DNA of 48,801 nt from Eggerthellales bacterium. GTDB lineage: Bacteria; Actinomycetota; Coriobacteriia; Coriobacteriales; Eggerthellaceae. Position numbers and translations under genes: made by a program. The stretch spans positions 1 to 48,801 of the forward strand of contig JAQXTF010000021.1 in the NCBI GenBank assembly GCA_029219345.1, in the 5' to 3' direction. This document shows, one piece after another, positions 1 through 48,801 of the stretch; position 1 is the stretch's first letter, and every line of letters starts with the position of its first letter. The notes under the pieces are model-generated. The model was not told where the DNA came from, made no database searches, and saw only the letters and a program-made list of their open reading frames with translations.

Positions 1-362
1 TGACCGAAGAGGAAACTTGGAAGCTCATCAAGAAGTCCAAAACTGACTCCGAACGCATGATCACCTTCGACAAGGAGAACCGCCCCGGCGTGTCCGCCCT
101 GCTGACCACCGCTGCACTGTGCACGGGTCGCAAGGAAGTTGAAATTGCCGCGGAAATCGGCGAAGGCGGCTCGGGCGCTCTGAAGAAGTACGTGAACGAG
201 AGCGTTAATGCCTACCTGGCTCCCCTGCGCGAGCGCCGTCGCGAGCTGGAAGGCGATATGGACTACATTCACGACATCATCACCGAGGGCAACCGCCGCG
301 CCAACGAAATGGCCAACGCCACCTTGGCAGAAGTTCGCGAAGCCATGCACATGGTCTACTAA
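1..362 (+). CDS. trpS: Tryptophan--tRNA ligase, C-terminal part (5' end outside window)
   Basis: This is the 3' end of a gene that charges tRNA-Trp with tryptophan in the cytosol. The open frame runs in from the window edge (frame of base 3). The segment carries the class I TrpRS stretch around KKSKTDSE, which lies just after the KMSKS-equivalent loop, followed by RPGVSALL and the helical C-terminal anticodon-binding region ending in EVREAMHMVY. About 119 codons are visible; the catalytic HIGH region lies upstream of the window. The TAA stop at 360-362 overlaps the first bases of a REP-like hairpin, and a separate terminator follows about 50 bp later. The assignment rests on family resemblance by eye. 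Confidence 0.9.
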   Translation, partial: TEEETWKLIKKSKTDSERMITFDKENRPGVSALLTTAALCTGRKEVEIAAEIGEGGSGALKKYVNESVNAYLAPLRERRRELEGDMDYIHDIITEGNRRANEMANATLAEVREAMHMVY

Positions 363-396
363 ACCTGCCAAATTACCCCATCGTTTGGCAGGTTTT
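361..396 (-). repeat. REP-like palindrome, copy 1 (inverted relative to copy 2)
   Basis: Two 12-base arms, AAACCTGCCAAA (361-372) and TTTGGCAGGTTT (384-395), are perfect inverted repeats around an 11-base loop. Read on the minus strand the loop is CGATGGGGTAA, matching the loop of copy 2 (1329-1339) except for the first base. The element starts inside the trpS stop codon and ends in a T run, so it could also act as an RNA hairpin at the trpS 3' end. Together with copy 2 it brackets the RAYT transposase in inverted orientation. Confidence 0.85.
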
Positions 397-409
397 CCGC
401 CAATATCTC

Positions 410-438
410 ACGCCCTCTTCGGGGGGCGTTTTTGTTTT
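410..438 (+). terminator. Rho-independent terminator of trpS
   Basis: ACGCCCTC (410-417) pairs with GGGGGCGT (422-429), with one G-U pair and a TTCG tetraloop, and is followed directly by a T-rich tail. It lies downstream of trpS and of REP copy 1, before the RAYT promoter region. Confidence 0.85.
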
Positions 439-447
439 GAATACTTT

Positions 448-507
448 TTGATAGCTTTTTGTGGACGGCTTGATAGTTTCAGAAGCGTTTTTGATAACTA
501 TTTGATA
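448..507 (+). promoter_or_regulatory. Four phased TTGATA motifs upstream of the RAYT gene
   Basis: TTGATA occurs at 448, 470, 491 and 502, so the start-to-start spacings are 22, 21 and 11 bases, close to whole turns of the helix. Two of the copies sit in a longer match, (A/T)TTTGATAGCTT. The stretch is AT-rich and lies between the trpS terminator and the RAYT ribosome-binding site (AGGAGG, 545-550). It may be the promoter/operator of the RAYT gene or a protein-binding array; neither can be shown from sequence alone. Confidence 0.4.
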
Positions 508-553
508 GCTTAGCCTGCTATGGTCCCTCTCATAAACCGAAAAAGGAGGACCA

Positions 554-1339
554 ATGCCAAAAAGAAAACAAAGCGAATGGGATTTCTATCACGTAGTAGC
601 ACGTGGAACGGGCAAACAAATTATCTTCGAAGACGGCAGCGACAAACATCTGCTGCATGCGCTCCTGCACAAATTGCTGCATGAAAATCATGTGGAAGTC
701 TATGCCTGGTGTTTTATGGAAAACCACATCCACTTGCTCTTGCGAGCCCCACTTGAACATATTTCTGCCGCGCTCAAATGCACATTGCAAACATATGCTA
801 TTGCCTTTAATCGCAAATACCAACGGCAAGGTCATCTTTTCCAGGAAGCGTTCAAAAGTGAACCCATCGAAGATGAAAGCCATCTCCTTTCTGCTATTCG
901 CTACATTCACCAAAATCCCCTGAAAGCCGGGCTAACCAATTCGTGTCATTGGCCCTGGAGCAGCTTTGATGAATACTATGGAACCAGCACCCTACCGTCG
1001 ATTTGCGCCAAACGGTCTGTCTTAGAACTATTTGGCGGACTCGAATGGTTTCTGAGCTTTCATGAAATTGATTGCACCGAATCCTGCCTGGATGTAACCA
1101 GCAATTTCCAACGCAGCAAAACCAGGGCAATGCCCGACGCGGAAGCATTCGTAGTTGCAGAAAGAGCCATTGGAGCAGGGTCAATCGAGGTCATAAAAGC
1201 ATGGCCTCGAGACAAAAGAAACGCCGGCATCGTGTCCTTGCACGACGCCGGCTTAACGATTCGTCAGATAGAGCGCCTAACAGGCATCAGCCGTGGCGCC
1301 ATCAACCATACGCTAAAAACCTGCCAAATGATGGGGTAA
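554..1339 (+). CDS. REP-associated tyrosine transposase (RAYT, Y1_Tnp/IS200-like) with C-terminal HTH
   Basis: This is a 261-residue single-stranded-DNA transposase of the HUH/Y1 type; such proteins act on REP palindromes. The HUH pair is H58-I59-H60 in MENHIHLLL, and the catalytic tyrosine is most likely Y117 in RYIHQNPLKAG, a RAYT hallmark. The IS200/IS605-type core covers about residues 8-145. A C-terminal helix-turn-helix follows at about 230-255 (LTIRQIERLTGISRGAINHTL). The start is supported by a strong AGGAGG with good spacing. The gene uses visibly more A/T-rich codons than its neighbours, suggesting transfer. It is flanked by inverted REP-like hairpins, and its own stop codon (1337-1339) lies inside the loop of copy 2. 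The gene appears intact and potentially active. Confidence 0.93.
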   Translation: MPKRKQSEWDFYHVVARGTGKQIIFEDGSDKHLLHALLHKLLHENHVEVYAWCFMENHIHLLLRAPLEHISAALKCTLQTYAIAFNRKYQRQGHLFQEAFKSEPIEDESHLLSAIRYIHQNPLKAGLTNSCHWPWSSFDEYYGTSTLPSICAKRSVLELFGGLEWFLSFHEIDCTESCLDVTSNFQRSKTRAMPDAEAFVVAERAIGAGSIEVIKAWPRDKRNAGIVSLHDAGLTIRQIERLTGISRGAINHTLKTCQMMG

Positions 1340-1351
1340 TTTGGCAGGATT
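1318..1351 (+). repeat. REP-like palindrome, copy 2
   Basis: CCTGCCAAA (1320-1328) and TTTGGCAGG (1340-1348) form perfect 9-bp arms around the loop TGATGGGGTAA. The RAYT stop codon is the last three bases of the loop. The T run after the right arm leads straight into the stop codon of rsfS on the other strand (1352-1354), so this short hairpin is shared by two convergent gene ends and may serve as a terminator for one or both. Confidence 0.85.
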
Positions 1352-1825
1352 TTATGCCCTACCCAACAGCTTGGCAATGCGGTCGGAATAGACCATTTCT
1401 TCGAAGCCCTCTTCCTGGGAAAGGTCCAGAACGGGAGCATCGTTCCATAGAGCTTCCAAGCGATAATAGTCGCGGGCTTCGGGCTGGAACACGTGCACCA
1501 CAAACTCGCCATAGTCAAGCAGGGTCCACATGCCCTCAGCGCCACCTTCGCGATGAGTGGGCTTCATGCCGCCCTTGCGGCGCACTTCCTCTTCAATGTT
1601 GTCAACAATAGCGTTCACCTGGCGGCTATTGGATGCGGTGGCAATCACAAAATAGTCAGTCACCGAAACAAGTTCGCGCACATCCTGCACCATGATGTCA
1701 GATGCTTTCTTGTCATTGGCGGCGCGAGCAGCCAGAATGACGCATTCGCGAACAGACTTGGGCACAGGGCACTCCACAATGCCACCCGTCTGGTTGTATA
1801 CAACCTCATTCATTTCTTCAGTCAT
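1352..1825 (-). CDS. rsfS: Ribosome silencing factor RsfS
   Basis: RsfS binds ribosomal protein L14 on the large subunit and blocks subunit joining when nutrients are scarce. The 157-residue protein has the family core at about 25-135, including the KKASDIMVQDV, VTDYFVIATASN and WTLLDYGEFVVHVF segments. Both ends are somewhat longer than the usual ~110-120 residues. The start ATG overlaps the stop of the upstream nadD-yqeK gene (TAATG) and has an AAGGAG site, so the two are translationally coupled. It is the last gene of the rplU-to-rsfS run, and its stop abuts REP copy 2. Confidence 0.95.
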   Translation of the reverse strand: MTEEMNEVVYNQTGGIVECPVPKSVRECVILAARAANDKKASDIMVQDVRELVSVTDYFVIATASNSRQVNAIVDNIEEEVRRKGGMKPTHREGGAEGMWTLLDYGEFVVHVFQPEARDYYRLEALWNDAPVLDLSQEEGFEEMVYSDRIAKLLGRA

Positions 1826-3081
1826 TAGTTCTCCTTTTCACGCTGGCGGATGCGCCGTACGTAATAATTCCATATGCCCACGGTATTGGGATGCAGCTGC
1901 ATCTTTCTTTCCATCATGTGCATTATCCAATATTCATAGACGTCGAAGAAGAGCTCCTCCAAACTTACAACGCCAATTTTCTCTCTCATAGCGTCGGCAC
2001 GCTCAAAACTCCGGCCCGGTTCAAGAGCATCAGCAATATAAACCACCATATCCAGATCAAGCATATTTTCAGCAGCAACGGTATGACGATCCATGGCCGT
2101 AAGCACATCCTCAGGCACCTGGGGAAACAGGCGCTTGATAGCAACAGGGGCCGTATGAGCATGCAAAACGCGGGGCAGGGCATAATACACCTGGGGGTCC
2201 ACCGTCATGCCCAGCTCATCGGCGCGCTGGCGAATACCCTTATCATCGTAGCCCTTGTCCCAGTCATGCAGGATGCCCGCCAGGCGAGCCTTGCGCACAT
2301 TGGCGCCATAGATTTCCGCCAGGCGCGCAGCAGTATCGGCAACCCCCAGGCTGTGCTGGTAACGATGCTCGTTCACACGCTCCTTCAAATCGGCCTTTCG
2401 AGCCTCAAAAAAAGCATCCGACAAGGGGTTTTCCGGATCATCCAAACCCAGATACAAGCTTCGGGCAACAATGATACGCTCAACCTCAGGGGGAACCAAA
2501 CGGCTGATATCCTCGCCCACCATGACGCGACGGCGAATCTCCGTTGAAGAAATCAGCGGCGTCTGGGTTTCGATGGTCTCAACCTTAAAGCCAGCAGCGC
2601 GCAGCTCCTTCAGGGTCTCCGTGGGAATCTGCTGAGTAGAACGAGTAACCACCGCATAGCTAGCCATGGTACGCAGCGCCTCCTGGTCGTTCCAGCGCAA
2701 AAGCGTCGAAGCAGAATCGGCGCCCATGATAAACACGTATTCCAAGGAAGGATGCTTGCTGCGGCTCAGCTGACGCAAAGTGTCAGCGGTGTAGGTCACA
2801 CCCGGGCGCATAACTTCCATAACGTTCACGCTAAACTCGGGCACATTGTCAACGGCAGCGCAGCACATCTCAAAGCGGGTTTCGCCATCAGTGATCTCGC
2901 GATCGCGCTTGAACGCGGGAGTGCCCGCCGGCAAGAACATAATCTCGTCCAGATCTAGCTGCTCCATGGCCGCATGGGCCGCGGCCAGATGCCCGTAATG
3001 AATAGGGTCGAAAGTGCCCCCCATTATGCCAATGCGAACCTTTTCGCCCGCCATTGCCTTATCTCGCGTCGATTCCAGCAT
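1825..3081 (-). CDS. nadD: Fused nicotinate-nucleotide adenylyltransferase NadD and YqeK-type HD hydrolase
   Basis: The N-terminal half (about 15-210) makes nicotinate adenine dinucleotide from nicotinate mononucleotide and ATP in NAD synthesis. It has the nucleotidyltransferase motif GGTFDPIHYGH (21-31) and the ISSTEIR motif. The C-terminal half (about 225-410) is an HD-domain protein of the YqeK family, whose characterised members hydrolyse diadenosine tetraphosphate; RYQHSLGV and ILHDWDKG mark the metal-binding core. In many bacteria nadD and yqeK are adjacent separate genes; here they form one 418-residue chain. The ATG at 3081 has GGAG six bases upstream. The gene lies 9 bp after proA and overlaps rsfS, as expected for one transcript. 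Confidence 0.95.
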   Translation of the reverse strand: MLESTRDKAMAGEKVRIGIMGGTFDPIHYGHLAAAHAAMEQLDLDEIMFLPAGTPAFKRDREITDGETRFEMCCAAVDNVPEFSVNVMEVMRPGVTYTADTLRQLSRSKHPSLEYVFIMGADSASTLLRWNDQEALRTMASYAVVTRSTQQIPTETLKELRAAGFKVETIETQTPLISSTEIRRRVMVGEDISRLVPPEVERIIVARSLYLGLDDPENPLSDAFFEARKADLKERVNEHRYQHSLGVADTAARLAEIYGANVRKARLAGILHDWDKGYDDKGIRQRADELGMTVDPQVYYALPRVLHAHTAPVAIKRLFPQVPEDVLTAMDRHTVAAENMLDLDMVVYIADALEPGRSFERADAMREKIGVVSLEELFFDVYEYWIMHMMERKMQLHPNTVGIWNYYVRRIRQREKEN

Positions 3082-3090
3082 ATTTAACTC

Positions 3091-4359
3091 CTATGCGCGG
3101 GTCTGCCCGTTACCGGTGAGCAAATACTTGTACGAGGTCAAGCCCTCAAGGGCGAAGGGACCGCGCACGTGCAGCTTCTGGGTAGAGATGCCAATCTCCG
3201 CACCCAGGCCGAATTGACCGCCGTCGGTAAAAGAGGTGGGCGTATTCACGTACACGCAAGCGGCATCCACACGGCGCTGGAAAGCGCTGATGGCGGCCTC
3301 ATCGGTGGCAACAATAGCTTCAGAGTGCTTGGTGCCGTAGGTGTTGATGTGCTCGATGGCCTCAGTTGCACCATTAACCACACGCACGGCAATCTCGGGC
3401 CCCAGATACTCAGTGGCCCAGTCGGCCTCAGTGGCCAAAGTGACCGAAACACCGCACTTCATGGCCTGCAGCGAGACAAGGGCATCAGCATGGATTTCCA
3501 CGCCCTTTTCCGCCAGGCTGGGCAGAATCATGGGCAAGAATTCACCGGCGATGGAGGCATCCACCAGCAGGGATTCTTCTGCATTGCACACGCCGTAACG
3601 GCGGCACTTGGCGTTCATGACAATGGAGTGAGCCATTTGCAGATCGGCAGATTCGTGTACGTACACGTGGCAGTTGCCTGTGCCCGTTTCAATAACCGGA
3701 ACCTTAGAGCATTCCACGCAATGCTGAATCAAGCCTGCCCCGCCACGGGGCACCAGAACGTCCACCAAGCCGTGAAGTTGCATGAGCATATCGGTTGCAG
3801 CGCGATCGGTGGTATCCACGCCCATGATGCAATCTGCCGGCAGGCCAACAGTGGTCACTGCTTCAGACAGAGCGTGCCAGATAGCACCCGTGGAATGAGC
3901 CGCAAGGCTACCACCGCGCAGAATGACGGCATTGCCCGATTTCAGGCAAATACCTGCTGCATCTGCGGTAACGTTGGGACGCGCCTCATACACCACAGCC
4001 ACAACGCCCATAGGAACGCGCACGCGCCTCAGATTCATGCCATTGTACATGGTGCGGTCTTCCAGCACCTGGCCCAACGGGTCGGGCAAAGCCACCAGGT
4101 CGCGCAGAGCGCTTGCCATATCGGCAATGCGGCCTTCATCCAAGAACAAGCGGTCAAGCAGGCTTTCCTTGGTGCCCTTGGCCCGGGCGGCCTCCATGTC
4201 TTCGGCGTTGGCGGCAATAATTTCGGGGGCTCGCTCAATAAGCGCGGCAGCCATTGCCTCCAGGGCGGCATTGCGCACCTCAGTAGAGGAAACGGCCAGC
4301 TCAGAAGAGGCTTTTTTGGCAGCCAAGGCCATCTGATACATTTCTTCTTCAAGAGTCAT
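3091..4359 (-). CDS. proA: Glutamate-5-semialdehyde dehydrogenase (gamma-glutamyl phosphate reductase)
   Basis: This enzyme reduces gamma-glutamyl phosphate with NADPH in the second step of proline synthesis. The 422-residue length is normal. Family features include the NAVILRGGSLAAHST cofactor-binding region, VLVPRGGAGLI, the cysteine-containing KCRRYGVCNAEESLLV segment, and the C-terminal FTDGGQFGLGAEIGISTQKLHVRGP signature typical of ProA. The start has a strong AGGAGG. It follows proB with a 10-bp gap. Confidence 0.97.
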   Translation of the reverse strand: MTLEEEMYQMALAAKKASSELAVSSTEVRNAALEAMAAALIERAPEIIAANAEDMEAARAKGTKESLLDRLFLDEGRIADMASALRDLVALPDPLGQVLEDRTMYNGMNLRRVRVPMGVVAVVYEARPNVTADAAGICLKSGNAVILRGGSLAAHSTGAIWHALSEAVTTVGLPADCIMGVDTTDRAATDMLMQLHGLVDVLVPRGGAGLIQHCVECSKVPVIETGTGNCHVYVHESADLQMAHSIVMNAKCRRYGVCNAEESLLVDASIAGEFLPMILPSLAEKGVEIHADALVSLQAMKCGVSVTLATEADWATEYLGPEIAVRVVNGATEAIEHINTYGTKHSEAIVATDEAAISAFQRRVDAACVYVNTPTSFTDGGQFGLGAEIGISTQKLHVRGPFALEGLTSYKYLLTGNGQTRA

Positions 4360-4369
4360 AATGAGCCTC

Positions 4370-5491
4370 CTATTCGAAAATAATCAGTTCGTCGCGATGA
4401 ATAATGGGCTTGTCGGCAAGAGTGGCAAGCAAGCGATTGCTGGCCAGTTGCTCGCGCGTACGGCCAAGAGCCAAGGAAATCTCATCGTTGGAGGCGGACA
4501 CGCGACCACGAGCGAACAAGTAGCCCGAGGTATCCTTCACATCCACGATATCATCGGCGTCAAACACGCCCTCAACAGCGCAAATGCCCACGGAAAGCAG
4601 AGAGCTTCCCTTGTGTTCCAGGGCGTTTTTCGCACCTTCGTCAACCACGATGGCGCCCTTGGCGGAGTCGCCCAGGGCAATCCACAGCTTACGAGGCGTG
4701 ATCTCGTGAGGCTTGCGGTCGCTGGTGAACAGCGTGCCCACTTCTTCGCCAGCGCACACCTGCTCGATAATATGGGGTGCGTGACCGTCACACACCACCA
4801 GGGAGCTACCTGCGGCCATCAATACGCGAGCAGCCTTGATCTTGGTAATCATGCCGCCGGTGCCTACGGCACTGGCAGAATCACCAGCAGCGCCCATAAT
4901 GGCCTGGTCAATGCGCTCCACCCTATGAAGCAGCTTGGCTTCAGGGTTGGTGTTGGGGTTGGCATCGTACAGGCCGTCGATGTCAGACATGATGATGACC
5001 TTCTCGGCGCCCACCAGACAAGCAACCAAAGCAGCCAGGGTATCGTTATCGCCAAACTTGATCTGCTCTACAGATACGGTGTCGTTTTCGTTGACAACCG
5101 GCACCACACCCAGCTCCAGCAAGCGCCCAAAAGTATCGCGGGCATGCAGATAGGCGGTACGGTCGGCAGTGTCGCGGCGGGTCAAAAGCACCAGGGAGGT
5201 CACAATGCCATGACGTTCAAAGGCCTTGGCGTAAGCCGCCGAGAGGGCGTTTTGGCCCACCGATGCGGCAGCCTGCAGGCTGGGCAGGTCGCTGGGGCGC
5301 TTTGAGATGCCCAGGGCCTCAAGGCCGCAGGCAATAGCACCTGAAGATACAATGATGGGCTGCCAGCCAGCCGCCTTAACCTGGGCAATTTGGTCAGCGA
5401 TATCTTGCATGAAGCCGTAATCAATGCGGCTGTTTGCATCGGTCAGCGTAGATGAACCCAGCTTGATGACCACTTTGCCTTGAGCGCTCAC
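4370..5491 (-). CDS. proB: Glutamate 5-kinase with C-terminal PUA domain
   Basis: ProB phosphorylates glutamate with ATP and is the first, usually proline-inhibited, step of proline synthesis. The 373-residue protein has the amino-acid-kinase domain (about 1-260: KVVIKLGSSTLT, VSSGAIACG, VNENDTVS, GTGGMITKIKAA) and a PUA domain at about 280-365. The start codon is GTG at 5489-5491, with its GAGGA site inside the last codons of obg. ProB and proA sit together between obg and nadD. Confidence 0.97.
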   Translation of the reverse strand: MSAQGKVVIKLGSSTLTDANSRIDYGFMQDIADQIAQVKAAGWQPIIVSSGAIACGLEALGISKRPSDLPSLQAAASVGQNALSAAYAKAFERHGIVTSLVLLTRRDTADRTAYLHARDTFGRLLELGVVPVVNENDTVSVEQIKFGDNDTLAALVACLVGAEKVIIMSDIDGLYDANPNTNPEAKLLHRVERIDQAIMGAAGDSASAVGTGGMITKIKAARVLMAAGSSLVVCDGHAPHIIEQVCAGEEVGTLFTSDRKPHEITPRKLWIALGDSAKGAIVVDEGAKNALEHKGSSLLSVGICAVEGVFDADDIVDVKDTSGYLFARGRVSASNDEISLALGRTREQLASNRLLATLADKPIIHRDELIIFE

Positions 5492-5494
5492 GAA

Positions 5495-7431
<1,937 letters not shown>

Positions 7432-7446
7432 GGTATCCCTCCTCTA

Positions 7447-7752
7447 CTAACCGATAGATTCAATCTGAATACGAGTAAGCGACTGGCGATGGCCACGAAG
7501 CTTCTTGTAGTTCTTGCGCTTCTTGAACTTGAAGACGAGAACCTTCTCGCCACGGAACTGCTCAACAACGGTAGCAACAACCTTGGTCTGAGCTGCCTTA
7601 GCGGGATCAGCCTCAACCTTGTCGCCATCGATGACGCAGATAGCGGTCAGTTCGACCTTGGCGCCAACCTCAGCATCGAGCTTCTCGATGTTCAGCTTGT
7701 CACCTGCGGCAACGCGATACTGCTTGCCGCCAGTTTTGATGATAGCGTACAT
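7447..7752 (-). CDS. rplU: 50S ribosomal protein L21
   Basis: L21 binds 23S rRNA in the large subunit. The 101-residue protein starts MYAIIKTGGKQYRV and contains KVLVFKFKKRKNYKKLRGHRQ, both family signatures. The start has an AAGGAG site. It is the first gene of the rplU-rpmA-obg-proBA-nadD/yqeK-rsfS run and has its own strong promoter about 135 bp upstream, leaving an untranslated leader of roughly 130 bases. Confidence 0.98.
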   Translation of the reverse strand: MYAIIKTGGKQYRVAAGDKLNIEKLDAEVGAKVELTAICVIDGDKVEADPAKAAQTKVVATVVEQFRGEKVLVFKFKKRKNYKKLRGHRQSLTRIQIESIG

Positions 7753-7887
7753 TCTTTCTCCTTGAATAAACGTAAGGCGATAACTTGTAAGCGTGACCGT
7801 AGCACGTCGGTTTTACCCAGTCTGCACAGCCTCCGCGTATGCATCGCGCTTATTCCTTAATTGCCCCTTTTGGGTGCAACCTGATGT

Positions 7888-7915
7888 ATTATAGCGAAAA
7901 TTTCGCCATTGACAA
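7888..7915 (-). promoter_or_regulatory. Sigma-70-type promoter of rplU
   Basis: Read on the minus strand, TTGTCA (7910-7915) and a perfect TATAAT (7888-7893) are separated by 16 bases. Transcription would start near 7880, giving an rplU leader of about 130 bases. That leader may hold an autoregulatory structure, but I could not recognise a known one. Confidence 0.7.
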
Positions 7916-8182
7916 GCACTTTTATAAAAAACTAGCCGCGTACCATTATACCAGGGCCAAAACATTTCTTCCTCTGCGTATTCGCAACAACCATTGCTCC
8001 GGCGCTTAGCGGCACGCCGAACGCCCCTCTAAACAACCCTCTATTAAGTGACCATCTATCGATTTCTAGATAGGCGCATAAATGTTTGTTATAGAATACT
8101 TTAAATCTTTATTTTTGGTGCTTAGCCCTACGTAGTAAGCAAGAGCCAAACAAAGACAGCAGGACAATAAGAGGTGTACAAC
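7916..8182. other. Gene-free stretch between rplU promoter and RICIN-repeat gene
   Basis: No gene or tRNA is apparent here. A second minus-strand TATAAT-like box occurs near 7946-7951 and a small inverted repeat (CTATC...GATAG) near 8056-8073. A TAGAAT hexamer at 8092-8097 could be the -10 of the plus-strand gene that follows, although no good -35 is seen. Confidence 0.4.
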
Positions 8183-11100
8183 ATGACTGTTTTCTCTTAC
8201 AGCTTGTCGGCGCATCGCTTGATGAAAAATGCAGGATGGCTGCTTTTCGGCATCACCGCCGCAGTCGCTTTGCAAATCTGCCTTTCATTCAGCAATGTCG
8301 CATATGCCGATGAGATAATCCCAAACGAAGCTCTCCCAGATGCTTCTCTGGAAAATCCCCTGATGGGAGATAGAGAGACCCTTCCGCTCACCGAACCGGA
8401 ACCTGATCCGTCCGACAGCGATCCTTCCGAGCTTGACCCTCCCTTCGAATACACCACCATCGAAGAGGGTATCTACACCATTGAATCTGAATATGGCACC
8501 GTCCTTGACGTGGCCGGCGCAGGCACCGACGACTTCACTAACATCCAGGCCTACGAGGGCAACGGCACCGGCGCCCAGCGCTTTCAGGTAAGCTCCAACG
8601 GCGCAGATGAAAACGGCAACACCTACTATACGTTCACCGCCGTTGACGCCCAGAAGGCCCTGGACGTCTTCGCCGCAGGTAAAGAGGATGGCGCCAACGT
8701 GGACATCTACGAAGCCAACGGTACCGCTGCTCAGAACTGGCTGCTGGTTCCCTCAACCACTGCCAGCGGTAAATCCTGCTACAAGATCATCAGCGCCGTC
8801 TCCGGCAAAGCCTTGGACGTTGACGGCAGCGACTCTGGCGCCAACGTGCGCATTTGGACTCCTTCCAAGAGCGCTAGTCAAAACTGGCTGTTCTCCCTCG
8901 TCCCCGGCCTCACCTACACCACCATCGAGGACGGCACCTACGTGATCACCTCCGAGCTCGGCACCGTCCTTGACGTCGAGGCCGCCGGCTCCGAGGACTT
9001 CACCAACATCCAGACCTACGAGGGCAACGGCACCGGCGCCCAGCGCTTCAACATCACCGCCGCGGGCACCGACGCCAGCGGCAACACCTACTACACCATC
9101 ATCGCCGCCGACGCCCAGAAGGCCCTTGACGTCTTCGCCGCGGGCCGACGCGACAACACCAACGTCGGCATCTACGAGCCAAACGGCACCCCCGCCCAGC
9201 AGTGGCTGATCGCCCCGTCCCTGACCGCCGACGGCAGGCCCTGCTACAAGATCGTCAGCGCCGCCTCCGGCAAGGCCCTGGACACGGAGGGCAATGAGCT
9301 CGGCGCCAACGTGCGCATCTGGGCCGTCAACCCCACCGCTTCCCAGAACTGGCTGTTCTCCCTCGTCCCCGGCCTCACCTACACCACCATCGAGGACGGC
9401 ACCTACGTGATCACCTCCGAATATGGCACTGTTTTGGATATTGAAGCTGCCGGCACTGAGAATCTTACTAACGTGCAGGTCTATGAAACAAATGGCACCG
9501 GCGCCCAGCGCTTCCATATTGCCGCCGAAGGCGTTGACAGCGACGGCAACACGTACTATTCCATTACCGCAGCCATCGCCAAAAAGGCCTTGGACGTCTA
9601 CGCTCAAGGCCGTCGTGATGGCACCAACGTCATCATTTACGAAAACAACAACACCGTTGCCCAAAGATGGTATGTAGCCCTCTCCGCCACCGCCGATGGC
9701 AAGACCTGCTATATGTTCATCAGCGCCGTAGCGGGCAAGGCCCTGGATGCAGCAGGCGAAGAGATGGGCTCAAACGTTCGCACGTGGGCCATCAACAATA
9801 CGGCCGCTCAGCATTGGCTGCTGACCCCCTGCTTGCCCAGCATCGCTGATGGCGCTTACATCATCAGCAGCTCCGTCGATGGAAACTATGTAGTTGACAT
9901 TGCAGACGAAAGCGGAAACGACATGGTCAACGCCCAAATTGGGGCAATTGACGGAAGCCTTTCCCAAGCTTTCGCCTTCACTTACGATTCTTTCACGGGC
10001 TACTACACCATCACCAATTACGGTTCGGGCAGAGTACTTGACGTAGAGGCCGCCTCTGGCGCACCTCAAGCCAATATCTGGCAGTACGCTCCCAATGGCA
10101 CTTCCGCTCAGCAGTGGACCGTTCTCGCTAATAGCAACGGAACCATTACCATTGCCTCCGCATTGAGCAATTATGTGTTCGATATCGCATCAGGCAAGGT
10201 GCTCCCCGGAGCCAATCTTATGGTTGATGTGGCAAGAAGCTCCGCAACCCAGCAATTTAAGCTGATTCCCACTGTTCCTCAGGCAATTACGGGCACGGTA
10301 CGCATTCAGAACGGCTCTAACCCCGATCTTGTTATGGACGTATACGCAGGATCTACCGCCAGCGGAACCGAGCTGCAGCTGTACACCGCAAACTCCACCT
10401 TTGCACAAACCTTTGTGATTGAGGAAGACGGCGCAGGCGCCCTTACCATTCGCCCTGTTGTATCGGGCCTGTATGTAAGCGCAGCCAATGACGGATCCGT
10501 TACCCAGCAAGCCCTGGACGGCAGCTACCTGCAGAAGTGGACCATTGTTCCTACGCAGGATGGTCATTTCGCGATTCTGACTGCAGACACCCTGCTTTCC
10601 CTGGGCGCAAAGGCTTCTTCTGAAGGCGGCTTGCTTTATGCAGCCGCTCATGCAGCCAACGGTCAGTGGAACATCGTAACAGTGCCTCTTCTTCAAACGG
10701 GCATCTACAATATCAAGCTCGCTGAAGATTCTTCCGTTTCCGTTTCTGTAACAAATAACGCTGTTTACGCTGGCGCAAACGTTGAGCTTGACAGCACCGA
10801 TACTTCAAACCACGAAAAGTTCTACATCGTTTACAACGGCGATGATTCTTACTCCGTTTATGGCGCATGGTCCACTTTGGCCCTTGATATCCTTGGCGGC
10901 GTCGCAACCGATGGCGCAACCATTTACCAGAATGACCGAAGCGATTCCGCATCTCAAAAGTGGGTCATCACCTGGAATGACGGCGCTTTCATCTTCAAGT
11001 CGGCACTGGGTGATTTCAATATGAGCGCAGCTGCCGCCTCCGCTGGCGCCAACATTGCTCTTGCAACCGCCGACAATGCCTCGAGCGCACAAAGATTCTT

Positions 11101-11881
11101 GCTCAATCAGACCAAGATGCAGCGCGGAAGCATATCTGACGTTATCACGGTACTCGACGAATTCGCCGTAGGAAACAGCCTGATCACCTTCAAAACCTTC
11201 AACGAGCTGTCCTCCAGCTCTCTGGATACACTGTGGACGGCAATGTATGATTTTTGGGATATAGGCAAAAGCGTAGGCTTCACCGTCATTGATCTTGATT
11301 CTGGCGCAGGCATTACCTTTAATTCTGACACTGTTTACTACAGCGCTTGTTCCATCAAGGGTCCTTACTCCATCGCTCTAGCAGAATACGAGCCGAGCGC
11401 CCTGTGGGCATACGAGAACTCCTTCTGGCACGCTCTGGACTATTCCAACAACGAGACTTATAAGACCTACTTCTATAAGTATGGCACCTGGCCCTTAGAT
11501 AACTACAATTCCATTGGTCACGTTGAGCACTTCTCCTGGACCAACTGGACGGGCTACTACACCGCAGAAGACTTGTGCCGCATGTGGGTTGTCGCTCAGG
11601 ACTTCCTGCTTGGCGACACCGATGAGGCCGAATGGCTCCGTGACGTTCTTGGCAACAATACCGCCGAGCTTATGCGTGGACCGGCCACTTATTGGGATTG
11701 GGGTCCCACCTACGCAAAGTCCGGTTGGACGGACTACACACGTACTGAGGGCAGCCTGGTTATGGCAGGCGACCACACTTTCGCTGTGGGCATCATGACT
11801 AACCTGGACTCCTATCATGACACCCTCATCTACCATCTCACTTACGCTTTGTGCAAGTGCATGGAAGACCTTATTTACTAG
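8183..11881 (+). CDS. Secreted/anchored protein: six RICIN-like modules plus beta-lactamase-fold domain with Cys at the nucleophile position
   Basis: The 1232-residue protein starts with a hydrophobic segment (about 15-40) that is a signal peptide or anchor, then an acidic Pro/Ser-rich linker. Residues 89-550 are three tandem 155-residue RICIN-type beta-trefoil modules (YTTIE(D/E)G.Y.I.SE.GTVLD; GTGAQRF; ASQNWLF), followed by about three diverged modules to about 975; such modules bind carbohydrate. The C-terminal domain (about 979-1232) resembles class A beta-lactamase or D,D-peptidase folds, with SNN at 1088-1090 as the SxN motif and KSG at 1179-1181 as the KTG motif. The SxxK position reads C1056-S-I-K1059, so the catalytic serine appears replaced by cysteine. 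A likely role is cell-wall or host-glycan binding with an unusual or lost hydrolase; substrate unknown. ATG 8183 is preferred over GTG 8174, which lies in the ribosome-binding site. Confidence 0.85.
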   Translation: MTVFSYSLSAHRLMKNAGWLLFGITAAVALQICLSFSNVAYADEIIPNEALPDASLENPLMGDRETLPLTEPEPDPSDSDPSELDPPFEYTTIEEGIYTIESEYGTVLDVAGAGTDDFTNIQAYEGNGTGAQRFQVSSNGADENGNTYYTFTAVDAQKALDVFAAGKEDGANVDIYEANGTAAQNWLLVPSTTASGKSCYKIISAVSGKALDVDGSDSGANVRIWTPSKSASQNWLFSLVPGLTYTTIEDGTYVITSELGTVLDVEAAGSEDFTNIQTYEGNGTGAQRFNITAAGTDASGNTYYTIIAADAQKALDVFAAGRRDNTNVGIYEPNGTPAQQWLIAPSLTADGRPCYKIVSAASGKALDTEGNELGANVRIWAVNPTASQNWLFSLVPGLTYTTIEDGTYVITSEYGTVLDIEAAGTENLTNVQVYETNGTGAQRFHIAAEGVDSDGNTYYSITAAIAKKALDVYAQGRRDGTNVIIYENNNTVAQRWYVALSATADGKTCYMFISAVAGKALDAAGEEMGSNVRTWAINNTAAQHWLLTPCLPSIADGAYIISSSVDGNYVVDIADESGNDMVNAQIGAIDGSLSQAFAFTYDSFTGYYTITNYGSGRVLDVEAASGAPQANIWQYAPNGTSAQQWTVLANSNGTITIASALSNYVFDIASGKVLPGANLMVDVARSSATQQFKLIPTVPQAITGTVRIQNGSNPDLVMDVYAGSTASGTELQLYTANSTFAQTFVIEEDGAGALTIRPVVSGLYVSAANDGSVTQQALDGSYLQKWTIVPTQDGHFAILTADTLLSLGAKASSEGGLLYAAAHAANGQWNIVTVPLLQTGIYNIKLAEDSSVSVSVTNNAVYAGANVELDSTDTSNHEKFYIVYNGDDSYSVYGAWSTLALDILGGVATDGATIYQNDRSDSASQKWVITWNDGAFIFKSALGDFNMSAAAASAGANIALATADNASSAQRFLLNQTKMQRGSISDVITVLDEFAVGNSLITFKTFNELSSSSLDTLWTAMYDFWDIGKSVGFTVIDLDSGAGITFNSDTVYYSACSIKGPYSIALAEYEPSALWAYENSFWHALDYSNNETYKTYFYKYGTWPLDNYNSIGHVEHFSWTNWTGYYTAEDLCRMWVVAQDFLLGDTDEAEWLRDVLGNNTAELMRGPATYWDWGPTYAKSGWTDYTRTEGSLVMAGDHTFAVGIMTNLDSYHDTLIYHLTYALCKCMEDLIY
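8447..9841 (+). repeat. Three tandem 465-bp RICIN-module repeats
   Basis: Three units of exactly 465 bases start near 8447, 8912 and 9377. A 74-base block at 8882-8955 is identical to 9347-9420. The middle unit uses almost only C- and G-ending codons, whereas the outer units are more mixed. This points to recent duplication, exchange or import of the middle unit. Confidence 0.85.
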
Positions 11882-11896
11882 GGATAGGAATTCACC

Positions 11897-11940
11897 GCAT
11901 AAAAGAAACGGCCGAGCTTGCTCGGCCGTTTCTTTTATGC
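11897..11940. terminator. Bidirectional terminator, perfect 20-bp palindrome
   Basis: The two 20-base arms (11897-11916 and 11921-11940) are perfect inverted repeats with a CTTG loop. The core stem is ACGGCCGAG/CTCGGCCGT, flanked by AAAAG and TTCTTTT on both sides, so it can end both the RICIN-repeat gene and the convergent polA. Confidence 0.92.
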
Positions 11941-11959
11941 GTAAAACAAGTTCGCTTCA

Positions 11960-14599
11960 TCAATGAGCCTGGGCCCAATTCTGTCCATACTGCACATCAA
12001 CCTTCAGGGGAACACGAAGCGAAGCCACTTGCTCCATCTCGGTACGCAACAGCTCCATGACCGACATAAGCTCGTTCTCAGGCACGCTCAGGTCCAGTTC
12101 GTCGTGAACCTGGATAAGCACACGGGCCTTGTATCCCTCACGGGTCAGACGCTCCTGCACGCGGCGCATAGCAAGCTTAATGATATCGGCGGCACTGCCC
12201 TGCATAGGATGGTTCATAGCGGTGCGCTCGCCAAAGCCGCGACGTTGGGCATTTTTGGCCGTAAGCTCGGGAATGTAGCGGCGGCGGCCGTACATGGTTT
12301 CAGCATAACCACACTTCATTGCTGTTTTCACCGTCTGATCCAAATAGGTACGCACCCCAGGATATGCCTCAAAGTAACGATCGATCATATCCTTAGCCTC
12401 ACCGAAGGGAATACCTAAACTCTGAGCCAAGCCATAGGCCTGCTGGCCATAGACAATGCCAAAATTAACCGCCTTGGCACGACTGCGCATTTCGGGGGTC
12501 ACCTCTTCCACCGGCACGCCGAACACATGGGCTGCGGTGCTGGCATGGAAATCAGCACCCGAGTTGAAAGCCGCCACCAGGTGCTCATCTGCGGAAAGAT
12601 GCGCCAACAAACGCAGCTCAATCTGGGAATAGTCGGCAGAAACGAACACATCACCCCTACGGAGCGGCACAAAGCATTCACGAATGTGCTTGCCGAATTC
12701 CGTGCGCACGGGAATGTTCTGCAGGTTAGGGTCGCTGGAAGACAGGCGGCCCGTGGTGGTTACCGTCTCATTGAACGAAGTGTGCACCAGGCCGTCGCCA
12801 CGACGCAGAGGCGGCAAGGCATCAATGTAAGTGCTCTTGATCTTGGCCAACTCGCGATACTTCAACACCAGGGCAGGCAGCTCATGCTCATGAGCAAGCT
12901 CAGTAAGCACCGAAGCATCCGTGGAATAGCCCGTCTTGGTCTTCTTCTTCGCCTTCAGACCAATGACCTCGAACAGAATATGGCCCAGCTGCTTGGGAGA
13001 ATCAATGTTGAAGGTCTCCCCCGCCAGTTCATAAATGCGATCAGTAAGTTTGTCCAGCTGAGACTGGGCAAATGCACCTAGCTTTTGCAAACGAGGCACA
13101 TCGATAGCCGCACCGGTACGCTCAATGATGGCCAGCACGCTCACTAAAGGCAAATCGATATCAAAATATGCTGCAGCGTTTTCATCTTCCTTGATTTTCT
13201 CCAGCAGCAAAGGAGCCGCCAGCTGGCATGCCGCCGCACGCAGCGCCAGCTTTTCCGCCGCGCTCGCCTCCTCCGCAGCCGGCAGCGCACCACCGCAATA
13301 GCGGCTGAGCAGCTCTTCCAGACTGTAGTCTGAGCTGGAGGAATTCAAAATATAGCCCGCCAGCGACAGATCAAAAGCATTGCAATTCAGCAGATCTTCC
13401 TCCGTCACCAAAGACGTCTCGGAAGAATCCACCGGATATATGGCATGCATGAGGTTCTTCAGATTCTCGCACACCAAGCTTCCTTGACGCACCACTGCAA
13501 CCAGCGTCTCAAGCGCTTCATCGCCCTCAAGATAGCCGCGACCATCAGCAGTAGCAAAGGCAAGACACACCTGCTCTTCATCAAAGAGGGTCAGCGCCTC
13601 GGTCTTAGACAAGCATACGCCAATTTCCTGGCCCTTTTCCAGAGCCGACTCAATCAACGCATGGGCATCGGCGCCTTCCACAGGAGCCTCAACCTCAAGC
13701 TGCAAAGCGGGCTTCTCAGGCTCGCTCTCACCAATGTAGCGCAGTACGTGGCCCAAATGAGCCTGCAAACGGATGGCGCCAAAGGCAGCCTCTACGCTTT
13801 CGGCGGTATAGCTGGGGAAAGACACCTCTTCGGGCTGAATATCCAGGTCGGCATCGCGTACGATGGTTGCTACTTGGCGGCTCACGAAGGCGACATCGCG
13901 ATTGTTCTGCAGGTTTTCCAGCTGCTTGCCCTTCAGCTTGTCCAGGTTCTCGTAGATGCCTTCCATGCTGCCGAACTGCTGCAGCAGCTTGGTGGCAGTC
14001 TTGGGGCCAATGCCCGGCACGCCGGGAATGTTGTCAGAGGAATCGCCCATGAGGCCCAGATAATCAGGAATCAGTGCAGGGCCCACGCCGTATTTTTCCT
14101 CCACCTGGGCAGGGCCCATGATGGCAATCTCGGATACGCCAGTTTTCATGGAAACAATGCTGGTCAGGTCGCTGGCCAATTGGCAAGCATCCTTGTCGCC
14201 CGTCAGCAGCAAGGTGCGATAGCCCAAAGCCTCGTCACGAGCGGCAATGGTGCCCAATATGTCATCGCCTTCCCAACCGGGCATTTTCACCACGGGAATG
14301 TTCATAGACGCCAGCAGGGCCTCCACAATGGGAAATTGCACGCGCAGTTCATTGTCCATGGGCGGACGCTGAGCCTTATACTGCTCCAGAGCATCAATGC
14401 GGAACTGGGGCTTGCCCGCATCGAAAGCGCAGATCACCGCGTCGGGTTTGCTCTCATCAATGAATTTCAGCAGCATGCTGTAAAAGCCGAACACCGCGTT
14501 AGTGGGAGTTCCATCAGGAGCGTTCATGGTGGGCGGCACCGCATGATAGGCGCGATGCATCAGGGAATTACCATCGATAACCGCAACAGTCTTAGGCAT
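11960..14599 (-). CDS. polA: DNA polymerase I (5'-3' exonuclease and polymerase; no visible proofreading site)
   Basis: PolA removes primers and fills gaps in replication and repair. The 879-residue protein has the 5'-3' nuclease domain (about 1-290: DGNSLMHRAYHA, GWEGDDILGT, DKDACQL, GLMGDSSDNIPGVPGIGPKTA) and the polymerase domain (about 560-879) with motif A DYSQIELR, motif B RAKAVNFGIVYGQ and motif C QVHDEL. In the middle domain I do not see the acidic DxE motif of the 3'-5' exonuclease, so proofreading is probably absent, as in several Gram-positive PolA proteins. The start has AAGGAG. The gene stands alone between two terminators. Confidence 0.97.
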   Translation of the reverse strand: MPKTVAVIDGNSLMHRAYHAVPPTMNAPDGTPTNAVFGFYSMLLKFIDESKPDAVICAFDAGKPQFRIDALEQYKAQRPPMDNELRVQFPIVEALLASMNIPVVKMPGWEGDDILGTIAARDEALGYRTLLLTGDKDACQLASDLTSIVSMKTGVSEIAIMGPAQVEEKYGVGPALIPDYLGLMGDSSDNIPGVPGIGPKTATKLLQQFGSMEGIYENLDKLKGKQLENLQNNRDVAFVSRQVATIVRDADLDIQPEEVSFPSYTAESVEAAFGAIRLQAHLGHVLRYIGESEPEKPALQLEVEAPVEGADAHALIESALEKGQEIGVCLSKTEALTLFDEEQVCLAFATADGRGYLEGDEALETLVAVVRQGSLVCENLKNLMHAIYPVDSSETSLVTEEDLLNCNAFDLSLAGYILNSSSSDYSLEELLSRYCGGALPAAEEASAAEKLALRAAACQLAAPLLLEKIKEDENAAAYFDIDLPLVSVLAIIERTGAAIDVPRLQKLGAFAQSQLDKLTDRIYELAGETFNIDSPKQLGHILFEVIGLKAKKKTKTGYSTDASVLTELAHEHELPALVLKYRELAKIKSTYIDALPPLRRGDGLVHTSFNETVTTTGRLSSSDPNLQNIPVRTEFGKHIRECFVPLRRGDVFVSADYSQIELRLLAHLSADEHLVAAFNSGADFHASTAAHVFGVPVEEVTPEMRSRAKAVNFGIVYGQQAYGLAQSLGIPFGEAKDMIDRYFEAYPGVRTYLDQTVKTAMKCGYAETMYGRRRYIPELTAKNAQRRGFGERTAMNHPMQGSAADIIKLAMRRVQERLTREGYKARVLIQVHDELDLSVPENELMSVMELLRTEMEQVASLRVPLKVDVQYGQNWAQAH

Positions 14600-14626
14600 A
14601 GCATCTCCTTAAAAAGTATCAAGTAG

Positions 14627-14655
14627 ATTATACCGCACAGTAGGACCTGAAAACC
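14627..14655 (-). promoter_or_regulatory. Probable polA promoter
   Basis: On the minus strand a perfect TATAAT (14627-14632) lies about 28 bases before the polA start. The -35 is weak (TTTTCA or GGTTTT at 15-17 base spacing). Confidence 0.5.
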
Positions 14656-14710
14656 GCGAAGGCGAAACGGCAGGGAGCAATGCGAATTGCGAGGCCATGG
14701 ATAAGCCCGC

Positions 14711-14745
14711 AAACAAAACGGCTTGGATAAACATTATCCAAGCCG
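14711..14745 (-). terminator. Terminator of the glnA-glnR-like pair
   Basis: On the minus strand CGGCTTGGATAA and TTATCCAAGCCG form a 12-bp stem (14734-14745 with 14719-14730) followed by TTTTGTTT. Confidence 0.88.
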
Positions 14746-14787
14746 AATGTGAATAAGGCCTTTTTACCGTTTCGCTCTCGCGTTTCC

Positions 14788-15462
14788 CTACGAGTTCCAA
14801 AGATAACCAACGCCGCGAACGGTCTCAAGGCGCTGAGACAGCTCAGGACCCAGCTTGGAACGCACACGACGAACATGCACGTCAACGGTGCGGGAGCCGC
14901 CATAATAGTCGAAGCCCCACACACGGCGCAGCAAAGCATCGCGAGAATACGTGCGGCCTGGATGAGTTACCAAGAAAGCCAGGAGTGCATATTCCAGGTA
15001 GGTGAAGTCAATGGGTTCACCGCCCACTTTTACCTGATAGGTGGCCAAATTAATGGTCATATTGTCCACAGTCAGATAGTCAGAAGAGGCAGTTTCGTTG
15101 CCCGGCCACAGCAGCTGGCGAATGCGAGCAGAGCACTCTTCCACCGATGCGCCTTGCACCACGAAGTCGCTTTTAACCTGCACAGGGAAACGGAACTCAT
15201 TCAGATGAGCCTGGCTCACGATAATCAACAGCGCACCGCTGCCCTCGTGAGAAAGCAGCTTCTCAACCTGGGCCAACTTCTCACCCGAATCATTGGTTGC
15301 CTCGTAAATAACCAAATCGTAGTCAGGATGCTGCTGCAGCAAACGCTGCAGCTGCGCCGAAGAGCCGCTGGCAATATCCACGTCAAGGCCAGTGAGGGCA
15401 AGCTTGAAAACGCGAGCATTATCCAGACTGTCGGCAACAAAAATCACACTTTTACGCTGCAT
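14788..15462 (-). CDS. GlnR-like orphan winged-helix regulator lacking the phospho-acceptor Asp
   Basis: This 224-residue protein has a receiver-like N-terminal domain (about 1-115) and an OmpR-type winged helix (about 128-222: TYLEYALLAFLVTHPGRTYSRDALLRRVWG, RTVDVHVRRVRSKLG, VRGVGYLW). In the receiver the usual DLVILD reads DLVIYE, with E54 where the phosphorylated aspartate should be. Orphan regulators of this shape without normal phosphorylation are known in actinobacteria as GlnR, which controls nitrogen genes. The start ATG follows the glnA stop codon immediately, so the two are one transcript. The link to nitrogen control is inferred from family shape and position; no histidine kinase is nearby. 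Confidence 0.75.
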   Translation of the reverse strand: MQRKSVIFVADSLDNARVFKLALTGLDVDIASGSSAQLQRLLQQHPDYDLVIYEATNDSGEKLAQVEKLLSHEGSGALLIIVSQAHLNEFRFPVQVKSDFVVQGASVEECSARIRQLLWPGNETASSDYLTVDNMTINLATYQVKVGGEPIDFTYLEYALLAFLVTHPGRTYSRDALLRRVWGFDYYGGSRTVDVHVRRVRSKLGPELSQRLETVRGVGYLWNS

Positions 15463-16803
15463 TTACAACACCGCCAAATATCGATCCATTTCCCACTGGG
15501 AAATGCGGCCCTGATATTCCTCCCATTCAGCACGTTTGTGCTCAATGAGGTAGCTGTGAATGTGTTCGCCTAAAACTTCTTTCATAAGCTCAGAAGCTTC
15601 AAACAGGTCGATGGCCTCGCCCAAAGTAGCAGGCAAGGTGCCAATGCCCATCTTCGCAAGCTCGCGGCGATCAGCAGGAAGCTTTTGCCCCTTCTCAATG
15701 GGATCCTGAAGCTCAAGACCTTCCTCAATGCCCTTAAGTCCAGCAGCAATAGTAACACTGAAGGCCAGATAGGGATTGGCCGCAGGATCAGGATTGCGCA
15801 GCTCAATGCGGCTGTCCATTTCGCTATCAGGACGATAGCCGGGAACACGAACCAACGAAGTGGGGTTGTATTTTGACCAGGTCAGGGTTATGGGATCTTC
15901 CCCGTTTGCCAACAAGCGCTTGTAGCTGTTGATGTTCTGGTTGGTAACCATGCAAAACTCGGGAGCATATTTCAAAACACCCGCAGTATAGCTTTTAGCC
16001 ACCGAGGAAAGGTTATTGCCCGAAGGATCGCTCTCGTCAAAGAAAGCATTGTTGCCGTTCAGGTCAAACAAGCTCTGATGCATATGCATGGAGGAACCAG
16101 GCTGATCGGCCATGGGCTTGGGCATAAAAGACGCATAGACGCCATGTTTCAGGGCAATTTCCTTAACAACCTGTTTATAAGTCATGACCGCATCGGCCAT
16201 AGACAGAGCATCGGTGAAACGAAGGTCAATCTCGTGCTGGGAGAAACCACGCTCGTGATGAGAGTACTCAACAGGAATGCCCATTTTCTCCAAGGTGATA
16301 ATGGTGTCACGACGCAAGTCGGTAGCGGAGTCAAGAGAGGTCAGGTCAAACAAGCCACCGCGGTCAAGAGGCTCAGCGGCATCAGGGCTCTTGAAATAGA
16401 AGTACTCCAGCTCAGGACCGACATTCGCCACATAGCCCATATCAGCAGCCTTGCGGCAAATGCGCTTCAGCACGTAACGGGGGTCGCCCTCAAAAGGCTC
16501 GCCTGCCGGGGTGCAAATATTGCAGAACATGCGGCCGACGGCATTGCTATCAGGGCGCCAAGGCAAAATCTGAAACGTGGTAGGGCTCGGGAAAGCCAGC
16601 ATGTCGGTTTCACCGGCACGCCCAAAGCCTTCAATGCAGCTACCGTCAAAGCCCATACCGCGGTCAAAGGCATCTTCAAGCTCGCTGGAAATCACGGCAA
16701 ACGACTTCATGGTACCCAAAACATCAGTGAACCAAAAACGCACAAAGTGAACATCACGGTTCTCGACGGTCTTGATTACAAAATCACGCTGAAGATCGGA
16801 CAT
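15463..16803 (-). CDS. glnA: Glutamine synthetase, type I (short form)
   Basis: GlnA joins ammonia to glutamate using ATP. From ATG 16803, which has a strong GGGAGGGG, the protein has 446 residues. Signatures include FTDVLGTMKSF, GFDGSCIEGF, GPELEYFYF, MPKPMADQPGSSMHMHQSL and NSYKRLLANGEDPITLTWSKYNP. The length and the absence of an NLYxLP-type adenylylation site fit the GSI-alpha form, in which activity is controlled by feedback and protein partners rather than adenylylation. The frame extends to 16827, but that part is upstream of the ribosome-binding site. A GlnR-like gene follows directly. Confidence 0.97.
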   Translation of the reverse strand: MSDLQRDFVIKTVENRDVHFVRFWFTDVLGTMKSFAVISSELEDAFDRGMGFDGSCIEGFGRAGETDMLAFPSPTTFQILPWRPDSNAVGRMFCNICTPAGEPFEGDPRYVLKRICRKAADMGYVANVGPELEYFYFKSPDAAEPLDRGGLFDLTSLDSATDLRRDTIITLEKMGIPVEYSHHERGFSQHEIDLRFTDALSMADAVMTYKQVVKEIALKHGVYASFMPKPMADQPGSSMHMHQSLFDLNGNNAFFDESDPSGNNLSSVAKSYTAGVLKYAPEFCMVTNQNINSYKRLLANGEDPITLTWSKYNPTSLVRVPGYRPDSEMDSRIELRNPDPAANPYLAFSVTIAAGLKGIEEGLELQDPIEKGQKLPADRRELAKMGIGTLPATLGEAIDLFEASELMKEVLGEHIHSYLIEHKRAEWEEYQGRISQWEMDRYLAVL

Positions 16804-17045
16804 TTGAGCCCCTCCCAAATAATGCAAAGAAACACTGGAACTGCCCTTTTAGGAGCATATGCACATAACAAAATAATATACGCGCACATTGTTTCAAATA
16901 GTTTTCAATTGTTTAGCGGAATTTTTTTTCACATTTGGCGCCTTACTTGCGCTCGCTCTGTGAATAAACGGTCACAAAACCGCACAAAAATAAAAAACGG
17001 GTCATAATATGATACTCAACGTAAACGCTGTTACAAAGGATTACT
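16804..17045. promoter_or_regulatory. Divergent promoter region glnA / DegT aminotransferase gene
   Basis: This AT-rich gap separates two divergent genes. On the minus strand, toward glnA, GAAAA and GAAAC lie 11 bases apart near 16886-16905, resembling half-sites of GlnR-type boxes. A perfect TGTGA-N8-TCACA inverted repeat lies at 16959-16976. TATGAT at 17008-17013 may be the -10 of the DegT-family gene. No strong -35 is seen for either direction. Confidence 0.35.
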
Positions 17046-18278
17046 ATGAACGCGAAAATGAACATCCCATTCTCTCCCCCGGACATTTCCGAGGACGAAA
17101 TCAACGAGGTTGTTGACACCCTGAGAAGCGGATGGATCACCACCGGCCCCAAAACCAAGGAGCTGGAACGCCAGCTGAAGGAATACACCGGTTCTGCCGG
17201 CTTCGCCACTTTCTCCTCTGCCACCATGGCCCTGGAGGCCGTGCTTCGCCTGCTGGAGATTGGCCCTGGCGATGAAGTTATCGTTCCCGCATACACCTAC
17301 ACCGCTTCCTGCTCCCCCATTTGCCACGTGGGCGCAACTCCCGTGATTGTCGACATTCAGGAAGACTCCTTCGAAATGGATTACGATGCCATGGCCGCTG
17401 CTTTAAGCGAGCGCACCAAGGCTGTTATTCCCGTGAATCTGGGCGGCACCCTGTGCGATTTCGATCGCATTTACGCCGTGCTGAACAGCCACAAAGACCT
17501 GTGGCATCCCAAGGTCGGCACCTTGCAGGAGCTCTTCGATCGCATCTTGCTGATCACCGACGACGCTCATGCCCTGGGCGCTAGCTACAAGGGCGTTATG
17601 GCGGGCAACATCGCCGACTTCAGCACCTTCAGCTTCCATGCAGTGAAGAACTTCACCACCGCAGAAGGTGGCGCTCTTTCCTGGCGCCAGATTGAGGGCC
17701 TGGACAACGACGAGTTCTACCACAACGTCATGCTCATGCAGCTGCACGGTCAGAGCAAAGACGCCCTGGCTAAGACCAAGGTGGGCGCTTGGGAATACGA
17801 CATTGTATTCCCCGGCTACAAGTGCAACATGACCGACCTTCAGGCGGCTATAGGCCTGGCTCAGTTCCGCCGCTATCCCGGCATGCTAGCACGCCGCAAG
17901 GAGATGATTGCCGCTTACGAAGAGAAGCTAGCCGCCTTTGACCTGGAGTTTTTGGATCATTACACCGAAGAAAAGCAGTCTTCGGGCCATCTGATGATCA
18001 CCCGTTTGACTGGCAAATCCATGGACTTCCGCAACCAACTCATCCAGCGCATGGCAGAAGCCGGCGTAGGCACCAACGTGCACTACAAGCCCCTGCCCCT
18101 GCTTTCCGCCTACGCAAACCTGGGCTTCGACATCAAGGACTACCCCAACGCTTACGCCCACTACGAAAACGAGATTACGCTGCCCCTGCACACCTGCCTC
18201 ACCGATGAGATGTTGCAGTACGTGTGCGACGTTTTCGCCGAATGCTACAAGCAGCTAGAGGCCGAAGGCGTTGCCTAA
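17046..18278 (+). CDS. DegT/DnrJ/EryC1/StrS-family PLP-dependent aminotransferase
   Basis: Members transfer an amino group to a keto-sugar nucleotide or, less often, act as dehydratases, to make sugars for cell-surface glycans. The 410-residue protein shows the family pattern: PPDISEDEINEVVDTLRSGWITTGP at the start, FATFSSATMALEAVLRL, DEVIVPAYTYTAS, ITDDAHALGA, and the PLP-lysine segment FSFHAVKNFTTAEGG (lysine near residue 201), with GYKCNMTDLQAAIGLAQ after it. AAAGGA precedes the ATG. It stands alone, so its sugar substrate cannot be named. Confidence 0.92.
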   Translation: MNAKMNIPFSPPDISEDEINEVVDTLRSGWITTGPKTKELERQLKEYTGSAGFATFSSATMALEAVLRLLEIGPGDEVIVPAYTYTASCSPICHVGATPVIVDIQEDSFEMDYDAMAAALSERTKAVIPVNLGGTLCDFDRIYAVLNSHKDLWHPKVGTLQELFDRILLITDDAHALGASYKGVMAGNIADFSTFSFHAVKNFTTAEGGALSWRQIEGLDNDEFYHNVMLMQLHGQSKDALAKTKVGAWEYDIVFPGYKCNMTDLQAAIGLAQFRRYPGMLARRKEMIAAYEEKLAAFDLEFLDHYTEEKQSSGHLMITRLTGKSMDFRNQLIQRMAEAGVGTNVHYKPLPLLSAYANLGFDIKDYPNAYAHYENEITLPLHTCLTDEMLQYVCDVFAECYKQLEAEGVA

Positions 18279-18300
18279 ACCTTAAGACATTCGCAAACGC

Positions 18301-18337
18301 AAAAGGGAGGACCGCACCGCGCGATCCTCCCTTTTTT
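18301..18337. terminator. Terminator between the DegT-family gene and punA
   Basis: AAAAGGGAGGA (18301-18311) pairs with TCCTCCCTTTT (18325-18335), ending in six T on the plus strand and four T on the minus strand, so it can serve both convergent genes. Confidence 0.88.
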
Positions 18338-18374
18338 GAATTAATTCATAAAAGACCCCGTTGTTTGCAAACCC

Positions 18375-19205
18375 CTACATTTCAGCCACGATCAGGGTAA
18401 CCAGCTTGCAGAAGTCGGCGGAGCGAGCCTCGGCCACTTCGAAGACCTCAGCATCGTTGGGAGAGGCGTTCTCCACACCGCAAGCCATATTGCTACATAG
18501 AGACATGCCCAGCACGCGCATGCCCACATGGCGTGCAGCAATAACCTCTTCGCACACGCTCATAGCCACCGTATCGGCACCCCAAATGCGGAAAGCGCGA
18601 ATCTCAGCCGGAGTCTCAAAGCTGGGGCCCAGAAGGCCCAGATAAACGCCTTGCTGCGCACGAATGCCCTCGCGATCAGCAATGCCCTGAGCCAGCGCGC
18701 GCAAAGAAGGATCAAAAGCATCCAGCATGCTGAAGAAGCGGAAGGAAATCTGATCAGGCTCCATGCCCACAATGGGATTGCGCCCCGTGAAGTTAATCTG
18801 ATCGGTCATGATGCAGAAGTCGCCCACCCGATAGCTCTCATTGATGGCGCCTGCCGCATTGGTGGTGATGAGGGTCTGAATGCCAAGGGCGTTCATGACC
18901 CACACGGGATATGCGACCTGCTGGGCAGTGTAGCCCTCGTAACCGTGCAAACGGCCCTGCATGGTAAGCACGCACTTACCACCCAGGGTGCCGCACACAA
19001 AACGGCCCACATGGCCCGTGCAAGAGCTGGTTCCCATAAAAGGAACCTCGCCAAAAGGCACGTAAATGGGGTCTTCAATCTGCTCGGCAAGGGGGCCCAA
19101 ACCTGAACCCAGAATGATGCCCACCTCGGGGGTGCGTCCCTGCAGACGTTGGCCGATCGTCGCAGCCGACTGAGCGATCTTTTCCTTCAAGGTAATGCCT
19201 TCCAT
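18375..19205 (-). CDS. punA: Purine-nucleoside phosphorylase (trimeric type)
   Basis: This enzyme splits inosine or guanosine with phosphate to the base and ribose 1-phosphate in purine salvage. The 276-residue protein from ATG 19205 shows GIILGSGLGPLA, the phosphate-binding QGRLHGYEGY, TNAAGAIN, and the C-terminal MSVCEEVIAARHVGMRVLGMSLCSNMACG, matching the family motif around the base-binding asparagine. The upstream extension to 19250 overlaps prmC and is not used. The start lies just past the prmC stop, so it is co-transcribed with prfA and prmC. Confidence 0.95.
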   Translation of the reverse strand: MEGITLKEKIAQSAATIGQRLQGRTPEVGIILGSGLGPLAEQIEDPIYVPFGEVPFMGTSSCTGHVGRFVCGTLGGKCVLTMQGRLHGYEGYTAQQVAYPVWVMNALGIQTLITTNAAGAINESYRVGDFCIMTDQINFTGRNPIVGMEPDQISFRFFSMLDAFDPSLRALAQGIADREGIRAQQGVYLGLLGPSFETPAEIRAFRIWGADTVAMSVCEEVIAARHVGMRVLGMSLCSNMACGVENASPNDAEVFEVAEARSADFCKLVTLIVAEM

Positions 19206-19207
19206 AA

Positions 19208-20077
19208 TTACCCTTTCTTCATAGCAACCAGTATTCGTGGTCTGGAACACAGGTCAAAGGCAATGCGGCATTGGGTGAAACCGCACGCTTCAGCAAACTC
19301 TTTTGCCTGATCAAGGCAGGTTTCATGCAGCTCAACAGCATAAATGCCACCTGGTTTCAAAGCAGCTGCCGCCCATTGAGTGAGCGGTCTGAACAAATCA
19401 AGGCCATCCTCGCCGCCATCCAGAGCCAAATTGGGCTCAAAGGCCGTCACTTCTTTATCCAGGGAATCGAGCACCTGGGTTGGAATGTAGGGCGGATTAG
19501 AAATCACCAGGTCAAAGCTGCCCCAAAGCTCTTCGGGCACCGCCTGGCCCAGGTCTCCCTGAAATAGAGACACCCGCTCTTCCAAACCAAGGTTCTCCAC
19601 GTTTTCGCGAGCCACCTCAAGGGCCTCGGGGGAAATATCAGTGGCCACCACCGTGCATTCAGGACGCTCGTAGGCCAAGGAGCAGGCAATACAACCGCTG
19701 CCCGTGCAAATGTCGGCCGCAGCAAAAGGTTCGTGAGCGGGCAGCAGAGCAAGAGCCTCACTGACCAGCACTTCCGTCTCAGGGCGCGGAATGAGCACGC
19801 CCTTGCGCACCTTCACGTCAATGTGACGAAAGCCCACCTCACCGGTAATGTACTGCAGGGGCTCCCCCGCGCCACGGCGCTGCACGTAGTCGCGCAACAC
19901 GTCACGTTCCGCCATAGACAGAGGCTTGTCGTAATCGGCATAGAGCTGAATGCGGCTTAAGCCCGTCACTGCCGAAAGCAACCACTGCGCAGATAAACGA
20001 GGGTTCTCATCCCCTTTGCGGGACAAGAACCCCTCGATCCAGTCAAGCGTGGTGCGTATGGTCCACAATTCAGGCAC
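19208..20077 (-). CDS. prmC: Release factor glutamine methyltransferase
   Basis: PrmC methylates the glutamine of the GGQ motif in release factors 1 and 2. The 289-residue protein has an N-terminal helical domain, the RPETEVLV motif, the SAM-binding ADICTGSGCIACSLA, and the catalytic NPPY (in LVISNPPYIPT). The start codon is GTG, overlapping the prfA stop (TAGTG), so it is coupled to its substrate's gene. Confidence 0.96.
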   Translation of the reverse strand: MPELWTIRTTLDWIEGFLSRKGDENPRLSAQWLLSAVTGLSRIQLYADYDKPLSMAERDVLRDYVQRRGAGEPLQYITGEVGFRHIDVKVRKGVLIPRPETEVLVSEALALLPAHEPFAAADICTGSGCIACSLAYERPECTVVATDISPEALEVARENVENLGLEERVSLFQGDLGQAVPEELWGSFDLVISNPPYIPTQVLDSLDKEVTAFEPNLALDGGEDGLDLFRPLTQWAAAALKPGGIYAVELHETCLDQAKEFAEACGFTQCRIAFDLCSRPRILVAMKKG

Positions 20078-21138
20078 TAGTTAATGGAGCTTTCCAACTT
20101 CTGGGCGCGATCGGCGGCCTGAAGAGCGGTAATCACGCTTTGCAGGTCATTGCCCAGCAATACGCCGCTGTAAGTGGCATTAAAACCAATGCGGTGGTCG
20201 GTCACGCGGTCCTGGGGGCCGTTATAGGTACGAATCTTCTCCGAACGGTCGCCTGAGCCAATCTGGGCCAGACGCTTGGCACCTTCCTCAGCCTGCTGCT
20301 CAGCCAACATCTTCTCGTACAGGCGAGCGCGCAGAACGGCCATAGCGGCAATCTTGTTCTGCAGCTGAGACTTCTGGTCCTGGGACTGAACCACCAGGCC
20401 AGTGGGCAGGTGGGTAATACGCACGGCTGAGTCGGTGGTGTTAACGCACTGACCACCAGGGCCACCAGCACGGTATACGTCAATGCGCAGGTCATTCTGA
20501 TTGATTTCAACGTCAACTTCATCCGCCTCGGGTAAAACCGCAACCGTTGCCGTGGAGGTCTGAATGCGACCCTGGCTTTCGGTCTTGGGAACGCGCTGCA
20601 CGCGATGAACGCCCGACTCGAACTTCATAACGGAGTACACACGATCGCCCTTCACCTTGAACTGAATCTTGGCATAGCCGCCCGCCTCAGAAGGCTGAAC
20701 ATCCAGCAGCTCAGTTCTCCAGCCCTGAGAAGAAATGAAACGCTCGTACATCTTGTACAGATCGCCAGCGAAAATCTTGGCTTCATCGCCGCCTGCGGCG
20801 CCACGGATTTCCACGATGATATCTTTTTCGTCAGCGGGGTCAGAAGGAATCAACATGAACTTGATGTCTTCTTCCATCTGGGGAAGCTTTGCCTCAATCT
20901 CGGCAATCTCTTCCTGAGCGAACTCCTTCATATCAGGGTCAGAGAGCATAGATTTTGCCTCAGCCAAATCATCCAGGCAGCGAATGTATTGGCGAGCCGC
21001 ATCGGCCAGGGGGCGCTGGTTGGCGTATTCCTTTGCCAGGCGGTTATATTCCTTCTGGTCAGACAGAACATCGGGGTCGCCCATTTTGCCTTCCAGATCT
21101 TCGAAGGCAAGAATAATCTTCTCAAGCTTGTCGCGCAT
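20077..21138 (-). CDS. prfA: Peptide chain release factor 1
   Basis: RF1 recognises UAA and UAG and triggers peptide release. The 353-residue protein has IEIRGAAGGDEA-type and GVHRVQRVPKTESQGRIQTST segments (here VEIRGAAGGDEA) and the catalytic GGQ in YRAGGPGGQCVNTTDSAVRITH. The start has GGAAG upstream. It is the first gene of prfA-prmC-punA. An IF-like mimic or RF2 is unlikely because the spacing and sequence around GGQ follow RF1. Confidence 0.97.
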   Translation of the reverse strand: MRDKLEKIILAFEDLEGKMGDPDVLSDQKEYNRLAKEYANQRPLADAARQYIRCLDDLAEAKSMLSDPDMKEFAQEEIAEIEAKLPQMEEDIKFMLIPSDPADEKDIIVEIRGAAGGDEAKIFAGDLYKMYERFISSQGWRTELLDVQPSEAGGYAKIQFKVKGDRVYSVMKFESGVHRVQRVPKTESQGRIQTSTATVAVLPEADEVDVEINQNDLRIDVYRAGGPGGQCVNTTDSAVRITHLPTGLVVQSQDQKSQLQNKIAAMAVLRARLYEKMLAEQQAEEGAKRLAQIGSGDRSEKIRTYNGPQDRVTDHRIGFNATYSGVLLGNDLQSVITALQAADRAQKLESSIN

Positions 21139-21247
21139 AAATTCTTCCTTATATAGTCACTGCCCTTAGGGCTTTTATACACAATTTTTGCAGCTTTTTA
21201 TCATATCAGATTTAGCGCCCATAAGCTATGGCGCACACGGGCCGCCC

Positions 21248-21988
21248 CTACAAATGCCCAGAAGCAGCATACATGAGGAACTCCTTGTTGCCATCGCCAC
21301 CCAAGATGGGCGAATCAATGACTTCCAAAACCTGGAGTCCCTGCTCACGGGCGCAAGACACCACTTCGTCCACCGCGCGCTGGCGCACCTTTTCATCGCT
21401 GACAACACCCTTGCATTTGCGAGCAATGGCAGCCCCGCATTCAAACTGGGGCTTGATAAGCATGATGGCGCGAAAAGGGGCCTCAAGGCGGGAAAGCACC
21501 GGCAAAATTGCCTTCAGTGAAATAAAAGAAGCGTCGCACACCACGTAATCGATGCCCTGAAAGCACACGTCAGGAGCCGTGCGAATATCGGTTTGCTCGA
21601 ACAGATGCACTCGAGGATCAGCCGCCAGTCCCAAATCCATGCAGTCGGTTCCCACGTCAACGGAAAACACTTCAGCTGCACCATGCTGCAAGGCGCAATC
21701 GGTGAAGCCACCCGTAGACGACCCAATATCAAGCACGCGAGCCCCTGTAAGGTCAATCTCAAAGACGCGAAGGGCCTCTTCCAGCTTCAAGCCTCCACGG
21801 CTCACATAGCGCAGCAAGGGGCTTTCCTGATCTACCTCTACCACATCGCCCGGGGCAACCGAATGGGAAACCTTAGTTGCCACTTGGCCATTCACCCGAA
21901 CAGCGCCCAACGAAACAAGCGCCTTCGCTTTGGTACGCGAAGGCGCCAGACCCTGTTGGGTTAGCCACATGTCAAGGCGGGCTGTCAA
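21248..21988 (-). CDS. tlyA: TlyA-family rRNA 2'-O-methyltransferase
   Basis: TlyA proteins methylate ribose in 16S and 23S rRNA; older annotations call them hemolysins. The 246-residue protein has an S4 RNA-binding domain (about 3-62: RLDMWLTQQGLAPSRTKAKALVSLGAVRVNG) and an FtsJ-like methyltransferase domain (about 63-246: SRGGLKLEEAL, VLDIGSSTGGFTDCALQHGA, SVDVG, DASFISL, LIKPQFE). It starts four bases after the trxA stop, so both are on one transcript. Confidence 0.94.
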   Translation of the reverse strand: MTARLDMWLTQQGLAPSRTKAKALVSLGAVRVNGQVATKVSHSVAPGDVVEVDQESPLLRYVSRGGLKLEEALRVFEIDLTGARVLDIGSSTGGFTDCALQHGAAEVFSVDVGTDCMDLGLAADPRVHLFEQTDIRTAPDVCFQGIDYVVCDASFISLKAILPVLSRLEAPFRAIMLIKPQFECGAAIARKCKGVVSDEKVRQRAVDEVVSCAREQGLQVLEVIDSPILGGDGNKEFLMYAASGHL

Positions 21989-21991
21989 AGA

Positions 21992-22303
21992 TTAGCGCTC
22001 CACAAAGTCACGCAGGACGTCAATAGGCTGCGCACCCGTAAAGCGACGAGCAGACTCGCCGTCTTTAAACAAAATGCAGGTGGGAACAGCGCTAATGCGA
22101 TACTGCATGGCAATGTCAGGGCACTTGTCAACATCTACGGAATAGACAGCGACCTCGCCAGCCTTTTCTTCAGCCAACTGCTCGATAGCAGGGGCCATCA
22201 TGCGGCAAGGACCGCACCACACGGCGGAAAAATCAACCAATACGCGACCCTTGCTATTGAGTACCAGCTCCTTAAACTGCTGGGAAGTAAGAGATTCCAT
22301 CAT
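21992..22303 (-). CDS. trxA: Thioredoxin
   Basis: This is a cytosolic disulfide reductase of 103 residues with the active site WCGPC in VLVDFSAVWCGPCRMMAP and the cis-proline segment AVPTCILFKDGE. ATG 22303 has GAGGAG eight bases upstream and is preferred to the in-frame codon at 22318. The next gene is tlyA. No thioredoxin reductase is seen nearby. Confidence 0.95.
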   Translation of the reverse strand: MMESLTSQQFKELVLNSKGRVLVDFSAVWCGPCRMMAPAIEQLAEEKAGEVAVYSVDVDKCPDIAMQYRISAVPTCILFKDGESARRFTGAQPIDVLRDFVER

Positions 22304-22430
22304 TGCGAAACTCCTCAAATAAACGATTTAGTGTAAAAACTTCTACCTGCTATTGTATTCCCCTTTATGCGCAGAAAGTGTCAGGTATCCAACAAAGTGG
22401 CAACAGTTTCGGCGTTGTGCGGCAGATGAG

Positions 22431-22436
22431 TATAAT
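22431..22436 (+). promoter_or_regulatory. -10 box of the patatin-like gene
   Basis: A perfect TATAAT lies 24 bases before the start codon; no good -35 is seen. Confidence 0.5.
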
Positions 22437-22459
22437 TAGGGTACGGAAAGGAGCATGTT

Positions 22460-23386
22460 ATGGAGAACATTGACCAAACTGCAGCCACCGAAGCTGATTA
22501 CAAATACCAAACCCCCGCCTGGATAGGCGCTGACATAACCCCCTGCAACGTAGTGCTGGAAGGCGGCGCCATGCGTTGCCAGTTCACCGCCGGCGTTACC
22601 GATTTCTGGATGGAAAAGAAGTTCTTCCCTCAATTGGTTATCGGCACCTCGGCAGGCGCCCTTACCGGCTCTTGCTACGCCTCGGGCCTCTTAGGGCGAA
22701 CCTGCTTCCTTAACCTGAAATACTGCGACGACCCTCGTTACCTGTCCATGAAGAGCTTCGTGCGCACAGGCAATGCCTGTGGCCGCGAATTCGTTTTTGA
22801 TGAGGTGCCCCACCAACTGGATCCCTTGGATCCCGCCGCCTACAATGACTCTCCCGTAAAGTGCGTTGCGGTTAGCAGCAACCTGGAAACTGGCGAGGCC
22901 GATTATCACACCATCATCGACTACGAGAAGGAAATTGACTACCTTATCTCCACCTCAAGCCTGCCCCTCTTGAGCCAAGTGGTGGAAGTGGACGGCAAGA
23001 AGCTGCTGGATGGCGGCAACTGCGACAGCATCCCGGTGGATTATTCCCTGTCCACAGGCGCAAAAAAGCACATCGTGGTGCTCACCCAGGCAGCCGATTA
23101 CGTAAAGCAGCCCAACAAGCTCATGGCCCTTATGCACACCGTTTACGCAAATTACCCCTATTTCTGCGAGCGCGCTGAGCACCGCCATTACGAATATAAT
23201 CGCATTCGCCGCCGCCTCATGCGCATGCACGAAGCTGGCGAGATCTTTCTTATCATGCCCCAGAAACCCGTGGAAATCTCCCACATGGAGCGCGACCAAG
23301 AAAAGCTTCTAGATCTCTATGAGCAGGGCTACGCAGAAGCCATGAAGACCTGGGATGACCTGCAAGAATATCTTTCTCGTCCTTAA
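22460..23386 (+). CDS. Patatin-like phospholipase (RssA/YjjU type)
   Basis: This is a predicted acyl hydrolase of 308 residues with the Ser-Asp dyad of patatins: an oxyanion loop LEGGAMRCQFTAGV, the nucleophile elbow GTSAG (about residues 58-62), and LLDGGNCDSIPV supplying the Asp near residue 190. There is no signal peptide, so it is probably cytosolic or on the inner membrane face. AAAGGAG precedes the ATG. Its substrate is unknown and it stands alone. Confidence 0.9.
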   Translation: MENIDQTAATEADYKYQTPAWIGADITPCNVVLEGGAMRCQFTAGVTDFWMEKKFFPQLVIGTSAGALTGSCYASGLLGRTCFLNLKYCDDPRYLSMKSFVRTGNACGREFVFDEVPHQLDPLDPAAYNDSPVKCVAVSSNLETGEADYHTIIDYEKEIDYLISTSSLPLLSQVVEVDGKKLLDGGNCDSIPVDYSLSTGAKKHIVVLTQAADYVKQPNKLMALMHTVYANYPYFCERAEHRHYEYNRIRRRLMRMHEAGEIFLIMPQKPVEISHMERDQEKLLDLYEQGYAEAMKTWDDLQEYLSRP

Positions 23387-23505
23387 ATGAATGCGGGCTG
23401 CCTAGTTAAAACCGAACAGCCCTTCGCTCTATTGCGCCCAACACCCTGCGTCTCCGCAAAAGGTTTCAAGATCGAAACAAAGCGGCATATCTGCCAAAAC
23501 GAACA

Positions 23506-23514
23506 TGCTATAAT
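23506..23514 (+). promoter_or_regulatory. Extended -10 promoter of the GT14 gene
   Basis: TGC followed by TATAAT (23509-23514) forms an extended -10. The -35 is weak. The start would lie about 70 bases before the ATG. Confidence 0.5.
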
Positions 23515-23590
23515 TTCTCATCTGCTCTTCAATTGCATCATCGAGCTTTCGAAAACAGCCCCGCCATTCTAGTTAGAGAGCCCACACGCC

Positions 23591-24505
23591 ATGCATTCTG
23601 TTTCAAGCACACCTTGCCAGATTGCCGCAAAACACGCATACCTCATCATGGCACACAAGGACCCCGAACAGCTCAAGCTGCTCATTTCCTTGCTTGATGA
23701 CCCTCGCAACGACATCTTTGTCCACTGCGATAAGAAGTCTGACCCCTCAATTCTTGAGGCTTTTAAGGCAATCTCACCCAAAGAAAGCTCGTATGCTGTT
23801 TTTTCCGAAAACGCAATCTCTTGGGGAAGCTATGCTCTCATTGATACCGAACTCAAGCTCCTGAAAAAAGCCACTAAGAACAATGTCTACGGGTACTATC
23901 ACTTGCTTTCAGGCACCTGCCTTCCCCTTAAATCGCAAGATGTTATCCATCAGTTTTTCGACCAAAGCCAAAAGGAATTTGTAGGCTTTTGCAACAAAGA
24001 CGAATGGCCCGGGGCCACTTGGCGCGCCGAATACCCCCACATTCCCTCTCTGCGAAAGAGTCCCCTTGGTTGGCGCCTGGATAACATCCTTGGGAAAATA
24101 CACAAACTGGGATCGCCCAAAAAGACGCCCATCACGTATGGATACGGATCCCAGTGGTTCAGCATCACCCATAGTTTAGCTTGCGACCTTCTTGCTCATG
24201 AAGATTGGATACGTGAGCATTTTTGCCATTCCTTTGCCGGCGACGAGCTTTTTTTGCAATCGTTCATCATGACCTTCGGCTACGAAGACAGGCTTCCCGG
24301 CAAGATGGGCGACACCCATCACGCTATCACCAACATGCGCCTCATCGATTGGGCCCGCGGCGACGGAAACCACCCATACACGTGGCATAAGGAAGATTTC
24401 GACACCATCATGCAAAGCGAAATGCTCTTTGGTCGCAAGTTCTCTCTTGCAGAAGATGACGAAGTTATTTACAAACTGATTGACAGCATCGTGGCAAGCG
24501 CTTAA
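23591..24505 (+). CDS. Core-2/I-branching-type glycosyltransferase (GT14)
   Basis: This is a 304-residue member of the beta-1,6-N-acetylglucosaminyltransferase family, known in bacteria for extracellular polysaccharide and glycan decoration. Matches include AYLIMAHKDPEQLKLLISLLDDPRNDIFVHCDKK, WGSYALIDTELKLLKKA, YYHLLSGTCLPLKSQD and GSQWFSITH, followed by DELFLQSFIM. No membrane segment is seen. The ribosome-binding site is poor, but the conserved start of the fold supports this start. No other surface-glycan genes adjoin it. Confidence 0.9.
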   Translation: MHSVSSTPCQIAAKHAYLIMAHKDPEQLKLLISLLDDPRNDIFVHCDKKSDPSILEAFKAISPKESSYAVFSENAISWGSYALIDTELKLLKKATKNNVYGYYHLLSGTCLPLKSQDVIHQFFDQSQKEFVGFCNKDEWPGATWRAEYPHIPSLRKSPLGWRLDNILGKIHKLGSPKKTPITYGYGSQWFSITHSLACDLLAHEDWIREHFCHSFAGDELFLQSFIMTFGYEDRLPGKMGDTHHAITNMRLIDWARGDGNHPYTWHKEDFDTIMQSEMLFGRKFSLAEDDEVIYKLIDSIVASA

Positions 24506-24514
24506 CGCGCAGCA

Positions 24515-25495
24515 CTAATACTCCTGGGCAATGGCAACCAGGTATTCCCGATAGGCACCAGCCAATGCGCGGGGAGCGGCAATATGAATCAACCTGCCAT
24601 ACTGAGCCAGCCAGCCAAAGAAAGTGGGGCTTTCCATAACGCGCACATGTACTTCAGCCGTGCCGTCGCCCTTGTCCAAAGATTCCACTTCCTTGCCAAA
24701 GCGATCGATAACGCCGCCCATAGCCTCTTCGTGCACGATGAGGGTGGCACTCACCGGTTCGCCAGCAAACATGCCAAAAGAACGGCGCTCGTATTCCTCC
24801 ACGTCAAAGTGGGAAATGGTTTGATTGCGAACGCTGGGTTCCGCCGATACCGCCACCGAAGTCATGCGATCAATGCGGTACGTAATAAAGCTCTCATGCT
24901 TATCGTTGAAGGTGATCAAATAGTAGAAGCCATCGTTAAACACCATTTGAACAGGGGTCTCGCAATAGAGCTTGCCATCATGCTGGGCAACGGGGCGCTT
25001 GCCGCAATCGTACTTGTAGTACATAAACTCAACCTTATGCTTGCTGCGAATAGCGGCATTGATGATGTCGATATTCTTGAAGGCCGACTCGTTTTGCATC
25101 TTCACACGGTTTCCCACATGAATGCGGCGGCTTAGTTGCTTTCCCTGCTCTTCGGAGCAAAGTGTCTTGATGCTGCGCACCAGCTTATCGGCGCTTCCCT
25201 GGGTAAGGAAGCGGCAACTTTGCACGGCATCAACCAAAAGCTGCAGCTCGTTGAAGGTAAAACGGCGTCCTACCAGGCGATACTCAACTGGAGCGCAATG
25301 GAACTTCTTGATGGTCAGCCCAAATTCGTTCAGCGCCTGGATATCGCGGTAAAGCGCCTTGCGCTCTGCGTGAACACCGCATTCCCCCAGCTTCTCGATG
25401 ATCTGGGGCATGGTTAGGCCATGATTTTCGTCAGTGCATTCTTCAAAAATACGAATCAGGTTAAGCAGCTTGAATTTGCCCGGTTCGAACGCCAT
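24515..25495 (-). CDS. WYL-domain transcriptional regulator
   Basis: This 326-residue protein has an N-terminal winged helix (about 1-75: KLLNLIRIFEECTDENHGLTMPQIIEKL, KALYRDIQAL) and a WYL ligand-binding domain (about 150-225: NDGFYYLITFNDKHESFITYRIDRM), with the C-terminal WCX extension. Such proteins often sense nucleic acid or other ligands and can be repressors or activators, including in defence and stress. AAAGGA precedes the ATG. It lies 36 bp downstream of the macro-domain gene on the same strand and may share its transcript. Its target is unknown. Confidence 0.9.
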   Translation of the reverse strand: MAFEPGKFKLLNLIRIFEECTDENHGLTMPQIIEKLGECGVHAERKALYRDIQALNEFGLTIKKFHCAPVEYRLVGRRFTFNELQLLVDAVQSCRFLTQGSADKLVRSIKTLCSEEQGKQLSRRIHVGNRVKMQNESAFKNIDIINAAIRSKHKVEFMYYKYDCGKRPVAQHDGKLYCETPVQMVFNDGFYYLITFNDKHESFITYRIDRMTSVAVSAEPSVRNQTISHFDVEEYERRSFGMFAGEPVSATLIVHEEAMGGVIDRFGKEVESLDKGDGTAEVHVRVMESPTFFGWLAQYGRLIHIAAPRALAGAYREYLVAIAQEY

Positions 25496-25531
25496 GCAAT
25501 GATCCTTTCCTCAAAGATTCCATACCTCAAC

Positions 25532-26689
25532 CTACCCCAATAAGGGCTGGTCGAACTCGTAAAGCATCGCATTTATAGCAAAAATATCATATTCATTCTG
25601 CTCAATATAATATCGCACAATTAAATCAAATCGTGAGCTAGGTGAAAAGGCAAAACCTGCACGCGCCAACAAATCTTCAGAAGCCTCCAAAGAAAGCTCA
25701 AGAGCAATGCAAAAAGCAAGCACCGTTTTCTTGGTGGGCTGATAATTGGCGTCAGATCTGATCTTGCTAAAGTGTTGCCGGCTCACATTTGCCCTCTTGT
25801 AGACCTGAGCGTCGGTCATGCCTTTCATGGCAATGAGCTCGAGCAAGGTATCGGAAAACGATGCATCAATATGCCGCAGGGACTGCTCCAGCGCGCTCTT
25901 GTCAAAAGGATCCTCAAAGCTCGGCGCCTGCTGAAGGCAGGGCTCCTCATATGCCGTCTCTTCCAAACGAACGGCTTTTCCGCGCTCCTTGCGAGACGGT
26001 CGGCCAAACAAGCCACCAATGGTCTCCCGAAATCTAGAAGGGCTGCTAGAAGAGGCTGCCGTCGAAAGCGTATACTCAGGGGCAAAATCACACTGGAGCA
26101 TAGGCTGCGCGCTGGCGTATCGACGAAATTCCCCTTCTTGGCACTCACGTACGTAAGCGTCGTTGATGAGCTGTTTCACCTGGGGCACATAGCGCTGAGC
26201 AGCCTGCACGCCGTTTTCGCCAAAAAGCACCAGTGTAATAAGCAGGTTCGTATCATGCTCTTGCAAAAACGCCTGCATGGTGCGGAAAGCGGCATCGAAA
26301 GAAACTTGGGCCGGGCATCCACGAGCTCCCGTAGAGATAAGGGGAACCGCCACCGATTCAACGCCCAGCTCAAGGGCCTGTTGGAAGATACGCTCATATA
26401 CCTGGCACAGCATTTCAACCTGGGCAGCATCCCCTTGCCCCCACACTGGCCCCACCGCGTGAATCACAAAGCGCGCCACATGCTGCATGCAAGCAACAGG
26501 GGTGACCACCACACTTCCGGTTTCAACCGGCGCCAGAGGCGCCACGGCGGCCTGTATCTGCTCAAAGCCCACCACTTGTGCAATCGAATAGCCCGCTCCC
26601 CCGTCGATGAGAAGGAGCTCGTTAGCAGGCGCCACCAAAGCCTGGGCGGAAACCTGCGCTATATCGTTGCGAACCAAGGCGAAAGGCAT
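25532..26689 (-). CDS. Macro domain fused to an XRE-like helix-turn-helix
   Basis: The 385-residue protein begins with a macro domain (about 1-170: VRNDIAQVSAQALVAPAN, FVIHAVGPVWGQG, VESVAVPLISTGARGCP), a fold that binds or removes ADP-ribose. After a variable linker the C-terminus (about 285-350) looks like a lambda-repressor/XRE helix-turn-helix (MTDAQVYKRANVSRQHFSKIRSD). A fusion of ADP-ribose recognition with DNA binding suggests a regulator that senses ADP-ribose or an ADP-ribosylated partner, but enzyme activity is equally possible. It follows DUF1653 by 16 bp and precedes a WYL regulator. Confidence 0.85.
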   Translation of the reverse strand: MPFALVRNDIAQVSAQALVAPANELLLIDGGAGYSIAQVVGFEQIQAAVAPLAPVETGSVVVTPVACMQHVARFVIHAVGPVWGQGDAAQVEMLCQVYERIFQQALELGVESVAVPLISTGARGCPAQVSFDAAFRTMQAFLQEHDTNLLITLVLFGENGVQAAQRYVPQVKQLINDAYVRECQEGEFRRYASAQPMLQCDFAPEYTLSTAASSSSPSRFRETIGGLFGRPSRKERGKAVRLEETAYEEPCLQQAPSFEDPFDKSALEQSLRHIDASFSDTLLELIAMKGMTDAQVYKRANVSRQHFSKIRSDANYQPTKKTVLAFCIALELSLEASEDLLARAGFAFSPSSRFDLIVRYYIEQNEYDIFAINAMLYEFDQPLLG

Positions 26690-26705
26690 GATGCAAATCT
26701 ACCTT

Positions 26706-26957
26706 CTAATCAGCGTGGGCAACGCTGGGAATATCCTGCAGCTCAAAGCGATGAACCTGGGTAACCTCAGGGTATTTCTCGTGGTCGACCTCAGAAAGGA
26801 ACATATTCAAAGGGCGAACCCACAAAGAGCAATCTCCATACAGCTTGCGGTAAACCACCAGCTCTTCATCGGTCTCGGAATGGCGAGCCACATCCTCCAC
26901 CAAATACAAATCCCCCTTGAAGTGGCGGTAGATTCCCTTGATTTTCAGCTGCTGCAT
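26706..26957 (-). CDS. DUF1653 family protein
   Basis: This is a small 83-residue protein of the DUF1653 family, characterised by G.YRHFKG..Y.V...A.HSET.EELVVYR.LYG...LWVRP..MF. The function is unknown. The start was moved to ATG 26957, which has AGAAAGGA at proper distance; the longer frame to 27122 overlaps the divergent flavin-reductase-like gene and lacks family sequence. It heads a run with the macro/HTH gene. Confidence 0.88.
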
Positions 26958-27045
26958 AACAGGTCCTTTCTGCATTTCTGTCTTAAATAAAGTATACTCT
27001 GACCCTGAAAATAGGCTGATAACTGTTACCAGAAAGAAGGTTTTC

Positions 27046-27624
27046 ATGGTTAGCAAACTTAAAGGATTCAAGGAAATTGACCCTTGGGATCTGCAGGAAA
27101 ACGTGTTCCAAATTATTGGCAAGGACTACATGGAGCTGGTTATGGGCAATCGCACCGAAGGAGCCAACGCCATGACGGCAGCCTGGGGCGGCTTGGGTGT
27201 CTTTTGGAACCTGCCCGTTGCCTACGTACTGGTACGCGGAGAGAAGTATCGCTACTCTCGCCATTTGATGGACCAAGAGCCCCTGTTCAGCGTGTGCTTT
27301 TTGGACGATGAGCACAACAAGGCCAAGGGTTACCTGGGCACCGCCCACGGCTGGGACGACCCCAACAAAATTGAAACCGCCGGCCTGCATACCGGCTGGT
27401 GTGGCCTTGAGCTCACCCACGACGCCGAAAAGGGTCTAGGCACCCATGTGCATACCCCCTTTATTGAAGAATCGCGCCTGGTGCTTATCTGCGAAACTGT
27501 ATGCGTTCAGGAACTGCCCGAAGAGTGCTACAAAGACAAGGCGCTGTGGGAGCAGTTCTACACCACCCAAGACCAGCACTGCATGTACATCGCCGAAATC
27601 AAAGCAGCCTTTGTGAAGGAATAA
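27046..27624 (+). CDS. Flavin reductase-like domain protein
   Basis: This is a 192-residue protein with the FMN-binding split-barrel pattern of flavin reductases: [29 protein letters not shown], then [24 protein letters not shown]. Members reduce flavin with NAD(P)H or serve as flavoproteins. ATG 27046 has AGAAGG upstream; the frame upstream to 26938 overlaps the divergent DUF1653 gene. It is followed by a clear terminator, so it is a single-gene unit. Confidence 0.88.
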
Positions 27625-27644
27625 GATCCCGCCAAAAGCACAAG

Positions 27645-27674
27645 GAGCCCCGCTATCGGGGCTCTCTCTTTCTT
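27645..27674 (+). terminator. Terminator of the flavin-reductase-like gene
   Basis: GAGCCCCG (27645-27652) and CGGGGCTC (27657-27664) form a perfect stem with a CTAT loop, followed by a T-rich tail. Confidence 0.85.
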
Positions 27675-27687
27675 GCGCAAAAACCCT

Positions 27688-27903
27688 TTACGCCAGGTAA
27701 ATGCCAGCGTCTTCCAGCACTTCTTCCAAGGTGTCGGCATCCAATGTGGTATCGAAGCTGATTTCCTTGGCAGTCAAGTCCAGCTGCACATTGGAGATTT
27801 CAGGCTCTTCCGCCAAATACTTCAACACGAGTTTCTCGCAACCGTCGCAATGAATGTTTTCCTTGCAGCTTTGGCAGCGGTAATAGGTGACTTTCGACTT
27901 CAT
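27688..27903 (-). CDS. Small Cys-rich HMA-like protein 1
   Basis: This is a 71-residue cytosolic protein starting MKSKVTYYRCQSCKENIHCDGCEKLV. It resembles a heavy-metal-associated domain, where a CxxC-bearing loop binds Cu(I) or another soft metal, but has an added CxxC, giving C-x2-C-x4-HC-x2-C. The rest follows the HMA beta-alpha-beta layout (SNVQLDLTAKEISFDTTLDADTLEEVLEDAGI). ATG 27903 has AAGAGG upstream. It is a paralogue of the next gene and last in the MATE-HMA-HMA run. Confidence 0.75.
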   Translation of the reverse strand: MKSKVTYYRCQSCKENIHCDGCEKLVLKYLAEEPEISNVQLDLTAKEISFDTTLDADTLEEVLEDAGIYLA

Positions 27904-27960
27904 CTTCAACAAACCTCTTGTTCTTGGCAAATAGCATCCCTGCGGCAACGCTGTCAAATT

Positions 27961-28176
27961 CTACAGCTTAAACACGCCGCGCTCTTCCAAAAAATCTTCC
28001 AAATCATCTTCGGACAAAGTGGTCTGCACCCACATGATGCGCTCTTTCATGTCCAGATTCACCGCCTGAATGGCCGGATTGGCCAACAGACGCTCCGCCA
28101 GGTTTTCACCGCAATCTTCGCAATGAGAATGCCCTACGCAAAACTGGCAGGTATTCATAGAAAAACGGAATTCCAT
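27961..28176 (-). CDS. Small Cys-rich HMA-like protein 2
   Basis: This 71-residue protein has the same layout as its neighbour: C-x2-C-x4-HC-x2-C (CQFCVGHSHCEDC) followed by an HMA-like body ending in ERGVFKL. The start overlaps the MATE stop codon (TAATG), so it is coupled to that exporter. A metal or redox role linked to the transporter is an inference from this coupling. Confidence 0.75.
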   Translation of the reverse strand: MEFRFSMNTCQFCVGHSHCEDCGENLAERLLANPAIQAVNLDMKERIMWVQTTLSEDDLEDFLEERGVFKL

Positions 28177-29546
28177 TAGGCCTTCCCACCCTCACGGAAA
28201 AACGGACTCAACTCGTATCGTTTGCCATGCTTTGCCAGTAGCACCAATACCATGATAGTTGCCGCGACCTCTGCCACTGTAATGGAATACCAAATGCCGT
28301 CAATGCCAAACAGCAACGGCAAAAGCAGCACCGAGCCACATTCAAATATCAGCGTATGGGTAAAGGAGATGGCCGCGCTTATCAAGCCATTACCCAATGC
28401 GGTGAAGGTTGCCGACCCGAACATAGAAAAGCTCAGGAAAAGAAGGCAGATGGCGTAAATACGGAAGGCGTATACCGTAAGATCGTAAAGCCCCTGGTCA
28501 TAGCCTACGTAAAGCTGAGCAAGAAGCGGCGCGCAAAGCTCTGCCAGAACAAACATCGCCAGGCCCATTGCTTCCATGATGCAAATACCGCGCCGCAAAA
28601 GGCTGCGCTTTTCCCTGCCATTTTGAGCGCCGTGCTGAAAGCTCATCAGAGGCGCCGTGCCCATGCAGTAGCCTTGCATGACCGCACCAAAAATCCAACC
28701 CACATACATGATGACGCCGTAGGCGGAAACGCCGTTCTCGCCCAAGTAGGTCATAAGCTGGAAGTTGTACAGCATGGAGACCACGCTGGTGGCAATGCTG
28801 GCCATCATCTCAGAGGAGCCGTTAACGCACACGCGGCCCAGCAGGCGGAAATCGGCCTTGGGTTTTCCCAGGCGCAGGAAGCTGCTGTTAGGTCGCAGGA
28901 AATACACCAGCGGAGCTATGCCGCCCAAAAGCTCGGAGACAACCGTAGCGCTTGCGGCACCCACAACCTCCAAGCCCAGCACGCCCACCAGCAGCCAGTC
29001 CAGCACGATATTGGTCATACCACTTGCCACTGTGATCACAAAGCCCAGATTGGGCTTGCCCGCCGTGGCGAACAAGGGCTGGAACGCAAATTGCAAGATG
29101 AAAAACGCAAGGGAGATCATACTGATGCGGCCATACAGCACGCAATCACCCAGCATGTCCTCGCTGGCGCCCAGAGCCAAAGACACCGGCTCCATAAGAA
29201 ACGTGCCAACAGCCGCCAAAACCAGACCCGCAATAAGCGACGCCCAAATGATGGTGCTGAAATAGCTGTTTGCCTTCTGGTCGCTTCCCTCACCGCGGGC
29301 CTGGGACACAATAGCGCCGCCGCCGGTGCCCATCATGAAGCCCAGAGTGCCCAGAATCATAATGAAGGGCATAATCAGGTTCACCGCCGCAAATGCGGTT
29401 TTTCCTGCGTAATTAGAAATAAAGAAGCCATCCACAATACCGTAAATGCTGGTGAAAACCACCATAGCAATGCTAGGGGCTGCATAACGCAGCAGCTCCC
29501 TTGCGGTAAAGTGCTTTCCCATGTCAATTATTTTACTCATAGTCAT
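28176..29546 (-). CDS. MATE-family efflux transporter
   Basis: This 456-residue membrane protein has about 12 hydrophobic segments and the MATE pattern (MVVFTSIYGIVDGFFISNYAG, GGGAIVSQARGEGS, ASATVVSELLGG). Members export cationic drugs or metabolites using H+ or Na+. No strong ribosome-binding site precedes the start; in-frame ATG codons at 29540 and 29522 are alternatives. Two tiny Cys-rich proteins follow in the same transcript. Confidence 0.93.
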   Translation of the reverse strand: MTMSKIIDMGKHFTARELLRYAAPSIAMVVFTSIYGIVDGFFISNYAGKTAFAAVNLIMPFIMILGTLGFMMGTGGGAIVSQARGEGSDQKANSYFSTIIWASLIAGLVLAAVGTFLMEPVSLALGASEDMLGDCVLYGRISMISLAFFILQFAFQPLFATAGKPNLGFVITVASGMTNIVLDWLLVGVLGLEVVGAASATVVSELLGGIAPLVYFLRPNSSFLRLGKPKADFRLLGRVCVNGSSEMMASIATSVVSMLYNFQLMTYLGENGVSAYGVIMYVGWIFGAVMQGYCMGTAPLMSFQHGAQNGREKRSLLRRGICIMEAMGLAMFVLAELCAPLLAQLYVGYDQGLYDLTVYAFRIYAICLLFLSFSMFGSATFTALGNGLISAAISFTHTLIFECGSVLLLPLLFGIDGIWYSITVAEVAATIMVLVLLAKHGKRYELSPFFREGGKA

Positions 29547-29594
29547 TAGTTTAACTCAAAGCTAGAAAACGCGGCGAGGGGCATTACCCAGCTG

Positions 29595-30419
29595 CTATCT
29601 TGCGCGAAGTTCCCAAAAAGCCACCGCGCTTGCCGCGGCCACATTCAGAGAATCAACCCCCTTGCGCATGGGGATGATAACGGAATAATCGCTGGCGTCA
29701 ATGGTAGCATCTTTCAGGCCGTCTCCTTCGGTGCCCAGGAACAACGCCAGGCGCGGCTCCTGCTTCAGGCGCGGGTCATCAACAGGCAAGGCGTTATCGC
29801 GCAAAGCTAGAGCAACGGTCTTAAAACCTTCATCCTGAAGAAACGCAACCACATCCTGCCCTTTTTCTAAATGGGCCCAAGGCACTTGGAACACGGTGCC
29901 CATGGACACGCGGGAAGCACGGCGAAACAGCGGATCATGGCAGGATGGCGTCAGCAGCACCGCATCAATGCCCAAAGCGGCAGCGCTGCGAAATATAGCG
30001 CCGATGTTGGTATAGTTGGTAATGTCCTCCAACACCGCCACGCGGTGAGCACCCTGCAGCAAACTCGAAGGATGAGCCGGAGCGGGACGGGCGAAGCAGG
30101 CCAGGGCGCCACGGGTGGTTTCATAACCGGTGATTTGCTGGAATTCCTCATGACCCACCGCAACCACAGGTACCTCAGGAAACTCCTGCAAAACGCGCTC
30201 GACCAATGCCCGCTCATGCTCCATCCAGCGCTGCTCAACGAGCAGGGACTGGGGCACGCACCCTGATGCCAAAGCGCGCTCGATAACGTTTTTCGATTCC
30301 GCGATGAACAAGCCATAGCTGTGCCCCTTGCCGCGAAAAGTGCATAGCTCCGCATCCTTCGTTCCCGCATAGGGGCGAAGAATCGCAGCATGAGCATCGT
30401 TTAGCAAGGTTAAGGGCAT
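29595..30419 (-). CDS. SpoU/TrmH-family RNA 2'-O-methyltransferase
   Basis: This 274-residue protein has an N-terminal substrate-binding domain and a SPOUT knot domain with the three SpoU motifs: VLEDITNYTNIGAIFRSAAALGIDAVLL, ALFLGTEGDGL and IPMRKGVDSLNVAAASAVAFWEL. It methylates ribose in tRNA or rRNA; the site cannot be told. ATG 30419 follows AAAGGAAA and is preferred to the frame start at 30440. Confidence 0.92.
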   Translation of the reverse strand: MPLTLLNDAHAAILRPYAGTKDAELCTFRGKGHSYGLFIAESKNVIERALASGCVPQSLLVEQRWMEHERALVERVLQEFPEVPVVAVGHEEFQQITGYETTRGALACFARPAPAHPSSLLQGAHRVAVLEDITNYTNIGAIFRSAAALGIDAVLLTPSCHDPLFRRASRVSMGTVFQVPWAHLEKGQDVVAFLQDEGFKTVALALRDNALPVDDPRLKQEPRLALFLGTEGDGLKDATIDASDYSVIIPMRKGVDSLNVAAASAVAFWELRAR

Positions 30420-30539
30420 CCGATTTCCTTTCATATGCAACGCATTCTACCAATCTTTAAGAACTCTGGCTTGCGGTATGTAGTAAAATATTACGGTTAA
30501 ACGTGCAAATAGAAAGACAGTCAAGAAAGGATGACTCGC

Positions 30540-32303
30540 ATGAAGATCGTTTACAAAGACGGCACCGTTGATGAATGCCCCGCCGATCAAGAACTTGAGG
30601 TCATTCGCCACACTGCTGCTCATATTTTGGCTCAGGCCGTAAAACGCCTGTATCCTGAGGCGGATTTTGGCTATGGCCCCGCCACCGAAACTGGTTTTTA
30701 CTACGATATCGACATGGGCGATACCAAGATTTCCGTGGACGACCTGCCCGCCATCGAAGACGAGATGCGCAAGATTGTTAAGGAAAACCTGCCCATTCGC
30801 CCCTCCATCCTGCCCCGCCCCGAGGCCATTGCCCTCATGCAGGAACGCGGCGAGAAGTACAAGGTTGAGCACATTGGCGACCTGGCCGAAGATGCCGAGA
30901 TTGGCTTCTACACCCAGGGCGAGTACGTTGACATGTGCACCGGCCCCCACCTGCGCTACACCAAGGCTCTGAAGGCCTTCAAGCTCATGCGCATCTCCGG
31001 CGCCTACTGGAAGAACAACGCCGAGAACAAGATGCTCACCCGCATCTACGGCACCGCTTTTGCCACCCAGGCAGAGCTGGATGAGTATCTGAAAATGCTG
31101 GAAGAAGCTGAAAAGCGCGACCATCGCAAGATCGGTAAGGAAATGGACCTGTTCATGTTCCGCGACGAAGCTCCTGGCTTCCCCTTCTTCCTGCCCAAGG
31201 GTATGGAGCTGAAGAACACCCTGATCCAGTACTGGCGCGAGATTCATCGCGAAGCGGGCTATGTAGAAATCTCCACCCCGCTGATCATGAACCGTCACCT
31301 GTGGGAGACCTCTGGCCACTGGGATCACTACAAAGACAACATGTATTCCACCGTCATTGACGAAGAGCCCTTCTGTGTGAAGCCTATGAACTGCCCCGGC
31401 GGCGTTATGGTTTACCAGAACAAGCCCCACTCCTACAAGGAACTGCCCATACGCGCAGCCGAGCTGGGCATCGTGCACCGCCACGAGCTGAAGGGCGCCC
31501 TGCACGGCCTGTTCCGCGTGCGTTGCTTCACCCAAGACGACGCTCACATCTTCATGACCCCCGAGCAGATTCCCGCCGAAATCGCTGGCGTTGTACATCT
31601 GATTGACCAGGTGTATAGCAAGTTCGGCTTCAGCTACTTTGTTGAGCTGTCCACCCGCCCCGAAGACTCCATGGGTTCCGACGAAGACTGGGAGAAGGCA
31701 ACCAACGGCCTGATCGAGGCCCTCAACACCCTGGGCATGGACTACATCGTCAACGAAGGCGACGGCGCCTTCTACGGCCCCAAGATTGACTTCCATCTGC
31801 GCGACTCCCTGGGTCGCACCTGGCAGTGCGGCACCATCCAGCTGGACTTCCAGATGCCCATCAACTTCGATCTGGAATATGTGGATGCCGACGGTTCCCG
31901 CAAGAAGCCCATCATGATTCACCGCGTGTGCTTTGGTTCCATCGAGCGTTTCATCGGCGTTCTGACCGAGCACTTCGCTGGCAAGTTCCCCACCTGGCTG
32001 GCCCCTGTTCAGGTGAAGGTGCTGCCCGTTTCCGAGAAGAGCGGTGAATACGCTCGCGGTGTGTACCAACGCCTGTTTGACATGGGCGTTCGCGTGGAAA
32101 TTGATGAGCGCAGCGAGACCATTGGTTACAAGATTCGCGAAAGCCGCAACAACGACCGCGCACCCTACATGCTGGTTCTGGGCGAAAAGGAAGCCGAGGC
32201 TGGCGTCATTTCCGTTCGCGATCGCGCCACCGACAAGACCACGAGCATGACCCTGGATGAGTTCTGCGAGAAGCTGAGCAAGGAAATTACCGAACGCATC
32301 TAG
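30540..32303 (+). CDS. thrS: Threonine--tRNA ligase lacking the N-terminal TGS domain
   Basis: ThrRS charges tRNA-Thr and edits misattached serine. The 587-residue protein starts almost directly with the editing domain (HTAAHILAQAVKRLYP, CTGPHLRYT), so the usual N-terminal TGS domain of about 60 residues is missing. The class II catalytic core follows (VKPMNCPGGVMVYQNKPHSYKELPIR, RHELKGALHGLFRVRCFTQDDAHIF, GSIERFIGVLTEHFAGKFPTWLAPVQVKVLPV) with the anticodon-binding domain at the end. ATG 30540 is chosen because AAGAAAGG abuts ATG 30531 and is correctly spaced for 30540. Confidence 0.95.
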   Translation: MKIVYKDGTVDECPADQELEVIRHTAAHILAQAVKRLYPEADFGYGPATETGFYYDIDMGDTKISVDDLPAIEDEMRKIVKENLPIRPSILPRPEAIALMQERGEKYKVEHIGDLAEDAEIGFYTQGEYVDMCTGPHLRYTKALKAFKLMRISGAYWKNNAENKMLTRIYGTAFATQAELDEYLKMLEEAEKRDHRKIGKEMDLFMFRDEAPGFPFFLPKGMELKNTLIQYWREIHREAGYVEISTPLIMNRHLWETSGHWDHYKDNMYSTVIDEEPFCVKPMNCPGGVMVYQNKPHSYKELPIRAAELGIVHRHELKGALHGLFRVRCFTQDDAHIFMTPEQIPAEIAGVVHLIDQVYSKFGFSYFVELSTRPEDSMGSDEDWEKATNGLIEALNTLGMDYIVNEGDGAFYGPKIDFHLRDSLGRTWQCGTIQLDFQMPINFDLEYVDADGSRKKPIMIHRVCFGSIERFIGVLTEHFAGKFPTWLAPVQVKVLPVSEKSGEYARGVYQRLFDMGVRVEIDERSETIGYKIRESRNNDRAPYMLVLGEKEAEAGVISVRDRATDKTTSMTLDEFCEKLSKEITERI

Positions 32304-32325
32304 CGGCTGCAAACAACTCGCACCT

Positions 32326-32354
32326 AAATGGCCATCCTTCGGGGTGGCCATTTT
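32326..32354. terminator. Terminator of thrS
   Basis: AAATGGCCA and TGGCCATTT flank a short GC-rich tip (TCC...GGG) and are followed by T residues. The symmetry would also allow it to end the convergent cob operon. Confidence 0.88.
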
Positions 32355-32359
32355 GTTGA

Positions 32360-32387
32360 CAAATGATGGGGTAATTTGGCAGGTTTT
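32360..32387 (+). repeat. REP-like element, copy 3 (left arm altered)
   Basis: CAAATGATGGGG followed by TAATTTGGCAGGTTTT matches copy 2 in loop and right arm, but the left arm is GTTGAC rather than CCTGCC, so the long stem is lost. It lies about 31 kb from the RAYT locus, just after the thrS terminator, and ends at the stop codon of the convergent TIM-barrel gene (32386-32388). Confidence 0.8.
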
Positions 32388-33351
32388 ACCAGCCCAGGGC
32401 GGTGCGCTGGGTGGCGATGGCATCGGCCAGCTGTTGACGGCTTTCCGTAATGAACTCGAAGGTCAAATAGTCGGGGTTTACCCGCTCCACAATGCTTCGA
32501 ACTGCTGGCGTGGAGAAGGGTTTGTGCTGGTCAATGGCGAAAGCGTGGCTGAAGTTCTGGAACATGCGCTCCATGGGATCAAAGGAAAGCGCCGGCGGGT
32601 TGGCCATGATGCCCTTGGCGTATTCGCCCGTGACGGATTGTTGCAGATGCATGCCCCGCAAGGCATCCATCAAGCCGCAGCGTTCCAGGCCATCCAACAG
32701 CGTATGCAGGTAGGCAACGCCTTGTTCTTCCGTTTCGATATCCCAGTTGGTGTGGAAGGCGTGCCCCGTATCGAACATAAAGCCCTTGTTGGAATAGTTC
32801 ACCGCTTGCAGCAGGTCACGGGCAACTTCAGGCCGAAGGAAGTTCAAGCCCGGGTGCCACAGGTTTTCCATGAGCAGAGCCACTTCCCCATCTTCATCGG
32901 CGAAAACGGCGCTGAGAAGTTCGGCCAATGCTGCGCATACCTCTTCATCAGTGCGGTGAAACCTCAGAGAAAACGATTCATCAGACCACACGTCCGACGC
33001 ATGGAACACCGCATAGGCTGCCTGATATGTATGGGCATCTACCAGGTCTTTCTTGAATTTATCAACAATGCATTGCCTGTTCAGGCCACCGTAGTATTGT
33101 TCAGCCGCCTCAAGGAAGCCAAATTCGTGAATAAGGCCCTCTTCGCAGCCTTCCCACAGATCAATCCAAGTGTAGTAGGAGCTCATGTGCAGCCCCACCA
33201 CGTGGCGGGGCTCTACCAAGGTTTGGGAGCCATCGTCCAACACCATGAGCTCTACGCCGTCAAAGCCCTCCATGAACTGCTCGAAATCGGCCTGATCGGC
33301 AAAGCGGTTCAGATCATCATCGCAGGTGGTAAGGTTAAAGGAGGTCTTCAT
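32386..33351 (-). CDS. Xylose-isomerase-like TIM-barrel protein, last gene of the cob operon
   Basis: This 321-residue protein has the sugar-phosphate isomerase/AP-endonuclease-2 layout. Likely metal ligands are the Glu of LLMENLWHPG, the Asp and His of FMFDTGHAFHTN, the His of RGMHLQQS and the Glu of LTFEFI. The ATG at 33351 lies within the last codons of the cobC-like gene, so translation is coupled. Its place at the end of a B12 operon suggests work on a sugar or ribazole intermediate, but this is inference; no enzyme activity can be named. Confidence 0.8.
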   Translation of the reverse strand: MKTSFNLTTCDDDLNRFADQADFEQFMEGFDGVELMVLDDGSQTLVEPRHVVGLHMSSYYTWIDLWEGCEEGLIHEFGFLEAAEQYYGGLNRQCIVDKFKKDLVDAHTYQAAYAVFHASDVWSDESFSLRFHRTDEEVCAALAELLSAVFADEDGEVALLMENLWHPGLNFLRPEVARDLLQAVNYSNKGFMFDTGHAFHTNWDIETEEQGVAYLHTLLDGLERCGLMDALRGMHLQQSVTGEYAKGIMANPPALSFDPMERMFQNFSHAFAIDQHKPFSTPAVRSIVERVNPDYLTFEFITESRQQLADAIATQRTALGW

Positions 33352-33961
33352 TGCCAAAACCCCACTTATCTTTCGCCGTGATTTTACAGCAGTCTTCGAA
33401 CTCGAATCCCCCCAGCAAGGTGGGCTCAACCGTGGCGCAATAGCCTTCGCAGTTGTTCACATGCCAGCTGTAATAAGAGCCTTTTCCGCAGGTAAAAGTA
33501 TCCATGGCAGCCATAATGGTGCCTCCATGGGCCACCACAACAAGCTGACTCTCCCCCACCTCAAAGGCCTGCTTCAGCAGGGTGCGCAAGGCATTGGCAG
33601 TGCGCCGGCCAAAACCGTCTTTGCTTTCACCGTGAGGGCATGGGGTCTCGCAGTTGGCATCAACCCACGCCTGATAATCGGAATTGTCGGAAAGCTCCTG
33701 ATAGTTGAGGTTTTCGAAGTCGCCGAAGTCCATTTCCCGCAGGTCGTCCACCACAATCTGCTGGGCCTTGGGGAAAGCAATGGCCGCCGTCTGACGAGCA
33801 CGCAGCAAGGGGCTCACATACACACGCGCCACCCCCTCAACGGCGCCTATTGCACGGGCTGCATCTTCCCCAGCCTCGCTTAAGGGCTCGTCGGTGCGAC
33901 CGATGTAGCGTTTTTGCACGTTTCCCGGCGTTTGTCCGTGACGCAAAAGCACAATGCGCAT
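33335..33961 (-). CDS. cobC: CobC-like histidine phosphatase (predicted alpha-ribazole phosphatase)
   Basis: This 208-residue protein is of the phosphoglycerate-mutase fold, with the catalytic IVLLRHGQTPGN, the Arg/Glu pair in VSPLLRARQTA and REMDFGDFENL, and VVAHGGTI. In B12 salvage CobC removes phosphate from alpha-ribazole phosphate or adenosylcobalamin phosphate. The specific function is inferred from its position after cobT, cobU and cobS. ATG 33961 begins two bases after the previous stop; the longer frame to 34006 is rejected. Confidence 0.82.
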   Translation of the reverse strand: MRIVLLRHGQTPGNVQKRYIGRTDEPLSEAGEDAARAIGAVEGVARVYVSPLLRARQTAAIAFPKAQQIVVDDLREMDFGDFENLNYQELSDNSDYQAWVDANCETPCPHGESKDGFGRRTANALRTLLKQAFEVGESQLVVVAHGGTIMAAMDTFTCGKGSYYSWHVNNCEGYCATVEPTLLGGFEFEDCCKITAKDKWGFGNEDLL

Positions 33962-33963
33962 GG

Positions 33964-34341
33964 CTAGTTCGCCTTCGCGCCTTTGAGGACAACGGGAATA
34001 CCGCACACCATGCGCACCACACCTGCGGCCTCTTTGGCCAAAGCCGAAGAAAGGGAACCCGCGCGCTCACGGAACTGCCTGTCATCCCAGGTCAGAGGAA
34101 TAACGCCACTGCCAACTTCGGTGGAAGTCAGAGCTTCTTTGGCCAAGAGCAACTGAAGCACTTCATCGCTTATGGCCTTTTGACGCACCAGCTCTTCCAC
34201 ATGCAGCACCACTGCGGCATCTTCCAGCGATGCAGTGCTCGCTTCAGGTTCGCGGACGTCATAAACCGCAGCCTTATTCATGCCACAGCCTTCAAGGTAC
34301 GTCTTTTTGCCCGAGGCAATTCCGCCCGTTACCAAAATCAC
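33964..34341 (-). CDS. Short second CobU-like protein
   Basis: This 125-residue protein starts with a P-loop (MILVTGGIASGKKTYLE) and ends with the CobU-type segment TSTEVGSGVIPLTWDDRQFRERAGSLSSALA...GIPVVLKG. The middle of CobU, including the region of the guanylylated histidine, is missing. The full-length neighbour at 35123-35686 keeps the histidine region but has a changed TNEVG...P motif (TNDVGSDGMTYDP). The two may complement each other. The start overlaps the cobS stop by four bases (ATGA). Confidence 0.75.
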   Translation of the reverse strand: MILVTGGIASGKKTYLEGCGMNKAAVYDVREPEASTASLEDAAVVLHVEELVRQKAISDEVLQLLLAKEALTSTEVGSGVIPLTWDDRQFRERAGSLSSALAKEAAGVVRMVCGIPVVLKGAKAN

Positions 34342-35123
34342 AGCAACATCACCTTCTGAAGAATCACCAGGGTAATCAAGAAAGCCAGCTCAAGGGTTTG
34401 CAGCAAAAAGCCGGCAAGATCGCCGCTCCAGCCGCCAAATTCCTTGCGAGCCATATGAATGATGTACAGCGTCACCGCGGCAGCAACCACTAAAAGGGCA
34501 GCCGCAGCGGCAAGGGAAAAGTAAGCCACTCCGCCCAGCGCGGCAATGAAAATCACTGCCACCAACACCATGGCAGGCTTCTTATCTGCGGAAATCTGGA
34601 AAGAGGCCAGCATGCCCTGGTCGGTGCTACGGGCAACACCCAGCACGCAGAAGCTGCTCATGCAGCGAGAAATCACAAAAGTCAGAGCGAACACCAGCAC
34701 CCCTTCCGGCGTCAGCGCCAGTTCAGAGGCCACCGCCACCGACAGAATCAAGTAGCTCGCAATGCAAATGGGAGCAAAGGCGCCCACGTGGGGGTCCTTC
34801 AGAATCTCGCGCTTGCGCTCAGGAGCCGCATGGCTGGACAAGGCATCCACCACGTCGCAGAAGCCATCCAGATGAATGGCGCCGCTAATGCCTGCGGGAA
34901 TGAGCACCAGGCCCGCACCCGCCAGCAGGGGTCCCAAAGAAGCCGCACCGCACAACAGCGACCACAGCCACACAAACAGGCCAATGACCACGCCAATAAA
35001 GGGGAAGCCGGCCATCATGAAGCGCATGTTCTCAGGGGTCCACTCCACCTGAGGTGCGGGCACGCGGGAAAAGCAGGTGAACGCCATAGCCACCGAGCAG
35101 AAAAACGCTTTCAAGGTTTTCAT
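34338..35123 (-). CDS. cobS: Adenosylcobinamide-GDP ribazoletransferase (cobalamin synthase)
   Basis: CobS joins adenosylcobinamide-GDP and alpha-ribazole (phosphate) at the membrane in the final assembly step. The 261-residue protein has several membrane segments and the family signature GAIHLDGFCDVVDALSSHA plus FGGWSGDLAGFLLQ near the end. ATG 35123 overlaps the cobU stop (TAATG); an in-frame GTG at 35132 is the alternative start. Confidence 0.94.
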   Translation of the reverse strand: MKTLKAFFCSVAMAFTCFSRVPAPQVEWTPENMRFMMAGFPFIGVVIGLFVWLWSLLCGAASLGPLLAGAGLVLIPAGISGAIHLDGFCDVVDALSSHAAPERKREILKDPHVGAFAPICIASYLILSVAVASELALTPEGVLVFALTFVISRCMSSFCVLGVARSTDQGMLASFQISADKKPAMVLVAVIFIAALGGVAYFSLAAAAALLVVAAAVTLYIIHMARKEFGGWSGDLAGFLLQTLELAFLITLVILQKVMLL

Positions 35124-35686
35124 TACGCGCACACCTCCTTCGTTTCATCCATCCAATCAAGGCTGCCCTTCACCACGAGGGGGCTGCCGCACGCCATATC
35201 GATTACCACGTCGCTCATGGCCGCTACTTGGCAGTTTGCCGTACCCAACATGCGTACATAGGCAGCAGTGGATGGGTCATAGGTCATGCCATCGGAACCC
35301 ACATCATTGGTAATCATAATCAGGTTCTCGCAACGCGCACTCAGCGTCTTGACGCCTTCCATAACCGCAGAAAACACCAGGTCATGAGGGCGTTCATTGC
35401 CTTCGTCGTCGTAGAGCTCGTCGGCCATCAGGTTGGTGATGCATTCCAGCAGCACCACCGAATGAGGGTCATCCAGCTCAACGCCAGCCAAATTGCCGTA
35501 GCACTCGATGGTCTCAAAATGCTTACCCGCGCGCATAGCGCGATGCTTGGCAACCTTGGCCTCACCATCTTTGCCCCAGGGGCGCATGGTGGCAATGTAG
35601 TAGCGCTTGCCGGGAAACTGGGCCACTAGCTGTTCAGCCAGGTAACTCTTGCCGCAAGCAGCGCCGCCGGTAATCAAGATCATCAT
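35123..35686 (-). CDS. cobU: Adenosylcobinamide kinase/guanylyltransferase
   Basis: CobU phosphorylates adenosylcobinamide and then makes adenosylcobinamide-GDP. The 187-residue protein has the P-loop ILITGGAACGKSYLAE, YYIATMRP, a KHRAMR segment in which the His aligns with the guanylylated His of known CobU, LLECITNLMADEL, and VVKG at the end. The usual TNEVG.G.VP motif is changed to TNDVGSDGM. It overlaps cobT by four bases (ATGA). Confidence 0.92.
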   Translation of the reverse strand: MMILITGGAACGKSYLAEQLVAQFPGKRYYIATMRPWGKDGEAKVAKHRAMRAGKHFETIECYGNLAGVELDDPHSVVLLECITNLMADELYDDEGNERPHDLVFSAVMEGVKTLSARCENLIMITNDVGSDGMTYDPSTAAYVRMLGTANCQVAAMSDVVIDMACGSPLVVKGSLDWMDETKEVCA

Positions 35687-36780
35687 TGGGGAGCAACCTC
35701 AACGTCGTATTGCTCCACGCCAATCTGATCAAAGGACAGGCCGTTGTACACCATCAGCGCCATATCAATCAGGGGAAGCAGGCACGCGGCACCCGTGCCC
35801 TCGCCCAAGCGCAGGTCGGCGAAGATGATGGGGCGCACGCCCAGCTCATCCAGAATGGCTGCGGCAGCGGGCTCAAAGGACGAATGGGAAGCCAGCATTG
35901 CGCAACGGCTAGCAGGGCAAATGCGTGCAGCCACCAGCGCTGCAATGGCGCTGATCAGGCCGTCAATCACCACAGGAACGCGGAACAGCGCGCCGCCAAT
36001 GAAAGCGCCTGCCATGGCAGCAATGTCGAAACCGCCCACTTTGGCCAGGCAATCCAGCGCATCGTTGGGGTCGGGCTCGTTCAGGGCAATTGCGCGCTTG
36101 ATGGCATCAATCTTGCGCACAAGGCCCTCATCGGAAAGGCCAGAGCCGCGGCCCGTCACTTCCTCAACCTGCTTGCCCAGAAGCACCGTAGCCAAAGCGC
36201 TGGAGCTGGTGGTGTTGCCAATGCCCATTTCGCCCGAAAGAACAATATCGTAGCCCTCCATGGACAGAGCGTACACGCGCTCAATGCCCACCGCCAAGGC
36301 CTGACAGGCCTGCTCATGGCTCATTGCAGGGCCCTTGGTAAAGTTATTGGTACCGCGAGCAATCTTGCGGTTCAGCACGCCCTCGGCGTCATACACCATG
36401 CCCACGTCAACAGGATGGCACACCACACCGGCCAGCTTGCCCATAACGCACACCGACGACACCTGCTTGGCCATATTGGCAGCAACGATGGAGGTCACAT
36501 CGGGGCCCGACTGAGAAACGCCCTCTTCCACCACACCATTATCGGCGCAGAAAGGCAGCGCCGCGCGCTTGCCAATTTTAACTTGAGCAGTGCCCGTGAG
36601 GCCTGCAATCTGAATAACCAAATCTTCCAAAACGCCCAGACTGCCCACGGGCTTTCCCACGCTATTCCAGTGGTCCAAAGCCTCTTTCTTGGCAGCCTCG
36701 TCAAGGGGAGCAATGACAGAATTCACTGATGCGAAATCGCCTGCTTTTGCCCACTGTTCAATTTGTTCATAGGAAGTCAT
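35683..36780 (-). CDS. cobT: Nicotinate-nucleotide--dimethylbenzimidazole phosphoribosyltransferase
   Basis: CobT activates the lower-ligand base to alpha-ribazole phosphate. The 365-residue protein shows GKPVGSLGVLEDL, FCADNGVVEEGVSQS, EMGIGNTTSSSAL, TGRGSGLSDEG and RLGEGTGAACLLPL, the last holding the catalytic glutamate. Its start overlaps the stop of the beta-propeller gene (TAATG), so surface capture and ligand assembly genes are co-translated. Confidence 0.96.
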   Translation of the reverse strand: MTSYEQIEQWAKAGDFASVNSVIAPLDEAAKKEALDHWNSVGKPVGSLGVLEDLVIQIAGLTGTAQVKIGKRAALPFCADNGVVEEGVSQSGPDVTSIVAANMAKQVSSVCVMGKLAGVVCHPVDVGMVYDAEGVLNRKIARGTNNFTKGPAMSHEQACQALAVGIERVYALSMEGYDIVLSGEMGIGNTTSSSALATVLLGKQVEEVTGRGSGLSDEGLVRKIDAIKRAIALNEPDPNDALDCLAKVGGFDIAAMAGAFIGGALFRVPVVIDGLISAIAALVAARICPASRCAMLASHSSFEPAAAAILDELGVRPIIFADLRLGEGTGAACLLPLIDMALMVYNGLSFDQIGVEQYDVEVAPQ

Positions 36781-39700
36781 TATTTAGCTTCTTTCTCTTC
36801 GTCCTCGTTCTTGGAACTGGCCACCAACATGCGACCTGCTCCACCAAACACAAACAAACACGCAGCTGCAATAATAACCCAAATAAGCGGCGAACGCTCC
36901 TCCCCACTTTCGCCAGCAGCACCATTCTTCGGGGCGCTGCCCAACGAAGCGGTATAAATCACCTCTTCGGGCCCTTCCTCGGAATCGTTTGCGTTAGTAG
37001 CAACCTTGGTATCATTTTCCAAAGCCTTGGTTTCGCCTCCTGCGCTGGGATTCTTCTTCTGCTCCTCAGCAGCAACCAAGGCGTCATAGTTCTTGCGCGC
37101 CCTTTGCAGTGCGGCCAGCGTATCAGGAGGAACCATAGCGTACTGCACAGACGTCAGGGCGGCCAGCGCCTTTTCTGCAGCCTCAATAGCAGGGCCGCTT
37201 TCCAGGGTGATAACGCCCAGATCATTCACCATGGCAGCTACAGCATCAACAGCCGCCTTCCCTTCCTGCAGCTCATTGAAAGAAGCACGAGCGCCGACCA
37301 AGATGTCCAGGGTGCCAGGAGAAACCTTCGCCAGCTGAGCCTCGGTCAATCCATCGCGAGCGGCCTCAGCGGCGGCAATGGCCGGCCCGCTTTCCAGGGT
37401 TACCTTGCCAATGGAGGCAACTTGCGTCACAAACGCGTCAACGGCAGCCTTGTCGGCCACCAACTGGTCATAGGTCTCGCGAGCGGCCGTAAGGGTCGCA
37501 ATGGCCTCATCGGAAACAAGGGAGCGCTGGCGATCGGTCAGCTTGGCAAGAGCCTCTTTCGCCGCTGCAATGGCATCTCCGCTTTCCAGCGTAATGTCGC
37601 CCAGAGCAGCAACGCGAGCTTCAAAAGCCTCAGCCACTACCTTATCGGCCAGCAATTGCGCATATTGCGCCTGAGCCTCATGGTAGGAAGCGATAACCGA
37701 TTCGGGCACCTTTTCCATCTGGAGCACATTCAGGGCATCCAGCATTTCTTGCACGTGCTGGATGGCAGGGCCGCTTTCCAGAGTCACCGGGAACAGTTTA
37801 GCTACGGCCTGAATAACGGCCTTCACCTGCTTATCGTTAACCAGCAAAGCCTGGTATTCGTTTTCGGCGCGAACAAGATCCGCCATGGTTCCATCAGGCA
37901 CATAAGCGCGCTGGGAGGGAGTCAGGGCATCTGCCATAGCGCGGGCCGCAATGATGGCGTTACCGCTCTCTTCGGTTACAGGGAACAGGTTGGCAACCGC
38001 CTCAATGAACTGCTGGGCGGCCTCGTAGTCACCCCTCAGGGCATCGTATTGAGCCTGAGCCTCATCTAGACGGTCAAAAGCCTGCTGGCTCACTAGCTCA
38101 CGCACTCCGGCAGAAAGTGACGCAGCTCGGCTCTGAACCGCCGCCAGAGCATCGCCGCTTTCCAGGGTTATAGGAAACAGGTCTTCAACGGCCTGCTCAA
38201 AAGCTTCAGCATGACGTTGGTTGGCAGCAGTACGGCCCTCCTCCGTGAAGCCCACGGCAAAGATGACACCAGAGTCGTTCTTCATGTACATGACGCCGCC
38301 GGAAGTAGCAATGACGCTGGCGATGTTGTACTGGGGGCCAGCAGCAGCGTCATAGAGCTCAACCAGCTCAATGTCTTCGTCGCCAGCACAATCGTTTTTC
38401 ACCTTGGCCAGGGAAATGCCGCCCGGGTTGTTGTTATAGGTGAAGTAGAAGCACAAATAGCCGCTTTCTTCCGTGGCGGTGCTCAGCAGAGGCGATGCCT
38501 TCACGTCGCCCAAAGCCTGCACGGATGCGATGGTCTGTAGGCTGGAGGCATCAGCTACCACAAAGCGGCAGAAGGAGCCGCCGTCATAACCTGCGCCAAT
38601 GCCGAAGTACAGGCGGCCTTTGTAGTACACCGGGGTGCTGGTGCTCATGGCGCCGCTCCACACATTGCGCGATTGCAAGCCGCTCAAAGAGCCTGAGCCA
38701 GCGTTGAAGTAAGCGGAGCAAAGGTAGCCCGCCTTGGTAGTGAAGTAAATCTGACCCGTTTCGGGGGCGTAACAAATGGCTGAGCGCTGATCGCCCATGC
38801 CGCCCAGGGAAAGAGTGCTGACCACGTCACCGGTGTACTTGTTCACGCAGCGCAGGGTGGAAGATGCATTGGAGCCTTCGCTGACGCCGTCATCGCCGCC
38901 AAACACCAGGTAATTGCCTACAGCCAGGCCACCAGCCCAGTAATAGCCGCCAGCGTTGGTGATGGACCAAGTAGCCTCTTTCAGCTCATCGCCCTTGGTG
39001 CGGTCTTCATCCTCAGCCTTGATGCACACGTAGTTGGCATCCTTCTTCTCGCTATTCCAAAAGCCGGTGTACACATAGCCGTCGGAATACACCACGGGAG
39101 AAACCGACTGACCCTTCAGAGGGTCCTTGTAGATCCACAGGGACTCAAGGGAAGTGGCATCAAAGGCCTGAATGGTGCCCGTGGAAAGGGACACGAAAAT
39201 CTTGCCCTCGCCGTAGGCAAAGGGGGTATACCCCCAGTTGAAAGCAATGCTCAAATCGCCCTCGGCAACAATGGCGCCAGTATAAAGATCTGCCTTGTAA
39301 ATCTTCATGCCACTCATGAATACCAGGCGATTGTCAACGATGAGCTGGGTGGACACTGCGTTATTCCAGCCCGATCCCAGCCTCAGGGCATACAACAGCT
39401 GGGCCTCATCTGCGGCCGCAGGAAGATCGTAATGCACGATGCCGTTGTTGTAGCTGTTACCGCGGAAGCTGGGCCACTCCGCCCACACATCCTGGGTCAG
39501 GGGCACGAGCTCTTCCTCTTCGGGCTCTTCAGCAGGTTCCGGGGCATCCTTGGCAGGCTCCTTGTCGCCTTGAGGCGCAACGGTATCCTGGGGCTCAGCC
39601 GCCGGGTTTTCCGCTGCAGGCTCTTGCACAACGGGAGCCATATCGGCAGGCTGAGTTGCTACCGGTTCATCAGCAGAAGGTGCAGCGGCCTGCTCATTTG

Positions 39701-39791
39701 CCAGCGCGCCCGTGGGTAAAAAGCCCAAGGTCAGCGTTGCCGCAAGAGCAATACTGACCAGCTTGGTTGTTATTTCCTTAAGGAGTTTCAT
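36780..39791 (-). CDS. Surface-anchored PQQ-type beta-propeller on a six-repeat helical stalk
   Basis: From ATG 39791 the protein has 1003 residues. A signal peptide (KLVSIALAATLTLGFLPTGALA) is followed by an acidic Pro/Ala linker to about residue 100. Residues of about 105-510 form a PQQ-like beta-propeller (WPSFRGNSYNNG, AFDATSLESLWIY, STLRCVNKYTGDVVSTL, SSTPVYYKGRLYF-like blades). Then come six alpha-helical repeats of about 64 residues, each with (I/V)T.ESG(D/P/N)AI..A...A..LT..Q...V (about 535-920), and one C-terminal membrane segment (SPLIWVIIAAACLFVFGG) with a charged tail. It is therefore an extracellular head on a stalk. The start overlaps the stop of the DUF4430 gene by one base. 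A role in corrinoid binding is inferred from the operon. Confidence 0.85.
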   Translation of the reverse strand: MKLLKEITTKLVSIALAATLTLGFLPTGALANEQAAAPSADEPVATQPADMAPVVQEPAAENPAAEPQDTVAPQGDKEPAKDAPEPAEEPEEEELVPLTQDVWAEWPSFRGNSYNNGIVHYDLPAAADEAQLLYALRLGSGWNNAVSTQLIVDNRLVFMSGMKIYKADLYTGAIVAEGDLSIAFNWGYTPFAYGEGKIFVSLSTGTIQAFDATSLESLWIYKDPLKGQSVSPVVYSDGYVYTGFWNSEKKDANYVCIKAEDEDRTKGDELKEATWSITNAGGYYWAGGLAVGNYLVFGGDDGVSEGSNASSTLRCVNKYTGDVVSTLSLGGMGDQRSAICYAPETGQIYFTTKAGYLCSAYFNAGSGSLSGLQSRNVWSGAMSTSTPVYYKGRLYFGIGAGYDGGSFCRFVVADASSLQTIASVQALGDVKASPLLSTATEESGYLCFYFTYNNNPGGISLAKVKNDCAGDEDIELVELYDAAAGPQYNIASVIATSGGVMYMKNDSGVIFAVGFTEEGRTAANQRHAEAFEQAVEDLFPITLESGDALAAVQSRAASLSAGVRELVSQQAFDRLDEAQAQYDALRGDYEAAQQFIEAVANLFPVTEESGNAIIAARAMADALTPSQRAYVPDGTMADLVRAENEYQALLVNDKQVKAVIQAVAKLFPVTLESGPAIQHVQEMLDALNVLQMEKVPESVIASYHEAQAQYAQLLADKVVAEAFEARVAALGDITLESGDAIAAAKEALAKLTDRQRSLVSDEAIATLTAARETYDQLVADKAAVDAFVTQVASIGKVTLESGPAIAAAEAARDGLTEAQLAKVSPGTLDILVGARASFNELQEGKAAVDAVAAMVNDLGVITLESGPAIEAAEKALAALTSVQYAMVPPDTLAALQRARKNYDALVAAEEQKKNPSAGGETKALENDTKVATNANDSEEGPEEVIYTASLGSAPKNGAAGESGEERSPLIWVIIAAACLFVFGGAGRMLVASSKNEDEEKEAK

Positions 39792-41002
39792 TACTGCATG
39801 CCACCTCCCACATCGGCGCCCAGGCCCTTGCAGGTGTAGCACCACACAATGACATCGCCGTCGCTGAGCTCGTACTTGGAGCAACCGTAGTTGGGGAACC
39901 AGCCGTTAACCTTGTACATCCAACCAGACTCTTCGCCGCAGTCGAACTCGTATAGGTTGTTGATGCCCTCAATGTAGTTGGAGCCGTACAGAGCAGAGAA
40001 GGTGTATTCCATCTGAATTTCTGCGGCGCGGCAAGCGGCAACCAGCACCTCAAACACGGTGTCGCCCTCGTTGAAGGCCACCGTGGAGGTTGCCAGAATA
40101 GTGCCATTGGCGGGCACATTGCCTTCCTTGCCGGGGGTCAGGTCGGCCATATTATTCAGAATGGTGTCGCAGCGAATCTCAATGGTGCAGGTAGGCTGCT
40201 TGGTGCCGGAGTTACCACCAGTAGAGCTGCCGGAAGAATAGCCTGGGTTCACTGCCTGCTGCTGGGCCGCAGCGTGCTGAGCTGCGCGATCATCGGCAAT
40301 CTTGGTAAGCTCATCGGCGGAGAGCACGCAAGCTGCACCAGCCGCAATGAAAGACTTCGCCGCGGCGATGCTATCGTTAGACAGGGAGTTTTCGGAGAAC
40401 TCCCCAACGGTTGCCGCCCATGCGCCATCCTTCTTCAGCAGCGAAATGGCGCTGCCTGCATCTGCCTTGGCATTTACGCCCGAAAGGCTCACAGAGCCGT
40501 TGAGCACAGTCACCGTGGCACTGCCGTCTTCCTGGGAAAGCAGCAGTAGAGCATCATCGGAAGGAGTTGCGGCAACCGAATTGTCGCACAGCGACAAACC
40601 CAGAGGCATCTTTGCCCAGGCCAGAGCCGTGCCGCCTTTCAAGGAAGCGGTATACTTGCCACCCTCGTCGCCCAAGACAACCGTGGAGCGAGCACCCATG
40701 CGTAGGCCCGTCACGCCATCCTGAGTCAGTGCGATAGAAGATTTAGTCAAGGTTTCCAGCTGGTCGCCCGGCTGCAGAAGATCATCGTTATCAAGGGCGT
40801 AGCCCAGGCCGGCGCGTACGATGTTGGCGTTGCCCGATTTCTCGGTGGTTGTCAGCGCGGGCATTTCGTAGCCCGATGCAGTATCACTGGAGCTACCTCC
40901 CTTGAAGTTATTCACTGCCATAACGCCCCCAATCACAATCACGATGGCTGCAACCACCATGATCAGGTTAAACGCGCGTTTCTTTGCTTTTACGTTCGCC
41001 AT
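39791..41002 (-). CDS. Membrane-anchored DUF4430 (transcobalamin-like) protein with FecR-like region
   Basis: This 403-residue protein has an uncleaved N-terminal anchor (11-30), a beta-rich FecR-like region (about 60-200), a Ser/Gly linker (about 250-268) and a C-terminal DUF4430 domain (about 271-396). That domain is related to the beta-domain of animal transcobalamin and intrinsic factor; the signature here is DTVFEVLVAACR, CGEESGWMYKVNGWFPN and LSDGDVIVWCYTC. It lies between ECF transporter and cob genes, which strongly supports an extracellular corrinoid-binding role; binding itself is not shown. Confidence 0.85.
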   Translation of the reverse strand: MANVKAKKRAFNLIMVVAAIVIVIGGVMAVNNFKGGSSSDTASGYEMPALTTTEKSGNANIVRAGLGYALDNDDLLQPGDQLETLTKSSIALTQDGVTGLRMGARSTVVLGDEGGKYTASLKGGTALAWAKMPLGLSLCDNSVAATPSDDALLLLSQEDGSATVTVLNGSVSLSGVNAKADAGSAISLLKKDGAWAATVGEFSENSLSNDSIAAAKSFIAAGAACVLSADELTKIADDRAAQHAAAQQQAVNPGYSSGSSTGGNSGTKQPTCTIEIRCDTILNNMADLTPGKEGNVPANGTILATSTVAFNEGDTVFEVLVAACRAAEIQMEYTFSALYGSNYIEGINNLYEFDCGEESGWMYKVNGWFPNYGCSKYELSDGDVIVWCYTCKGLGADVGGGMQ

Positions 41003-41037
41003 AAGATATCTTCCTCTATCAACTCAAGCTTTCGCTT

Positions 41038-41955
41038 CTATTCCGTAAACATGCCCTGGGGAGCTTCCGCAGGCTCAACATGAGAAATCTGCTTCTTAAA
41101 ATGCCACTCCCCCGTTATCTGCAAAACACAGGGAAGCAGGCAAAACACCAGATAGGCGCCGTAAAACACGAAGCTCAGCGGCGTCATGCGGTTGAAGATA
41201 ACCTGGGGGTTATACTGAATTGCCGTCTGGGTAAGCAGCATGCCGGCAATGCAGATGGTGATAAGCACCACCATGGTGATAACCAGGCTGCGATCGCGAG
41301 CGTCAAAGCGATACAGCGAATAGGCGGTACGGCCGCGCAGCAAAGAACCGCGGCTGCGCATGGAGTCGGACATCTCCGCAAAGCGCTCGATGCTCCAGGA
41401 GACGATGATGGACACGCGGCGCACCCAGTTGTGAGCACGATCAAGCAAGTTGCCGCATCCCGACCCGCGTCCGATAGCCTTCTGAGCAGTGTCAATGCGG
41501 TGGGTACGGTCAGCCACCATGGGAATGGCACGCAGAGCCACGGCCAGCATCAGCGACAGGCGGGGCGACACCCTCCCCAGCAAATACACCACTTTATCGG
41601 CGGTGAACAGCTTAAACACGCAGGTCATCCACAGGCATGCGGTGGAAATTTGCGCGCCCTGTACAAAACCATAAGCCAGGGACTCCAAAGTAATGCGGTT
41701 GCCAATGATGGTTTCGCCCAAATTGGTGATGCCAAAGTGGGTGTTGTAGGCAAACCAGGCGCTCCATGCAAAGGGGAACACCAGTGCCACCAGGGCAAAC
41801 AGCACAGCCTTACGGCCCTTCAGCGCAAATGAGTATATCAGGGCGCACACAAACCCCACCCCCACGAAAACAGGGTGGTTCCATGCCAACGCAGCAGCAA
41901 TAACCGCCACGAAGAACAAGAGATTGAGGCCCGGATGATACGAATCAAAGCGCAC
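41038..41955 (-). CDS. ECF transporter T component (second)
   Basis: EcfT couples ATPase motion to the substrate-binding subunit. The 305-residue protein has about six hydrophobic segments and coupling-helix motifs such as DSMRSRGS and the AxG-like TAQKAIGRG. The start codon appears to be GTG at 41953-41955. It is the second T protein in the operon, which is unusual; the two may form one heteromeric module. Confidence 0.85.
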   Translation of the reverse strand: MRFDSYHPGLNLLFFVAVIAAALAWNHPVFVGVGFVCALIYSFALKGRKAVLFALVALVFPFAWSAWFAYNTHFGITNLGETIIGNRITLESLAYGFVQGAQISTACLWMTCVFKLFTADKVVYLLGRVSPRLSLMLAVALRAIPMVADRTHRIDTAQKAIGRGSGCGNLLDRAHNWVRRVSIIVSWSIERFAEMSDSMRSRGSLLRGRTAYSLYRFDARDRSLVITMVVLITICIAGMLLTQTAIQYNPQVIFNRMTPLSFVFYGAYLVFCLLPCVLQITGEWHFKKQISHVEPAEAPQGMFTE

Positions 41956-41966
41956 GATAGACCGCC

Positions 41967-42695
41967 CTACTCGCCCATTCCGTACTTCACCTTGACGCGC
42001 TCCAGCTTGTCAAGCAGCGGATTGGTGGCAAAGAACAGCAACAGCGCCGTTGCAACAGCGCGGGTGAAATTCACCGGCACGCCCGAGGCAAAGATGGCCA
42101 GCACGCTCTCAACGGTGTAGTCGTTGGCCATAAGGAACAGGGCGCATACGTCCAGCAGCGGGCCAATAACGCACCAGGTGAAGAAGAAGCCGCCCACCGT
42201 CAGCAGGAGCACCTGCTTTTTGGTGTAATCCTTGTGAGGGATGAGGTTCTTCTGGGAAAGAATGCCAAACACCAGACCCGCCAGGCCAAAGGCCAGCATC
42301 TGCCAAGGAGTCCAGGGGCCCTGACCGAAGAGGAAGTTGCTCAGCAGCATGGACATGGCGCCGGTCATGAAGCCCGCCTGGGGGCCAAAGGCGATGCCTG
42401 CAATGATGATCACGGCAGCGATGGGCTTGAAATCGGGGAACCAGAAGAAGGCTGCGCGAGACACAATGGCCAGCGCGATAACCACAGCAAGAACAACCAG
42501 GTCACGGGCTTGGGGCTTGCGGCTTTCAAAGGTGGCGAAGAAGGGCACCGTGGTAAGCACCGCAATAGCCACGCTCACCAGGTAGTAGTTCTCAACGCCT
42601 AGAAGCACCGTAGAAGCCAGGGCGGCAAGAGCAAGAGCGATGCAGGCCACCGTGATGGCGAGCACCTTGGGGCTGGTTTTTACGCGTTCTTGCAT
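41967..42695 (-). CDS. ECF transporter S component (predicted cobalamin/cobinamide binding)
   Basis: This is a 242-residue membrane protein with about seven hydrophobic segments. The pattern PDFKPIAAVIIIAGIAFGPQAGFMTGAMSMLLSNFLFGQGPWTPWQMLAFGLAGLVFG is typical of the ECF S family often found beside DUF4430 proteins. The substrate is inferred to be a corrinoid from the riboswitch-like leader and cob genes. It overlaps the ATPase gene by 16 bases. Confidence 0.85.
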   Translation of the reverse strand: MQERVKTSPKVLAITVACIALALAALASTVLLGVENYYLVSVAIAVLTTVPFFATFESRKPQARDLVVLAVVIALAIVSRAAFFWFPDFKPIAAVIIIAGIAFGPQAGFMTGAMSMLLSNFLFGQGPWTPWQMLAFGLAGLVFGILSQKNLIPHKDYTKKQVLLLTVGGFFFTWCVIGPLLDVCALFLMANDYTVESVLAIFASGVPVNFTRAVATALLLFFATNPLLDKLERVKVKYGMGE

Positions 42696-44377
42696 AATGC
42701 GATCACATCTTCATCAACAATTGCGTTTTCAAACAGGTGGCGGCTCATGCGATTTGCGCTGGTGGTGTAGAAGCTGTTCTGCGCAAAGAACCTGCGCGGC
42801 GTATTAGTGGTCACCACGCCGCCATCAAAGAACATGGACACGCTGGTAGCGTAATGGGCGCAGAACTCAATGTCATGAGACACCATGACGATGGTCATGC
42901 CCTTCTCGCGCAGGCGCGCCAGCACGCCAGCCAGCTCGCGCTTGAAGAAGCCGTCGATGCCCTTGGTGGGCTCATCCAGCAGCAGAATTTCGGGGTCGCA
43001 CAAAAGCACCTTGGCCAGAGCAGCGCGTTGCTGCTCGCCGCCAGAAAGATCGAAGGAGTGCGAGTCCAGCAGCCGCTCCACATCGCAGGTGCGAGCCACT
43101 TCCAGCACCTTTTCCTGCACTTGCTCGGGGGTGAGGCCCTTGCTGTCAATCATTTCTTCCAGGTCGGCGCGGACGGTCTTCTTCACAAACAGATTTTGGG
43201 GGTCTTGGGGCAACATGGCAATGCAGCCGCGGAACAGCTCTGAATTCTTCCAGTCCTTCAGCTTCTTTCCCTTAATCTTTATGGTGCCGCGGTAAGGCTT
43301 GGTCACGCCGCAAGCGCACTTCAAAGTGGTGGATTTGCCGGTTCCGTTGCCGCCCACCAGGGCAAACAGCTCGCCCTTATGCACGTCAAAGCTAGTGCCG
43401 CGCAGAATATCGGGCAGCTCGCGCTCATAGCGGAACCATACATCCTTAAAAGAAAGAACGATGTTGTCGTCGGTTTCCTCATATTCGGCGGCATCGGGCA
43501 AGGAGCGCTTGTCCTGGGGAATGTCGCTGAAGTTCTGCGTCAGCCAGGTGCGGCCCTCGCGCACGGTCAGGGGGCAATCGGCGGCGGCCACCTGAGAGGC
43601 AGCAGCGCCCGAATTCACACCGTAGAAGATGCGCATGGGAGCAGGCAGTGCGGCAGCCATTTCGTCGCCGGCCGTGATGAGCTTCTGGCCCACTTCGTGA
43701 GGCTCGCCATCAGCCAAAATGCGGCCCTGCTTCATCACCAGCACGCGATCGGCGGCGCTGAAGGTCTCTTCCAGGCGATGCTCAGACAAGATGATGGTGG
43801 TGCCCAACTCAAGATTGATTTTGCGCACCGTATTTAGGAAATCAGTAGCGGCAATGGGGTCCAACTGGCTGGTAGGTTCGTCCAAAATGAGCACACTGGG
43901 CTGCATAGCCATGATGGAGGCCAAATTCAACAACTGCTTCTGACCGCCGGACAAGTCTTTTACATCCTTATGAAACCAGCCCTGAATGCCAAAGTAGCTG
44001 GCCATCTCGGCTACGCGCAAGCGCATGGTACGCTGATCGCAGCCCATGCTCTCCAGGCCAAAGGCCAGCTCATGCCATACCTTGTCGGTAACCACCTGAG
44101 CATCAGGGTTCTGCATCACGTAGCCAATCTTGGCACTCTGTTCACGCTGAGACACCTGGTCCAGAGGCACGTCCTCAAACAGAATCTGGCCGGTACGGGT
44201 TCCATGGGGAGTGAGCACCGTCTTCAGGTGACGCAGCAACGTTGTCTTTCCGCAGCCGCTCTTGCCACACAGCATCACGTAACTGCCGGCCTCAATCTCA
44301 AAGGACACCTTATCCAGCGCGGGGTGGTCACACTTGGGATAGCTAAACGTTACATTCTGGAAAGCGAACTGCGCCAT
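42680..44377 (-). CDS. ECF transporter double ATPase (EcfA1-EcfA2 fusion)
   Basis: This 565-residue protein holds two ABC domains in one chain. Domain 1: Walker A GKSGCGKTT (38-46), signature LSGGQKQ (142-148), Walker B SVLILDEPTS (161-170). Domain 2: Walker A GGNGTGKSTT (342-351), signature LSGGEQQR (444-451), Walker B EILLLDEPTKG (463-473). His switches are at SEH (198-200) and VSHD (499-502). It energises the ECF module. The start has AAGGAG and overlaps the T1 gene by 28 bases. Confidence 0.95.
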   Translation of the reverse strand: MAQFAFQNVTFSYPKCDHPALDKVSFEIEAGSYVMLCGKSGCGKTTLLRHLKTVLTPHGTRTGQILFEDVPLDQVSQREQSAKIGYVMQNPDAQVVTDKVWHELAFGLESMGCDQRTMRLRVAEMASYFGIQGWFHKDVKDLSGGQKQLLNLASIMAMQPSVLILDEPTSQLDPIAATDFLNTVRKINLELGTTIILSEHRLEETFSAADRVLVMKQGRILADGEPHEVGQKLITAGDEMAAALPAPMRIFYGVNSGAAASQVAAADCPLTVREGRTWLTQNFSDIPQDKRSLPDAAEYEETDDNIVLSFKDVWFRYERELPDILRGTSFDVHKGELFALVGGNGTGKSTTLKCACGVTKPYRGTIKIKGKKLKDWKNSELFRGCIAMLPQDPQNLFVKKTVRADLEEMIDSKGLTPEQVQEKVLEVARTCDVERLLDSHSFDLSGGEQQRAALAKVLLCDPEILLLDEPTKGIDGFFKRELAGVLARLREKGMTIVMVSHDIEFCAHYATSVSMFFDGGVVTTNTPRRFFAQNSFYTTSANRMSRHLFENAIVDEDVIALCKNA

Positions 44378-45243
44378 AGCACAATCTCCTTCACGTTAAT
44401 CATGGTAGGCAAAACCAAAAGCGTACAATAAGCGCATAGAGAGCAAGTGAACAACGGGGTAACGGGGGCCGCCACAATGGTGGGATAAAACTCAATCTCC
44501 TGCACGCCCATAGCGGCGCCGGCAATGGACAAGGCGGCAAACACGCCCATGGCCGCCAACAGCAGCTTGTCGCGATTGCCAAAGTGGTAGATGGAGAAAT
44601 TGGAGCGTTTGCCCACACCATAGCCGCGGCTTTTCATGGAATCAGCAGTTTGCACTGCGTTCTCGAAAGCCCAGGTGGTCAGCTGAGACAGCAGATCAGC
44701 GCCATGGGCCGCCTTTTCAGAAGTGGTTCCCACTTGAATGGATTTTCCCAAGCTGGCACGGCAGTGACCAAACTGGGAAAGCTTGTTCAGATAGGTGGGC
44801 ACCAGGCGCAAAGCCATGGTAAGGGTCAGGGTAATAGCCGGTGCCAGGCCGCCAAAGAGATACGTGAATTTATCGCTGGTCATTACGCGGTTGTAAGAAG
44901 AAAACCAAATGAACATGGCCACGAACATGCAGCCCGTGCAGGCGCCATAAGCCAGCGCTTCCAAAGAGTATACACGACCACCGAAATAGGTGAACAGCAC
45001 TGTCTTGCCCAGGGAATTAAACAAAGGGTTTATGCAGGTGACCAGCAAGAATACGGGCACCATAGCCAACGCAAACTTGCAAGCGCGCACGCCCTGAACG
45101 GATACTGCATATAGGAAAGAAAACAGCAGGGTGGCAGCCGTAAAGGCCGGGTGACGGAAGAACATGCAAAAGAGAATGGCCAGCGCAAAAAAGGCGAAAG
45201 TTACCGCCGGATGAAAATCCGAAAAAGCGTCTTGCTCTTTCAT
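44350..45243 (-). CDS. ECF transporter T component (first), operon-leading gene
   Basis: From ATG 45243, preceded by GGGAGGGG, the protein has 297 residues with about six hydrophobic segments and the T-type coupling motifs (CRASLGKS and DSMKSRGYG). The open frame runs back to 45384, but the extra 47 codons lie in the riboswitch-like leader, so the shorter start is preferred. Confidence 0.88.
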   Translation of the reverse strand: MKEQDAFSDFHPAVTFAFFALAILFCMFFRHPAFTAATLLFSFLYAVSVQGVRACKFALAMVPVFLLVTCINPLFNSLGKTVLFTYFGGRVYSLEALAYGACTGCMFVAMFIWFSSYNRVMTSDKFTYLFGGLAPAITLTLTMALRLVPTYLNKLSQFGHCRASLGKSIQVGTTSEKAAHGADLLSQLTTWAFENAVQTADSMKSRGYGVGKRSNFSIYHFGNRDKLLLAAMGVFAALSIAGAAMGVQEIEFYPTIVAAPVTPLFTCSLCAYCTLLVLPTMINVKEIVLWRSSLSRM

Positions 45244-45299
45244 GCGCCCCTCCCTATCGCCTTCATCATAAAAGCCTTTGCAAGAGGTGATGCGCATTC

Positions 45300-45440
45300 G
45301 TGCACGAGACCCCAGTAAAGGCAGGATGCTCGCCTGTGCTCCATGATCCGGCTTATCCCCTTCCTTTGCAGCAAAGGGCTTCACGGTGACCTACTCGCGG
45401 GGAATTTCACCCCATTCAATGGACTGCAATCAACGCAGCT
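45300..45440 (-). promoter_or_regulatory. Cobalamin-riboswitch-like leader
   Basis: On the minus strand the leader contains GGTGAAATTCC (45401-45411), then TCACCGTGA (45381-45389) where cobalamin riboswitches have CCACTGTGA-type sequence, a hairpin, then AAGCCGGAT (45345-45353) resembling the AGCCAGGA segment, and the paired AGGCGAGCATCCTGCC (45319-45334). The order and spacing fit an adenosylcobalamin aptamer with an atypical B12-box, upstream of a cob operon. No clear terminator follows, so control may be on translation through the GGGAGGGG site. Fit was judged by eye only. Confidence 0.6.
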
Positions 45441-45464
45441 ACGCACAAGTAATTTACTGTTTTC

Positions 45465-45470
45465 ATTGTA
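45465..45470 (-). promoter_or_regulatory. Possible -10 box of the cob operon
   Basis: TACAAT on the minus strand lies about 20 bases before the riboswitch-like leader; no matching -35 was seen. Confidence 0.35.
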
Positions 45471-45559
45471 CTCTTTTGGCAGGAAAGGAGCCGATTCAAC
45501 CGAAAAAGCCTTACGCCCATCGCAAAAGGGTAATCGCAGTTTTACCTGGGATTTCAGGC

Positions 45560-45590
45560 AAAAGAAAGAAAGGCCGCCCCGAAGGGCGGC
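45560..45590 (-). terminator. Terminator of the zinc-ribbon protein gene
   Basis: On the minus strand GCCGCCC and GGGCGGC pair around a TTCG loop and are followed by a T-rich tail (TTTCTTTCTTTT). It separates the upstream gene from the cob operon. Confidence 0.88.
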
Positions 45591-45613
45591 TAAAGCTCAT
45601 TCATAAACATCGC

Positions 45614-46168
45614 TTATTCAGCAGAAGGACGGCGGCGGCGGCGTTCCTGAGGCATGTTCATGGCAACAGTAGAGCCATCAACGGGCTGGGCAGTTTCGGG
45701 CCTGCGTGCGGGACGGCGACGCTGAGCAGCAGCGCCTGCGCCATTAACCGGAGTGGCGCAATAGGGGCACACGGTCCACGTAGGATCCAACGGCTTGCCG
45801 CAGCGGCCGCACTGATTCTTCAGCTGAGTATGGCAAGAGGGGCAGATGATGAAGTCGTCTTCAACGGGATAACCGCAGGTAGCGCAATTACCGTACTTTT
45901 GCAAAGCGCGCTGCTTATAAGCAATTTCCAGCTCTTGCTCATCGCGGTCAACCTGCAGCATAGAAGGACGCAGCAGGCAATATGCAATTAGGCCAACAAC
46001 GGGAATGATGGCAACAACACCCCATACAATCCACTTAGCTCCACGCTGGTAAGCATCACGCACCACCCACACAATGGAAAGCACGTACAACACGGCAATC
46101 ATAGCGCATACAACGACCAGCGCCATACGCATTTCTTCGGTGATCAGCGAAGATAACAGTTCACTCAT
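45614..46168 (-). CDS. Zinc-ribbon membrane protein
   Basis: This 184-residue protein has two membrane segments near the N-terminus (about 14-36 and 44-66, PLDc_N-like) and then four CxxC knuckles forming two zinc ribbons (CATCGYP...CPSC; CGRCGKP...CPYC), ending in an Arg/Pro-rich tail. The function is unknown. It follows valS by 29 bases on the same strand. Confidence 0.85.
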   Translation of the reverse strand: MSELLSSLITEEMRMALVVVCAMIAVLYVLSIVWVVRDAYQRGAKWIVWGVVAIIPVVGLIAYCLLRPSMLQVDRDEQELEIAYKQRALQKYGNCATCGYPVEDDFIICPSCHTQLKNQCGRCGKPLDPTWTVCPYCATPVNGAGAAAQRRRPARRPETAQPVDGSTVAMNMPQERRRRRPSAE

Positions 46169-46197
46169 GTTCTATCCTATCTCTTCCCTACTCCACT

Positions 46198-48801
46198 TTA
46201 AGCAAGAGCGGCAAGCTGCTCATCAATACGGGCCAACTTATCAGAAAGCTCAGCAAAGTGAGCACGATCTTTTTCGATAATCTCAGGAGCAGCCTTTGCC
46301 AGGAAGCCCTGGTTAGAGAGCTTCTTTTCCAGCTTGGCAGCGTCCTTGGAAACCTTATCACGTTCAGACTGCAAACGAGCGCGTTCTGCCTCAAAATCCA
46401 CCAAACCCGAAAGAGCTACATAAATCTCCAGGCTGCCGGCAAGAGATACGCTGGCGCCAGCAGGTTTTGCGGCATCGGCGGCAATGGTCAGGTCGGACAC
46501 GTTTGCCAAAGCGGAAATCAAACCAGCCTGCTCAGCCAGCAGCTCTGCCTGATTTCCGGCCTTGACGGTTACCTCCAAAGCGTTCTTGGGGGAAATGCCA
46601 TAACGGGCACGGGTGCTGCGGATAGCGGAAATGGTATCGCACACCATGGCAATGGCAGCGGCGGCATTCTCGTCGCAGTAAGGCTTCAAGGCAGAAACCT
46701 GAGGCCAAGAGGCAACAATGAGATGCTTCTTCTCTTTCTCGCCGGGCAGGTCCTGGTAAATCTCTTCAGTAACGAAGGGCATAATGGGATGCAGCAGGCG
46801 AATAGCCTGGTCAAGCACGAAGACCAGGTTACGCTGGCAATTCAGGCGATCCTGAGGGTCGGCATCCTTGGACAGACGGCTCTTAGAGAACTCAATGTAC
46901 CAGTCGCAGAACTCGTTCCAGAAGAAAGAGTACAGCTGGCGGGTGACTTCGCCGAACTCGAATTCATCAAAGGCAGCGTCCAGGCTCTCTACCAGCTGTG
47001 CAAGGCGGGTGAAAATCCACTTATCAGCGCTGGTGGTGGGGTTCGGGTCACCGGGAACATAACCTTCAAGGTTCATGCCCACAAAGCGTGCAGCATTGCG
47101 AATCTTGTTGGCGAAGTTGCGGCTAGAAACCAGCTTCTGCTCGTCAAACTTCAGGTCCTGCGCACCCGTAACCTGCAGCAGCAGGCCAAAACGCATGCCA
47201 TCAGAACCGTAGTCCTTCAAAAGCTTCAGGGGGTCAACGCCATTGCCGCGAGACTTGCTCATAGGCTTGCCATCGGCGCCCATAACGGTGGGATGGATAA
47301 TGACATGCTCAAAGGGAATCTGCTTGGTAAAGTACATGGAGCTCATAACCATGCGGGCGACCCATAGGCCCATGATATCGCGGGCGGTGGAAAGCACCTG
47401 GGTAGGATATGCCAGCTTGATTTCAGGAGATTCCATGCCGTAGTCGGCCCAATGCATGGTGGCAAAAGGCCACAGCTGAGAGCTGAACCAGGTATCCAGC
47501 ACGTCTTCTTCCTGACGCACGGGCTTGCCGCACTTGGGGCAAACCTCAATATCGGTCTCAGAGGCATCCTGCCAGCCGCATTCGTCACAGTAGAACATGG
47601 GAATGCGATGGCCCCACCACAGCTGACGGGAGATGCACCAGTCCTTCAGGTTGGCCAACCAGTCCAGGTATACCTGCTTCCAACGAGCGGGATGGAACTG
47701 AATCTCGCCGTCTTCAACAACGCGAGCAGCCTCTTTCTTCAGCTCGTCCACAGCCACGAACCACTGCTCAGACTCCCAAGGCTCCAGCTTGGTATGGCAG
47801 CGGTAGCAGGTCATGACGGAGTGATTCAGGTCTTCAATGTGGTCCAGCAGGCCAAGGGCCTCAAATTCTGCCACGATGGCCTCGCGAGCCTCATCGCGGT
47901 CCATGCCGCTGAATTTGCCATAGCCCGCAACCACATGAGCGGTTTCATCGAAGATATTGATCTTCTCAAGGCCATGAGCCTCGCCCATAGCCCAGTCATT
48001 GGGGTCATGGGAAGGAGTGACCTTCACGCAGCCGGTACCGAACTCGGTATCTACGTGCCAGTCGGAGAAGATGGGGATCTCACGATTAACAATGGGAAGT
48101 TTGCAGGTCTTGCCCACCAGCTTGGCGAAGCGCTCGTCCTTGGGGCTTACGGCAACGCCCGTGTCGCCCAGCATAGTTTCGGGGCGCGTGGTGGCAACAA
48201 CCAGATACTCCATGCCGTCAACAGGCTCGGTCAGAGGGTAACGCAGATACCACAGATGGCTTGCGTCATCTACGTACTCGGCCTCGTCGTCTGCAATGGC
48301 GGTGGTGCAATGGGGGCACCAGTTCACAATGCGCTTGCCCTTGTAAATCAGGCCAGCGTGATACCAGTCGGTAAACACCTTGCGAACAGCCATAACGTAG
48401 TCAGGATCCAAGGTGAAATGCTCGTCTTCGAAGTCGCCGGAGCAGCCCATGCCCTTAATCTGGTTCACAATAGTGGTGCCGTATTCTTTACGCCAGTCGT
48501 AGCAGGCCTCAATGAACTTTTCACGGCCAATTTCCAAACGAGAAATGCCTTCATCGGCAAGCTTTTTATCAACCTTGGTCTGGGTTGCGATACCAGCATG
48601 GTCGGTACCGATGATCCAGCGGGTCTGGTAGCCACGCATGCGAGCACGACGAATGCAGGTATCCTGAATGGTTTCGTTCAGGGCATGGCCCATGTGCAGA
48701 ACGCCCGTAATGTTGGGAGGCGGAACCACAATGGTAAAGGTCTCATCAGCATGCTCGCCTTCACCCTTGCTGCGATGAAAATAGCCTTCCTTCACCCATT
48801 C
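46198..48801 (-). CDS. valS: Valine--tRNA ligase (N-terminus outside window)
   Basis: ValRS charges tRNA-Val and edits threonine. About 867 residues are visible, starting EWVKEGYFHRSK before the class I motif PPPNITGVLHMGHA. The editing domain (VATTRPETMLGDTGVAV), the zinc-binding-type CPKCGKPV and YCDECGW segments, the KMSKS motif (PMSKSRGNGVDP) and the C-terminal coiled coil (VDFEAERARLQSERDKVSKDAAKLEKKL) are present. The frame is open at the window edge. Confidence 0.97.
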   Translation of the reverse strand, partial: EWVKEGYFHRSKGEGEHADETFTIVVPPPNITGVLHMGHALNETIQDTCIRRARMRGYQTRWIIGTDHAGIATQTKVDKKLADEGISRLEIGREKFIEACYDWRKEYGTTIVNQIKGMGCSGDFEDEHFTLDPDYVMAVRKVFTDWYHAGLIYKGKRIVNWCPHCTTAIADDEAEYVDDASHLWYLRYPLTEPVDGMEYLVVATTRPETMLGDTGVAVSPKDERFAKLVGKTCKLPIVNREIPIFSDWHVDTEFGTGCVKVTPSHDPNDWAMGEAHGLEKINIFDETAHVVAGYGKFSGMDRDEAREAIVAEFEALGLLDHIEDLNHSVMTCYRCHTKLEPWESEQWFVAVDELKKEAARVVEDGEIQFHPARWKQVYLDWLANLKDWCISRQLWWGHRIPMFYCDECGWQDASETDIEVCPKCGKPVRQEEDVLDTWFSSQLWPFATMHWADYGMESPEIKLAYPTQVLSTARDIMGLWVARMVMSSMYFTKQIPFEHVIIHPTVMGADGKPMSKSRGNGVDPLKLLKDYGSDGMRFGLLLQVTGAQDLKFDEQKLVSSRNFANKIRNAARFVGMNLEGYVPGDPNPTTSADKWIFTRLAQLVESLDAAFDEFEFGEVTRQLYSFFWNEFCDWYIEFSKSRLSKDADPQDRLNCQRNLVFVLDQAIRLLHPIMPFVTEEIYQDLPGEKEKKHLIVASWPQVSALKPYCDENAAAAIAMVCDTISAIRSTRARYGISPKNALEVTVKAGNQAELLAEQAGLISALANVSDLTIAADAAKPAGASVSLAGSLEIYVALSGLVDFEAERARLQSERDKVSKDAAKLEKKLSNQGFLAKAAPEIIEKDRAHFAELSDKLARIDEQLAALA

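Follow-up and report, generated by a model that had tools for sequence, protein, structure and literature searches.

Animal transcobalamin, haptocorrin, and intrinsic factor have a C-terminal beta-domain of the DUF4430 family, and TCN proteins carry DUF4430 at their C-terminus (PMC4350170). In Bacteroides, BtuG is a surface beta-propeller next to a B12 importer and is believed to catch the ligand ahead of its import (PMC10404256, PMC6143338); the propeller of BtuG2 is seven-bladed (PMC10404256). CbrT, an experimentally proven B12 transporter, binds cobalamin (Cbl) and cobinamide (Cbi) with nanomolar affinity and transports both; an E. coli strain without btuF, btuC, and metE was used in that work (PMC5997447). 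For lactobacilli, one study lists an "Additional lipoprotein component of putative cobalamin ECF transporter" as one entry and a DUF4430 protein encoded near rtpR as another (PMC9963975); it mentions neither a propeller nor a toroid as partner.

The window, the whole stretch of 48,801 nucleotides analyzed here, is from a 1.94 Mb draft genome of the family Eggerthellaceae (Coriobacteriia, Actinomycetota), the sole representative of its genus among the genomes compared. In one operon, a DUF4430 gene and a beta-propeller gene are flanked by CbrT-like ECF genes on one side and cobT-cobU-cobS-cobC on the other. The DUF4430 domain is of the same family as the beta-domain of the animal carriers, and relatives add a toroid, as transcobalamin does. 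In the window, however, a membrane anchor carries the domain, which is partnered with a propeller on a separate polypeptide. The locus resembles that of BtuG in having a predicted surface-exposed beta-propeller beside genes of a putative B12 importer. But BtuG has seven blades and is partnered with the TonB-dependent BtuB, whereas the window propeller is of the BamB/PQQ type with ∼8 predicted blades, and its partners are DUF4430 and an ECF transporter. BamB itself, the best fold match, belongs to a Gram-negative outer-membrane assembly machine, whereas the window propeller is a predicted Gram-positive surface protein encoded in a B12 operon.

Organization of the operon

The genes form a minus-strand row from ∼45243 to 33335, with few or no gaps (table 1). 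From 5′ to 3′, they encode an EcfT, a fused EcfA-EcfA′, an S component, another EcfT, the DUF4430 protein, the propeller protein, CobT, CobU, CobS, a CobU-like open reading frame, and a CobC-like protein. An earlier note on this DNA placed a gene for a membrane-anchored DUF4430 protein directly before one for a stalked beta-propeller. This is borne out, and the pair fills positions 36780–41002 exactly. The TAA stop of the DUF4430 gene shares one base with the ATG of the propeller gene (TAATG at 39791), and the stop of the propeller gene meets the start of cobT in the same way (TAATG). An open reading frame listed from a TTG (36780–39884) was rejected because it reaches upstream of the real gene, which starts at the ATG at 39791.

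Table 1. Features of the operon and of the two paired proteins in the window
Feature	Coordinates	Strand	Evidence
Motif resembling cobalamin riboswitch core, operon 5′ leader (candidate)	45381..45411	-	Pattern match and alignment
EcfT transmembrane subunit (second copy; type present in relatives)	44350..45243	-	
Fused ECF ATPases EcfA-EcfA′	42680..44377	-	Two ABC domains; TIGR04520 and TIGR04521 above cut-off
ECF substrate-specific S component, CbrT-like	41967..42695	-	6FNP: single sequence E = 2.7e-5, family profile E = 1.1e-16
EcfT transmembrane subunit (first copy)	41038..41955	-	Pfam CbiQ E = 3.2e-9
Membrane-anchored DUF4430 protein, 403 aa	39791..41002	-	Pfam PF14478 E = 1.9e-21, residues 313-390; N-terminal membrane helix
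DUF4430 domain (transcobalamin C-domain-like)	39833..40066	-	Pfam; profile comparison with transcobalamins
Secreted beta-propeller surface protein, 1003 aa	36780..39791	-	ORF, hydropathy, predicted model, BamB-type fold
Beta-propeller domain, ∼residues 100-530, ∼8 blades	38202..39494	-	Profile match E = 3.5e-92; AlphaFold2 model
Stalk, ∼six 64-residue repeats, motif TLESGxAI	37017..38198	-	Read directly from sequence
C-terminal transmembrane helix (near residues 966-990) and charged tail, without LPXTG motif	36822..36896	-	Hydropathy
cobT (DMB phosphoribosyltransferase)	35683..36780	-	TIGR03160 above cut-off; PF02277 E = 1.4e-116
cobU	35123..35686	-	PF02283 E = 1.6e-32
cobS	34338..35132	-	PF02654 E = 7.2e-41
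Shortened second CobU-like ORF	33964..34341	-	PF02283 match to positions 116-167 of 168 only (C-terminal part)
cobC-like alpha-ribazole phosphatase (histidine phosphatase)	33335..34006	-	PF00300 E = 3.1e-35; TIGR03162 E = 9e-32, below its cut-off

The transporter genes have the make-up of ECF-CbrT: a CbrT-like S component together with EcfA, EcfA′, and EcfT. When 32 S components from loci of relatives were combined into a profile and compared with the PDB, CbrT of Lactobacillus delbrueckii (6FNP) matched at E = 1.1e-16 and the next structure at 5e-4; the ECF ATPase and EcfT partners are also present. CbrT as characterized, however, has no extracellular capture pair, whereas the window operon adds the pair, two EcfT genes, and cobTUSC. 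Cobalt uptake was rejected as a function of the transporter because no S component of the CbiM type is present. The two EcfT genes differ in type, and relatives have only the type found at 44350–45243. This gene probably starts at ATG 45243, following AGGGAGGGG, rather than at GTG 45384.

CbiD and CbiK are likewise encoded in the source genome, as is a BtuF-like gene next to a cobalamin riboswitch. Given CbiD and CbiK, the organism may build its own corrin ring and have less need of uptake, and corrinoid synthesis may occur alongside salvage. Cobalamin riboswitches are present elsewhere in this genome (G000:C106 and G000:C31), one located 5′ of cbiK with the BtuF-like gene divergent from it and the other 5′ of an open reading frame that has no Pfam match.

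Domains of the paired proteins

The DUF4430 domain of the window scores 76.7 bits against PF14478, relative to a curated cut-off of 23.8, which places it in the family, and a whole-genome search found a single copy in the source genome. A membrane helix spans ∼residues 9–30 at the N-terminus of the protein, so its domain is predicted to face outward on a linker. Searched against the PDB as a single sequence, the domain gave chance matches only, and profiles were needed. For a profile of 40 propeller-fused DUF4430 domains, the top PDB matches were Transcobalamin-2 (E = 0.03) and Transcobalamin-1 (E = 0.09), and transcobalamins account for five of the seven best. Each of these E-values is weak; the consistency across matches is what argues, at the level of sequence, for kinship between DUF4430 and transcobalamin. 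The middle of the protein (window 40275–40830, ∼residues 60–245) resembles an FecR-type beta domain by eye, with no Pfam match, and relatives carry a disordered linker at this location.

The propeller protein consists of a signal sequence, the propeller, a repeat stalk, and a C-terminal membrane anchor, and has no DUF4430 domain of its own. It is the only propeller of this family in the source genome. As a single sequence, the propeller had no match in the PDB and a weak one in Pfam (PQQ_2, E = 0.006, below cut-off). The family profile, in contrast to the single sequence, matched BamB (E ∼1e-17) and also quinoprotein dehydrogenases. The predicted model of the window domain (pLDDT 88.4, pTM 0.88) likewise has BamB as its closest fold in Foldseek (E = 9e-18). 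The strand pattern of predicted models, together with the eight-bladed BamB as best match, suggests ∼8 blades. A PQQ-type propeller on a helical stalk had been proposed from the letters of the DNA. Its propeller type agrees with the profile and fold matches and the stalk with ∼six repeats, but these repeats are only probably helical, as helix prediction spans just the first residues of the stalk. The comparison with BtuG had been offered as analogy and not homology. This is the correct term, because BtuG structures are absent from the 58 sequence matches of the propeller profile and from the top 50 fold matches.

Linkage, control, and exchange in relatives

When 84,980 species genomes were searched with a profile, 100 relatives were confirmed, of which 80 loci, from Coriobacteriia and some Clostridia, were compared here. 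The search pattern would miss divergent members, such as that of the window, and the number of relatives is therefore a lower bound. The two genes keep together across these loci, as the pairing proposed in the earlier note would predict. The propeller is fused to a DUF4430 domain in 69 of 80 loci. In 71 of the 74 loci that could be tested, the gene immediately downstream of that of the propeller encodes a separate DUF4430 protein; none follows in L147 and L155 (Clostridia) or in L100 (Atopobium). In fusions, the linker from the last DUF4430 to the propeller is short and near-constant, at ∼23–39 residues in 53 of the 57 measured. One such natural fusion is that of Cuneatibacter (L160, residues 90–596). 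A model of a fused propeller-DUF4430 protein reached a pTM of 0.82, but the propeller dominates the chain, so this value is no proof of a fixed arrangement of the two domains. In alignment A4, the invariant residues are Tyr193, Trp194, Asn414, and Asp415. In several clostridial loci (L124, L127, L132, and L135), a propeller gene is accompanied by a single DUF4430 that is separate from it, indicating that the propeller is kept even where it is unfused. A complete ECF set is located just downstream in 32 of 69 loci, and ECF genes are missing from most Collinsella loci.

Several loci have individual features. In Collinsella (L091, L094, L097, L101, and others), a unit of two genes, propeller and DUF4430, is preceded by a riboswitch and has no ECF genes in its vicinity. 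A clostridial DUF4430-propeller protein (L140:9425-11329) has a dockerin type I domain at its end (Pfam E = 2.5e-13) and may thus attach to a cellulosome-like scaffold. In L155, the propeller gene is preceded by phage capsid and baseplate genes, and the row of genes in L140 is similar; prophage insertion or carriage is possible at both. Candidatus Aphodovivens avistercoris has two different propeller-DUF4430 loci (L108 and L119), ∼26 kb apart on one contig.

Loci of relatives are frequently associated with control by cobalamin. Rfam models identified AdoCbl-II or AdoCbl riboswitches before propeller genes in many loci, with matches at gathering level. We also built a cobalamin-riboswitch covariance model from nine examples found with Rfam. 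In 1.49 Mb of related loci, it gave 52 strong matches, 50 of which are within 700 bases of a propeller-gene start, a coincidence that is partly by construction because a few of those loci fed the model. Homologues are thus not mostly outside B12 loci, an outcome that the earlier note had named as counting against its proposal. Of 75 loci, 48 have a cobalamin riboswitch immediately before the propeller gene, including Collinsella loci without nearby ECF genes, and toroid loci of relatives likewise carry cobalamin riboswitches. In the window, Rfam scans were negative at every setting. A motif resembling the riboswitch core lies at the expected place in the leader of the operon (45381–45411) and is followed by a sequence like a B12 box, but the pattern was written after the sequence had been seen, and two covariance models of our own scored the motif low, at 5–9 bits. 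Neither confirms it, and we therefore claim no riboswitch in the window.

In some relatives, the position of the propeller is taken by a DUF4430 with an alpha/alpha toroid or by a stand-alone toroid, a point that was missed by the earlier note. The toroid family has squalene-hopene cyclase as its best match and matches Transcobalamin-1 weakly (E = 0.07). Across 119 Eggerthellaceae genomes, the propeller is present in 36 and the toroid in 33, and both occur together in one genome versus ∼10 expected. The associated p-value of 1.4e-5 ignores relatedness and is too small, because related genomes are not independent. The source genome has no toroid match, and the partner of its DUF4430 is the propeller. 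Exchange is clearest between a locus of Eggerthella sinensis with a propeller (L102) and that of a congener with a toroid (L082). Both flanks are 84–86% identical, and the only segments that differ are L102:6487-12751, with propeller and DUF4430, and L082:6816-10130, with toroid and DUF4430. The DUF4430 closest to that of the window (47%) is in L069, where a stand-alone toroid and a separate DUF4430 reproduce the split layout of the window. The toroid, the other half of transcobalamin, would do the job of the propeller in relatives, so the propeller probably replaces that half without being related to it.

A putative extracellular capture pair for corrinoids

We consider it likely that the pair captures corrinoids (vitamin B12, cobinamide, or another cobamide) outside the cell, as the part of an uptake system that feeds the ECF transporter. 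The proposal of a Gram-positive surface B12 pair gains support at the level of genomes from folds or families, gene linkage, domain fusion, riboswitches in relatives, the exchange with the toroid, and the CbrT-like S component. That each domain binds a ligand, which corrinoid this is, and in what order it is handed over are inferences. In the proposed mechanism, the propeller, raised on its stalk, would take up a corrinoid. The membrane-tethered DUF4430, which corresponds to the beta domain with which transcobalamin contacts cobalamin, would close over the corrinoid or receive it. It would then be passed on to the CbrT-like S component, the presumed point of membrane entry, and be driven through the membrane by the ECF ATPases. 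CobT, CobU, CobS, and CobC could subsequently attach or exchange the lower ligand.

Other functions are less probable to differing degrees. DUF4430 could be the only part to contact the corrinoid, with the propeller acting as a scaffold or docking domain, like BamB in the BAM complex. The closest folds are indeed those of BamB, whose binding partners are proteins rather than small ligands, and the link to transcobalamin belongs to the DUF4430 part. We nevertheless regard such a division of labor as unlikely, because the toroid with which the propeller is swapped in place is the half of transcobalamin that holds the ligand, pointing to an equivalent role, and because the propeller is retained unfused in the clostridial loci described above. 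Reading the propeller as an enzyme, either PQQ-dependent or modifying corrinoids, draws on the quinoprotein dehydrogenases among its matches, but is extremely improbable given that it has ∼390 residues versus ∼570 in those enzymes and that propellers of the BamB type score higher.

The ligand might instead be another substance linked to B12, such as a lower-ligand base, alpha-ribazole, or cobalt. The presence of cobT, cobU, and cobS in the operon and the apparent ability of the genome to make a corrin ring are compatible with this. However, the S component is CbrT-like and not CbiM-like, relatives without adjoining cob genes have riboswitches of the adenosylcobalamin type directly before the gene, and two transcobalamin-like modules are implausible for a small base or ion, making such a ligand quite improbable. 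We also judge it very improbable that the pair binds a B12-carrying protein of the host or of bacteria, or is an adhesin, rather than binding the free vitamin. Large multidomain surface proteins, stalk repeats, and the dockerin of one relative would fit that function, but the fixed coupling to DUF4430 and the riboswitch control in many relatives are at odds with it.

Under the preferred interpretation of corrinoid capture, the simplest view is that propeller and toroid are two unrelated solutions to the same task, holding a corrinoid beneath a cap formed by DUF4430. We lean toward a broader generalization, that DUF4430 is a common cap for either of two unrelated ligand-holding folds, a toroid or a BamB-type propeller, swapped at the same locus in Coriobacteriia, and that a Gram-positive surface B12 receptor evolved independently of BtuG. 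The transporter and the link between DUF4430 and transcobalamin are of known kinds. The pairing of propeller with DUF4430 and its exchange with the toroid are new as far as the searched literature shows; no description of the pair was found in the open-access literature, subscription journals having been outside the search.

Extracellular retention of B12 by Gram-positive gut bacteria is poorly known, and structures of the Bacteroides surface binders BtuG and BtuH have been solved. The pair is a widespread candidate for such retention, found in Eggerthella, Slackia, Gordonibacter, Collinsella, Olsenella, and others. It would link the B12 carriers of animals to bacterial uptake, and it provides a natural swap of domains between close species that is directly testable.
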